This document shows, piece by piece, positions 1 to 64,000 of a stretch of DNA of 64,000 nucleotides. The notes beneath the pieces were generated by a model. The model saw only the letters and a program-made list of their open reading frames with translations. It had not been told where the DNA came from and did not search any database. The position numbers and the translations under genes are program-made. Within the stretch, counting starts at the first letter, position 1; each line of letters opens with the position of its first letter. Origin of the DNA: Spinellus fusiger. Taxonomy: Eukaryota > Mucoromycota > Mucoromycetes > Mucorales > Phycomycetaceae. The stretch is taken from the NCBI GenBank assembly GCA_025094145.1, contig JALLLS010000044.1, forward strand, positions 225,064-289,063, read 5' to 3'.

Positions 1-2470
1 GAGTATTTTAGAACTAGGCTCAACAGACAAAACAAAAAACAAAAACAAGTAGAAATAGAAATACCATATAGGGTTTGATCGAGACCCCAAAAAGTGGCAT
101 GGAAGAGCAGAAACATATGAATAAGGAGCAAGACACCAATTCACAATGAATTAAATATAAATAATAATAATAAAAAAGGCCTATGCGTTGTCTGAGAATT
201 ATACAAAATAAAAGGTATTTTGTCTTACATAATCTCTGGTATAAGAATAGAAAGTAATTGCATTTGATTCAAGAGAGACTTCTTTAGAATATATATTATA
301 AAGTCTCTTTATAAGACAGATAGAAAATCAAACAAGCAAACGTTAATAAATATATCTTTGGATTCCTAGAAACTATATGTATTATTTCTCATTTCACAAT
401 GCTGTATAACAACTTATGCCGTAAAGAATTGTATTTAAAGTATATGTGTTTTTGTTAGCTATTATCATACTAAATAAAATAAAAACTAAATCTACTATAT
501 GTTTATTTCAAGAGATTGTCTGATAATAGATACAAAGATATACGTATACACCTATTATTTTTATCAGCCTAAAGTCCATTCATTTTTTATGTGTGTGTAT
601 GTGTGTTTTTTTAAATAAATAAATCATGTAAATCATGATGAATATTTCGAAAAAGTCCATAGAAATCATTGAATTATTTCTGCTTCATTCTACATGGAAA
701 CAATGCTCAGGAATTTTTCTATATGTTTTTAGATGAAAAAACATATTAAGTAGCTAAAAATACACAGCTATTTACTAATAGAATATTGCTCATGCTGATA
801 CAAAGCATCAATATTAGACTTACATTATTATTTCAAATAGACGTGTTATTAGTCTTTTGTAAAATAAATGAGACTAATTGTAATAGTTTATTATTTCTGC
901 TCGTTAATATCCATGGTAGGTTATGTATCAATAGACATTCTTAACAATTTGGTAGTGGAACGACTGTAGAGTTGTAAATCTCCCTAACAAAGAAACATCA
1001 TCCTTTGTCACATACTAGAGTTATATATATTTATATATATATATATATATAGGGGAAGAGATAGTGGAGTAAAGTAGATAAATTAGTTTATAAATGTTGA
1101 ACTATCCACGTATACAAGGTAAATATAAAAAACATCAGGGATGCTCAAGCTAATGCTCAAGCATATAGGTAAATAAATACATAAGAATAGTAACTATAAA
1201 ATATTATCACTATCTTTAGACAAGGAATCTTAAAGGAGGTGGCATCACAAATACAGAGCATTAGCTTAGATAAAGGAAAAGAAGCACTACTGCTTTAATA
1301 GAAATAAGCATACAAAACAAGAGAAGGAACTTACCGAATGGATTGAAGCCGAGGTAGATTTAGAATGGCATTGATGTGTTTGTTGACTTGTTCATGTGAA
1401 AATATATATGTACGAATGGTGCCTGTCTCCACTCTAGATGAATGGCAGATACAGTGCTACAGTATGGGTATAGTTCGTTTATTAGAGTGCAACCTCCTTG
1501 CAGATAAGAGATAAACTTTTAAAATGCTGGGGTAATAGAACATAGATAAATAAATAAAAGAGTGGCCTGAGATTTTAACATTGAGAACAAGGAGGATAGT
1601 TTTCTTTTTATTGACAGGTTGCCATCCTATAGTAAAAAGGAATTTCACTTATTTCAATAAAAGGATAAGCTGTGAAGTAATACCATATATTAATAGATAT
1701 TAGCTAACACCACTATACCACTTTATAGTTTACATTTTAACCTATTCCACTTGATCCACTAATATGTCACATGCCTATCTTATCTTCAATGGAGAAGACT
1801 CTTCTTTACGTGTCTATCATTGTTTATATGCATTACTATCATTCCTTTAATATTTATAGTTATTGCCAGAGGAAAAGAACGAGGATGAGAGAGAGCCTTG
1901 CTATTCCTTTCACAACTTAGTCAATTGAATTAAATGATGGCCACGAACCATTTAAACGAGGAAACTTCATATGCCATACAAATACAGTGGTATGAATATG
2001 CAGTTACCTGGCATGGAAGTCAATAAAGACTGGAGAAGATAGTACACTTGTCTTGTTTGATTCCAAGTTACAGCTGGTTCTTGTGTGTCCAGACTTGTTC
2101 CTAACCTGTATGGAATCATTTGGGGTTCGACTGTTTTTAATTATTATCACTTTGTTTAGATTGATTAATTCCAGTCATAATGTTGCCTCTATTTAGGAAT
2201 GCACAGTGAGCCAAGTGATTTCAAACAAAGACACCAGGGGAACCGATTCTCAATGGCTCACTCATCCATATATGACTGAATGGAACGTATCCATGCTCTT
2301 TGGCTTGTTCGAGTGATTAGTGTATCTTCATTTAAATTCATGCCCATGGGAAACAAAGCAATACTAACATGTGAAAAAGAATGATAGTTTTTCTACATTT
2401 CAGCCCCTTATTCTTTACAACTCTCTTTATATGAACGTATCGTCCATGTAAAAATAAAAGGACGCTACCT
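1..2470. other. AT-rich intergenic DNA, no gene recognised
   Basis: I see no convincing coding region or RNA gene here. Reading frames are short and lack family resemblance. An (AT)n run lies near 1021-1052. The right end grades into the promoter of the small gene at 2551. Confidence 0.6.
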
Positions 2471-2478
2471 TATATAAA
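2471..2478 (+). promoter_or_regulatory. TATA box of the 2551 gene
   Basis: TATATAAA lies 73 bp before the ATG at 2551 and is followed by a pyrimidine-rich leader (2500-2540), a normal arrangement for a fungal promoter. It supports the start choice for a small gene that would otherwise be doubtful. Confidence 0.5.
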
Positions 2479-2550
2479 TCCAAGCAATTACACCTAGCTC
2501 TTCTTTACTACTATTACTTTTAAACATCTCTCTTTCTTAATTACTCCATC

Positions 2551-2959
2551 ATGGCATCACAAGTAGCTGGTTATATGGTTCACAAGGTAAATACATTTGT
2601 ATGTGCTATGACTAATAGTCAGTCTACTCAATTGAACTTGAGTGTCAATGAAGCAGTGGAGGATGCAACACAAACAGGCACCTTTCTTTTACATATTCTC
2701 GTAATGTTGGAACCTTGTCAAGTCAAGACAAATGAAATTGCAGAGGTATGCCTTTATTAACTTACATTGGCTGTGTTGACTGACACTATTATCTTCTTCT
2801 ATAAAGGATGCATATCACAAATGCCTTAAACTGAAGGATCATCTATCTGAACAACTGTGGTGCTTATCAGATGCAGAAATTATTACTAGTGTTCAAGATA
2901 GTATTGATCTTTTGTCATCGTCAGTTAGAGATTATGAAGCAAAAATTTCTATGGTATAA
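2551..2959 (+). CDS. Small two-exon protein of unknown function
   Basis: Exon 1 is 2551-2745 and exon 2 is 2807-2959. The 61-nt intron runs GTATGC to AAAG and keeps the frame, giving a 115-residue protein ending in a TAA at 2957. I do not recognise a family. The product is mostly helical-looking and soluble, with cysteines in the first half and a Ser-rich stretch near the C terminus; it has no signal peptide or membrane segment. The TATA box 73 bp upstream and the frame-preserving intron argue that it is real. The ORF continues only four residues past the exon 1 donor if unspliced, so splicing is required for a protein longer than 69 residues. Confidence 0.55.
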
Positions 2960-3986
2960 ATTATTATTATTGTTGTTTTTTTATTATTATTATTATTATT
3001 TTATTATTATGGTTGTGATTGTTATAATGGATGATATTGAGGATCTTCCAAGTTGTTCATAGACACATGTCCTTTTTGTTTGTTTATATATTCAACATAT
3101 GTTTCACGGGTATCCTTGAAATTTAAGAGTTATTGTGCTTATGTTTGGATAGTTTAGAAGAGAAAGAAAGAGAGAGAGAATATTCCAAAGAGATTCTTCA
3201 GAACACGCTTATTATCTCAGTCAAATGTGAAAGGTCCAAGTAGAATGAAAAGCGTTGCATTTTGATAAGCAAAATCCATGCCAACATACATACCCATTAG
3301 ACATAGACATAGGCATAAATAAAGAGCCTTGTGCATACTGATATGGCTCTCTAATAACACTGACATGGAGAGACCTTTAATTAATAAAAGGTTTAGTCTA
3401 CTATCCCTGTATAAATCCTCTTCTCATTATCACTGTTTATTGACTACTAATAAATAAGAATACTTCTGTCATATCCCTCATGATTCTTTTATGAATACGT
3501 GAGCGGGTCTCTTTTGCTGTGCTCATCTGCGCAGATCCCCCTCTCTCTCCTCTCTTACCCTTACCGTTTTCTTTCTTTTTGACTCTTTTGATGAGATACC
3601 TCCTTAAACACTTCTCATCAAATTCAGGATGAATATGAAAATACAGACTCTATACTATACTATACTCTATCAATGATCCTTCCCCATCACCCCACATATT
3701 TACAAAAAAAGAGCAAGAAAATGACTCTGACCAAAAGGGAGTGCTTGTTCCCTTGACAACAAGCATGTTGGCTATTCATCTCTCCACTACTCCCTGTCCC
3801 ATCCGTGTAGTACTAATAACGTCACACTGGTGTGGATAGATGTGACTGTGAGTCCGAAGTTTTCTGCGTCCGGACCTGTTTTCCCTCATGGACCGCTTCT
3901 TGTTTATCTTCTCTCCCCTTGCCGGACCACAAGACCACGGCTCGCACTATCGTCTTTTTAATTTTCTTAGTAACTTGTTAAAAAAA
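2960..3986. other. Intergenic, AT-rich then pyrimidine-rich promoter region
   Basis: An (ATT)n/(TTA)n run lies at about 2960-3005. The pyrimidine-rich stretch at 3510-3600 and a repeated TATAC motif at 3650-3670 probably form the promoter of the following gene. No other gene is seen. Confidence 0.4.
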
Positions 3987-5318
3987 ATGGACTCCAGTGC
4001 TGGTACACAAGCCCAGGACACTTACTCCTCCTCCTCCTCCTCTGCTGCTGCTGCCGCTGCTGCTGCTGCTCAAGAAGAGTGCAATATCTTATCTCCTACT
4101 CTTGCTGATATTCTCAGTGACGATCGAATCCTCAGGTTTTATCAATGTGTAAAAGATATCAAGACACAGAGGTCCCCTAAACAAACAGCTGCCATGTTTT
4201 TTGCTCTATGCCATGCTTTGGGAGATACCGTTTCTTTTCTCAAGGTCCCTAACATGGCCAAAATCATGTTTCGTCAAGAACAACAGATTTTTGCTGTGAA
4301 TGTGACGGGAACTCAACACGATACAGTCCAATTATTCCAGGCCAACCCTAGTGATTTACCCGCTTTGGATCCCCTCAAGATGGAAAACCCACCCATGTTG
4401 CATACTACTGGTGGAGTGGTGGATCAGAATCTGTTTTCTGCCCCTGGAGAGCCCACCCAACACTTGTTACAAGCTGCTCTGGCCTCAGTCACGACGCCTT
4501 CTGTTGTAGCAGGACAGAATCCTGAGCCTACATCCTTGAGGCGAAAGATGGACAAGGAAACACCCCAGAAAAGAGCCAAAAAAGCCAGTCCAAGAGACAA
4601 GGAGTATCCCGTAAGACGGAATGAATTAATCCAGGACCTGTTGAAGGTGTCTGAAGCCGATTTGATGCATCAGGCCAATATAGTGGACGACGATATTAAG
4701 CTTGTGATTCAGGGCCATGAACGCAGCACTAAATTTGGCCTACTCTCTCCCCTCCATCGATTTGCTACGTTTGCTAATCTACCTGCGCATTATGACTGTG
4801 ATTTTGCACCCAAGAATGCAGGTGTCTATTTTAACTTTGAATATTTTCAGCTGTACTTGGCCTACCGTGATCTTGAACTGGAACGACAGCAGCAGCAGCA
4901 GCAGCAACACCAACAACACATTGATACCAGTGATCATCGTCCTGTTTTGGTGCAGTGCAGAGCCGATATTGAGAAAGTATTGGTCAACACTAACTGGGAA
5001 GCCATCCGACGCCGCCTTACCATTGGCGAGCGTATCTGTCAAGTGTGTGGTGCATTTGGTCGTGGGTTTCTTCTTCTCAGTAAACAAGTATCTGGTCGCA
5101 AACTACTCCATAACTTTAATACGGGAGAGTGGAGCGAGTTTATGCGTGAATTCCAACATCCTGAAAGCCATGCATTGCTGCAGACCCTCCAAGCAAAGTA
5201 TTCACCCGAGAGATTTTATGGTACACGTCCTATTCAAGCCCTGGTGGAAGTGGATCATTCAATGACTTCTCATCCATCTACGCCCACCACCGAACCCTTG
5301 AATGAATCTCATTCGTAA
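3987..5318 (+). CDS. Unknown protein with poly-Ser/Ala and poly-Gln tracts
   Basis: A single-exon ORF encoding 443 residues from the ATG at 3987. An in-frame ATG at 3888 would add 33 residues, but it has a poor context (C at -3), whereas 3987 sits in an A-rich context. Residues 13-30 are a Ser then Ala homopolymer run. A basic segment around 185-205 (RRK, KRAKK) looks like a nuclear localisation signal. A poly-Gln/His tract of about ten residues lies near 295. The C-terminal third is globular and contains a CxxC-like pair (ICQVCG). I do not recognise the family. Codon usage and length argue for a real gene, and an AATAAA-like signal lies at about 5412. It converges with the P450 reductase gene, separated by 137 bp. 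Confidence 0.7.
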   Translation: MDSSAGTQAQDTYSSSSSSAAAAAAAAAQEECNILSPTLADILSDDRILRFYQCVKDIKTQRSPKQTAAMFFALCHALGDTVSFLKVPNMAKIMFRQEQQIFAVNVTGTQHDTVQLFQANPSDLPALDPLKMENPPMLHTTGGVVDQNLFSAPGEPTQHLLQAALASVTTPSVVAGQNPEPTSLRRKMDKETPQKRAKKASPRDKEYPVRRNELIQDLLKVSEADLMHQANIVDDDIKLVIQGHERSTKFGLLSPLHRFATFANLPAHYDCDFAPKNAGVYFNFEYFQLYLAYRDLELERQQQQQQQHQQHIDTSDHRPVLVQCRADIEKVLVNTNWEAIRRRLTIGERICQVCGAFGRGFLLLSKQVSGRKLLHNFNTGEWSEFMREFQHPESHALLQTLQAKYSPERFYGTRPIQALVEVDHSMTSHPSTPTTEPLNESHS

Positions 5319-5455
5319 GAAGAAGAGTACTACATTACTAATAGTAACAATAATGCTCTCTCTCTTTTCTTTTCTTTTCTTTCTCTCTTTTTTTTTGCTA
5401 TTATGTTTATATAATAAAATATTCGTCTAAATGTGCCATTCTATCTGTTTTTTTT

Positions 5456-7620
5456 CTAACTCCATACATCTTCCTGATAACGACCCGTATTTCGCATGTT
5501 CTTAATAAATTCATGTGCCCTGTCATCAGTCAATTGACCCACCCGAGTCGCTATAGCCACCAATGTCTGCTGAACATCCTTGGCCATGGTGCGTGCATCA
5601 CCACAGACATACAGATACGCACCCTTGTTCAACAACTGCCACACCTCCTCCTCTGCTTCTTGAAGACGGTGCTGAACATAGACCTTTTGTGCTGTAGTAC
5701 GTGAAAAGGCAGTAATAATACGAGACCCTTCACCTAAAGACTCGAACAATCCAGGCCACTCATTAGCATACAAAAAGTCATTTTCTGTGCGGGATCCAAA
5801 GAACAACAGGGTGGGACCCACGGGTGTTCCTTGTGCCTTTTGGTGGACTCTTTCTCTTACAAAGGCACGGAAGGGTGCCACGCCTGTACCAGGACCAATC
5901 ATGATCACAGGCAAGGAAGGAGACCGAGGCAGCTTGAAGGTGGATTTACGGACATGTACAGGTAAGCAGGGACCTTGTGCACTTTCAAAAGAGCCACGAG
6001 GACCTGCTGTGTCATAGGTAGGATGAGAAGCAGGAAGAGAGAGAGTGTGGATCTTGCTGTGTTTTTGTAATAAAAAGTGAGTAGCAACACCATAGACTGT
6101 TCTGTGAGGTGTGGGTGTGGGCTGGTAGGCCAGGGTCACTACAGTAGCTGAGATCACATCAGGACTCTCTTTGGAGGAGGAGGAAATGGAGTAGTAGCGA
6201 GGCTGGAGACGAGGAATGCTTTCAATGATCAAATCAAAGGGAACACTGGAAAGAACACCTGCACTTGACACAGCAACAGAGTCTGCTGCATACTGGATGG
6301 TCTGAGCCAAGTTGCGTACAGACTCAGAGACGTGGAGTCGGTAGGCGTCTTTGTCGGTGGCTAGTGTGCGAAGGGCTTCTCGGAGAGGTTCAGGCAAATA
6401 GTCTACAAGAGCTATAAGGGTCTGTCGGGACACAGGAGCACAGATATCAAGATAGTGACGGAACATAGCACGGTAGGTGGTAGGAACAGGGAAAGGATGC
6501 TTTTTAGAAGCAGTAATATCCATAGCTGTGATATTAACAGCACTCTCAAGAGATGCAATTCCCAATACTTGTGCCAAATGTTGGATTTCATTGTCATTGT
6601 TTGAAGGCCACAGGGCAAGATGATCGCCTGTTTGATAGGTGAGGTTGCACTGACTAATATCGAATTCAAGATGAAGACAGTGTCTGTCAGCCTCCTCAAA
6701 CACACCGCGAGAAGTGTAGGGAGCTAAGAATGGATTCTTGGCATTGTAGAGAGTGTTGTTCAAGGTCTCTCCCAATTCTCCCAAATAAACAGGGCTTTCT
6801 ACAGGCACCACAGTAAAGGTGGCCTTGCGTGGCTCGGTATTGATGACCTCTTCCACTCCCAATGCCTCACAGAACACAGGCCATACTTCCTCCTGCCATG
6901 ACAAAAAGTCCTCTTCCAAACAGGCATTGTCGTCTCCTTCTCCATAGGCCCCCAGCCGATGGGCCCCTAGAGCAGTAAGGCGCTGATTCACGATCCTTCC
7001 TACTTCATTGTACTTTTCATATGTTTTGTTGCCCAATCCAAAGATCATGTATCTCAGTTGGCTCAGGGGAGTAGGACCCTCCTCAGTAGAGAACATAGGC
7101 GACTCCTCCTTTATCAGGTCCCAGAACTCCACTGCACTGTCAGTAGGTTCGCCCTCTCCATAGGTAGCCAGCACAAACACAACCACCATGGAAGAAGGAA
7201 CAGTGTCCAGGTAAGTAAGATCATACATCTCGATGTCTGCTGTCATGCAGCTAACACCGTACTTTTTGGTACATTCTTTAGCGAGTCGTGAGGCGTAGTC
7301 TTCTGCTGTGCCTGTTTGTGAGCCATAAAAGAAGATGACTTGTCGGTTCTAGCGATACGAATTCTTCATTATTTCATTGCTCTTTTATTGGAGTCTATTC
7401 TTGTCGAGTACCAGGGACTTACTTCTTTCTGCATTATGTTGACAAAGTTACGCTCTTTTTTTGTGGTTGTAGGTTCAGAAGAGACAGGTGCAGAGGGAGG
7501 AGAGGGGTATAGTTTGGCTTTGATAGTGTTTCTAGTGAACCACGCCAGAGTGGCAAGACCAATAGCACCCACAGTGAGTATATCGGATGCGTCCAACATG
7601 GGTACAGACTCCTTTGCCAT
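5456..7620 (-). CDS. NADPH-cytochrome P450 reductase
   Basis: Two exons: 7620-7423 (66 codons, GTAAGT donor) and 7348-5456 (630 codons plus stop), separated by a 74-nt intron, giving 696 residues, the normal size for the family. It transfers electrons from NADPH through FAD and FMN to P450s at the endoplasmic reticulum. Visible features in order: an N-terminal membrane anchor (about residues 12-30); the FMN-binding loop GSQTGTAEDYA (about 75-85) and ATYGEGEPTD; the FAD motif RYYSISSSS; the NADPH-binding GPGTGVAPFRAF and CGDARTMAKDV; and the C-terminal DVWS, whose Trp stacks on the FAD in this family. All expected cofactor motifs are present. It is the likely redox partner of the P450 pair at 57-63 kb. 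Confidence 0.96.
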
Positions 7621-9770
7621 GGAAGAAAAGAGAGAAAAAGAGAGAAAAAGAAAGAAAAAGAAAGAAAAAGAATGGCTATGTTTTATCCTATGGGTTTAAT
7701 CAGCGTATCACTCAGAACAGACCCAGAATACAGTAGCTTTTGGAGGACAGACCGTTCTTGGATAAATGCAGGACCATCTTAATAGGTTGGGACGAGCACA
7801 ACCCTCTTTGGCTGGGATTGAAGAGGGAAAGTTTATTTGTTTATTAACTAGTTTGACTTGAGAATCCTTGATCGATTGATGCATTATAATGTATATTGCT
7901 ACAGATATAAATAGACCTGGCTGTAGGATGGTGTTACAAGTCAATTGCCAGTAGGATCCAATAATCCACAGTCTATTGAATGGAATCTTAAGGATAGACG
8001 AGAATCCAACCCTCAACAATCCTTGCTTGTCATTCTGTACGGAGTGTCTTTTTTGTATACTTGCCAAAAACAGTTTTTTTTCTTCTTTTTTTCTTTTTTC
8101 TTTTCTCTTTTTTTCACTCTTTTCTCTTCATTCATTGCAAGTGGATTTGTGTATGATAAATGCAGTTCAGTGCATTTCTTAATACAGCTTATTTATTTTT
8201 CATTCAAGTTTGTATTTGCACAAATATAATCATCTGTAGATGACGATTCTGCAGATAAAATCACAACTGTTCTATGCATTTCTTATCATTTAATAGTGTT
8301 CAGAAACACAGGAACAAAAACGTGTGTTTTAAATATAAGAAATATATTTTACAAATCCCTTTTCTTCTTCTTTCTTTCTATCTAATAGATAGATAATTTA
8401 TATACCATCTCTATTAGACACATTCTACAATATAAAAATTACAAAAACAATCTCTCCAATAGTATACACTAAACTCCGATACTATTAAGGTCACTTTTTG
8501 AACAAGATGTGGAACAAACAATACTTGGACATATAAATAAGAGCTTATTTGGTAGAGTACTTTCAGGTATTCCATGTCAAATATAAAAGACTGTTTAGAA
8601 GATGAACCTCTATAATAAAATGTGATTTCTTAACTTTATCCAACCTATTTAGCCATTCCTATTCTAGTTTAATAGTTTCAAAATAGTGTATAGTGCCTAT
8701 AAATACAGAATAGCATCTTAATTGGACTGAGAACAGACTATGCATTTATCAGCCAATAAATAAATCATATAATAAGAAAGAGAGAGAATAACAAGTAATT
8801 TTCTCTAAATAAGTGAATAATATTTATTAGTATATCTTATGAAGAATACATCACCCCTTAAATAGCATGTTGGTATTGTTCATATTACCCGTTCTCCACC
8901 TAAACTAAGGTCAATCTGTTACTACTGTTGTGTTTCATCAATAGATTGACATTGAATGTTTAAACAAGTATCACATAAGCCCAAGTCAGGAGTGTATCTA
9001 TCAAGACTTCTTTCTAGAATGCTCATATATCAATCACATGCTACTGTACTCTTCTGCCATCATAAACATTCTATTCTATTCACTAGAGATCTCTGTTATA
9101 CCCTCCCCCTCCCCCTCCTCCCTCATCTCGCTATATCTTAAAAACAGACTGGGTCAGGTCACTTTCCAGGTGTAGGCTGAATCTGGAAAGGCTCTTTTGG
9201 ACTGGTCTATGCTTATTCACTCGCACTGCACTGACTTTCAAAATACTTCTGCCACAATCGCTGTGTCTTTTTCGATCTCTTTTCTCAATAATAACAGTAA
9301 ATTATTTTCCGATTCCTTATTATTAAGTTAAAATAATCTCCTATGACCAAATCAATAATATTCTTTTAAAGTGGCATGTACATTGAGTTGAGAAAGGTCT
9401 CTAATTCTGTCTCTTTTTCTTCTTTTTTCTTTATATGCAAACAGGTATGTGTCTGCTCCTACTGCCGCTATCTCAAAGGGGGCGATTTGTTTTTGCATAA
9501 AGGTCAATATGCTATATTATTAACCAGCACACCCTACTAGAAAGAGTAAAGGCAAGATAAAAGAAGGCATAGACCGCTATCAATAGCAAGATCAGGCAGG
9601 TTCACAAGATGTAGGAATCACCGAAGATCCAGTCACCATAGATCATGGATATCCACTTGCCCCCCTCCCCCCTCCAAAAAAAAAAGACATACTCATACTG
9701 ATAGTACATGGCAAATTGAAGCAAGAACTTGAGAATCAGCTATGGATGGAATCAAAGAAACTAAACAATA
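7621..9770. other. Intergenic, no gene recognised
   Basis: Low-complexity (CTTTTT)n/(GAAAAA)n runs lie at 7625-7670 and 8078-8120, and a CCCTCC-type pyrimidine run at about 9103-9125. Short frames here have no family resemblance and look non-coding. Confidence 0.5.
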
Positions 9771-11950
9771 CATCCACCGAGAAGAATTATGAATAGACTG
9801 AAGATTGGTCTATTGAATGCTTGTGGAATCAGGCCCAAACTGGTGAACGTTCTGAATGTGTGTGTGCAGAATGATATTGATATACTTTTAGTGACAGAGA
9901 CTTTCCTGACCAAAGACATGCAAATGTTGAGGTGCCCCTGGATACAAATACACAACCATGCTACAGCCCATGGTGATGCTGGACGAGGTTTTGATGGAGT
10001 TTTGTTCTTTATTCGCTCTGACTTTCCTTACCATGTCTATTTTTTTAATTTTATTTTATTACTAATCACTTATCTTTTTGTGGTCCCATGTGAAGTTGAC
10101 TTATAGACACAGCTAGGCCTTCCAACTAAAGATCATGGCATAAACGACAAGCATAAGACATTTGAAGGCTGTATCTGTTGTCAGTTGGCTAGTATAACTG
10201 ACCTGTTCCTGTCAAGAAATTAAACTAATTCCAAAGTGCATTTTCATATTAGGGACAATGTGACACTGGGTCTGAAATATCATCTGCATGAGCTATCTTT
10301 TCAGCTGGTGCTCATACCACCACTCATGACACAGAAATAAATGTCTACTATCAAGAAATCTACGTTGATTTTCTAAACATTAACGCTGCATACTATAGTG
10401 TGGGTGGAATATGTCATATAGGAGTCACTGGTACATTCTGTGTCCCAGTCATTGATCTTGCTACTACATAATGTATTGGTGGATAATGTGGTGAATATAC
10501 TTCTGAAAGATAGGGTATCCTGAGATATATCATATGAACGAAGAGTTCTATAGATTAGTAATTCTTCCCCTATCTCTTTATTCTATTTTCATTGATACTC
10601 TTCTACGTTTCTTGAGGTTTGCTTTGGCATCTCCAATACTGGTTGGTATGCACCCACCTACCATGGGACGGTCCATTCATCTCCTTGCACAAAATTACTT
10701 CTCTTTTGCTTCCCCACAGGCAACTGTTTATGCATTGCTTGACGAGTTACATAATTCCCTTTACAGTCGTCTTTCTACTTTTACAGTCTCAGATGACTCT
10801 TCTGAGCTGTCAGATGCTTCTTATAGTCAGGCTAATGTCACTGTTACCTATGCTCCTATGCATAGTTTGTTGTATGCTAATGATGTGGTTCTTGTGGTCT
10901 GCCCAGAAGATATACATAGAATTTTAGCTCTTGCTGAAGTTCACTCGACCCTCCTTGGTTACAAATGGAGTCCCCCCCAAATGTGAAGTACTCAATGCCC
11001 CGGCCAATGTGCCGTTTTATCTCTATGGCAACGAGCTTCCAACCTGTGATACTTTCAAGTACCTTGGTATCCCCCCCTTTTTTTATGTTAAGACGTTGAC
11101 CAAGATGCACTTCTCTCTCTTACACTCACTAATTAAAGTGACGGCAGTAATGCAAAAATCTGAGAGGAATAAGGGTAAATATGTATGGCTTTGGTATTAC
11201 AGCCGCTCTAAGGGCGTATACAATTTTTGTTTGGCCTATTCTTGAGTATGGGGATGGCCATTTTTAATACCAATAGACCAGACATCTGCCCACTACACAT
11301 CTGTCAGTCTGCTTGTATGAGACATTGTTTCTTCAGACCAGCTACTGCATGGTTTGGAACAATCCACGTTTCCCAATGAACTATCTTTTATAATATTTAC
11401 TCTAGTAAAATGATCAAAGCATTGAGTAGAGTCACTCTCCCCATAAGGGTCTATTAAAAGTAGCCAATCTCAAATGTTTTCAGAGTGAAATGACTAGTCT
11501 AGTGTGTGGTAAGTATTCTTTGATAATAGTAGCCTGTGGAATCTAAAGACCTATATGATATCCAATTTTCTCTACTATCATGCATGTACAAAGAGAGATA
11601 CCGTCTAATAACATATAGATGTTTAGCTACTACTAACATGTGCAGTTCCTTACCATAAAGAATAAAGACTTCTCCTATCTCTCCTCCATTACCCCTTCTT
11701 AACTCTTTTAGCAATACCGGATGCTGCAAGTGTAGCTGCTACATTTATTTTCATGATTGCCCGGTTTTTAAATATCTTTTGTTGAGTTTTGGATCACCAA
11801 AGAGTGAGAATCTTCTTTTCAGTGTTCTGTTTTTCTCGCTGACTTTATGGCCTTTCTGAATGTCTATTTCTGCATAGCTTTGTTTCCTGATTCGAAGTTT
11901 TATGTATTTCTTTTTTTCTTTTTAAACATACAGGTTTCTTGGAGTTTTGA
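9771..11950 (+). pseudogene. 5'-truncated, decayed copy of the LINE at 13.8-19.0 kb
   Basis: From 9771 the sequence matches the ORF1/ORF2 junction of the LINE at 14959 onward almost base for base. The endonuclease start is intact for about 85 codons (9789 onward) and then breaks. Large parts of the endonuclease and the first half of the reverse transcriptase are deleted or scrambled (10107-10530). The RT fingers/palm resumes around 10540-11060, where the YADD catalytic motif reads YAND. The 3' UTR remains recognisable to about 11880-11950. Many stops and frameshifts make it dead. 5' truncation is the usual outcome of incomplete target-primed reverse transcription. Confidence 0.85.
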
Positions 11951-12411
11951 AGGGTTTATATTGTTTTCATCTAAGCCAGTCTCTCCATGAGTGTTGATAT
12001 TTCTCTTTGAGTTTTGTTCCCCAGTTCCTTGGAATGATAAAAAGATCAAAGATCAGCTTTTTGTTATAAACATCAATAAAGACTCTGACCTTTTAAAAAG
12101 TCATAAACTAACAGAAAATGTATTTTAGTTTATACTCAATAACCAATAGGTTATAATTTACAAAAGGTCTCCATGATATGATATGATATGATCATGCCAA
12201 TGCCTGAGATACTATTCAATGTAGTTTTCATAATAGGCCTTCCAAAACTATGTTTGGCTTTTTTTTTTTCAAGGTATTATCCGATCTTCCCATCCAAGGC
12301 GCTGGATCCATGAGAATAGTGCTAAACAGACTGTACTACTATTATCGATCATTGTTTCACAGATCTGATCTTTTAACTATAGGTATATAGTTTGCATATA
12401 ATTATTATATA
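11951..12411. other. Intergenic spacer before the Tc1 element
   Basis: No gene is visible. A short (ATGAT)n run lies at 12174-12192. The TA at 12410-12411 is the target-site duplication of the Tc1 element that follows. Confidence 0.5.
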
Positions 12412-13758
12412 CAGTGTTACATCAAAAAACTAAAATATTTTTCATTTTCCGACTCTAATTTTGCTATAAAAAAAAAAGTTTTTTTTTACACATTCCTCAT
12501 TTCTTCTTTTTCCGCTATCATATTTATCATGTCTAACACCACCGAACAAACCACCAAGCCTCTTGGAAACAGAAAGAGAAATATTGACGACTTTACTCGT
12601 AAACTCATTGTACACGAGGCCACCGTAAATGGCACCAGACAGACAGACATTGTAGCTATGTTTGGTGTCAGTCAGCCCGCTGTCAGCCTCATCATGAAGA
12701 GGTACAAGGAAACTGGCTGTTTCAAGGCAGGCAAGAGCTCTGGACGCAGGTTTGTCTTGAAGGAGAGAGACGAGGTGGCAAGGGACCCTTTCCAGAGCAT
12801 GAAGGAGCTCCACCAGGGAATGGCCACCAAAGTGTCCATGAGCACTTTTGAAAGAATGATGAAGAAGATTGGCCTGTCTTCTTGCAGGGTGATTAGAAAG
12901 CCTGCTCTCACCAACAATCACAAGAAGCTGAGGCTTGCTTGGGCCAGAGCCCACCTTCACTGGACCGAGGAAGACTGGAGAACGGTCATCTGGTCCGATG
13001 AATCAAAGTTCCAGTTGATGAGCAACAACAACCGCAACAGGGTGGTCCGTGGGAAGAATGAGGGGCTTCTCCCAAAAGATTTGAAGCCAACGATGAAGTT
13101 TGGTGGTGGCAGTGTGATGGTCTGGGGTTCCTTTTCTGGTGAAAGTGTTGGTAGACTTGCTGTGGTGGAGGGATCCATCAATAGTGCCAAATACACCAGT
13201 ATTTTAGAAACGGCCTATTACCCCGAGCTGGCTCGTCTTAAGGCACTGAATCCAGTGGTAGGCTATGTTCTTCAAGAGGACAATGCTAGGTGCCATACTA
13301 GTAAGGAGACTAGGAAATGGAAGGATGAGTGGGGCATAGTCACTATGGAGGGGTGGCCCTCTCAAAGCCCTGACCTGGACCCAATTGAGCATCTTTGGGA
13401 GGAGCTCGACAGAGCAGTCAGAAAGAAGATGACCCCAAGGAGCACCCTCCAGGATCTGAAGGCTCTTCTGGTGCAAAAGTGGGAAAAAATACCCAAGACT
13501 GTCACCAACGCCCTCATTAACAGCATGCATCGGAGATGTAGGGCTGTTATTAAGGCCAAGGGTGGAAACACCAAATACTAAGGGTTTCCACCTAATAAAT
13601 CTGTATATATTATCTTGATGACCTTCTTTATACTTTATCCAATTTTCAAGTCTCTACTGTGTGTTTAATGTGTGTTTTTATGACAAAGAATGAGTATTTC
13701 CATAAACAAGAATCATATCGGAATGTAAAAAATATTTTAGTTTTTTGATGTGACACTG
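12412..13758 (+). mobile_element. Complete Tc1/mariner transposon with intact transposase
   Basis: The ends are matching terminal inverted repeats of about 31 bp (12412-12442 and 13728-13758, starting CAGTGTYACATCAAAAAAC) that differ at one or two positions. Both ends are flanked by TA (12410-12411 and 13759-13760), the canonical Tc1/mariner duplication. Total length is 1347 bp, with one uninterrupted transposase gene inside. This is the only Tc1 copy in the window with both an open transposase and clean ends, so it may be recently active. Decayed relatives lie at 18970-19740 and 55300-55780. Confidence 0.95.
12529..13581 (+). CDS. Tc1/mariner transposase
   Basis: 350 residues, the usual length. 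The N-terminal bipartite helix-turn-helix (paired-like) domain covers about residues 10-120, and residues 20-55 include VHEATVNGTRQTDIV. The catalytic RNase H-like domain carries all three acidic residues: Asp in IWSDESKFQ, Asp in LQEDNARCHTS, and Glu in DPIEHLW. By my count 35 residues separate the last two, so it is DD35E rather than the classical DD34E. A GGGSVMVWG stretch lies between the first two acidic residues, as in the family. It cuts and pastes its own element at TA sites. The ATG is 117 bp inside the left end. No stops or frameshifts. Confidence 0.95.
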   Translation: MSNTTEQTTKPLGNRKRNIDDFTRKLIVHEATVNGTRQTDIVAMFGVSQPAVSLIMKRYKETGCFKAGKSSGRRFVLKERDEVARDPFQSMKELHQGMATKVSMSTFERMMKKIGLSSCRVIRKPALTNNHKKLRLAWARAHLHWTEEDWRTVIWSDESKFQLMSNNNRNRVVRGKNEGLLPKDLKPTMKFGGGSVMVWGSFSGESVGRLAVVEGSINSAKYTSILETAYYPELARLKALNPVVGYVLQEDNARCHTSKETRKWKDEWGIVTMEGWPSQSPDLDPIEHLWEELDRAVRKKMTPRSTLQDLKALLVQKWEKIPKTVTNALINSMHRRCRAVIKAKGGNTKY

Positions 13759-14035
13759 TACTTCTTGGAAGAGCTCTTTCGCGTAATAAATATTACCCCA
13801 AAGAGTTATAATAAAATCTACAGCAAACATTACAATCACCCATCCGTCAACACCAACACCCCCCGCCACCTATATCACACTGGATCCATTAACCACGGAC
13901 CCCACCTCAGCACCACCCGCCAAACCCTTCGAGTTTGGCCTTACCGACGTCCCCACCACCTACGACGTCCCTAAAAGCAGAAAAGAAAAACTGCTTGCCA
14001 AACGCACCCGAGCAAGAACCAACGAGGAGAACAAA

Positions 14036-14980
14036 ATGTCCGAGGTGGAAAAGGCCGACACCCACGCCCAACAAATGCTGCAGATGATGGCGGCAATCCA
14101 AAAACAGATGGAGATCTTTGGACTCCGTATCCAGGAATTGGAGGCCCAATTGAAGGCCAAGGATGCAATGATTGCATCCCTCCAGGCTCAGGCCACTACC
14201 AGCACCACCAACACCACCACCACTGCCACCCCTGCCACCCCTGCCAAGCAGGACAACTCGACTGCTGCTTCAAAGCATGCCCCAACCTCCACACCCACAC
14301 CCACACCCACCACCTACGCCAGCATGGCAAAGAAGAACCCCCAGGCCAAGAAGCCTACAAAGGCCAAAGCAGTGCTTAAGGCACAAGCAGTACGTGCCTT
14401 GCAGGAGCCCACTGGACCCTCAGTGTACGAATTCGTATACGTCCCTTGCCGCCGATACCTTAAGTACGGCCAGGTCCGCAAGATGTTGGGATCGTTGAAG
14501 ATCCAACAGTCACGGATCATTGACATCCACTTCCCGGCAAGGGGAACAGTTGCGCTGCTGGTCCACAGCAGCTACAAGAAGGAACTCGAGGAGCACCTCG
14601 AGAAGCTTAAGATCAGTCCAGTGAAGGACTTCAACCCTGTGTCCGCTGCAGTCATTGCAGACCCAAAGCTCCAAGGGGAAACCAACAGTACCAAGGCTGC
14701 AAAGGCCCAGGAACTCTTTGACCAGAGAGTGTCAAACACCTGTCTTCGTTCCCCCACCCACTTAGGGTACAGCATTGCTCGCCACTTTGGCTCTGGTAAT
14801 GCCACTCCCCGCCTCTCTGCCACTGCCTTTGAGAAGCTCTTGGCGGATCTCAAGGCCAAGACCCCAGTTGCCAGCCGCCCCGCCACCCTTGAAGAAGAGG
14901 CCATCCAGGCATTTGGATCAGGCTCAGCTATGGAAGAAGATGAGGGAGACGCCCAAAACATCCACCGAGAAGAATTATGA
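14036..14980 (+). CDS. LINE ORF1 (gag-like) protein
   Basis: 314 residues from the first ATG. The N terminus (about 1-55) is a heptad-rich helix with Gln/Met/Leu spacing typical of the trimeric coiled coil of LINE ORF1 proteins. It is followed by a long Thr/Ala/Pro low-complexity linker (about 57-110), a Lys-rich basic patch, and a globular C-terminal part that may be an RNA-binding fold. I see no CCHC zinc knuckle. The same frame is open and protein-like upstream to 13790 with no ATG, so a non-AUG start, or a start lost to mutation, is possible. The stop overlaps the ORF2 start as ATGA at 14977-14980. Confidence 0.8.
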   Translation: MSEVEKADTHAQQMLQMMAAIQKQMEIFGLRIQELEAQLKAKDAMIASLQAQATTSTTNTTTTATPATPAKQDNSTAASKHAPTSTPTPTPTTYASMAKKNPQAKKPTKAKAVLKAQAVRALQEPTGPSVYEFVYVPCRRYLKYGQVRKMLGSLKIQQSRIIDIHFPARGTVALLVHSSYKKELEEHLEKLKISPVKDFNPVSAAVIADPKLQGETNSTKAAKAQELFDQRVSNTCLRSPTHLGYSIARHFGSGNATPRLSATAFEKLLADLKAKTPVASRPATLEEEAIQAFGSGSAMEEDEGDAQNIHREEL

Positions 14981-15900
14981 ATAGACTGAAGATTGGTCTA
15001 TTGAATGCTTGTGGAATCAGGCCCAAACTGGTGAACGTTCTGAATGTGTGTGTGCAGAATGATATTGATATACTTTTAGTGACAGAGACTTTCCTGACCA
15101 AAGACATGCAAATGTTGAGGTGCCCCTGGATACAAATACACAACTATGCTACAGCCCATGGTGATGCTGGACGAGGTTTTGATGGAGTTTCGTTCTTTAT
15201 TCGTCCTGACTTTCCTTACCATGTACATTCCTTACCAATTACTAATCCTTTTGTGGTCTCCTGTAGGATTGGCCCATATACACTCCATAGTCTGTACCTA
15301 CCTCCGAGGCTGTCGTCTAGTGAGGCTGCGGAAAGGTTGAATTCACTACCCATAGACGACTTCACACTCGTCCTTGGTGACCTGAATACACGTTTAGGCC
15401 GCCTGACTGGAGATCATGGCATAAACGACAGACATGTGGGATTTGAAGACTGGATCTGCCGTCAGGATCTAACCTTGTGGAACTCAGAGTTGGCATTTGG
15501 CTTGCCTACATATGAGCGAATTCTAGCAGATGGTCGTCGGTTTGCTAGCATTATTGACCTGTTCCTGTCAAGAAGCTACAACTTCTCCGAAGTGTGCTTG
15601 CACATTAGGGACGATCTGACGTTAGGTTCAGACCACCACTTGTGTGAGCTGTCCTTTCAGCCGGTGCTCATGCCACCGCTCATGACAGAAACAGCTGTCC
15701 GTCGCCTCTGGAGACTGCAACGTTTAAACAAACAAACAGTCTGTGACCAGTACAAGCGATGTTTTGCAGAGAACACAGGTGAACTGCAAAGAGAGATCCA
15801 AAAAATATTGGAAGACAAAACCCCGTTGTGCTCTGTTAAGATGGAGGACTTTGCTGAGAGACTCAATGAGTCAATCTACAAGGCCCTGGATGATACGTAG
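14977..15900 (+). CDS. LINE ORF2, endonuclease part
   Basis: 307 residues with the apurinic/apyrimidinic endonuclease fold that nicks target DNA. Visible catalytic motifs are: Asn near the start (LNACG), Glu in LLVTETFL, the LGDLNTR motif, Asp in IIDLFLS, and the terminal SDHH. The start codon overlaps the ORF1 stop (ATGA), suggesting termination-reinitiation. The frame ends at a TAG (15898-15900) only four bases after the RT frame opens (15894), so the two parts belong to one ORF2 broken by a single-base indel. Confidence 0.88.
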   Translation: MNRLKIGLLNACGIRPKLVNVLNVCVQNDIDILLVTETFLTKDMQMLRCPWIQIHNYATAHGDAGRGFDGVSFFIRPDFPYHVHSLPITNPFVVSCRIGPYTLHSLYLPPRLSSSEAAERLNSLPIDDFTLVLGDLNTRLGRLTGDHGINDRHVGFEDWICRQDLTLWNSELAFGLPTYERILADGRRFASIIDLFLSRSYNFSEVCLHIRDDLTLGSDHHLCELSFQPVLMPPLMTETAVRRLWRLQRLNKQTVCDQYKRCFAENTGELQREIQKILEDKTPLCSVKMEDFAERLNESIYKALDDT

Positions 15901-18569
15901 GGCGCGCACAATCCCATCCAAAAGCTTGGAAAAGCTACTGGAATGCTGATCTACAACAGTTAGCTGACCGTCGTCAAGAACTTTATCGTTTTAGACGACG
16001 GGTAGGCAATGATATTGAACGCATTGAAGCCCACCGCTTGTATGAGGAAGCGTGTTTAGCTTTGAAAAAGGCTATAAGGCAAGCACAACGACAAACCTGG
16101 CATGTATTTTGTGATAAAGTCCGTAAGGGCTTAACAGAGATGACAAGTGCTGTGAAAGGAATGAGGCTGCGGAGACGTTCGCCAATTTCCCTGTCATCTC
16201 CAGAGGGCCCTCGGCATGCTGCCAATCGCATGATTGACCACCTAGAGAGAGTGTTTGGCGGATCTACGGAAAGACAGGAGCGTCAGGAGTTTACTCTCCA
16301 AGACAATCCAGTCCCATGGGACGTAGACTTTATTCACTCTGCTATTCGAAAGATGCCAAATCGAAAAGCACCAGGCATTGATCATATTAGAGCAGAAATG
16401 CTCAAACCCCTAGTTCGAGTGCTAGTGCCTCTGTTACATCAGATCTTCACATTGTGTTGGAGATGGTCGTGGACGCCTGTGGCCTGGAGAACAGCACAGG
16501 TGGTACCTATTTACAAAAACAAAGGAGAGCAGGATGACCCTAGTAACTATCGGCCTATTAGCTTGACATCGGTGTTTCGTAAGCTCTTAGAAAGATGTAT
16601 AGCTGGGGAGCTCCTTTCGACCATGCCTGCATTGGACATGGCTCAAGGTGGATTTCGCGCTCGTCGTGGAACTCTAGACCAGGCCCTCTGTCTCCACGAA
16701 CTTATGGGGTTGTACGCTGCCCAAGGATCAGGAGAGCAAGATCCAAAACCTCCAGTCGTCGTCTTCCTAGATATTAAAGCTGCATATGATAGTGTGGAAC
16801 GCTCTGTCATATGGGAGTCGCTGATGCCCTTCGTGTCTCAGCCGTTGCTCTTGCTACTACAGAATTTGTTTGATGACATTGTGGTGAATGTGATTCTGAA
16901 AAATGTAGCATCCCGGGACATTGCACCTAAACGAGGAGTCTTACAGGGTAGTATTCTTTCTCCATTTCTTTATTCTATTTTCATTGATACTCTTCCACGT
17001 TTCTTGAGGTTTGCTTCGGTATCCCCAATACTGGTTGGTATGCACCCACCTACCATGGGACGGTCCATTAATCTCTGTGCTCGAAATCCTTTCTCTTTTG
17101 CTTCCCCACAGGCAACTGTTCACGCATTGCTTGACGAGTTACAGAATTCCCTTCACAATCCTTTTCCTACTTCTACAGTTTCGGATGACTCTTCTGAGTT
17201 GTCAGATTCCTCTTACAGTCCGTCTCATGTCACTGTTACTTGGGCTCCTGTGAATTGTTTGTTGTATGCTGATGATGTGGCTCTTATGGGCTGCCCAGAA
17301 GATATACATCGAATGCTGGCACTTGCCGAAATTCACTCGACCCTCCTTGGTTACAAATGGAGTCCCTCCAAATGTGAAGTACTCAATGCCCCGGCCAATG
17401 TGCCGTTTTACCTCTATGGCAACGAGCTTCCAACCTGTGATACTTTCAAGTACCTTGGTATCCCCTTTTCACGTCAAGGTATTAACCAAGACGCACTTTT
17501 CTCACACTCACAAGTCAAGGCAATTGCAGTAATGCAAAAGCTGAGAGGAATGGGTGTAAACATGTATGGCTTTGGGATTACAGCAGCCCTAAGAGCGTAT
17601 ACTGTTTTTGTTCGGCCTATCCTTGAGTATGGGTTGGCTATTTGTAATGTCAATAGACTAGGCATCCGCCCGCTACAAATCTGTCAGTCTGCTTGTCTGA
17701 GACTTTGTCTTGCTAGATCTGCTACTGCTAGGTTTGGAACGATCCAGGTTGCCCAATTAGCTGCCCTCCCTAACATATACTCTCGTTTTCTTTATCTGCA
17801 AGCCAAATTTGTTGAGCGCGCAGCTACCCTTCCTGAAGACACCCTCCTCTGGTGCCTTGTCCCGCAGCTTGAAGCACCCCAGAGTAAAGCCAGATGGATT
17901 AAGCTACGTGGCAATGTACTCTGGCAAAATGCTCAAAGAATAGGACGGGCTCACAACCCTCCTAAATATCCATTAAAAGTAGCTTATCTTGAACGTCTTC
18001 AAAGTGAAATTACTAGTCTAGTACGTGGCAAGAATCCGCTGGTGACGGTAGCCCGTGGACTATGTAGACCTGTTTGGGATCCAATTCTTCTACTACCGTG
18101 CACGCGCAAAGAAAGACATCGTCTACTAAAATGGAGGATTGCTTGGTTACCACCAACACCTTCAGTTCCTTGCCAATGTGGCCACCCATCTGCCAATCGG
18201 GACCACTTTCTCACTTGCACATTCGTTGACCATGAACGCTCCACGTTCTTGTTCTTCCTAGTTCCTGCACCACCACAAGACATTCATCCAATTGACTATT
18301 GTCTAAATCTTCTGCCGCGCACGGTTAAGTCTTTTGTTAAATGGCGAGACCTTTGGCCCAGTTTGTTAATACTGCTGCAAGCCATTGATCGAGCCACGTC
18401 TACTCGAGACTTTAAGGTAGAGCCATCAGCTGGTAGCCTGCTCATTGAGGCTGCTGATGGGTGTGTTGAGCGGGAACGCCAACGCCGCCATAGAGTGCAA
18501 AGACTCCTGCAGCAACAGACGCTGTATCCTCACTTCTCCTCCGATCTCTCCTCTACCACCCATTCTTAA
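15894..18569 (+). CDS. LINE ORF2, reverse transcriptase part
   Basis: The frame is open from 15894 (no ATG at its start) to 18569, about 890 residues. RT motifs in order: KAPGIDHIRAEML (motif 1), YRPISLTSVFRKL, the catalytic Asp of FLDIKAAYDSV, RGVLQGSILSPFLYSIF, and YADD at 17265-17276. A C-terminal Cys/His cluster (CQCGHPSANRDHFLTC, C-x-C-x7-H-x4-C) resembles the one found after the RT in many LINEs. No RNase H domain is evident. The product would be translated only as a fusion with the endonuclease, so as sequenced this copy is probably not autonomous unless the indel is an error. Confidence 0.88.
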   Translation, partial: YVGRAQSHPKAWKSYWNADLQQLADRRQELYRFRRRVGNDIERIEAHRLYEEACLALKKAIRQAQRQTWHVFCDKVRKGLTEMTSAVKGMRLRRRSPISLSSPEGPRHAANRMIDHLERVFGGSTERQERQEFTLQDNPVPWDVDFIHSAIRKMPNRKAPGIDHIRAEMLKPLVRVLVPLLHQIFTLCWRWSWTPVAWRTAQVVPIYKNKGEQDDPSNYRPISLTSVFRKLLERCIAGELLSTMPALDMAQGGFRARRGTLDQALCLHELMGLYAAQGSGEQDPKPPVVVFLDIKAAYDSVERSVIWESLMPFVSQPLLLLLQNLFDDIVVNVILKNVASRDIAPKRGVLQGSILSPFLYSIFIDTLPRFLRFASVSPILVGMHPPTMGRSINLCARNPFSFASPQATVHALLDELQNSLHNPFPTSTVSDDSSELSDSSYSPSHVTVTWAPVNCLLYADDVALMGCPEDIHRMLALAEIHSTLLGYKWSPSKCEVLNAPANVPFYLYGNELPTCDTFKYLGIPFSRQGINQDALFSHSQVKAIAVMQKLRGMGVNMYGFGITAALRAYTVFVRPILEYGLAICNVNRLGIRPLQICQSACLRLCLARSATARFGTIQVAQLAALPNIYSRFLYLQAKFVERAATLPEDTLLWCLVPQLEAPQSKARWIKLRGNVLWQNAQRIGRAHNPPKYPLKVAYLERLQSEITSLVRGKNPLVTVARGLCRPVWDPILLLPCTRKERHRLLKWRIAWLPPTPSVPCQCGHPSANRDHFLTCTFVDHERSTFLFFLVPAPPQDIHPIDYCLNLLPRTVKSFVKWRDLWPSLLILLQAIDRATSTRDFKVEPSAGSLLIEAADGCVERERQRRHRVQRLLQQQTLYPHFSSDLSSTTHS

Positions 18570-18969
18570 CCCGTTTAGCAAAGCCAGAAGCTGCTAGTGT
18601 AGTTGCTGTATTTGTGTCCTCAGGATTGTCCGAGTTGCTCTAAGTATCCCTCGTTGGATTTCGAATCGCCACAGGATGACGGTTATCTTTTTGGTGTCCT
18701 GGTTTCCTTGCTGACTTTATGGCCTTTTGGATGTCTATTCATAATTCTCATTTTACCATCATTTCTCATTTTTCATTATTTTTCCCTCATCTGAGGTTTT
18801 GTATTTCTCGGTCCTTCTGTTTCCCATTCATTTGCATTCTTTTTTTCACCTTCGTATTTGAAGTGTTTTAATGTTTATTCTATTTTTTCAAAAGTTCTCA
18901 TAGGGTGGCTAACATGCCCAATGCGCGAATAGCAATCAACACCCACAAATAAAAAAATACTTTGAACTG

Positions 18970-19740
18970 TACTTCTTGGAGTCATCCTCTTTTAAAATGT
19001 TTTGTCTAGTTCCTCCCAAAAATGCTCAATTGAGTTGAGGTAAGGGATTTGAAAAGGCTACCCCTCCACCGTAACAAGTCTACCAACAATTTCACTAGAG
19101 ATAGAACCCCATACCATTATCCCACCACCACCAAAATTCATCATTGGCTTCACATTCTTTGGGAGAAGACAATTCTTCTTCCTCTGCACCACCCTGTTGC
19201 GGTGGTTGTTCGAGATGAGCTGGAACTTCGACTCATCAGACCAGATGACTGTCTTCCAGTCTTCATCTGTCCAACGAAGGCAGGTCCTAGTCCAAGTAAG
19301 CCTCAACTTCTTGTGTTTAATGCTAAGAGAAGGTTTCTTAACAACTCTGAAAAATAAAGACCAATCTTTTTCATCATTTTCTGAAATGTCCTCATGGATA
19401 CTTGGGTGACCATTCCCTGATGAAACTCCTTCATGCTCTGGAAGGAGTCCCTTGATACCTCGCGAGAAACTTCTCTTTCGTCTCTCTACGTCAGAATAGG
19501 CTTGCGCCCAGAGCTCTTCCATGATTTGAAACAGCCAATTTTCCTGTATTTCTTCACAATAAGGCTGACAGTGGAAATACTGACACCAAACATAACTACA
19601 ATGTCCACTTGTCTGGTGCCATGTTGGGTGGCCTCCTGAACAATGAGTTGACGGGTAAAATAATTAATATTCTTCTTTCTTGTTTCTAATAATATCGTTG
19701 GATTGTTCGTTAGTATTAGAAATAATAGCTGTTATAGTGA
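18970..19740 (-). pseudogene. Decayed Tc1 transposase, C terminus missing
   Basis: On the minus strand, N-terminal homology begins near 19740 and the longest open piece is 19522-19058. It matches the transposase at 12529: first catalytic Asp (VIWSDESKFQ), then FGGGGIMVWGS. Frameshifts and stops break the helix-turn-helix part. Homology stops abruptly at about 18970, where the LINE tail begins, so the region with the second Asp and the Glu is partly absent. No terminal repeats remain. Confidence 0.82.
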
Positions 19741-19879
19741 AAATAGAATAAATAGAAAGAAAGAAAGAAAACTTAAAGAAAGAGACCTCGTACGACTTGA
19801 CCATTCTAAGAGGCAACGGATTTGCCTCCCATAACTATCTAAATTTGGAACTTAAAGCATATGAGATAATCATTTGCAG

Positions 19880-20591
19880 AGAAACATTCATCAAAAATAT
19901 ACATCAGATTGAGTTTTGTTTCTACTTTGCAGTACACAAGCCAAGTTTATCTGAAGAAAACATGAAGAAGGCTTCGTTGGGCGAAGGAACGGGTCAATTG
20001 GACCCCTGAGGACTGGAGACGCGTCGTATGGTCTGATGAGTCACGGTTTGAAGTAGAGGGTTACCAGGGAGGGGTCATAGTGATTCTAGATATTTTAGAA
20101 AGATACAAGGCTGCTCATATTATACCTATAACCAAATGGGGGAAAGGTGGTATAATGATTTGGGTCTTTTGGTATTTATTGATGGCAGTCTAAATCAGGA
20201 CATATACATCAACATTTTTGCAGAAAACTCTGTGTCATGGTTCGTTAAATTGAATGAGAAATATGATAAGGACTTTATATTACAAGAAGATGGGGCTAGC
20301 TGTCATACTGGGGCCTATGCCAGATGGTGGAAAGAGACACATGTAATTAGGCGTTTTGATTTCTGTCCCGCTCAAAGTTCTGATCTCAACCCCATTGAGT
20401 ATCTCTGGAGTTGTCTTGATAAGCTTATCAATAACAAGAGGGCTGGTATCAAAAATATCGATGAGCTCAAGACAGCTATAGAAGAAGCTTGGAAAAATAT
20501 CTACATCGATCTTGCTGAACGTTTAGTTGGCTCAATGAAGGATCGCTGCCAGGCAGTTATTGATGCCAAAGGTAGCCCAACAAAATATTAG
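19880..20591 (+). pseudogene. Decayed transposase of a second Tc1 family
   Basis: Translation in two or three frames gives the end of the paired-like domain (about 19885-19970), the first catalytic Asp (VVWSDESRF) near 20030, then a break. An open piece at 20136-20591 carries LQEDGASCHTG (second Asp), DLNPIEYLW (Glu) and the family C terminus GSPTKY followed by TAG. Related to the copies at 40190 and 53932 rather than to the intact element at 12412. No clear terminal repeats. Confidence 0.8.
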
Positions 20592-21519
20592 ATAAAAACT
20601 TTATATTTATACATTAATATAAACAATATGTTAAAATAACTTTGTGTTGAATTTGAGGTCATTAGTATGTGTTTTGAGGTCGTAGCCATTTCATGCATAA
20701 AGCATGTTCTTTCTCAGGATTTCAAAAAAAGAATAATCGTATACTTTCTAATTTTGTGTGACTGTAGCATAGTAATAATATAGAATATACTACTATTATT
20801 ATTAAAAGACCATGCCATTTAGAATATAATATATATCAATACCTAATATCTTTTATCAAACTAAGTTGTTTCTCAAATGTCATAGGTACTGTTATCATGT
20901 TCTAGGGTACTCCTTGGAATTATACATAGAAGCCATACGCCATGGAGGAGGTAGTGTGAGCTGTGACACATGAGAGAGTAGACTACTATAATTTAAGGCA
21001 ATGTAAGATCTAAGAGGTTCGTAGGCCTAGAGATAGATTGATTACCAACACAGAGATCGTACACAAAAGAGGGAATTGGGGGATGTACTTAGCAAAACTT
21101 TCTTTCTGATTACTCAGAAAGGTAGATAACGGAGACCAAAGAGAGTTAACCGACACTTGTGACAACGAATAAAAGAGAATATGTAACCTACAGTGTTACA
21201 GGAACAGACAAGGCGATAGTGATAGAATAGAAAACAAATGAAAGAATGGGTATTGCTGTCCGTTTCAATACTTTGAGCGAGCTTAGCCTCTACAATATAA
21301 TTCAGAAGATAACAGAAAAATTTGATGTTTATTATAAGTTTCTATCTTATGGTTTATATACACAATGTCTTCAAAATAACGCGAGTCCTTTGAGACTATC
21401 TATTTTATACAGGACTTCTCAGCAACTCATTGATAACCAAGCCAGCTGATTGGCAGTCTCGCCTATCACTATAATAGTATAGTATAGTAATGACTCTTTA
21501 GTGGCCCTTACATAATCCC
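20592..21519. other. Intergenic, no gene recognised
   Basis: AT-rich sequence. The last part may be the former 3' end of the preceding transposon, but I could not find a matching inverted end. Confidence 0.4.
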
Positions 21520-21727
21520 GGTATCAATCTCCGGGTAACAATCCAATAGAGTATCTGTGGGTCCACCTCAAGAGGCTAATTAGGAAGAATACAAAAACAT
21601 CTTTCACTAAACAGAAGTTAAAGTTTATTGTAGTGCTGGAATAAGGCAAAATATCAAAGACAATAGACACACTCATTACCAACATGGGGCGGAGATGTCA
21701 GACTGTAATAGATTCCAAAGACTGATG
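21520..21727 (+). pseudogene. C-terminal scrap of a Tc1 transposase
   Basis: One frame reads SPGNNPIEYLWVHLKRLI, the Glu-containing motif of Tc1 transposases, and continues with one stop to MGRRCQTVIDSKD, matching the usual C terminus. Everything upstream is lost. Confidence 0.7.
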
Positions 21728-22679
21728 GTAGCTACTAAGCAACCTATAAATCAAACCACTGTTATTTATTATCAACACTCTTATCTTTATTTATTGAAGC
21801 TTTCACGTCTTTAGCTAATGAATCCATGAAGTTATAACACTTAAAAAAAGAAGGAAATTTGTATTTGAAAACTTCCGGTTACTTATTGAGGACTACTTTA
21901 TTATCCCTTCAATTTTTAAATAAAACTCCATTCAATTTTTTGCTTAATAATTTTATACAGTTTTTTCATCCAAAAAGCAAAGGATTAAATCTAAAAATAG
22001 TGTAGTTTGGGGCACCTTGAATCGTAGAATACTGTTTGAACTTCCGGGAAAAAAAACCTTGAACACCGAAAGGAAGAGATAAGTTAAAAACAATGGAGAT
22101 GTTTACTTGGCTGGCGATAGTGATAGTGACAGTGAGAAGAGAGTACTTGAACAATATCACAAAGAGGATAGCAATAAACGAATCCCAGAATAATAATACA
22201 ATACCTGAACCTATGGTTTTCCAGAAAAGAATACTAAACTGTCAAGTCAATAAGGAACGTCTTTAAAGTAGTGTCGTAAAGACTTTTCCCATAATTGGAA
22301 GAATCACTCTTTTGGGAATTAGGATTGATTTATTACCAAACTAAGAAGGAAACTCTATCGAATATCAAAGGATGTCGATAGTTAACCCCTGAATCTATAC
22401 CATTAGAAAAGTATAAAAGACGTAAAAATTCCATTTAATAAACAGCAGAGTTTAACTACACGTTCTACTGTTCCGTATACCTTTGGCCTAAAAACCCAAA
22501 GACGACAGTAGAAATAATATACGTTGTACTATTTCATCTAATGATCAAGAAATCTGAATTGATTTATATTTTCATAAAAATTGTTATTTTCTACTAGCTA
22601 TTCATGTGCATTAAAGTGCTGACTTTTTCATAACGTATCGTGTTTAAATGAGATTAGTTTTTTTTTTAAAAAAAAAAAA
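21728..22679. other. Intergenic, no gene recognised
   Basis: AT-rich sequence with a poly-T/poly-A run just past the GST stop (about 22659-22680). Nothing coding is visible. Confidence 0.45.
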
Positions 22680-23620
22680 TTATGCCTTTTCTGCAAGACT
22701 CTTCTCGCGAGCCTTTAGTTCATCCATCACACGGTAGTAATATTTGCTCAAAACATCGTCTTCACCAGTGAGTATGTAGGCGGTAAGAGTCTTTTCATCA
22801 AAATATCCGGCCATATAAAGTCCACCAACAAGAGCAAGATCGGCAAATCCAACTGAGAATATATTGATAAATGTTAGTTAATTGTGGGTTTTCCCTCCTT
22901 TCTTTTTGTATACAAATAGAACACAGGTTGGGATAATTACTTTTGTCACCAGTCAGAAAGTTATATGAAGAAAGAGTATCACGGATAATCTTGAAGCTAT
23001 GCTGAAGAGCCTTGCTGTGGTCTTCCTTCTTGCCAGCAAACACCTCTAAAGAAACGCCAAGATCACGTGCCTTTTTTGAGAAAATCCATTGGGGTTGTCA
23101 TAGTGACCACAGTGCTTCTTAACATTCATTGCAACCAAACCATAGATAGATGCTTGAATATTGGTTTGATAGTATTGGTAAAAGAAATGGTGAAGAGACT
23201 CTGCGCCATTGAATACACTAGGAGAATCGGGGTAAGCAGACTCGAGGTACTTGGCAATCTCCCATGAGTCTTGAATTACAGTGTTGTTGGTATCAACAAT
23301 AACTGGTACAGTAGGTGGTATTTTTGTTTTTCTGAAAATATCAATATCAATATATTAGAGTAGTCAGCGAATTAATGAAAAATTTCTTATTACGTGATAG
23401 TTGGAATGACTTGAGAAATCTCATGAAATTCGAGCCATTCGGTAGTAAAAGGCAAATTCTATTACAAACAAATAATTTGTTAAAGAATAACAACACTTTT
23501 TAGTTATTACTGTTAGCTTACCTTGAACACAAGTGTATAGTGTGTCTTGAAAGGGTTGGCAGACCATAATTCATTAGGATGATCTAATAAAGAGAAATTG
23601 TATAATACAATTGGCTGCAT
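22680..23620 (-). CDS. Glutathione S-transferase with a frameshift
   Basis: Four exons on the minus strand: 23620-23522, 23458-23394, 23331-22941 and 22852-22680, all GT-AG and frame-compatible except for one defect. The protein is about 230 residues. The N-terminal thioredoxin-like domain has IPPTVPVIVD followed by QDSWEIAKYLE, the glutathione-contacting region in this superfamily. The helical C-terminal domain has FLTGDK-IGFADLAL, the conserved N-capping/aspartate motif. In exon 3 an A6 run (T6 at 23072-23077 on the plus strand) throws the reading frame off by one; one extra A restores it. It is therefore either a sequencing error or a very young pseudogene. Likely cytosolic detoxification; the exact GST class is not settled. 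Confidence 0.82.
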
Positions 23621-24249
23621 CTTGTAAATATTATTGGTTGAAAACTAAACATAATTACTCCATTATCCAGCCATATTTATAGTCGAATGTGTATTGGGCA
23701 AATGAGATCAAAAGGAAGTGCGTAGGTCTCTGTGAGGAGGGCTACTGACACAACGGTGGCACAAAATTGACCAATTTGAGTGATAGGATGTTAGGCTCGA
23801 TAGGACAGAGACTTAGAACGGACAGAAAATAGCGGCCAAAGACAATGACCAACAAGACAGAGAATGTGTATCGAGCAGATACCGGAACAAAATCAGAGAC
23901 GAAAAAAGGACAGAACAATAGCAAATACGGTGAGAGAAGATAAACAGTCAGGTTTGTATAATATTGTTGATAGCCGCGCTACTTGGAATGATACACAACA
24001 GGATGATAATAAAAACTTTAATAATTTATTAATATATGAAACGTCGAGCGTATATATACAATTATTTAGTTTCTATAGTATTTCTTGTCTCTCATCTTCT
24101 ATTTCTCCTATGGTTGAAGAGCAAGAGCAGTGACTGCAGGATGTCAGGGATACCTGGCTCTCCTACAAATGCAACTATATTTTAGTCATCTTTCCGAAAA
24201 AAGAAAAAAGAGCACTTATTTGAGATTCAGAACATAAGAAATAAAAAGG
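23621..24249. other. Intergenic, no gene recognised
   Basis: Contains no frame with family resemblance. The right end could be internal sequence of the truncated LINE that follows. Confidence 0.4.
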
Positions 24250-24716
24250 TACTAATTGATACTAGCAGTCATACATCGGCCCACGATGGGTGTAATGTTC
24301 AGGATACTATTGGACATTTTCGAGGCCATTTACAGTCTCAAATTTCCTACCTCTGTTTCCCTTTCTCTGGAGCCCTATCAAGTGGTATCAGGCATTCTCT
24401 TGGCGCTCTGGAGGTGTCACTGGCAACTAGTGTTTGACAATATTCCTTTCACTGTGGTTCGTGCTGAGTCTATGGCCGAGAAGTTGATTCTTGTGTTTAT
24501 AGCTGAAGCAGACATTTAGAACGTTTCTTTTTTTCTTCTTTGTATAGCTTATCCCTTATATTGTATTATCCCTTTATTTTATTTTTCCTTTAGTTCAACT
24601 ATCTATATATTATCTTCCCTTTTAGCTTGCTAAAATGGGGTTTTTTGTGTGCACCGCTCACTGTGACGTGCAAGCAAATAAAATGTGAGGCTTCGGCCTC
24701 CACCTACAAAAAAAAA
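24250..24716 (+). mobile_element. 3' end of an L1-like LINE with poly-A tail
   Basis: An open stretch to 24519 reads like the extreme C terminus of LINE ORF2 proteins of mucoralean fungi (ALWRCHWQLVFDNIPF, a Trp-rich segment). A short UTR, a UUCG-capped hairpin at 24687-24700 and an A9-10 tail ending at 24716 follow. The 5' remainder is missing, as expected of an incomplete insertion. It is a different family from the LINE at 13.8-19.0 kb. The Ty3 LTR begins at the very next base. Confidence 0.6.
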
Positions 24717-24962
24717 TGTTCAGGATAGATGATAATAAAATGGGAATCGGTATATGGCACTCTTTATTTGTGTTTGTATCTTCCATTATTTATACTAGTT
24801 CTTGACTACGGATCTACCTGTAGTCTTCCTTTTATAGCCTGGTTGCTTTCTATCTATCAAAGTCTACTTCTCAACACTCTTCGTCTTAGTTTACATGTCG
24901 ATCCGTTAGATCACGGGATCGACATGTAAACATTGGAAGTCCGGAATGAGTCAATCATTACA
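24717..24962 (-). repeat. Long terminal repeat of a Ty3-type element
   Basis: On the minus strand this 246-bp segment begins TGTAATG and ends CTGAACA (TG...CA with TGT/ACA ends). It is preceded by a polypurine tract (GAGGAGGGGATAA, plus-strand 24963-24975 region). It has a CTATAAAAGG promoter box near 24830 and an AATAAA signal near 24755, and its U3 carries a perfect 16-bp inverted repeat (24889-24904 with 24916-24931). Next to the integrase fragment, this is the 3' LTR of that element; the 5' LTR is not in place. Confidence 0.85.
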
Positions 24963-25029
24963 TTATCCCCTCCTCAAGAGAAGACGAAGACGCCGTTGTT
25001 GTGTGGTCTGTAGGCGTTGTGTTAGAGTA

Positions 25030-25925
25030 CTATGATCTCATATGTTTCACGTTAGCTGTAGTTATATGCCCCTTTGAGTCGTTTACTCGTTGTATTTTGT
25101 ATGAAGTTCCTTCGTTGTTTTTCCCTAGGATTTTCCATGGTCCGGTCCAGTTTTCTGTCTCGTAGGTTTTGGGTTCAATGATTAGCTCTGGTTCCAACGG
25201 TAAGGTTGCCTTTCTGCCAAACATTATTTCAAATGGTGATAAACCTGTGGATACCTGTTGTGCTGTGTTATAGGCAAAAGTTACAAAAGGTAAATATGTG
25301 TCCCATTCTTTTTTGTCCTTTTGGTCCACATAGGCTGCCAAACTGGTCTTGATCGTATGATTTAGCCTTTCCACCAGGCCATCGGTCTGTGTGTGTTCTA
25401 CTGAAGTTAGTGAGCGTTTGATCCCTAATCGTTTGCATATGCTGGTCATAGCTTCTGATATGAAATTTGCACCATTGTCTGTGATCAGTCTGGTTGGCAC
25501 GCCAAATTTCAGGACTACTTCATACAGAAGTACCCTTGCTATCTGTTCTGTGGAAAACGAAGGTAGTGCTACTGTGATGGCCCATTTGGTTAAGTACTCG
25601 CAAATTACCAACACGTATCGATTTCCCTTATTGCTCATGGGTAGTTCTGCTATGTCTGCAGCCCATATATCGCCTGTATATTTTGGTAGGATTGGTTTCA
25701 TAGGTGTCTCTGTTGAGTCAGTTCGCACCTTATACCTTTGACATTGTGGACATCCTTTGATGTATGTCTTTGTGTCTTCCAGTAAGCTTGGCCACCAGCC
25801 ACTTCTTTAATCTTCTCAATTGTTTTCTGTACTCCAACGTGTCTTCCTGTTAGTCCGTTATGGTATTGTTTAAGTAATGTTTCCACCATGTTCCTGGGTA
25901 GTACTGGTACCAACTTTGTTCCCAA
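25030..25925 (-). pseudogene. Ty3-type integrase fragment
   Basis: Two overlapping minus-strand frames cover the integrase. The 25925-25698 piece has the His-containing part of the H2C2 zinc-binding motif (HNGLTGRHVG), with its Cys pair in the next frame (CPQCQRYK region), so there is a frameshift near 25780. The 25728-25030 piece has the catalytic core with Asp in WAADIAELP, Asp in RLITDNGANF and Glu in DGLVERLNHT, the D,D35E triad. A C-terminal GPWKILGKN segment resembles the GPY/F module. Reverse transcriptase, protease and gag are absent. Truncated near 25945. Confidence 0.88.
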
Positions 25926-26184
25926 CTGATAGCATAGTATTCCTTTTTTTTTAAAAAAAATACGGTTCCTTCATCTCCCCCTCCAAAAAAAGTGATTGTA
26001 CAGTGGGGTAGCAAAAAAATCCGATTGATTTCATATCATCAATACAGTGTTTTTCCTGTATCAAGAGAAATAAAACATATTTTCTACTGTAATAAAGCTC
26101 ATATTATGTTTAAAAAAAGGCTTTAGAATACTTATATGTAATTTATTTTTAATTTTACTTATAAAAATTATTACAAATGTAGCT

Positions 26185-27190
26185 TTAATAATGGGTACTC
26201 CCACCCTTGTTCTTGATGACTTCTTGCATTCGTGCTGGCATTGTCTCAATCAAAGATTTCCATGTTTTTGGCTCAAATAAATCCTAGACCTCTTGTATAA
26301 TATTTTTGAACTTGTCTATCTTAACAGAACCATTGCATCTCTCCTGGACCTTTTCTTTCATTTGTATCCAAAGGTTTTCAATGGGGTTCAGATCGGGTGA
26401 TTGAGCAGGCCACTCCAAACTATCAATTCCTCTCTCTCTTTTCCAACCACTTGCTACAATACTTTTATGAGTGGGTGCTCCATCCTCCATCAATATCGAG
26501 TGGCACTCTAGACCCCATAAACGTAGTAATGACTCTTCGTAGACTTTCTTGACAAAATCAACAGCCTTTCGTTCATTCTTCTCAAGCATCACTAGTTCCG
26601 ACTTCTCACCGTGACGAATGGCTCCCCAGACCATAACTGAGGATCTTCCACTCTTGAATGTGGGAGCAAGACAATCTTTTTTGTAAGCTTCTCCATCCTT
26701 ACGCTAAACGTGAACCACTCGACTGTTTTTGCCAATTTCGAAACTACTTTCGTCAGTCCATATAACCTTTTTCCACATATCAACAGCCCAGTGGAGATGT
26801 TCTTTGGCAAACTTGAGTCTTCTTTCTTGATGTGTTTCATTCCAAAAAAGGTTTCTTCTTTGCCACTCGGCTAAATATACCCTCTTCATGCAGTACACGT
26901 CTAACAGTGTGCTTGCCGCATTCTTCGGGTATTGCTGCAACCATCTCACTTAAAGTCAATCGTCTGTTCTTGCTAATAACGTCCAGAAGGTGTCGTATTC
27001 CTCTTTCATTGAATATTTTGGGTCTTCTCGAACCTCCTTGGCGTTTGGTAGTTCCTCTTGTCTTTTGTTGATTTAGAACATTGTAGATTGTTCGCAGCTT
27101 TACTCAAGTTCTTTCAGCTATATCCTTTACTTTCATATTTGCTTGTCGAAAATTAACAATGGTAATTTTTTGATCATCTGTTAGTTGCAT
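26185..27190 (-). pseudogene. Broken Tc1 transposase
   Basis: Reads from an ATG at 27190 (an N-terminal helix-turn-helix similar to that of Tc1 proteins) to a TAA at 26185. I count in-frame stops after VKDIAERT, after RVVHV and after NIIQEV, and one frameshift near 26850. The catalytic residues are still present: VIWTDESSF, LMEDGAPTHKS and DLNPIENLW. The C terminus is KNKGGSTHY. It could be moved only in trans. Confidence 0.88.
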
Positions 27191-27209
27191 TGTAAATTAA
27201 ATATGGATA

Positions 27210-27307
27210 CACTACTTCCAAAAATTAATGTCGCGTTTCATAAATATTTATAATACAATATATACGCAGATGTGACAAGTGAATGCGACATTACTTTTCG
27301 GAAATGG
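27210..27307. mobile_element. Possible MITE nested in the Tc1 element
   Basis: A roughly 98-bp segment whose ends are imperfect inverted repeats sharing TTCC...AATGTCGC, flanked by TA on both sides. It lies between the transposase start and the right terminal repeat of the host Tc1, and does not encode anything. Confidence 0.45.
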
Positions 27308-27784
27308 TATATACTTTTATTAAGAAGAAAGGAAGAAAACTGCTACAAGTGTCTCTTATGTAAGATATGAAATATATTGGATCTCTAAAAAAAATGCCAA
27401 TTTTTTTGCTACCCCACTGTACAAGGTCCCTCTCATTCAATATATATTTATTTATTACATTCATGCAAAAGATACAATATGTCGATTCAATAAAGTTCAG
27501 AACTTAGCTACATGTTTTATTATTCCGATAACCTTAGAACTCCAAACAGTAGTCAATACCTCAATTGCTCTAAAACAATATCAAAGAAAGAGTGCATATT
27601 TTTTAATCCCAATGCTTCAGTGAATAAACTCATACTGATGATTACCATTGTTTCCTTTAGTATCTTTTATCTCTATTTTTTTTTGTCTGCACACCTCTAC
27701 GTCTTGATCAACATTTCCAAAATGAAGAATAAGAGTATCAATCCACAAATCTGGTTTAACATAGTTTATGAGCCTGTGATGAGA

Positions 27785-28115
27785 TAACACAAGATTTGGA
27801 ACAGTTGTTCTTTAGATGATTATCTATATTTTTATTATTATTATTGTAAAGACACTACTTAGTATTTTTTTTAGAAAAGCCTTTATGCTTCATCATAGCG
27901 GAGCACCTCCTTGGCATACTATCGACTAAATCTTCCAGAAATTCATTTAGGTTCTTCTCCCATTCACTACGAAATCATCGTTCAAGCTGTTTTGCATTAG
28001 TTATACTTGTTCGACGTGGCTCAATATTTTCAAGATAAGCCAAGATATGCTCAATTGGGTTAAGATCTGGACTTTGTACAGACCAAACATCAAAACCTTC
28101 AATAATATACACACC
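27785..28115 (-). pseudogene. C-terminal relic of a third Tc1 family
   Basis: The minus strand reads VQSPDLNPIEHILAYLENIE (the Glu motif) down to a C-terminal KHKGFSKKNTK and a stop near 27855. A post-stop segment (27785-27850) is shared with the relic at 28990-29070, showing a common family. The N-terminal two-thirds is missing. Confidence 0.7.
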
Positions 28116-28985
28116 TAAAGATTTTTGGGATATAAAAGTAAATACACGGACAATAAAATCGCAATATTCTTATGATTGGCTAATGTGTTTTAAAAGGGTA
28201 TTTTCGCTGTCTAAATAAACTACTTCAAACTCTGTCTGCCTATCCTAGCAATAGCTACACTATCTTCATAAAGTATTGGTATATCTGGGGAAATATAGTA
28301 TAGAAATGTAGTATGGTTCTAAAAAGACTTACGTGTATCTTAGTTGTGTAGCGATAACTACACCGGATTCTTCTTTGATGTTTTGATGTTTTGATGTTTT
28401 GGTGGATTAGCTACTACTAGCTAGATGATTTTTCTGATTGTTGTTGATTAATAAAGATCAAAAACCTCATTCTATGAAATGGGATTAGGCTATTGACATT
28501 CTGATTTTCCACAGCAGGAGTACCTTTATATGAATAATTAGTTATGAAACACTGGAGTATCACTGTCTTTCTCCTCAAGGTATCTTGCAAACCTTTCACA
28601 ATTGACTGTTGAAGATGTATGTCTTGATAGAGATAACTCGGCTTCTATTCAATACCAGTGATTGAGTTCTTCACTGCTACAATCTTTAGAGTAGGTTCCA
28701 TGAAGAGAATAAAATAGACGAGTTGACCTTTTTTTCTTTTTATACTATCTCTGTTTTATAATTGGTCTTTACATGCCGTTGATTCAATCCGTGATCTGAA
28801 AACTAAGAAGTTGTGTTAAAGCATAAAGCTTGTATATCTATCAATGGAGACTGTGAATCCTACGAGCTTTCTATGCACATACACAGTTCCATACAATAAG
28901 TGAGTTGACAGAATTGTTTTTATTTTATTTTGAAAAATAAAAGTATATCTATCAGTACAAGATGTTCATAATAAAAGGTTCATGG
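28116..28985. other. Intergenic, no gene recognised
   Basis: Includes a short TTTTGATG tandem repeat at about 28374-28402. Nothing else is visible. Confidence 0.4.
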
Positions 28986-28989
28986 AATA

Positions 28990-29475
28990 ACACAGGATTT
29001 GGAATAGTTGTTCTTTAATTGATTGTCTACATTTTTATTATAAAGATATTGCTCAGTGCTTTTTAACAGAGTCTTTATTTTTAATTACTCTAGTCCCTTT
29101 ATTATTGTACACAACTGTAAAACAGGATTCGTCAGACCAAACAACCTTGTTTTTACATCATTCATATTTCTCAAATCATATACAATTATTTGTATAGGGT
29201 TTCTGCGAATAGACAAAATGATAGCCAGTTTTGAAGTAGATGACACCTTTTCAGGTTTTCCTGTATGTATTTTGAGTTGAATTGTACCTTTGTTTTTATA
29301 CAATAGGACAATCTGTGCTCTTTGGGATGTCGACATTGTCAGCAATCTCTTGATAAGTAGCACATCTTTTCTATTGTCCTGTGATTTGACCTCTAATAAA
29401 CATATCACGCTCTCTTCTATTGGTGGGACTCTCTTCATGTTCTTGACTAAGAGTTGGCTGATTTCTATTGATTAA
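28990..29475 (-). pseudogene. Internally deleted Tc1 relic (N terminus plus first Asp)
   Basis: The minus strand shows a degraded helix-turn-helix (TYQEIADNVDIPKST in mixed frames) and then VVWSDESCF with NNKGTRVI, followed directly by a KDSVKKH-stop C terminus. The middle of the catalytic domain, with the second Asp and the Glu, is deleted. The 3' flank matches that of the relic at 27785. Confidence 0.65.
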
Positions 29476-29479
29476 AGTC

Positions 29480-30555
29480 ATTTTTTTAAGAATAAAAAAT
29501 AGAAATAGGTTTGTCGTTCCTCATTTATTGCATGAGACTGTGGTATCATAGGGAAAGTACATTGCAAAGAGAGAATAAGAAACATTTGAGTGAGTATCTG
29601 TCCAAATTGAAAAGAACACACGTCAAACCAGACCTGTCACTTGGGTGGGCACTGGAAAAGAAAATGAAGAGGATCCTCAATGAGATAGTTGCACAAGAGA
29701 CATGAACTGAAGGTAAGGAAAGAAGAAATAAGAGGGTAAAGCTGTTGGTATCATAGTAGCTTATAGTGAAGTATTAAAAACTACACATTGCGCTCTGATT
29801 TCTGTATAGATGATTATCAGAACTCTTTCAATTATATTACGACAAAAAAGTGGCTAAAATAAAGTACTAACTAAACAGACAGAGCCAGGTAGTGGTAAGA
29901 GCGATTGCTTAACTTATAAATCAACGTATTTCCTCATTTTAATCAGGTCATCACTAGACTATGGTCTTACGTGCCTGTTCTGTGTTCCATTGGAATCATC
30001 AGTCATAGAAGAAAGAAACACCCTACTTGTAAGGCAGTTAAGAAGACCTCTTCTAGTATGGACACGACGGAGGCAGAGAGTCAGCTTTCTTTAAATGTCT
30101 ACAACTCAGTAGCTACTATCTTATTACTCTTGCTGTCATAAACAGCCACATACTACCCTTTTCTTTTTTTAATTCTTTAGTAACAGCCATGTACCTAAAG
30201 AGGTAGTGATACTGTATAGAAATGGATGCTATCTCTTAATTGTGTTAAAGATCATAGTATTAAACACTACCAACATACATTCCACTAATGATTTACAATA
30301 AAGCATTCAATTTCTATTATTCAACAAAAATATATTACAGTGAATCAATTCAATTCAATTCAATTTCTATTCATCTACCTTGACAGCATTAGGCCTGTTG
30401 GAAGGAATCCAAACAAAAGATCTGTAAAGGTAAGTTGAAAGTATATTCTGCAAATGTTCAATCTATGATTTAAATCTTTAGTTATATACCTGCACTTCTC
30501 TATTTAAACATAGTCTATAGCAACAATCTAATAAGACATGCAGATTTATTTCCTT
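29480..30555. other. Intergenic, no gene recognised
   Basis: One 64-codon plus-strand frame (29511-29705) has no family resemblance. A minus-strand segment at 30373-30424 (WIPSNRPNAVKVDE then a stop, after an acceptor-like ACAG) looks coding but I could not connect it to an upstream exon. Confidence 0.35.
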
Positions 30556-30720
30556 TCATGAATGCACAGACAGGAATTTCTCATAGCTCCAAAAGTACAA
30601 TGCACTAATGATTAAAGCAAGGCCTATTCCTTGTGTAAACCATAAAGCAGAGTGACGGTTGCTCATGAACGCGTCACTGAGATTAAAGTCAACGTGTGAA
30701 AATATCGCCCTCTTTATTAT
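30556..30720 (-). CDS. Possible small membrane protein (partial model)
   Basis: The last part of a minus-strand frame, from about 30720 to the TGA at 30556, reads like a short protein with one transmembrane helix (FTQGIGLALIISALYFW) and a charged tail. An AATAAA lies about 10 bp after the stop. Upstream the frame runs into an (TTATTACAG)n repeat that is probably intron or leader. An internal ATG at 30666 would give only 36 residues. The architecture would suit a tiny mitochondrial or ER membrane subunit, but I do not recognise it. Confidence 0.25.
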   Translation of the reverse strand: MIKRAIFSHVDFNLSDAFMSNRHSALWFTQGIGLALIISALYFWSYEKFLSVHS

Positions 30721-31004
30721 TATCACTTTAATTATTATTACAGTTATTACAGTTATTACAGTTATTACAGTTATTATTGTTGCTGTTATTGCTACTGCTG
30801 CCGCTGTTGCTATTATCAATTGATTGGCTATTTCTTTGTTTCCCATACTTTTCTATTGTTTTTATTTTACTCGTTACCAAACCTTGTCTTGAAGTAGCCC
30901 TTATTACTTGTAAAGAAATTTTTTATTTTTTATTTTTTATTAAAAAAAAAAGAAAAAAAAGAAAAAGAAAAAGAAAATACAAAGTGATTCAGGTATAAAA
31001 CCTC

Positions 31005-31847
31005 ATGTCAGATCATAGTGAACAGGATATTATTGTCGATGGTGACTCACCATTGCCTATGGATGAACTATCCCTCACTGACACACCAGAAAAACCAAAG
31101 ACCAATGACGATGTCTCCGAGGGAGAAGAGACAAAAGACGCTATTGATGAGATAGACACAGACGACTTACTAGAAGAAGCCGAAGCTGTCTTGCCTTCGC
31201 GTAAGGAACCCAAACGCAGGACAAAATCTACGTCTCGACCACGCACCACAATACCAAGGTCCAAAGCAAAAAAAACAAAAGGTGAAGAGATGGAATGTGA
31301 GGAACAGAGTGGTTCAGAAACACCCAAGCGGAAGAGTGGATCAACACGACGCAAACCAGCAGTGAAAAAGGGAAAGGAAAAAGTGGATCCAGTAAAGCAA
31401 GAGAAAGGCAAAAAGGTACCTATCTGTAGAAATAGCACTGTCTTTACTTGTATTTGTATGCATGCATCTATGTTGATACTCCTTTTATGGAAAGTGTCTA
31501 TGGAGTATAAGGATAGAAACCAAAACAAAAGAGAGAGAGAGGGAGAAAGGGACAGAAACAGGCAGAAAGTCAGAGCATAACTTTATATGTAACAGGCTAG
31601 AAAAGCAGCATTTGATCCCATCCGTGTTCAAGAACTCAACACTGCTTATCCCGACACCTACTGGGAATACCATGCTGACCGAGATCATCAAATGATCAAC
31701 GATATCAGTCATGCCAACCAACTTGAATTGGTATCCTGTAACATGAGTGATCAAGGTAAGCTACTGGAGACGACACTGCCACTCTACAGAACAAGGGTTG
31801 TGTTGGAATCCACACAATAAACAAAACAAAACAAAACAAAACAAAAA

Positions 31848-31878
<31 letters not shown>

Positions 31879-33471
31879 GCTAATACAATGGTAGCACCTA
31901 TTACAAGCATGTGTCTTTCTCCTGATGGTACTCTGCTGGCCACCTTTTCTAATATTGGTGCAGTGAAGATATGGGATATCACCAATGACTTTGCCCTTTT
32001 ACGCAAACTAAGAGATACAGAAGAGCTCAACATTGACGAATTCTATTGTGGACAATTTATATCAGATGCTCAAGCACTTCTGGCCACAGGTGGAAAAATA
32101 AAAGATAGGCATCGATGGTCAGCTGAAGACGAGGACAATCATATTCTGCCATGTACTATCAAAGTAAGTGCTATACAGACCAACAACAACAACAACAACA
32201 ACAACAAAAAGTGACTCATCCACACCTTAAGATATTTGATATTGAAGAGTCCAAAGTGGTGAGCAAGCTTGTAGGACACAGTGAAGAAATTTTATGCATC
32301 AAGACACTCACCTTCAATGGTCAAAACTACTATATCTCCACCAGCCAAGATGGTTATATTTTCAAATGGCATATGGACAGTGATTGGATGTAAGCAGACA
32401 ATTCGTGTAGCAGGTGTATTTACTATGTTGATTCAATGGTATGTATGTGCAGCACTTTAATAAAAGCAACGCACATGGAAGATGGTATTACATGCATGGC
32501 ATTCACCGTCTCCTTTGTTCCCAACACGGGCAACAAGTATTTTATGGCAGCATGTGATGAGCATTTGCGTCTGTATGATTTTGAAGAAGCACAGGTATTT
32601 CTACTCATACAGTGGTATGTGACTTAACACTCATGTTGCATTAGCTATTACAAACATTTGAGGATATCTATTCCTCTTACTGTGACTGTGGCAAGTTCAT
32701 CAAGTGGTTGGATGAGCCTATCTATGCAGCACAGCAAAAAAACAAGGCCATAGAAGAAAGTGATAGTAAAGAAGAGATAGAGGTGGAGAGTGTCCAGGAA
32801 AAGAAGAGACTTGAGAACTATGCTTGGTTCATTAGTCGTGGTGCTGAGATGTGTGATGTAGGGGATGGTGTATGTAAGTAAATCTACAAAAAATCATAGC
32901 GAATTCTACGGAAACCTACTCATACACTCAATAGCTTCCAAGGACAATACATGTACACTTCACAGATTAGTCTATCCTACTCAGGCAGGCGACACATTTA
33001 AGCTTGAAGAAGTCAAGAAATACAAACACGAGGAGTAAGTTGATTCGATTCTACACCATTCTACGCTATTAACACAGTCCTAGTTATCATGCCAACTCTT
33101 GGCTAGTCAAAATCACATCCAATGGAAGATACATTCTTGCTCCTACAATCTATGGTCAAATATTTGTGTTTAATCTTTTAACGGGACAGCTATCGGCAAT
33201 ACTAAAAGATCATGAAGGTAAACCCAGAAACAGAAACAAAACAAAAGGACAGGGGTTTCTATTGGTCAAATAGCTAAATGAGTGGTAGATATCGAAGTGC
33301 GCGATGTGATATTTCATCCTTGCCTCCCGCTCATCTTTTCTTCTGGTGATGGTAAGTCCATGTCCTTTATCGTTTTGCTTACATGTCATAGATGGCTGTG
33401 TCAAAGCATACACGTACAAAGCACAAGGAAATGTCCAATTACAAGAGGATATTGAGATGTCCAATGCATAA
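31005..33471 (+). CDS. WD40-repeat protein with charged N-terminal tail
   Basis: Ten exons: 31005-31415, 31596-31755, 31895-32163, 32232-32389, 32453-32594, 32645-32873, 32935-33034, 33078-33217, 33289-33351 and 33392-33471. All are GT-AG and phase-consistent, giving 583 residues. Residues 1-60 are acidic (DDVSEGEE, DEIDTDDLLEEAE). Residues 65-137 are Lys/Arg-rich with several nuclear-localisation-like patches. From about 190 onward come WD40 blades: MCLSPDGTLLATFSNIGAVKIWDI, SKLVGHSEEILCIKTL with SQDGYIFKWH, ACDEHLRLYDF, and the last blades ending near SSGDDGCVKAYTY. The combination of acidic/basic tail and propeller suggests a nuclear chromatin or RNA-processing scaffold; no ortholog is assigned. 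Intron 2 contains an (AAAAC)n run. Confidence 0.85.
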
Positions 33472-34296
33472 TAAGAAGATACAGTACCGTACTTTCATAC
33501 ACCACTTTCACTTACATTTGCATTTGCATAAGCAATACAATAAAGATACCGGGAATCTGTCTGTTCTTTCTTTTTCTTTCTCAATTCATCTTTCTGCTAC
33601 TACCAATCTTAATAAACCTATAGACACGATTAACCTACACACACACAAGACTTTATAAACTCTATCTCTAAGCAGCCTGACTTCATACTACAGAGAGAAA
33701 GTAAAAGTTTCACTATTATGCAGATGATAGAAAGCAATTGTGTTAAAACTCAACTACAGAGCTCCACTCCAAGATGAGCTAGTGTTCATCCCAGTCAAAG
33801 TATAGTGTTCAATAGACTAAGAATGAGTGTGAATTGATTTCTATTGACTGCCAACCAAAACAACACTTGAAATATATCCTATTGTTATTCAATACCAACC
33901 ACCAATAGACTGTTTACATTGAAAGGAAGAAAAGAAACAGGGCTTTATGGTGCGTCATAAATTTTAACAAGTTGAATGTTTAGCTTGGTTTAGTTTCTCT
34001 TTTCTCGTCTGAAAGTAAAGACTGACAATCCATAGATACATACAAAAACAACAACAACACTCCAATTATAAACAGTATCTAAAAGTATTAGAATGATCTT
34101 ATTACAACAAAATAAATATTCATACTCTAGAGTAGTTTACAAGATAATAAAGCGTGTTTATGAATAAATTAATTAATGCCTAAGCAAGTACATGGAAAAT
34201 ATTAACTAAGAGAATAGGAGAATAAATAAACTACAGAAAAGAAAGAAAAAGAAAGTGTTTTTTCTGTTGACTTTGTCATGGAAAGATGCTACTGCC
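33472..34296. other. 3' UTR and intergenic spacer
   Basis: Between the WD40 gene and the convergent Sur7/PalI gene. AATAAA-type signals occur near 33540 and 33610. Nothing else is recognised. Confidence 0.45.
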
Positions 34297-35305
34297 TCAC
34301 AACCGAGTAGCACCAAGATGGGGTTCTTCTCCAACATGGGATGGATCTGTTGGATTCAAATGAAGAGAAGACACTTCATGGGCATTCTGGGCATCATGGA
34401 TATTTCCATAGGGAGTCTCAATACTTGTCATGTTGACAGCCTGATGGTATCCAGTGGCAGGTAAAGAAGGGTCATTCTCATTGTGTGGAATAGGCTGTGT
34501 ACTGTAAGGATTGTTTGGCTGAGAAGCGGTGGCATAAGGCATACCATCAAAGCGAGACTTGTGATCTGCCTTTTTTCCCTTTTTGTCTTTCTTGGTTGTA
34601 ACATTTCCATTTGTCTTTGAATCTCTGCAGCCACAAGTACCCACTGCGTTCAGTAAAAAGGCTAAGAAAAGAGATACAACAGCACCGATACAACACCACA
34701 TGGAGTTTCCAGGGATTGTTATCCAGTTTGTATCTGCGAGTCGAAGTACTTTTCCACCATGAATGGTAATAACAAGAGCAATAATCATGGCTGTTAAGGC
34801 AATCAAAAAGTTAATGAGAGTCAGACTGGACATTGAATAACCAAGGCTACGACGGCGCAAGAAGCAGACGGGTAGACTGGCCAGCCAGAGAAGAAGACTG
34901 AGACCACAAGTGATAAAGATCAGGATGAAAAGAGCCAAGAAGAGACCACTAGTGATGGTACTGTTGGTGACTGGCTCCATAACCATACTGATAACAGGGG
35001 TTTTTAACCAATTGTAGGCAGGTACAGGCCGTGAACATCCAGTGACGCTGCCGTCTACATCTCCCACACAGTAATTCCTATGTACTGTTGAATAGAAGAA
35101 CAACCCATTTAACTATTTTTATTATTGCTTACCATAAGTTAAAGTTGATGTATTTCTGCTGTGGCAGATTCAATGCCTGGCCTAAATACATATCGCGGAG
35201 AAAAGGTCGATTGTCCAATTGTCCGATTAAAATGAACAGCTCGAGTATAAACGCAAATAGCGTGAATAGAGAGGCAAGAAATGTTGAAATTGCAAAGCAA
35301 ATCAT
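34297..35305 (-). CDS. Sur7/PalI-family four-helix membrane protein
   Basis: Two exons, 35305-35133 and 35077-34297, with a 55-nt intron (GTAAGC donor, CATAG acceptor), giving 317 residues. Topology: TM1 at about 5-28, an extracellular loop with the NLW-NYCVGD...GCSRP cysteine motif typical of Sur7/Rim9-like proteins, then TM2-TM4 (about 95-205). A hydrophilic C-terminal tail of about 110 residues starts with a Lys-rich patch and is rich in Asn/Pro/His. Family members sit in the plasma membrane (eisosome-type domains or ambient-pH sensing); which of the two applies is not decided by sequence. The start at 35305 is preferred over an upstream in-frame ATG (35422) because a TATA box lies between them. 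Confidence 0.85.
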
Positions 35306-35364
35306 GGCAATTGAGATATAAGCAAGAGGAGTATAAGCGGTCGAATGGCATGAACAAGAGGTCC

Positions 35365-35371
35365 TTTTATA
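35365..35371 (-). promoter_or_regulatory. TATA box of the Sur7/PalI gene
   Basis: TATAAAA on the minus strand, 60 bp upstream of the ATG at 35305. It lies inside the longer upstream reading frame and therefore argues for the downstream start. Confidence 0.55.
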
Positions 35372-35863
35372 CTTGTGTACAGGATGAGAGTGAGCGGTCA
35401 CTGTTTCTCTCCTCTCATCCACTCACTCCACTCACTCTGCTCGGCTGTTTCATCATTGCTGAAGTACAAAACTCGCCAATTGAATTCACATGACAAAGAA
35501 GACCATGTCCGTTGCTCGTCCGCCCTAGGGATTACAAACCCTTTTTTTTCTCTAGCGGATTTTTCTAGCGTAGATCAATTCACTTGTGTTACTCAGTAGG
35601 TCGATCTCCGTGACTTTTTACTCTAGAGATCAGATATTGACACCTCAAAGCACAGACCGAAGCTACAAGCATTATGATATGCTATGTCTCATTCTTAAAT
35701 AGGTTGTTCTTTTTTCGATTATTTTTTCTAAAATTTTCTTTATGTATTTTATATAGTCGTCATTGATGTGTTTTAATCTTGTCTTGAATAGGGCAGAATT
35801 TGCTTGTGAATAGACTCTATCTTTTACTGCAGTGTAGAATAGCTCAGTCATTATTACTAGACC

Positions 35864-36079
35864 TAATAGTTATCCCACTTAATAACTATCCCACTTAATA
35901 GTTATCTCACTTAATAGTTATCTCACTTAATAACTATCTCACTTAATAGTTATCTCACTTAATAACTATCTCACTTAATAGTTATCTCACTTAATAACTA
36001 TCTCACTTAATAGTTATCCCACTTAATAGTTATCCCACTTAATAGTTGTCTCACTTAATAACTATCTCACTTAATAGTC
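35864..36079. repeat. 16-bp minisatellite with regularly spaced GATA motifs
   Basis: Thirteen tandem units of 16 bp of the form CACTTAATARYTATCY, the central dinucleotide switching between GT and AC (AATAGTTATC or AATAACTATC). Twelve units contain TATC (GATA on the other strand), so the motif recurs every 16 bp. The array ends about 230 bp before the CDC73 start codon. It could be a cluster of GATA-factor sites or just a simple repeat. Confidence 0.85.
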
Positions 36080-36254
36080 ATCGTCATCTATAAATAAACA
36101 CAACCTGGAATGGTCATCATTCAATTCAAAACTTTCTCAAATCTTATCTGCCATAACCATATATCAATAAATTCTTTACTAGAAATATCCTACACCCACA
36201 CACCCATTTTTTTTCTTCATTTTCTAAGTGAGCAGATGTGACTGCTATTCATCC

Positions 36255-36305
36255 ATGGACTTGACTCTAGCAAAGAGCCTTACCTCAGCACGGAAGTCCT
36301 ACTGA
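36255..36305 (+). promoter_or_regulatory. Upstream ORF in the CDC73 leader
   Basis: An ATG at 36255 opens a 16-codon frame ending in TGA at 36303-36305, seven bases before the CDC73 ATG and out of frame with it. If included in the transcript it would reduce or regulate Cdc73 translation. Confidence 0.4.
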
Positions 36306-36312
36306 TTCCGCC

Positions 36313-37992
36313 ATGGCTCCCGTCTCACAACAGCCACTTACACTCCTACGTGACTATACAAGAAACAACAAGTCTGTCATTCTCCTCGATGCGACTGGAC
36401 AGGTGGTGACGAGTGTAGCTGATGCAACCACAGTACAGTTTGGAGACCATTCATTCTTACGTCAAGTTCCTACCCACTTTAAAAAGAGTGTTCATGGCGA
36501 CGACACTTACACACTTGACACGCTTATCTATCTTGTTCAGAATGCACAACTCGATAACAGTGCTTACATTAAAGAAGGCCGCCTGCGCAATATTGAGCAT
36601 GTGTCTATTATTGATAAAAAGAAGATTCTTGATTACCTGACAGGTCGGCTAGAAAGTCTTCCTAATGTCGAAGAAAGCAAAACAGGTATACCTCCCAGTC
36701 TCCCATGTCTTTTTATTATGAGAATGAGAATGAGAATGAGAATTAAAAAAAAAGAAAGAAAGAAAGAGGGACTCACCTTGACCTGTCTTTGTAGAGAAGC
36801 GTGCTCTCACAGAAACAGCAGAAGCCAATGCTCATAAAAAAGTGCGTGTTATGGATGATGAGGAGTTTGTTAGAAAAGTAGCAGCAAGAGAACGGGAATG
36901 TACAACAAGGTCTTCTATTCTTAAAGGAAAAAAGGCAAGACAAAGTTCATATTATTGTTACTATTAATGTTTATGCTCTGACATTGGTCTCTTTATAGAA
37001 CTTTGACCATGTTGTTACTCTAGCACAGACACTGATTCTCGGTAAAGAAGTGCCTCATGCCAATCCAGCAGCATCAGTAAAACCAGGAGGTATACTAACA
37101 TCAATTGCTTATGGTGTTAAAGTCTTGTGCCGTACGTAGCTCGTTCTTCTACCGCCTCTTCTCTTACCAAAATATCCCTGCCTGCTAAAGTGAGTGGGAC
37201 GCATGCAAGGAATGCCAAGTTATCTAGCAAAGGTAACCGCCCCTTTTCTTTTTCTTTTTCTTTCTTTTTTTTCCCCTCTCTTTGAAGAGAAGAGAAGACT
37301 GATGCTATTGTTTCTTCTCATGTATAGATAAAATCCCTATTATTATTGTTCCAGCAGCACCCACTGCTAAATTCACACTGTTTAATATTAAGCAGTTCCT
37401 TGAGGATCAAGTGTAAGGAATCGAGTCAAAGAGAGAAAGAGACTGATGAACGAATAGCTATATAGATTCACAGGAATTAAGAGAGTCTGGTATTAAGAAA
37501 CCAGAACGAGTGACAGTAGAGAGAAAAAAGGCCAATGGACAAGTTGTGCCTTACTATGTTGTAGATTCAGTGACAGGATTTAAGCAGAGTGACTGGTAAA
37601 CAGAACAGAAAAGAGGCAGCCATTGATCCTTGTATTTAGGGATCGAGTCTCTTGTGTGTTTGTGACTGGACAGCAGTGGCAGTTCAAGGGATGGAAGTGG
37701 GAGCGACCTGTTGAGCTGTTTAACCAAGGCAAGTGACTGTCCAGAAAGAGAGTCTTATAGTGAATGAGGATAGTCAAGGGAATCTATCCAAAGTGGAATA
37801 CAGACAAGACAGTGGGTGCTGCTGCTAGTTGGGCTGTGGCAGATCTCAATGTAAGTGATAGAACTACAACAAGATTAGCTGAGGTGATAGATTCATAGAC
37901 ACAAACGCCATATGGACAAGGCAGCTGTTTCTCAGTTCTGGGATATGATGGACAATTACAATGCCAACAGTCGTCCTTATCTAAACTACTAA
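36313..37992 (+). CDS. CDC73: Cdc73/parafibromin, Paf1 complex subunit
   Basis: Nine exons: 36313-36685, 36795-36934, 36999-37089, 37140-37232, 37328-37410, 37474-37595, 37640-37728, 37774-37850 and 37891-37992, giving 389 residues. Cdc73 belongs to the Paf1 complex, which travels with RNA polymerase II and promotes histone modification and elongation. The N-terminal domain has TLLRDYTRN and YTLDTLIYLV, matching parafibromin. The C-terminal Ras-like fold has KIPIIIVPAAPTAKFTLFNI, CVFVTGQQWQFKGWKW and a C-terminal HKRHMDKAAVSQFW. Introns 2 and 7 use GC donors (GCAAGA, GCAAGT). The length matches yeast Cdc73. A minisatellite and a short uORF precede it; it converges with MPP6. Confidence 0.93.
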
Positions 37993-38062
37993 TGAGGGTG
38001 GATAAGCAGAGAATAAACCATTTTTATATAAAGAAGAGGGAGATGAGTATTTATCTATTTAA

Positions 38063-38130
38063 TTATCTACTTACCTAACTACCTAACTACCTAACTACCT
38101 AACTATCTAACTATCTAACTATCTAGCTAC
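38063..38130. repeat. CTAACTAC-type short tandem repeat
   Basis: Eight-base repeats of CTAMCTAA form in the 228-bp gap between the convergent CDC73 and MPP6 genes. Likely neutral. Confidence 0.6.
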
Positions 38131-38219
38131 ATGAACTCCTTCATTGACCCACCAACACACTCTACTATAACCATAAGAATAGCAGAATACATATATTAAC
38201 AGTGTAAAGTATTATATTT

Positions 38220-38888
38220 CTATTTTGGCTTCATAAATCCTTGAGTCTCTTGTTCTTGTCTTTTTCTTTTTTTAATCTTGTCTGGTTGGTCACTCTTCCC
38301 CTTACGCTTGTGTTTACGTGCAGGATCTCTTAAAGTAGCTGCCTGTCTTCCCATTTGTGCGTCTGTCATCCCACTTACACTCTCTACTGCTTCCTCTCTC
38401 TTCAATCTTTCTGCCTTGACACCGTCTTCTATGGAGGACTAGAAATGCACCAACAAAAATATTAGCCAGTCTATAGTAACCACCACTCATGTGTAGCCAT
38501 TGTCCCTTATCTATAGTAACTACCGCAAACACTTACCTCCATCTCCTTATTGAACTCTTTAAATGACGCTCTTCCAAGACTGGACACTGTAGAGAAGGCA
38601 AGAAAACTAGGCTGGTAGTCTATACGAACAGAGCTATTATGTGTAAGATGTATGTAACTTTATCCACCTACGGCTTCAGACTATCGGTTGTGTCGTAGTC
38701 CAATGACCACTCAGCTTCTGATATAATGCGTTTTCGCTCTTTCTCAAGTTCCTCCTGCATCTCTTTCTCCATGGATCGTTGCATGAACTATTGTCTAGTC
38801 TTAGTGCAATTTTAATTATGTCTCTACTTGCCTTCATACCCAGCAGTCTGCTGGAAGGCTGTTTTCCTTTCACTTCTTTATCTTTCAT
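38220..38888 (-). CDS. MPP6: MPP6-like nuclear exosome cofactor
   Basis: Four exons on the minus strand: 38888-38832, 38787-38672, 38633-38537 and 38438-38220, giving 162 residues (human MPP6 is similar in length). MPP6 binds the RNA exosome and helps recruit the Mtr4 helicase. Diagnostic motifs are SSRLLGMK-FMQRSMEKE at the N terminus, RKRIISEAEWSLD, LGRASFKEFNKEME in the middle (the GR-SF-FN block), a Lys/Arg-rich tail, and the C-terminal FMKPK. Intron 1 is only 44 nt and uses a GC donor (GCAAGT). The first ATG upstream of the conserved block is 38888. Confidence 0.85.
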
Positions 38889-39239
38889 AGTGTTCTTTAT
38901 GGGATAAACAGACACTGTAAATACAAGATTTCTTGCTCCTGATGAATGCAGTCACATAGCAGTGGTGACTGGCCAATGGGGGAGTAGGCATAGACTAGTA
39001 TAGATTCAAGAGCAAGAGATTCTTCTGTCTGTTTGCCATTGAATTTGTTTCTTTGATCCAGTCCTGCAGGGCTTTTGATGGAATACAAAAGCAGATCTAC
39101 AAGTGGATCTAGACATAGTTTGATGGCTCCATTGTATCCATGCTAAGATAATAATAATAAGAAAGTCCTTTTGGTTGTCCTACTAGTGAGATGTTGCCTT
39201 TCTCCATCCTTCTAATAAGCTGTACTTGTTGATAGTATT
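38889..39239. other. Upstream region of MPP6, no certain gene
   Basis: A minus-strand frame (about 39140-38897) is open and moderately protein-like but begins without an ATG. It could be an unrelated exon or chance. Confidence 0.3.
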
Positions 39240-39445
39240 ACAAATTAAGAAGTATTTGATCCCTAGCGTATTAATATATGCTTTTGGAAGAGATTTCTAT
39301 TGTAATTTTACATAGACTAATGTATCATATAGAAAAATTATATAAGCTCTCTGTCTATTAGATACAAAATGGCTTTGCGAAATATATTTCTTATATTACA
39401 AACACATCTTCTGTTTCTGATTTTTTGAACACTATAATTGAAGTT
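39240..39445. repeat. Dispersed ~200-bp repeat, copy 1
   Basis: Matches 53470-53685 in the same orientation over about 200 bp (shared GTATTTGATCCCT near the left end and TTCTGATTTTTTGAAC at the right). Non-coding; probably a short non-autonomous element. The second copy carries an extra hairpin arm. Confidence 0.65.
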
Positions 39446-39775
39446 ATTGGCTTCCATACAAAGAAGAAAAGAGCTGTTGTATAATAGTCATGTGTGCATT
39501 TATATTATCTTATATCTAGTATTATCATATCATTACCTATTATTAAGATAGAGTCGTTTATATACTCTTCTTGGATGATATTTAACTGGGGCATTGGGTT
39601 ATATATATTAGTAGATGGATAAACAGTCATAAATGTCTATTAACAGACACAGAAGATGTTGAAAAATACTATCACACCCAATTGAATCTAATACTTGCTG
39701 AATACTTGATAAAAAAAAAGTACTCTTTTTGCATAAAACTCTTATTCTTTCTAAATACATTATTTTCAGAAAGTA

Positions 39776-39894
39776 CACTCTTTCCGGAAATTATTGGTAC
39801 AAAAAAAAATCAGTATAAAAGTGCACTAATTTTCACAACTATTTTTGCACCAAATTGATTTTTATTTTTGCACCAATAATTTCCGGAAAGAGTG
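39776..39894. mobile_element. 119-bp MITE with Tc1-type ends
   Basis: Near-perfect inverted ends CACTCTTTCCGGAAATTATT... (39776 onward, and inverted ending at 39894), flanked by TA at 39774-39775 and 39895-39896. No coding capacity. The ends resemble those of the element at the palindrome centre (CACTATTTTCGGAAAG), suggesting a common transposase. Confidence 0.8.
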
Positions 39895-40189
39895 TATGTG
39901 TAATGTGGAAAGTGGGAACAGATGCACCCTTTACATCTTTGAGAAATATATCTTATAATTCTAAACAGTACAGTTTTTTGCTTAAAGATCTCAAACAATA
40001 GAAAATATCTTTTTATTCTAAATATTATTAAACCAATACAATATGTTAGATAGATATTCAGAAACTCATACTCGTGGAGAATAGGATAAGGCAAAAGATA
40101 GAAGATTATGGGGTATTTAATGCCTGTTTACAGCTAGATTAGAGTTGACTGTGATTGTGAGTGTAGTTGTAATAAAGCCCACAGTTTAA

Positions 40190-41344
40190 GATATTATCAG
40201 AGATATCAAAGAACGTGGTTCACCATTGCGTTTAAAGAGTCATGGAAAACATAAAAAAGTGAATGAGAGGAAACTTAGACACCCGGAAAAGGTCATTAGA
40301 GAGGACCCATTTGCCCCATACAATCAGCTGAAATTAGAAATGTTGAATATTCAGGTTGATGTATGTAGAAACACCATGATCAGGTACTGCAATCAGCTAG
40401 GGTTCGGATCTTTTTCTGTAGATCACAAGGAAGTCTTGACTGAAAAACACAATAAGAAACGGGTTTATTGGGCTAAAGAACATATCAATTGTACAAACGA
40501 CCAGTGGAAAGGTGTTATCTGGTCTGATGAGTCCAGGTACACCGTGGAAGATAACAACGGAAGTGCCTGTGTCATCAGAAAGGTTGGAGAAAGGTATGAT
40601 CCTAATCATAGTATTCCAACAACAAAGTTTGGTGGCGGAGGAGTCATACTTTGGAGCTGTTTTTGGGTGCGTTGAATTAGTTCATTAGTGTTGTATCCAG
40701 GGTTAATACAGAGACATGTCTAACATAAATAGCACCAATCAATTGTATTAACACTGATAAGTAATCAGGGTCATGTGTGTAGACTCAACTACAAGAAGTA
40801 CATAAGTTTAACTATGGCAATTGATTAATATATAAAGAATTGTCTATTCCACCAAATAAAAGCAATCTATTCTTGGATAAAGTCTTGTCATCACTCAGTC
40901 TCTTTATTCTTTAGTTTGGATAAAACAATTAGTATTTGTTGATAGCACTGTAAACCAAGACGAATATATAAAAATTCTGGCTGGTGAGTTCTATCCTTGG
41001 TACATTGACTTGTATCAGAAAGAGGATAGGGAGTTTCTGTTAAAATTAAATGGTGTTATCTATCATACTGGGGCTTATGTCAGATGGTGAAGAGACACAT
41101 CAAATTAGGGTACTTTGATTACTATCATGCAAAATCCTGACTTAACTCCAATTGAACACATCTGGTGGGCCTTGGAAAGACCAATTGAAGAAAGGGTATC
41201 TATCACCAATTCAGAAGGTTTGAAGACTCTACTTGCAGAGGAATGGGAAATACTTGGTATTGAACTTGCATAACAATAAATTCAAAGTATGACAAATAGA
41301 TGCCATGCAATCATTGATGTCAAAGGATACCATACAAAGTATTA
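40190..41344 (+). pseudogene. Tc1 transposase relic split by a solo LTR
   Basis: An open piece at 40226-40675 covers the second half of the paired-like domain and VIWSDESRYT, KFGGGGVILW. A 239-bp LTR then interrupts it, and homology resumes at 40933 (LVFVDSTVNQDEYIKIL). Later motifs are broken: the expected second Asp reads LLKLNGVIYHTG (Asp to Asn), while DLTPIEHIWW still has the Glu. The 3' flank to about 41530 matches the copy at 53765-53932. Clearly dead. Confidence 0.85.
40689..40927. repeat. Solo LTR with 5-bp target duplication
   Basis: A 239-bp segment beginning TGTTGTATCC and ending GGATAAAACA, inverted to each other at nine of ten positions. It is flanked by ATTAG at 40684-40688 and 40928-40932. 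Internally there are TATAAAG (about 40839) and AATAAAAGC (about 40855). TG...CA ends and a 5-bp duplication are the marks of an LTR retrotransposon reduced by recombination to a single LTR. It is not the same family as the LTR at 24717. Confidence 0.9.
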
Positions 41345-42057
41345 TTTTCTATTAATTTTCTATTTTTGATAAATAAAAGATGTTGGGCTTTGGTGTACTA
41401 AAGTTTGAAGCTTCTATATCAAATGTGGAGTTTTTATTTATTTATTAAATATCAAACATGTCCTATCTATTTCGTCCTGAAATCTATTTTCAAAAGTATT
41501 ATATTCAATTGTGTGTGGCTGTAGATACTTCATCTAAATAACAATTGAGCTTCTTATTCCATTATCATACCAACCATAGATACTATTTTATAATACGGTG
41601 TATTAGGTGATAGTCATTAAACAACTGAAAAATATAGTATTTACAGTATAAATTATATCTTTTTTTCTACTATTATTAACACCTGTTCACGTGTATTAAT
41701 ATGTATCCATAGTCTTAATTAGTTCTTTAATTCTCTATATTTATCTAGACCAACTCAAATAGAATATTTTCTTTAGAATTTATCTCTATCTATCTATCCA
41801 TTCAATGAAAGGAGATACTTTTAGTACTAGTAACTAGTAATAAAAAGAATATCTATATAAATACCTCCAATACACATACACTTATGTATGATAAGAAGCA
41901 AAGGTAACACTATAGTCACTATTTCATAGGGGTCTTCTTTGTCTTTATAGTATAATTTGAACATGCAAAGACTGTATTTATTCTTAGTTTATTACTCTGA
42001 ATTCATATTAGACATCAAACCATCATTGATGGAATACCACTTTAATGCTTAGATTCT

Positions 42058-43368
42058 TCAGGGGAAGAGCTTGAATTTCTTCATCATCTTATAGAAGGTG
42101 GTCTTACAAACTCGATTAATCATCCTCATACGAAACCCTTCTGCTATCCGTAGTGGGTTGTGATCCACCTTATGAATTAACTCCAACTCGTCTTCTTCAT
42201 TCATCATCGACTCTTTCTTTATATCTTCATTCATCATCGACTCTTTCTTTATGTCTTCTTCATTCATCATCGACTCCCTTTCTGTGTTTTCTTCAATAAT
42301 TATCAACTCCCTTTCTGTATCTTCTTCGATCATCATTGACTCTCTTTCTGTGTTTTCATCGATCATCATTGACTCTCTTTCCATGTCCACTGGCCCCACG
42401 GAGAACATATTTTCTCTGAACTTCTTCAAGACCACTGAAACAGTTGATGGACAAGTACCAATCATAGCAGCAATCTCTTTTTGCTTAAGACCATTGACCT
42501 TGTACTCATGCAGAATGGTCTTGCGCATGTTGTCGTCCACCGGTTTCCCTTTTTTACGAGGCTTATAGGTACCTCCATTCCCTGCAGAATATTCACTCAG
42601 GACTCTGGAAACAGTTTCTTTACTAATACCAATCTTGGTGGCAATCTCCTTTTGCTTATGGCTATTCACTTTGTACTCATGGATAGTATCCTTGCGTATT
42701 GTGTCATTCACTAGTTTCTTTTCTCCAACAGGATCTGCGCTTTCACTACTGATGAGAGCATATTTCTTCAAGATATTGGAAACAGTCGGTTGGTTAGTGC
42801 CCACCATGGCAGCTATTTTTGCTTGAGTGAGGCCATTGACCTTGCTCTCATGTATAATAGTGTTGCACATCTTCTCATCGACGGGTTTCCATCTGTTAAG
42901 AGGTTTACGGATCTTCTTGTCTGTGATTGTGTTTTCCTTCAAGACTTTCCTAACAGTCCATTGACTCGTACCCACAATGGCAGCAATCTGCACATTGGTG
43001 AGGCCATTGGCATTGCTCTCATGGAGGATGATCTTGCGCATGTCCTCATCAATAGTTTTCTTTCTTTCATCACTGGTGTGATTCATTTCAGTAATGGAGG
43101 GAAGTTTGGTCAAGGATCTCGAAACAGTCGCTGTGCTAATGCCAATCTTGGCAGCAATCTCTTTTATGGTGAGACCATTGGCATCACGCTCATATAGAAT
43201 GGCGTTACGCCTGCTTTCATTGTCGCTATTTCTTTTTCTTCCGAGATGTAAATAGTGGTTTTCAATATTAAGGGGTTTTCTGACAGTGTTTGTTATACTG
43301 GCAGTGGCTGTTGGATTACTTTTTGTTTTTTTCTTGGTGCTGGGTTTTTTCTTGGTGATGACAGACAT
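42058..43368 (-). CDS. Protein with five tandem transposase-type HTH domains
   Basis: Uninterrupted 436-residue ORF from the ATG at 43368. After a Lys/Thr/Ser-rich head there are five copies of a helix-turn-helix at about residues 50-90, 107-147, 163-203, 220-260 and 277-317, a period of about 57 residues. The consensus core is HE-KVNGLTQKEIAAMIGT followed by TVS-VLKKY. This is the same first HTH found once in the Tc1 transposase at 12529. An acidic repeat of 10-11 residues (ERESMMIEED-like) fills 328-393. The C terminus (403-436) ends CKTTFYKMMKKFKLF, resembling the second HTH helix of the same transposases (STFERMMKKIGL). The protein ends exactly where the catalytic domain would begin, so it cannot transpose. 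Likely a domesticated multivalent DNA-binding protein. Function unknown. Confidence 0.85.
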   Translation of the reverse strand: MSVITKKKPSTKKKTKSNPTATASITNTVRKPLNIENHYLHLGRKRNSDNESRRNAILYERDANGLTIKEIAAKIGISTATVSRSLTKLPSITEMNHTSDERKKTIDEDMRKIILHESNANGLTNVQIAAIVGTSQWTVRKVLKENTITDKKIRKPLNRWKPVDEKMCNTIIHESKVNGLTQAKIAAMVGTNQPTVSNILKKYALISSESADPVGEKKLVNDTIRKDTIHEYKVNSHKQKEIATKIGISKETVSRVLSEYSAGNGGTYKPRKKGKPVDDNMRKTILHEYKVNGLKQKEIAAMIGTCPSTVSVVLKKFRENMFSVGPVDMERESMMIDENTERESMMIEEDTERELIIIEENTERESMMNEEDIKKESMMNEDIKKESMMNEEDELELIHKVDHNPLRIAEGFRMRMINRVCKTTFYKMMKKFKLFP

Positions 43369-45281
43369 GAGGTAATAAAAGTAATAAAAGCAATAAATAA
43401 ACAAAAGAGATTATGGCTTGGACAAAAGCTTATTCGGAAAATGAAGGTATTACTGGGGTTTACTTATGACAATGTGTTTATGATTTTCACTACCAGGAGG
43501 TCATTTTTCAATACATTCAAATAAAGTAGTCAGTTCATAAAAAATATCAACAAAAAACAAGTCCAGGTATATGACCTTATGTAGAGAAATATCAAATAGA
43601 TATATTTCATATTGCCTGATGAATGGACTTATTTTATTCATTACTAAATGTCTTTTATTCCACCTATCTTACTGTTTTAGTGGCTTTGATATGGAGTTAT
43701 CGAGTCAAACACTATACCATATTAGAGAAACAAAGCAAGATAATCTACAGACACATTGGTATTGTTCAGAAATGACCAGAAACAAGAGGTGTGTTTGGTA
43801 ATAAAAAGAGTTGTATCTCTCAAAGTTATATACTACAACAATGACAACTACTTATATACTTCTCAGACCATATTAGATTAGTATAATTTATACAATAGCA
43901 ATGTCTCTTGGAATGTGTGGGTTAAATTCTTCAACAATCTCAACCCTATGAGGGATTCATATAGGGTGGATTAAAATAAAAAAATAAAAAAGCCACACTT
44001 GATAGACTCCGTAGTTATCTCTACTTTTTGATAACCACACTGAATCTGAAAATACAAATAGCTTCGATGGGTTTAACTGAATAACAGAGTGAAATAAATG
44101 TTTTATCAAGTGTTAAGAAATAAATAGATCATTACTGCGGCATTATACACTTGGCAGAGTGAGATACTGTTGGGAAATAGGGACAGTGATAGTCCCGGTT
44201 CCATTGAGGACTCACTCTAGTAGACGCTACGTACAACTCTATTAGATAGAGAAATTTACCCCCAAGACATAGGGTAAGTAGGTACATAAGATAGCAACTA
44301 AACTAGACAATTCTATCCTTGACAAATATGCATAGTGTTAAGTACCCATTTTACCTCTGGATGATTAACAATACAAGAATATAGACACTGTTGGGAATAA
44401 ACGAGTCTTGACTCACAGACTAATAAGGAGTCTTATAATGAACCCTCCTATGTGTTATTTTTATTAATGCCAAAAGAAATATAAACAGTCAATAGGCAAC
44501 TAAGCTCTTATTATTATTATTATTATTAAATGAATTGAGCTTATTTTATATTCATATTTTACTAGTTATTTGCTGCTATTGACTATGTGTAGTCTTTAGT
44601 GTAAGCCTGACGTAGATGATAGCCTTTTCTTTTGAACTGTTGTGAACTACGTGTGATAACTATTTACCTTGGGAAAACAGCTTTATGACATACTACCTAG
44701 CCTATAATTTAAGTAAAAGATATTTTATCTAAATAACACTTTATCTTTTTATTCCATTATCATACCAACCACAGATACTATTTACAGTGTAAAGTATATC
44801 CTTTATTCTATTATCATTAACACTTGTTCATATCTATTTATAAATATAAATGCTGATAAAGACATAGAATTGTTCTCTCTGCATCTCAATTGTGAAAAAG
44901 TTCTGTTCTTATCATAATCTCATAGTATTATTTATACGTCAAGTATATCAACATTAAGCACCAAAGATTTGAAATATAAACACACACACACATACAATAT
45001 AAAGCATAGAATATAAAATAGAGAGCATAAAAAGTCTCTCAGCCTTCCTGTAAATAGGGTAGTGGATTCAAATAGCTAAAACTCCAATCCACCTTCCCCT
45101 TGTTTCATGACTTAATTATAATCCACTGATATATTTATATTTATATTTATATTTAAATAAAAAAAATTCATTTATCATTATATATTTGATTCTTATTAGA
45201 AGAATATACACACTAATAATCTATCAATACCATATAGACTTCATAAAGGAGAAGGAAAACAAGGCGGGATAAACACTATTA
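43369..45281. other. Long intergenic stretch, no gene recognised
   Basis: AT-rich sequence with an (ATT)n run near 44510. Two TGTTGGGAA starts at 44168 and 44393 are reminiscent of LTR ends, but no matching CA ends or duplications were found. Confidence 0.4.
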
Positions 45282-46120
45282 TTACAAGGTAATCCCCCAC
45301 TTGCTTACTCGGATGCGTCCAAATACACCAGCAGCAACAAGAAACACAGCAACCCAGTGCAGCCAGATCAAGTGACGAGACCAGAGATTGTTATACATGT
45401 AATCTGCTCTAACACCTAACTGTGCAGTAGTCCATAACAAAATGAGTAAAAAGTACCCAGATACTCTGTGGTACTTCCACAACTGTTTAGCAGCAAACTC
45501 GCTGCCATACAAGTGTCTGAAAAAGGCAATGGTTAAACCAAACAAGACTTGGATCACCATATATACAAATACAAAGGCACCAAGATATCCATGGACACTA
45601 TATAAAAGTAGGTTAGTATCTCTATAGACACCATTTCTTAATGTCTGTGTAGGTTTCACTTACGATGTTAAATGTTCCTTGTTCAAAAGATATTTATTGA
45701 CAAAAATGGCTGTTCCTGCTACAACAAAGGAAAAGGAGGCAATCGACTGAACAATGGCATGGTACTCCAGACCTTTTTCTTTTTCTTCCTGGGTGCTAGT
45801 GGTCTGCAATAATACCACACCTGTAAGACAAGAAAAGAAGAATATGAAGAAGAATATGAATATGAAATGTAAGCAGGGGTCCCATCAAGTGTTATTTCTC
45901 GGCAGATTATATTACCTTCTGTTACAGATACTAGCATGATAACATTAAACAAGGGATGAAGAGTAAAGACATTCAGCGGCAGTCTTACAAGAACAGAAAG
46001 GACAAGGGCAGCAAAAAGAGCCAGACCAGTGTGGGTCAAATAGGCATAAAACTGATCCCCTTTTCTCTTGGATCCCACAAGTGGATAATGGTATACCAAT
46101 GGTGTATTCTCTGTATTCAT
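45282..46120 (-). CDS. Cytochrome b561-domain membrane protein
   Basis: Three exons: 46120-45916, 45820-45664 and 45597-45282, giving 225 residues. Six predicted transmembrane helices carry the His ligands expected for two b-type hemes: TLHPLFNV in TM2, EYHAIVQS in TM3, SVHGYLGAF in TM4 and WKYHRVSGY in TM5. There is no DOMON or ferric-reductase domain, so this is a stand-alone b561 core that would move electrons (usually from ascorbate or another small reductant) across a membrane. A short (TA)n tract ending in TATAAAG lies 20-35 bp upstream of the ATG. Confidence 0.85.
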
Positions 46121-46838
46121 CTTAAAAACAGTGCAAGTATATATATATATATAAAGAAAAAGAAAAAAGAAGAGAAGAGAAGGGAGGGAGAAAGACAAAG
46201 CAGCAGTGCAAGGATCAATACAAGGAAAGAAATAGACAGGTTTCTGGTAACTTCTTCTACTCAAAAGAATAAACTAAGTCACAATTCATCATTTATTCAC
46301 TGACTTGCCTCATTCCACCTCTGCTGTGGATTCATAGGAGAAAAGGGGGATTAGGCAGTGCCAAGATGTCTGGCACTGAATTAAGCTTATTTTCTTGTGC
46401 AATGGCAGTGGAATGTAAGTGCTTACCAAGCCAGGACACAACCCTTTAGAGGGAATCTATCGGATGTTAAATCCAATGAAGACTCAATCTGAAAATAAAA
46501 CTCTTTATTGTTCATTACAAAGAGAGGAAAATAGATAAATCAATAAACGTAGAAACAGAGTACTATAAAGAAGAAGAGATAAGAAAACATAAAAAAAGAG
46601 AGGGAGTGAAGTGTGTGAGATGATATTACACAGTGTAAATTATCAATAAAGAAGAAGAAAGAGAGATGTACCAGGAGGATTCATACGCTACAGTATATAC
46701 ACTTTGAGGATGGGATCTATAGTTATATCTATAGAAGAAAATAATAATAATAAAAAGAAAGAGAAGAAAATAAAAATAAAAAGTACACATGTTCTGATAA
46801 TAACATATGTAAATGTGTTGTTTGGTTGCTTGGAAGAG
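46121..46838. other. Intergenic between b561 and Myb genes
   Basis: Purine-rich stretches around 46140-46200 and 46540-46620; no gene visible. An AATAAA on the minus strand probably serves the Myb/SANT gene. Confidence 0.4.
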
Positions 46839-49014
46839 TTAGGTCTTTGATGACCAAGTGAATTCTTTTGTTGTAGGTGTAGGTGGTGAGAAGTATCCCT
46901 CTGTATGATGATGAACGGCCATTCTTCTCTTGTCTCCACGAGAAAAAGGTAGATAAGCCATGGTGCTGGTGCTGGTACTAGTATTAGTGCTGTTACTAGT
47001 GTTGGTAGTCGTATGAAGAGGGGTGCTGTGGGCTGGCTCACCCTTTAAGTTAAGGGCTTCTCCTGTTGCAGATGTCTGAGAGTGATCAGAAACATGTGAT
47101 AATGGTGAGGAAGCATGAATAGAAGACGGTAGGATGGCACTTGTGGCTGGAGAATAAATATACAAGGGCTTCTCTCTCATCTGCATGTCTTCATTTGAGT
47201 CCAAGAGGGCAGCAATTGAAGGAGAGTGGCGTGCATCGAGGCTTTTGTTCGCAACAGAAGTCTCTGAACCTACTGTGTCTTCGCTAGTAGGATGTAAATA
47301 CAAACCACACCACCGCTGTCTACATTGGTGTAATGTCTTTGTAGGCAATAGAGTGGCTATCTTTTCCCATTGGTTACTACCAAATGTATCCACTGCTTTA
47401 CGAAGGGCAATATCCTCACTAGGAGTCCAGTGAGATATTTCTATGCGTGCCTTTTTATTAGCAAGAGGTGATTCTGTTGCTTGAAGAGGGATCTGTGGTG
47501 GTGTGTTTCTCTGTGTCATTGGATCTATAGATATACATTCAGTAAAGCTAAGACGGGTTACTCGCATTACCGCCTATTTCCTCGTCTATTTGTCTAGGAA
47601 TGACAAGGGATGGCATAGACACAAGTGTATTGGCAGAATCAATGGATCTCTTGGACCTTTTATTGTCCATGTACGTATTATTAGGTATCTTCCAGGCAAC
47701 AAAGGAAGAGGTGGACGTATGGGTGGGTGTCTTATCAGATAGACTCTGAGAATACTTCTCATGGATTGCTGTCTCATTAGACTCAAAATCAGGATTGCTT
47801 AGCATTTGATCTGCTAGTATGCCTAGGCTATCAAGACCAGACATAAAGGGAGAAGGCTGAGAAGTAGGCCGAATCTCACTTCTCATTTTGGGAGAGTATT
47901 GTTGCTGGAAAAGATAAGGAGGTCCCTTATTAAACTGCTTTTGTAAGGTAGGAGAATGGCGCGACACGGGAGATTCATGATAGGTGCGTAGTGTCTCATG
48001 TAAATATTCTAATTCTGCGTCTCTAGCCGTCAGTCTCAGCTCTGTTAGGTGTAGTTTACGTAGCATAAGTCTACGCTCTTCTAACAGTGCCTTTTTATCC
48101 ATGGCTGTATCCTAAGAGAAAAATTAAACAGTGGTTTACAGTGGAAAGATTTTACTTCTGGCAAAAGTTCCATGTGTTCTACTGTGCGTAATATTGATCC
48201 AATGCGCTTCAACTTCTTGGATAATGCATTGATCTCTCTTTGCATCATCTTTATCTCTAATTCATTCCGTACACGAAGCTCATTTTCCTATTCAGTGCAT
48301 ATGAGGTTACCTTTTTATCCTCTGCCTTGGAGTGTTATCTATCACCAACCCACCTTCATACGGTGGACATTGAGCATTGTTTCCAATGTCTTTTCTTTAT
48401 CCTATTAGATCTTGTTGATGAGTTTTTTTCTTCTTCTTCTCTCTCTCTCTCTATAGTAATAACCACTCACACCACCTGTCATCACCTCACCTTTGTTTGT
48501 AGGACATCCTCTTGCTGTACGCTGTTATTCTCTCTCTGGCAGTCTTAGTGCTGGAATCATTCTAAACAGACTGCTTACTAGAGAAGGCGGGACTGAATTG
48601 TCCTCTCCCAAGAGCGGTTGTTGGGAGACATGGTTGCATTGGGACTGACCTACTGATTCAAGGTGCGACCCATTCTGTGGATCTCTCTCTCTCCATGCAC
48701 TATGGGTCACAAGAGAATGCATTGTATAAGGCAGGGGAGATGCTGGTTTACTTTGCGGCTGATCCAGCAGCACCAAGTCAATCTTCCACTTGGCATTTTC
48801 ACCCCAGCGTTCGATCTATAAGACCATTACTATGACTTATGACTTGGACTCCGCTCCCTTTTATGGGCTGCATTAAGTTTACCTGCTCTCTTGCCTGTTG
48901 GAATATCTGGTCGAGATGGTCAATGGAGGAAAATGCCCCCGTACTTCTTAGGGTGCCTAGAGAAGACACTGTGTTGGCGATGGACACACCATCTCCAGGG
49001 CGAGGGTTGTGCAT
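46839..49014 (-). CDS. Coiled-coil protein with C-terminal Myb/SANT domain
   Basis: Seven exons: 49014-48883, 48815-48579, 48535-48491, 48401-48354, 48287-48156, 48111-47571 and 47524-46839, all frame-compatible, giving 606 residues. The exon 2/3 intron is only 43 nt. Exons 3-6 encode a long coiled coil (ENELRVRNELEIKMMQREIN and MDKKALLEERRLMLRKLHL) of about 120 residues. The last exon holds one Myb/SANT repeat (SHWTPSEDIALRKAVDTFG, QWEKIATLLPTKT, QCRQRW). The rest is Ser/Thr-rich and disordered. It is probably a dimeric DNA-binding or chromatin protein. It is divergent from the exonuclease at 49532, with 517 bp between start codons. Confidence 0.82.
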
Positions 49015-49139
49015 CTCGAGAAAGCAATGTTGAGAAAAGCTCTGTACTACCTGGGGCTCTGTAGAGAGAGAAGAACAAGGAACAATGGAGAGAGTAGATA
49101 GCGATAAAAGAGAGAAATAAAAAGTCCCAAATGGCAGTA

Positions 49140-49262
49140 ATAAGTGTTATAGATGCTATACTTGCTATAGTTACTATACGTGCTATAGATGTTATGGGTA
49201 CTGTATGTGCTATAAGTGCTACGGGTGCTATAAGTGCTACGGGTACTATGTGCTCTATGTGT
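49140..49262. repeat. GTGCTATA-type degenerate minisatellite
   Basis: About twelve short repeats of GTGCTAYAR/ACTRTRGGT form lie within the divergent promoter between the Myb/SANT gene and the exonuclease. Confidence 0.6.
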
Positions 49263-49531
49263 TATCTCTGGTACTGACACCAATGGAAGAGAATAAGAAG
49301 AAGAATAAGAAGAAGTAGTAGAAGAAGAAGTAGTAGTAGAAAATCAGAAGAAGAGGAAAAGAGAAAAATGACACTAGAGCGAGAAAGAAGCACTGAGGAA
49401 ATCAGTCTCCTCCCTTTTCCAAAAAAGAAAGGCGCGTTCTCTGCTCCTAAATGAGAATGTTGGCCAACAGAGCTATATGACGTCATGTATACCTTTATTG
49501 GCTTCTTTGTTGTTCCCCATCTCTCTTTACC

Positions 49532-52500
49532 ATGGAGCAATCCAATGATATCCTAGAAACTAGATTGTCTGCTCAAGCATACTGGAAGTCGGCCATTTCA
49601 GTATGCGAGGCAGCACTAAGCCTACTATCTACTTACGAAGGAAGGGGGTTTGATCTAGTAGATAATACAACACTACCACTGCGACAGCTCTTAGGCAAAG
49701 GAAGGAACTTCAATGAAATGAGAGTATACAAACCTCCTGTAGACGCGCCAAAGCAACAAAAGAAGACACGAAAGCATGCTGTGCCTGAGAAAGACTATGC
49801 TATCAACTGGACACTCATTGACAGCAGTACTGTTCACGTTAAACTATCCAATAACAGTACCATTGAATGTATTACTATATCAACTGAGGTGCAGCTTGCT
49901 TCTATTATTCATGAAATAGAACAAAGCAAGTGCATTGCTCTTGATTGCGAATTTCTGGGTGTTAAGAATAGTCTTCCTGAGCTAAAACTACTGCAAATTG
50001 CCGTGTCAAAAACGCGTGGGTATGCTATTATGGTAGAAAGAATCGGGCTGGGCATAGCCACAAGCTATCTCAAGCCTGTCCTGGTAAACAGAGATCTGAA
50101 CTTTGTGGGATGGGCATTTCGTGCAGATGCTCAAGCCATGGAGACTGCCTTCAAGGGTCTTGTCTTGGAGCCTATCCTTGATCTTCAGGCTAAGTTAAAA
50201 TCCATAGCAGTAGAGCAGCTTAGTTTAGCCAATGCCATGATGCGTTTTGCAAAAGAGTGGGAAGGATATGAAGAGTTTCAAAAGGCAAAGCAGTTGGGAG
50301 ACACGTTTCATTATACTGGTAGCCATTGTATTTGGACAGAGTACCCTCTTTCTCCAGAAGCAATTGTTTATTCTGTGTTTGATGTTGTGAGTTTGGTGGC
50401 ACTGTATGAAATCACTGAGTCCGTACCAACAGAAAAGAAACACTTTTGGCCTTTTACTATTCTTTCTGAAAGTAATCGTAAAGCAGTAGATCGATGGGAG
50501 AGAGACCGTGCTATGTCTCTTTACAATGCAAAGAAAGACTCTGTTACTTTAACGACAAAAGCCTCTCCTACTGAGCAACCTACTGAGCCATCCAGTCAAC
50601 AACCTACCGAACCATCCACTGAACCATCCACTGAACCATCTACTGAACCATCTACTGAACCATCCACTGAACCATCCACTGAACCATCCACTGAACCATC
50701 CACTGAACCATCCTATCAACCACAAAGAGAACAACCAAAGGAGCAGACCAAGGAACCATATAAAGAAAAGTCTACTGAGCAATTGAATAACAAAAACACC
50801 ACACTAGCAGTTAATTCCAGTACAAGAAACAGAATCGAAAAAGAAAAGGCAGACCTCGCCAGTCAGTTCCAGTCCGATATCGAAGCAGCACAGAGATTAA
50901 TGGTTGAGAATCGTAAAAACTCCACCACAAGAATAAGTCCATCTAAAGGTGACACACACACTCCATTGAGACCAGCACAACATTCAGACCCACGCATTGT
51001 GTCTACAGAAGAATCTGATTATAAGGACTTTGAACTATCAAGTCAATCAATGTCAGAACCCCATTTCGCTGAGGACATTTATGAACCACATAAGAAAACT
51101 AAGAGTCTTCCTGTTCAGCCTGGTAACTGGGGGGTACCAGAAACAAGCAAAGAACCGGGATCATTCATGGGCCAATCAGTTAAATGGGGAGAGTCTGAAT
51201 CAAAAGGAGATCAATGGAGATCTCCAAGCCAAAACAATACTCGAGAAGAATCCAGATCAAGTGGAAACCAATGGAGAGAGCCTAAATCAAAGGGAAATCA
51301 ATGGGGATCTCCAAAACAAAACAACACCCGAGAAGAGTTCAAATCAAGTGAACATCAGTGGGGATCTTTGGCTCGGAAAAATAACAGAGGAGATCATGAA
51401 TCAAGGAATCAACAAGGATCTTTCACACCTCAAACTGTAGGATGGGGAGAACATGAATCAAAAGGAAATCAATGGACATCCCTGTGTCAGACAAACAACA
51501 GAGACCATGAACCAAAGAGCCAACAAGGATCTCTTACAACTCAGACTACAAGATGGGGAGAACCTGAAGCATGGAAGCAGAAGATACCCTCCACGAGGCC
51601 AGCTAATACTTCACCCATAGCTAATATTAGATTACCTATCGATACAAAGTCATTTTCTCCTCCTAACCATCAATCAAGAACCTACAACCAGTCTAATTTT
51701 CAATCTCATAACAAACAACAAAGCTATTCAAAATCTCACAACCAATTCAACTATGACGCTCAAACAGCTTCTTCACGCTCAAACGCTACTCCTTCATCTA
51801 CTACCATCTCCAAGCAAGAGACTGTTTCTTCTACACCTGAAAATAGACCTATTGCAGATGCCAAGACCAACCCACAAACATCAACAGAGAATATTCCTGA
51901 CTCTATAAAAGTGAAACAATCCATCACCAGTAATATGAATACCAACCCCACTGCTTTCTATCCAGGCGTCAAAGGTTCATTTGTATGGTCAGAGCCAGCA
52001 AAAGGAGAAATGGGCATGGAAAAGTGGGAGACACTTGTAAACGAATCCCGTGATACCTGGGGAAAAGGAAATGACATGGAATCAAACATTAAAGTGTATG
52101 ATAACAAGAACGATGATGCTGCTGCTCTACAACTACGCCCCAAGATTGATTCTATTTCTTTTAATACGGTGCTCACAAATACCCCAGGAAGTAATCAGTG
52201 GACAGAAGAGAAAGACGACTGGGATAAAGTACAAATTAGACCCAATACAATGCAAATGCCATTGAAAGGTGGACCCAAAATTAAGTACAAATCAAGAGGA
52301 CCCAGATGCATTAATCCTTATGATGTGGATGGTGGTGCTTCTGATGATGATACTGGAGACGATTCTGATGGTGACCCTATTAGCTATATCAATAAAGGCT
52401 CTATTCCTGGGAAAGCAAGCAATGGTGAAGAAGACCTCCCTAAGATAAACAGTGGAGACGATGGTTATATTGGTGATTATTACTTAGACAGTGGAAACTA

Positions 52501-53158
52501 TCTTCAACAGCATAAGATTCATAAGCTTACACAACTCAGTCAAATATCCACAACATTAAGTGATCCTGGACAAAGGCTTTCTATTGCTATCACTTACCAT
52601 TCTCATGGCTTGCGTGGACGACGAACAGAGAGCGATGTCACTTTGTTAAAGGCCTTTCAAATTCATTTCCCTAGTGGCAACACATATACTGTGCTTGTGG
52701 ATCCCCTTGCTCAAAACATACGGTCTAATAAGTCTAATACACTGTATTACTTGTTAACACACCCCAAGATTCACAGAGTGACATGGGGAATAGGATTCAT
52801 AGCCAATAGCATTGAAGAGTGTTTGGGGATTCGATTTGGAAGTGCCTTGGATTTGTCATTGAAACTGGGGCACACGGAAAAGTCGTCAATCACCTTTGCT
52901 CAGTGTGCAGACAAATATCTTAAAGATTGGCCAAATCTTCAACAATTTAAAAATGCAAAGCAACAGTTTGATCAGGCTAGCAACAAGAATTTCTCTAGCA
53001 GTCTTTGGGATAAGCCTCGTCTACCAAGCTTAGTGCTGGATTACAGTAGTTTACAATGTGCTGCGGTTTATGAAATGTACCAGGTTCCTGCTGTACAGGC
53101 TATTCCTGACACAAGGGCCTACATGTATCCCGACTACTTGTCAGAGCAGATTATTTAA
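49532..53158 (+). CDS. DEDD 3'-5' exonuclease with W/G-rich linker
   Basis: A single-exon ORF of 1208 residues. The N-terminal RNase D/WRN-like exonuclease domain (about 120-295) has an intact catalytic set: Asp138 and Glu140 (ALDCEF), Asp199 (FRADAQ), Tyr280 and Asp284 (YSVFD). Nine TEPS repeats follow (about 359-394). Residues 530-685 contain ten tryptophans, mostly as WG, GW or QWG/QWR in Ser/Gly/Asn/Glu-rich context, and about five more continue to 910. An acidic stretch lies near 940-955. The C-terminal 1015-1208 looks like a second exonuclease fold lacking the acidic residues (YSSLQ in place of YxxxD). W/G arrays are known Argonaute-binding hooks, and Argonaute-linked DEDD exonucleases (QIP, MUT-7, Nibbler) exist, so a small-RNA role is plausible but inferred. 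Confidence 0.88.
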
Positions 53159-53469
53159 TCATGTTGAATTTCTACTTTGTTATTTTCCCTTTCTTTCTCT
53201 TTTCTCTTTTCCCTTTTCTTTCCTCTGTTCCTTATATTTTTCTTTCTTAAAAAATATTTTTGTTGCTTAATACGTTTGGTCACGTGTAATTATGCATGTT
53301 TTGTTATTTACCTCTCATGACTTTTAACTATTACACAAAGTAAAATATAAATATATTCAAAAGCATTCACAGCTGTATCTGTGATAAGTAAATAATAATA
53401 AAATCTGTCAAAACTATTTTGAAAAAAGAAAAAGAAAAAAGTTTCAACAGAAATAGATTGATTATATTA
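53159..53469. other. 3' region of the exonuclease gene
   Basis: Pyrimidine-rich for about 80 bp after the stop, then AT-rich; no gene. Confidence 0.4.
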
Positions 53470-53685
53470 TTACAAATATGGAAGTATTTGATCCCTGGCA
53501 TATTAATATGCTAGAAATCTCTTCCTATGTTTTTGGAAGAGATTTCTACTGTAATTCTACATAGACTAATGTAGCAGATAGAAAATGCATATAAGCTATC
53601 AATCTATTAGATAGAAGAAAGCTTTGCGAAATATATTTCTTATATTACAAACACACCTTTTGTTTCTGATTTTTTGAACAATATA
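53470..53685. repeat. Dispersed ~200-bp repeat, copy 2
   Basis: Second copy of the repeat at 39240. It contains an inverted pair AGAAATCTCTTCC / GGAAGAGATTTCT (about 53512-53549) able to form a 13-bp stem; copy 1 lacks the left arm of that stem. Confidence 0.65.
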
Positions 53686-53931
53686 TTAAATAGACTATTA
53701 GGATCTATACATACTTTATTTCAAATAATTAACTTTTTAGTAGTAATAACTATTTTACTAATACAGCCACACTCATTTGAATTTAATATCTTTGAAAATA
53801 AATTTCAGGACGAAATAGATAGGCCATGTTCAACATAAAATAAAACATTTTACATTTGATTTAGAAGCTTCAGACTTAGGCATACCAAGTCTTAATATCT
53901 CTATTTATCGAAAAATATAATAATAATACAG

Positions 53932-54830
53932 TTAATATTTTGTACGGCCTCCTTTGGCATCAATGACAGCCTGGCATCTATCTGTCATACTCAGAACTCA
54001 TCGTTGTGCAAGTTCAACACCAACCCTCTCCCACTCCTCTGCAATTAGAGCCTTCAAACTTTCAATATTGGTAATAGATACCCTTATTTCTTCAATTCAT
54101 ATTTCCAAGGCGTATCAGACATGTTCAATTGAGTTCAAGTCAGGGCTTTGTGTGGGCTAGTAATCAAAGCCCCTAATCTGATGTGTTTCTTTTTATCATC
54201 TAGCATAGGCCCCAGTATGACAGCTAGCACTCTTTTATTGTAACAGAAACTCACTGTTATCTTTATGATACAATTCCATAAACCAAGGATGGAACTCACT
54301 AGCCAAAATCTTGATATATTCGTCTTGTTTTACAGTGCCATCAACAAAGACTAGTGGGCCAAATCTGCCCGCCCAAAGACAGCTCCAAAGCATGACCCCT
54401 CCGCCACCAAACTTTGTTGTTGGAACACTATGATTAGGATCATACCTTTTTCCAACTTTTCTGATGACACGGGCACTTCTATCGTTCCCTTTCACGGTGT
54501 GCCTGGACTCATGAGACCAGACGACGCCTTTCCACTGGTCGTTCGTCCAATTGAAATATTCCTTAGCCTAAGAAAGTAATTTCTCTTTGTGTTTTTCAGT
54601 CAAGGCTTGCTTGTGATCTACAGAAAAAGATCCGAACCCTAGCTGATTACAGTAGCTGATAAGGGTGTTTCTACATACATACACCTCAAACTTCGGTATT
54701 CCCAATTTCAGTTGATTGTATGAGGCAAATAGACCCTTTCTAATGACCTTTTCCAGGTGTCTGAGGTCCCTCTCAATCACTTTTTAGGGGTTTCTGTGAC
54801 TCCAAATTTCTTTTGATACAAAGAGATGCA
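53932..54830 (-). pseudogene. Decayed Tc1 transposase, first catalytic Asp lost
   Basis: Same family as 40190-41344. The minus strand reads from the paired-like domain (NQLGFGSFSVDHK) through VVWSHESRH, where His replaces the first catalytic Asp, then KFGGGGVMLW, a stop after EFLLQ, SASCHTGAYAR with stops, and a C terminus GGRTKY. At least five in-frame stops. The possible element end near 53765 reads ACAGCCACACTCATTTG. Confidence 0.85.
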
Positions 54831-55299
54831 AAGAAAATGATCACTAAAAAGCCATATAAAGAGCTGGATATAAGTCTGTTTTTAATGAATGAGACGTGAG
54901 AGGATTTTCACATGAATTGATGAGGGATTTGTCTTGAATGATTGTACAGCTTTAAAGATAAATGACCATACAAGTATTTCTACACACTTGGAAAAATGAT
55001 AAAGTATAGCCTATTTTTTTACAGGGCAATAAAGATAAATTGAGATCTGTCATCTGGTATGATAATTTAAATTAATAGTTGATGAGCACCAACAGCCATA
55101 TCAGTAACATGGGAAAAGAAAGACCAGATGTCATCCTTGTGCATGGGCCGTGTTAATCTACTCTATATTGATCGAATTTTTAATATGAAACACCTTTTTT
55201 TGCATTAATAAATGGCAAAGAAGAGTAATACAAATATACAACAGAGATGTAAACACTTGTCACAAATAAAGAAAGAAGACCTGTTTCCAAATAATTTTG
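54831..55299. other. Intergenic between two Tc1 relics
   Basis: No gene recognised. Confidence 0.4.
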
Positions 55300-55780
55300 T
55301 TGATGGTGTAATAGTGTGAGGTATTTTTTTTTCTGGTGAAGGTATTGGAGGATTGGTGTATGTGAAGGAAAGTACTGACAGCAAGAGATAAATAATAGTC
55401 TTAAAGGAGTGTTACTGCCCAAAACTTGATATCCCCAATGCATTAAATTTAGATATTGACTATTTTCTTCACAAGGACAACTTCATCCGCCATAAAAGCA
55501 AATAATCTAAGAGATAGGAAAAAAAAAGAAGAGTATCATTACTATGGAGGGATGGACCTCACAAATCCCTACTTTGGACTCTATAAATGCTCTATGGGAG
55601 AAACCTGACGCTTCAATTAGTAATAGAATGCCATATAGAATTATTCTCTCAGATTTTGAGGCTGTTTTGTTGGAATAATGGGGAAATATTCCCAAGGGCA
55701 CCACAGACAGCCTCATTTTGAGCATTCATCGGATATATAGCACTGATATAGATACAAAAGATGTTCACACCAGATATTGA
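55300..55780 (+). pseudogene. Decayed relative of the intact Tc1 transposase
   Basis: Translation in broken frames matches the 12529 transposase from FFSGEGIGGLVYV through a degenerate DNFIRHKSK (second Asp motif) to TMEGWTSQIPTLDSINALW (the Glu position reads Asn) and a C terminus DVHTRY-stop. The 3' flank is also related, running into the left palindrome arm at 55865. Confidence 0.78.
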
Positions 55781-55864
55781 GGGTTTTCATTCAATAAACC
55801 TGTATTAGTTATCCTATTGAGTATCTCTATATATTGTTTAATTTCTAAGTCTATACTATGTCTT

Positions 55865-58800
55865 TATGACAAACAAGGAGTATCTCCCGATATAAGAAGT
55901 CTATCGGAATTCTATATAAAAAAAACCTTAAGAGGTTTAGTCTTGCTGTATTTCTTGGCTTAACTGAAGACACGATTACATTTCTAATGCTAAAATATTG
56001 TAATAAACCTTGATGATAATCTGGTTCATCATCGGATTAATAAACGAGTATTCAAATAAAGTCTATGATTCTTTTTCTATCTATATAGAAAAAGAAGAAA
56101 AAAAGAAAAAAAGAAAAAAAAAGGCCATGCATCACTAGATTTTCTTCTATCAAAAATAAGTTACTAGTTAAAAATAAATTTATAGCTATATAATTCAATA
56201 TTAAAGTTTGAATATTCATTCTATATTTATATAAAGGAGTATTAATGCTTTAAAATTGATTAAAGCCTCAAACATTTGTATAGAGATATAAAGATATTGA
56301 GGAGCATTACCAGTGTATATGTAAACTAACATAGTCGTGCAGACATTGTTTCCTGACCATACATGCAAAAAAAAAAGGCTTGATACTGTCTGTGCACTTC
56401 TATTTTTCGATATACAGGCCTTGGAAATCTTAAAGATATACATTTACTTCTATCGTCGCACAACATTCTTAAAGCTATTTATTCTTATAAATAATATTTA
56501 TCTAAAGTACAGTCTATTCTATTCAAAGATTGATAAATACTAATACAGGGACAGATTATTATAGTGTGTATAAAAATAAAAATGAACTATTATGTTTTTT
56601 GAAGGCTCTCCTGATTTTTCAAATAGATATCCGTAACTATGCCATGAGATACTTAAATGTTCTTAATATATCAACTAAATACTCACATTCAAAGCTGTAG
56701 TGTTGAAATACACAATCAAGAAGAGGCTTAAGGTGACATAATTTCAAGAGCACAAACACTTAATTTTTTTGACAATATAATATACAGAATAACAAGAAAG
56801 GGTGCCAATTTTTATTGAATAAATGTGAAGGGGTGTTTATGTATTATTATTATTTTAAAAATTAAGAATATTTGGTTTAATGAAAGTTTAGGCAATAGTT
56901 TCAATGTTTGTTGTTGCTAGAAACATGTTCTCTAAAATAAACATAGCTACTTTGAAATACTACATGATTATGCATAAGGATTCTCAGTTTTAAATATGAT
57001 ATAATAGATGTAATATATATTTGCATTTGCATTTGTGCGTGTGTGTGTGTGTGTGTTTGTGTTTTTTTTTCTTTTTAAAAAAAGAGATAATAATAATAGT
57101 ATAAAAGTGTACAAAAAAAAAGAACATAGTTTTTTATTAATTTACTTTGATATTCTCTTTACTTTCAATGGATTCAACTCATTTATTTTTTCATAAAAAT
57201 CAATCTTATATGATTGATGTTCTGAAAGCTTACTTTCTTCAAAGTACTAGTGCTGTTGTTGTTGGTATAGCTATGTATGGACTTTATTCTGTCTTCAAAG
57301 ACAAAAAACATGATGGGTTTGAAAAAATACCCATGCCCAAAGGCAAATACCCCTATGTTGGTAAGAACTTAGTTAAGGTTAATAAGATACTGATAATTGT
57401 ATTTTTCAGGCCATTTACCGTACCTTACTGAAAATTCATTTTTAAAGATATATGAGTGGCATAAAGACCTAGGTAAGTACCACTGTAACTAGCTAGCTAT
57501 TACTTTTTGATTAACGCTTTTGCAGGCCCCATTATTCAGGTTAAGATGGGTGTACAAGACACTGTCTTTATTTCAGATCCTTCTATTGCCCATAAAGTAT
57601 TCAACACCAATGGCGGTGTTACTACTATGCGACCAACTAATAATTTCACTAGTGAATATTATAGTATAAACGGAAGGTAAAAAAAATACATGTATTGAGA
57701 ATGCAATGACTTACCTGATACATTATGAACACTTAGAGGAATGATATTTGCTAAAGATAAAAAAAAACTCAAAGAATCAAGACTTGCTGGTAAGACAACA
57801 AAACAAAATAAAAATAGGCATATAAATAGATGAATCTACAAAAGACAGTACTAATATGTCATTGAAGCAAATATGTTCCTAGTACCAAAAGTGTTGGATC
57901 AGATGGGTGATATAATTACTATTGAGACAAGCTATCTCGTAGATCGGCTGATCAGAAATGGAAATACTGATGAAGGAGTGAATCCTTTCAATGATCTTAC
58001 ATTTAGATCTCTTAATGTAATGACAAAAGTCTGTCTGGGGATTCGTCTTGAATCAACTGACGACCCAGTCTTTATGAATATTCTTGAAATTATTCACTTG
58101 TCATTCATGTACTCGGGATTGGATGAAACCATCGATGCATATATTCCAGCTCTCTGGTTTATAGGCTATTTTCAGAAGAAAGATACACAGAAGCGTGAAT
58201 TTATTGCTAATTTACGTGACCCTACTATGAAGAAATTGATAGCCCAGTCTATTGAAGAAGATAATGACTGTCTTGTCAAGAGAATGAGAAAATCAGACAA
58301 TAATAACATGTATGATGAAGAAGATATTATGGTACTTGTCTGTAAGTCGGGTTTAGCAATCTTATGTAGCCTAGAAAGAAACTCACCCCTCCTTTTTGTT
58401 CAATTCAAGGTGACTTGCTTGTTGCTGGAACAGATACTGTTACTTTGTCAATCTCGTGGGCCTTTGTTGCTTTGTCTCGGTATCCTGAAGTTCAACAAAA
58501 GATATGTGCAGAGATAGATGCTTTTATTACTAAGCATAAAAAGCTACCTACTTTCGCAGACCGTGAGGCTTTTCCTTACACAATTTCTGTTCAACGAGAA
58601 ATTATGCGTTTTTATCCACTTACGCCTTATGGAAATCCTCATGTTGCTGAACAGGATTGTAAATATAATTTTAGTTTCATTACACAGAGTAAAGCTAATC
58701 AATGCTCATAGTCACGGTGAATAACTACAGGATTAAAAAAGGAACAACTTTAGTCAGTGATATGTATAGCATGCACAGAAACCCTGATGTCTATTCTGAT

Positions 58801-59510
58801 CCAGACAGATTCATTCCCGAGCGCTTTATAAACAACAAGTCTACATTTCATGCATCTGCCAATGGAAATACAAAAGACAGAGATCAGTTTAATTTTGGAT
58901 GGGGAAGGTAAATAGTTGAATAGACAACTACACTTGCTTCTGACTAATTTACATACTATTCTATGTTTGTATTTAGACGTATTTGTCCTGGAATCTATCT
59001 AGTAAGTTAATTGAGAAGCTTTTAGTCTACACATAGCTTCAGTACACTAATCAAAGCATTTGCATTGCTTTTCAATAGGCTGAGATGGAAATATTTCAGA
59101 CATACATCAATGTTTGGGCACGCAGTACTGTTGAGCCAGCACTTGATTCAAATGGAGACCCTGTATACGGTGATATTGAAGGTTTTATTGATGGTGGGAT
59201 AGCTATAATTCCTAAGCCTTACAAAGTACGATTTGTTGAGAGACCTGATAGACTTATTTAAAAAGTCTATTCATTCTATACAAGATTTTCCGTTTCATTA
59301 TTATTATTTTTGTAGTAATGTTTCAGTGAATAAACGTATATCCATACTGGTCTTTTACTTGGGATTTGTAGTGCTTTAAAGAGAAAATTATGAGTACCAA
59401 TCTTCTAGAGTGGCAAGATTTTGATCTATAGACATTATACATATTCTCTTGTTCCTACACTATTTTCGGAAAGTATTCGCACAACCTCAGAAAAAAATTG
59501 CACACTTTTC
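55865..59510 (+). repeat. Giant inverted repeat, left arm
   Basis: Pairs with 60356-64000 in reverse complement. Coordinates sum to 119866 through the P450 gene and down to 59510; outside an A5/T4 difference (56089-56093 against 63773-63776) the sum becomes 119865. Apart from that single-base indel I saw no mismatch at the places I compared. The arm includes the flank of a Tc1 relic, an AT-rich promoter and the whole P450 gene. Confidence 0.95.
57168..59261 (+). CDS. Cytochrome P450, left-arm copy
   Basis: Nine exons: 57168-57360, 57410-57472, 57526-57676, 57737-57789, 57868-58341, 58410-58658, 58712-58907, 58977-59001 and 59079-59261, giving 528 residues. Features: an N-terminal membrane anchor (about 27-45) and a Pro/Gly hinge (KIPMPKGKYPYVG); I-helix AGTDTVTLS with the oxygen-activating Asp-Thr; the ExxR of QREIMRFYP; FIPERF; and the heme-binding loop FNFGWGRRICPG with the axial Cys. 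All P450 signatures are intact. It is a microsomal mono-oxygenase; substrate and CYP family are not assigned. An 8-codon micro-exon (58977-59001) encodes part of the heme loop. Confidence 0.93.
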
Positions 59511-60408
59511 GAAATATTACTTCAACAATAGGCTTACAGATTTACTATGAAGATAAAAAGGGAAATTTTATCAAAGAATTAGGCAATGAACCCATCTTGA
59601 TGGATGTAGATAAAGAATGTTCTCTTCTTCAAGATATCATAGACAATAGTACTTGGATTTTAAACCACCTGAGGAGCCTCAGTCAAAACCTAAGGCCACA
59701 AAAAAGACCCTCCATAACTTCTAGTTCAGCACCTGTATCTTAATATAAGAAACATAGTGATGATCTTAAGAGAATTCTTTTTCCCATCTGGTTTATCAAC
59801 TAGTTATGGCTGGAGGTAGAACAACTAAGCAATTGAGTATTGCTTGTCAAACCATATACGGCTGACTTAAAAGAGATAAGGAGAATTCATGCAAAATAAG
59901 AGTGATTTTGAAACTAAGTCTGTAGAGACCATAAAAAACATCTTTCTCAAAAATTTTTGAATCGCCCCTCTGTAAAATTATATCAGGCAATGAACAGTCT
60001 CACTGAACAGTTCAAAGACTTGAGAGTTGTAAAAACAACGGTCTATAACTATATGACAGAAAAGTGTGCCTTATCATTTAAGAAAGCATACTTTACTAAA
60101 AAAAAATTAGTAGACTTATTGTAAGTCATGGCTACGGGTATTTATTTCTTCTGCCGTAATTTCCTGAGCTTAACCTGATTTAGTGATTTTGATCTGTTGT
60201 GAGACGTTAAACATGAGGATTACTAAAGCATGTAGCGATGTTCTTATCAGTGATCTTAAGGGATTTTATTATTACACTTCATTGAAACTTGAAACATGTT
60301 CAAGTAAAAATACCTTTTAATAGATTTCTTACACTTTGTGCAAAAAGTGAAAAAAGAAAAGTGTGCAATTTTTTTCTGAGGTTGTGCGAATACTTTCCGA
60401 AAATAGTG
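59458..60408. mobile_element. TIR element at the centre of the palindrome
   Basis: The 53-bp inverted ends (59458-59510 and 60356-60408, starting CACTATTTTCGGAAAG) are flanked by TA (59456-59457 and 60409-60410), so the symmetry centre is a 951-bp Tc1/mariner-type element. Its 845-bp interior is asymmetric. It holds an open frame at 59498-59743 and, at about 59947-60123, a helix-turn-helix-like segment (PSVKLYQAMNSLTEQF, VVKTTVYNYMTEK) resembling the start of a transposase. The catalytic domain is absent, so it is non-autonomous. Confidence 0.75.
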
Positions 60409-63400
60409 TAGGAACAAGAGAATATGTATAATGTCTATAGATCAAAATCTTGCCACTCTAGAAGATTGGTACTCATAATTTTCTCTTTAAAGCACTACAA
60501 ATCCCAAGTAAAAGACCAGTATGGATATACGTTTATTCACTGAAACATTACTACAAAAATAATAATAATGAAACGGAAAATCTTGTATAGAATGAATAGA
60601 CTTTTTAAATAAGTCTATCAGGTCTCTCAACAAATCGTACTTTGTAAGGCTTAGGAATTATAGCTATCCCACCATCAATAAAACCTTCAATATCACCGTA
60701 TACAGGGTCTCCATTTGAATCAAGTGCTGGCTCAACAGTACTGCGTGCCCAAACATTGATGTATGTCTGAAATATTTCCATCTCAGCCTATTGAAAAGCA
60801 ATGCAAATGCTTTGATTAGTGTACTGAAGCTATGTGTAGACTAAAAGCTTCTCAATTAACTTACTAGATAGATTCCAGGACAAATACGTCTAAATACAAA
60901 CATAGAATAGTATGTAAATTAGTCAGAAGCAAGTGTAGTTGTCTATTCAACTATTTACCTTCCCCATCCAAAATTAAACTGATCTCTGTCTTTTGTATTT
61001 CCATTGGCAGATGCATGAAATGTAGACTTGTTGTTTATAAAGCGCTCGGGAATGAATCTGTCTGGATCAGAATAGACATCAGGGTTTCTGTGCATGCTAT
61101 ACATATCACTGACTAAAGTTGTTCCTTTTTTAATCCTGTAGTTATTCACCGTGACTATGAGCATTGATTAGCTTTACTCTGTGTAATGAAACTAAAATTA
61201 TATTTACAATCCTGTTCAGCAACATGAGGATTTCCATAAGGCGTAAGTGGATAAAAACGCATAATTTCTCGTTGAACAGAAATTGTGTAAGGAAAAGCCT
61301 CACGGTCTGCGAAAGTAGGTAGCTTTTTATGCTTAGTAATAAAAGCATCTATCTCTGCACATATCTTTTGTTGAACTTCAGGATACCGAGACAAAGCAAC
61401 AAAGGCCCACGAGATTGACAAAGTAACAGTATCTGTTCCAGCAACAAGCAAGTCACCTTGAATTGAACAAAAAGGAGGGGTGAGTTTCTTTCTAGGCTAC
61501 ATAAGATTGCTAAACCCGACTTACAGACAAGTACCATAATATCTTCTTCATCATACATGTTATTATTGTCTGATTTTCTCATTCTCTTGACAAGACAGTC
61601 ATTATCTTCTTCAATAGACTGGGCTATCAATTTCTTCATAGTAGGGTCACGTAAATTAGCAATAAATTCACGCTTCTGTGTATCTTTCTTCTGAAAATAG
61701 CCTATAAACCAGAGAGCTGGAATATATGCATCGATGGTTTCATCCAATCCCGAGTACATGAATGACAAGTGAATAATTTCAAGAATATTCATAAAGACTG
61801 GGTCGTCAGTTGATTCAAGACGAATCCCCAGACAGACTTTTGTCATTACATTAAGAGATCTAAATGTAAGATCATTGAAAGGATTCACTCCTTCATCAGT
61901 ATTTCCATTTCTGATCAGCCGATCTACGAGATAGCTTGTCTCAATAGTAATTATATCACCCATCTGATCCAACACTTTTGGTACTAGGAACATATTTGCT
62001 TCAATGACATATTAGTACTGTCTTTTGTAGATTCATCTATTTATATGCCTATTTTTATTTTGTTTTGTTGTCTTACCAGCAAGTCTTGATTCTTTGAGTT
62101 TTTTTTTATCTTTAGCAAATATCATTCCTCTAAGTGTTCATAATGTATCAGGTAAGTCATTGCATTCTCAATACATGTATTTTTTTTACCTTCCGTTTAT
62201 ACTATAATATTCACTAGTGAAATTATTAGTTGGTCGCATAGTAGTAACACCGCCATTGGTGTTGAATACTTTATGGGCAATAGAAGGATCTGAAATAAAG
62301 ACAGTGTCTTGTACACCCATCTTAACCTGAATAATGGGGCCTGCAAAAGCGTTAATCAAAAAGTAATAGCTAGCTAGTTACAGTGGTACTTACCTAGGTC
62401 TTTATGCCACTCATATATCTTTAAAAATGAATTTTCAGTAAGGTACGGTAAATGGCCTGAAAAATACAATTATCAGTATCTTATTAACCTTAACTAAGTT
62501 CTTACCAACATAGGGGTATTTGCCTTTGGGCATGGGTATTTTTTCAAACCCATCATGTTTTTTGTCTTTGAAGACAGAATAAAGTCCATACATAGCTATA
62601 CCAACAACAACAGCACTAGTACTTTGAAGAAAGTAAGCTTTCAGAACATCAATCATATAAGATTGATTTTTATGAAAAAATAAATGAGTTGAATCCATTG
62701 AAAGTAAAGAGAATATCAAAGTAAATTAATAAAAAACTATGTTCTTTTTTTTTGTACACTTTTATACTATTATTATTATCTCTTTTTTTAAAAAGAAAAA
62801 AAAACACAAACACACACACACACACACGCACAAATGCAAATGCAAATATATATTACATCTATTATATCATATTTAAAACTGAGAATCCTTATGCATAATC
62901 ATGTAGTATTTCAAAGTAGCTATGTTTATTTTAGAGAACATGTTTCTAGCAACAACAAACATTGAAACTATTGCCTAAACTTTCATTAAACCAAATATTC
63001 TTAATTTTTAAAATAATAATAATACATAAACACCCCTTCACATTTATTCAATAAAAATTGGCACCCTTTCTTGTTATTCTGTATATTATATTGTCAAAAA
63101 AATTAAGTGTTTGTGCTCTTGAAATTATGTCACCTTAAGCCTCTTCTTGATTGTGTATTTCAACACTACAGCTTTGAATGTGAGTATTTAGTTGATATAT
63201 TAAGAACATTTAAGTATCTCATGGCATAGTTACGGATATCTATTTGAAAAATCAGGAGAGCCTTCAAAAAACATAATAGTTCATTTTTATTTTTATACAC
63301 ACTATAATAATCTGTCCCTGTATTAGTATTTATCAATCTTTGAATAGAATAGACTGTACTTTAGATAAATATTATTTATAAGAATAAATAGCTTTAAGAA

Positions 63401-64000
63401 TGTTGTGCGACGATAGAAGTAAATGTATATCTTTAAGATTTCCAAGGCCTGTATATCGAAAAATAGAAGTGCACAGACAGTATCAAGCCTTTTTTTTTTG
63501 CATGTATGGTCAGGAAACAATGTCTGCACGACTATGTTAGTTTACATATACACTGGTAATGCTCCTCAATATCTTTATATCTCTATACAAATGTTTGAGG
63601 CTTTAATCAATTTTAAAGCATTAATACTCCTTTATATAAATATAGAATGAATATTCAAACTTTAATATTGAATTATATAGCTATAAATTTATTTTTAACT
63701 AGTAACTTATTTTTGATAGAAGAAAATCTAGTGATGCATGGCCTTTTTTTTTCTTTTTTTCTTTTTTTCTTCTTTTCTATATAGATAGAAAAAGAATCAT
63801 AGACTTTATTTGAATACTCGTTTATTAATCCGATGATGAACCAGATTATCATCAAGGTTTATTACAATATTTTAGCATTAGAAATGTAATCGTGTCTTCA
63901 GTTAAGCCAAGAAATACAGCAAGACTAAACCTCTTAAGGTTTTTTTTATATAGAATTCCGATAGACTTCTTATATCGGGAGATACTCCTTGTTTGTCATA
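60356..64000 (-). repeat. Giant inverted repeat, right arm (runs off the window)
   Basis: Reverse complement of 55865-59510. The match continues to the last base, so the true outer end is outside the window and the arm length given is a minimum. Confidence 0.95.
60605..62698 (-). CDS. Cytochrome P450, right-arm copy
   Basis: Exact mirror of the left-arm gene: start 62698, stop 60605, and the same nine exons at 119866 minus the left-arm coordinates (first exon 62698-62506, last exon 60787-60605). The encoded 528-residue protein appears identical, with intact I-helix, ExxR and heme-Cys motifs. The two genes are tail to tail, their stops about 1.34 kb apart across the central element. Both could make the same enzyme, doubling dosage, unless the inverted structure triggers silencing or the duplication is an assembly artefact. 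Confidence 0.9.

Follow-up and report, generated by a model that had tools for sequence, protein, structure and literature searches.

What kind of gene carries several copies of a transposase-type helix-turn-helix (HTH) domain in tandem and no nuclease domain: debris of a transposon, a part of one, or a host gene made from one? The question is raised by a locus in the Spinellus fusiger window studied here (the whole stretch of DNA analysed, 64 kb long), where a single open frame of 436 aa runs on the minus strand from an ATG at 43368 to a stop codon at 42058-42060 (Table 1). The preliminary description of this DNA had read in it an uninterrupted ORF with five HTH units at a period of about 57 residues, followed by an acidic repeat of 10-11 residues, and both readings hold: the units occupy residues 33-89, 90-146, 147-203, 204-260 and 261-317, which is an exact period of 57 aa, the Pfam profile HTH_23 matches the protein in five stretches (E 1.6e-25), and the acidic repeat was recovered with the length and copy number given in the table.

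Table 1. Positions within the window of the tandem-HTH gene, its parts and the Tc1-type transposase
Feature	Position	Strand	Remark
Intact Tc1-type transposase (single HTH1, HTH2, DDE_3)	12526..13581	+	source type of the units
Tandem-HTH gene, 436 aa	42058..43368	-	one open frame
N-terminal basic tail, probably disordered (residues 1-32)	43273..43368	-	pLDDT about 36-42
HTH unit 1	43102..43272	-	contacts (columns 47, 48, 51, 52) T A S R
HTH unit 2	42931..43101	-	contacts (columns 47, 48, 51, 52) Q W R K
HTH unit 3	42760..42930	-	contacts (columns 47, 48, 51, 52) Q P S N
HTH unit 4	42589..42759	-	contacts (columns 47, 48, 51, 52) K E S R
HTH unit 5, last-unit type, LKKF end	42418..42588	-	contacts (columns 47, 48, 51, 52) P S S V
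Acidic 11-aa repeat, 33 nt, 5.9 copies	42190..42381	-	15-base overlap with C-terminal piece
C-terminal 48-residue piece, homologous to Tc1 HTH2	42061..42204	-	stop where DDE would start

In an AlphaFold2 model built from the single sequence with no alignment (mean pLDDT 60.6), the protein forms five three-helix units; units 2, 3 and 5 reach pLDDT values of about 77-80, unit 1 lies at about 60-74 and unit 4 at about 36-59. The acidic repeat is modelled as one long helix, and helix 3 of the last unit begins at column 47 of the unit. A Foldseek search with this model gave weak matches, none of which reached E 0.001; the best 50 include a tandem-HTH CRISPR-repeat binder, Pax6, SETMAR, Tc3 and Mos1, all of them weak.

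Origin from a Tc1-type transposase

The preliminary description had also seen in the units a likeness to the first HTH of the Tc1 transposase of the same window, and in the C-terminal piece a likeness to its second HTH, ending before the DDE domain. Profile comparisons bear out both. A profile of 44 family units matched HTH1 of the window's Tc1 with a probability of 98.4 (E 5.2e-15, 40% identity). The C-terminal piece of the window gene taken alone was not recognized by Pfam; ten aligned tails from different genes of the family matched the Tc1 HTH2 with a probability of 97.2 (E 3.2e-11), and they end just before the DDE domain, nine at the same alignment column and the tenth five residues later. 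This common end point suggests one ancestral truncation. DDE_3 was not found among the best 25 of the 69 Pfam families that match the window protein, whose frame ends after the HTH2-like piece; since the DDE domain is absent, the protein is not a transposase. A tree was built from 193 array units together with 12 of 13 Tc1 HTH1s, on 43-residue sequences and hence with limited resolution; in it all array units share a single clade (support 0.894). Given this separation of units from Tc1 HTH1s, a single domestication event behind all array genes is likely, judged from sequence.

Several known proteins invite comparison. The array proteins resemble the Tc1/mariner DNA-binding domain (HTH1 plus HTH2, as in Tc3, Mos1, SETMAR and PAX) in their homology to both HTHs of the window's Tc1; the normal arrangement is bipartite with one HTH1, whereas in the arrays HTH1 is repeated 2-10 times and the DDE domain is absent. 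The third match in the Foldseek list (E 6.7e-3, with the query model at a mean pLDDT of 60.6) was PDB 2lvs, which we take to be Cbp1 of Sulfolobus, the archaeal CRISPR-repeat-binding protein. This protein has three tandem HTH units and binds a DNA repeat; it shares with the arrays the use of several tandem HTHs, is archaeal and limited to three units, and its structural match to the model is weak. Drosophila Pipsqueak contains four tandem motifs, and we know of no large Pipsqueak repertoire with hypervariable recognition helices. Pipsqueak proteins (HTH_psq) are described, in the part of the source available, as HTH transcription factors derived from a transposase, pogo (PMC10027918). The arrays likewise contain a transposase-derived HTH, from a different transposase lineage, and the HTH_psq profile lies outside the best 25 of the 69 Pfam families matching the window protein. 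Members of the fission-yeast Cbp1 family have two HTHs and keep a degenerate DDE domain without long arrays, in contrast to the arrays described here, which are without DDE. The same family is presented, in the portion of the report at hand, as CENP-B-like domesticated transposases with N-terminal tandem HTH domains, of which S. pombe has three and S. osmophilus six domesticated copies (PMC10085805).

Array genes across the genome

The tandem amplification of a Tc1 HTH1 in a frame that is open and without nuclease, as originally proposed, is supported; to speak of one intact gene falls short, as at least 49 genes share the architecture. When the genome to which the window belongs (38.08 Mb in 197 contigs) was searched, at least 141 rows matched with 96 of 469 candidates scored, and a second query gave at least 100 rows with 95 of 385 candidates scored. 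Rows of the first query were merged by eye into about 80 places, from the higher-scoring of which 48 loci (numbered with the prefix L) were taken; about 30 places lie outside this set, including the well-scoring C182:14536-15174. The 48 loci carry 49 array genes of 2-10 units each, with adjacent units spaced by 57 aa in 149 of 158 cases. Two C-terminal types recur, an HTH2-like piece as in the window gene and an acidic tail found in many genes of subfamily A, many of which are devoid of the HTH2-like tail.

A first alternative to be weighed is that this is a relaxed, largely neutral expansion in which dead transposase fragments duplicate without function while their surface residues drift. Some array copies are indeed broken (L037, L042, L052, L054, L068 and L071), and among the open frames three have no ATG ahead of the first unit (L034, L053, L055) and one starts at a contig end (L072). 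Against neutral expansion, 43 of the 49 array genes are open through the array, whereas stops interrupt 104 of 118 Tc1 rows genome-wide, some rows being fragments, and only 14 are free of them (Fisher p 3e-21, with the two sets counted differently). As an observation on the Tc1 copies themselves, the six interrupted rows at least 89% identical to the window copy all contain TAG stops only, a feature that might point to a bias in how mutations arose.

Arrays also differ in their number of units. One unit present in L044 is missing from L030; the two loci are on separate contigs, of which one is just 10 kb long, and could be two haplotypes. One unit present in L046 is missing from L059 on the same contig, and in L036 a two-unit block is repeated. 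The plasticity of mouse zinc-finger genes, as far as it is covered by the available part of one article, offers a counterpart of this gain and loss (PMC5363842).

Outside this genome, protein searches gave one match (P0002), or two when an alignment was used, with an uncertain coverage of eukaryotes that makes this result no evidence of absence, and in a viral scan none of 19 stretches was confirmed. P0002 (644 aa) is primase-like by eye, with about three HTHs at its end. Residues 99-320 of the protein encoded by the window gene weakly match a homing endonuclease of the Burkholderia phages BcepSauron and BcepSaruman (E 1e-7, 24.8% identity), which is possibly another tandem-HTH DNA binder and probably convergent in its HTHs. 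In the literature searched, whose scope lay outside preprints and most subscription papers, a family of this kind was not described.

Variation at the DNA-contact residues

From 214 units extracted, 204 full units were retained (197 of them distinct by DNA), the other ten having gaps or belonging to three frames that were off register or Tc1. Columns 35-55 of the unit align with the HTH of CAP (HMMER). In CAP the base-contacting residues are R180, E181 and R185, which correspond in the HMMER register to columns 47, 48 and 52; columns 47, 48 and 51 are taken, after alignment by hand, as the counterparts of the Tc3 contact residues. The contact set first chosen (columns 45-48, 51 and 52) was picked after variation had been seen and was used for pN/pS; in later tests it was replaced by the CAP-derived triple (entropy and codon-position tests) and the Tc3 triple (entropy).

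Among the 9,880 triples of columns 18-57 in the 197 distinct units, the CAP triple ranked second in mean entropy (first within subfamily A, tenth outside it). The Tc3 triple ranked third in all units, fourth in subfamily A and first in the rest. Little variation was found in the helix-3 core (columns 49, 50, 53 and 54). As many as 134 different four-residue contact sets occur among the 204 units, and no contact string is shared by any two of the 48 array ORFs in which two full units or more are present. The preliminary description had envisaged a multivalent binder of transposon ends or a host regulator; this diversity makes a single target shared by all arrays, such as one Tc1 end, unlikely.

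Divergence was measured at the second codon position, where a change always alters the amino acid. In the CAP triple this position differs in 0.60 of comparisons, as against 0.29 for fourfold-degenerate sites of columns 35-57 outside the contacts, a ratio of 2.04 (gene-bootstrap interval 1.80-2.33), whereas in the helix-3 core the corresponding ratio is 0.18 (0.07 vs 0.39). The excess is maintained when each unit is used once in disjoint pairs (contacts 140/294 vs fourfold 87/440, p 1.5e-15) and when only pairs with a likeness of 96% or more over columns 1-34 are taken (43/102 vs 20/179, p 4.3e-9).

The neutral expansion introduced above accords with some of the remaining measurements. Contacts are surface residues and are loose in Tc1 too: at equal number, contact entropy is 1.12 in 13 Tc1 HTH1s vs 2.30 in the arrays, and relative to background it is 1.8 times vs 2.2 times, a small difference. 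Nei-Gojobori pN/pS for the wider contact set was below 1 in all five sets tried, with values of 0.80 (bootstrap interval 0.66-1.03), 0.82 (0.72-0.96) and 0.86 (0.77-0.98) in subfamily A, 0.76 (0.53-1.13; 58 pairs) in non-A units at 80% or more, and 0.83 (0.77-0.90) in all units at 65-80%. The helix core gave 0.23-0.27 in subfamily A, well under the contacts, and 0.76 in the 58 non-A pairs, where contacts are not distinct. We infer that contact codons hit more than once push up the synonymous count there, and gene conversion among units may distort divergence measures. Drift alone is insufficient because contact divergence exceeds the fourfold rate, and the constrained helix-3 core also speaks against it; a neutral origin of the whole pattern is regarded as very improbable.

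The preferred reading, a family diversifying at its DNA contacts, recalls two known systems. In TAL effectors, modules of fixed length carry variable residues that set the base read; fixed-length variable modules are common to both, and the fold is different. Mammals employ zinc-finger arrays against transposons. KRAB zinc-finger proteins of tetrapods constitute, according to one study, a large family of modular DNA-binding arrays that is young and lineage-specific, in whose modules a few DNA-contacting residues vary under positive selection while modules are duplicated and lost, and whose gene clusters are enriched in certain retroelements (PMC5363842). The family described here is alike in being a large family of modular arrays with variable contacts and modules that are duplicated and lost, and unlike in that its module is a 57-aa Tc1 HTH rather than a C2H2 finger and that no KRAB-like domain was seen. 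Diversification of DNA contacts as in KRAB zinc-finger proteins is found in the arrays, with the pN/pS below 1 and the Tc1 yardstick counting against it, and the array family appears to work like zinc-finger proteins, though it contains no zinc-finger protein itself.

Flanking elements and putative targets of the arrays

The 64-kb window carries remains of LINE, Tc1 and retrotransposon elements. LINE-type frames lie at 14944-18569, with a reverse transcriptase confirmed at 15894-18566, and a fragment of a retrotransposon integrase at 25030-25806. Segments 57855-58517 (+) and 61349-62011 (-) have identical 220-aa translations, an inverted duplication of what is by eye a broken cytochrome P450; a match to a P450 reductase was also obtained, as was a weak one to SUR7/PalI, below Pfam's cut-off, and both are consistent with a fungal genome, short of proof.

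It could be argued that the arrays are cargo of such elements, spreading as or inside inverted-repeat transposons and serving the element rather than the host, perhaps as binders of its ends. A repeat about 110 bp long that has a TA-CAGT-like end, with 40 of its 114 candidate places in the genome scored, is situated immediately upstream of many genes of subfamily A (L033, L037, L052, L057, L062, L065 and L068-L071), with an inverted copy downstream at L033, L037, L057, L065, L070 and L071, and transposon-type frames were seen by eye beside the array genes of L006, L015, L016 and L030. Read from the letters, however, the TA-CAGT end faces the array gene, which places the gene outside that element and suggests, on our reading, that neighbouring elements were duplicated jointly with array genes; homology boundaries, moreover, vary between pairs of loci, as in segmental duplication. 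Inverted repeats flank 7 of the 48 loci by self-comparison (L037, L040, L043, L062, L065, L070 and L071), three of which belong to the 20 loci of 5-9 kb, and two further pairs (L033 and L057) were found only with the 110-bp repeat as query; 28 loci have flanks of 0-1.5 kb, so that more distant repeats would be missed there. The window gene has no flanking inverted repeats beyond short AT-rich arms. Part of the spread may have been transposon-like, some copies being flanked by inverted repeats; that the arrays as a whole are transposon cargo is considered improbable.

At L040, inverted arms of 1,875 bp (177-2051 and 4100-5974; 99.9% identical) surround a four-unit array gene and represent either a recent palindrome or an assembly artefact. 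Upstream of the window gene, the stretch from -322 to -271 is 81-83% alike in L036, L038, L042 and L043, and was examined as a candidate conserved promoter element. The 17-mer at its edge fits the pattern GATAMCTCMATATCAAA, present in the window at 43685-43701 upstream of the array gene, whose exact matches in the genome number 333 (173 on the forward and 160 on the reverse strand; 0 for the reversed control), so that the stretch is in part a dispersed repeat and no promoter is claimed; the whole 110-base upstream stretch of the window gene matched only itself.

Based on the evidence presented, we consider it probable that the arrays are modular DNA-binding proteins of a domesticated family that is diversifying, organized like KRAB zinc-finger proteins with another module. 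That the poly-HTH family is domesticated and diversifying is well supported, as far as sequences can tell, by its anatomy and its divergence within one genome, and sequence-specific DNA binding is predicted from homology. A Tc1-type transposase lost its DDE domain and retained the bipartite DNA-binding part, as the homology of both pieces shows; HTH1 was then duplicated in tandem at a fixed period of 57 aa, and about fifty copies of the gene arose, with 2-10 units each, in which the HTH scaffold is kept, base-facing residues diverge beyond their fourfold-degenerate neighbours and whole units are gained or lost between close copies within the one genome. An array protein may be a multivalent, sequence-specific DNA binder with a target set by unit order, and the repertoire may evolve in a birth-and-death manner in response to targets that change. 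Transposon ends would be the likeliest of these targets, and repression, which is a guess, might be exerted by occupancy or via the acidic, disordered tails.

A more specific proposal is put forward tentatively and with some doubt, namely that the poly-HTH repertoire is a functional counterpart of the KRAB system, in which arrays recombined from modules whose recognition helices are hypervariable would track and silence the transposons of the genome, possibly with a residue-to-base code at columns 47, 48, 51 and 52. The same anatomy would serve a diversifying DNA-binding family with other ends, such as self recognition during mating or fusion, or gene regulation of the ordinary kind, the target alone being different. 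Nothing in the data ties the arrays to transposon targets, which favours such a purpose; the transposase origin and the nearby transposon remains make transposon targets somewhat likelier, and other ends are viewed as rather unlikely.

To our knowledge, nature offers few DNA-reading repertoires whose modules are repeated and vary one by one (C2H2 zinc fingers and TAL repeats). An HTH-based repertoire, if true, would add a further kind of module, and the about 200 natural units in one genome would then be material from which a code could be learnt. It would show that a transposase domain can become a large diversifying family, and it makes testable outside animals whether transposon-rich genomes evolve arrays of DNA binders against transposons.
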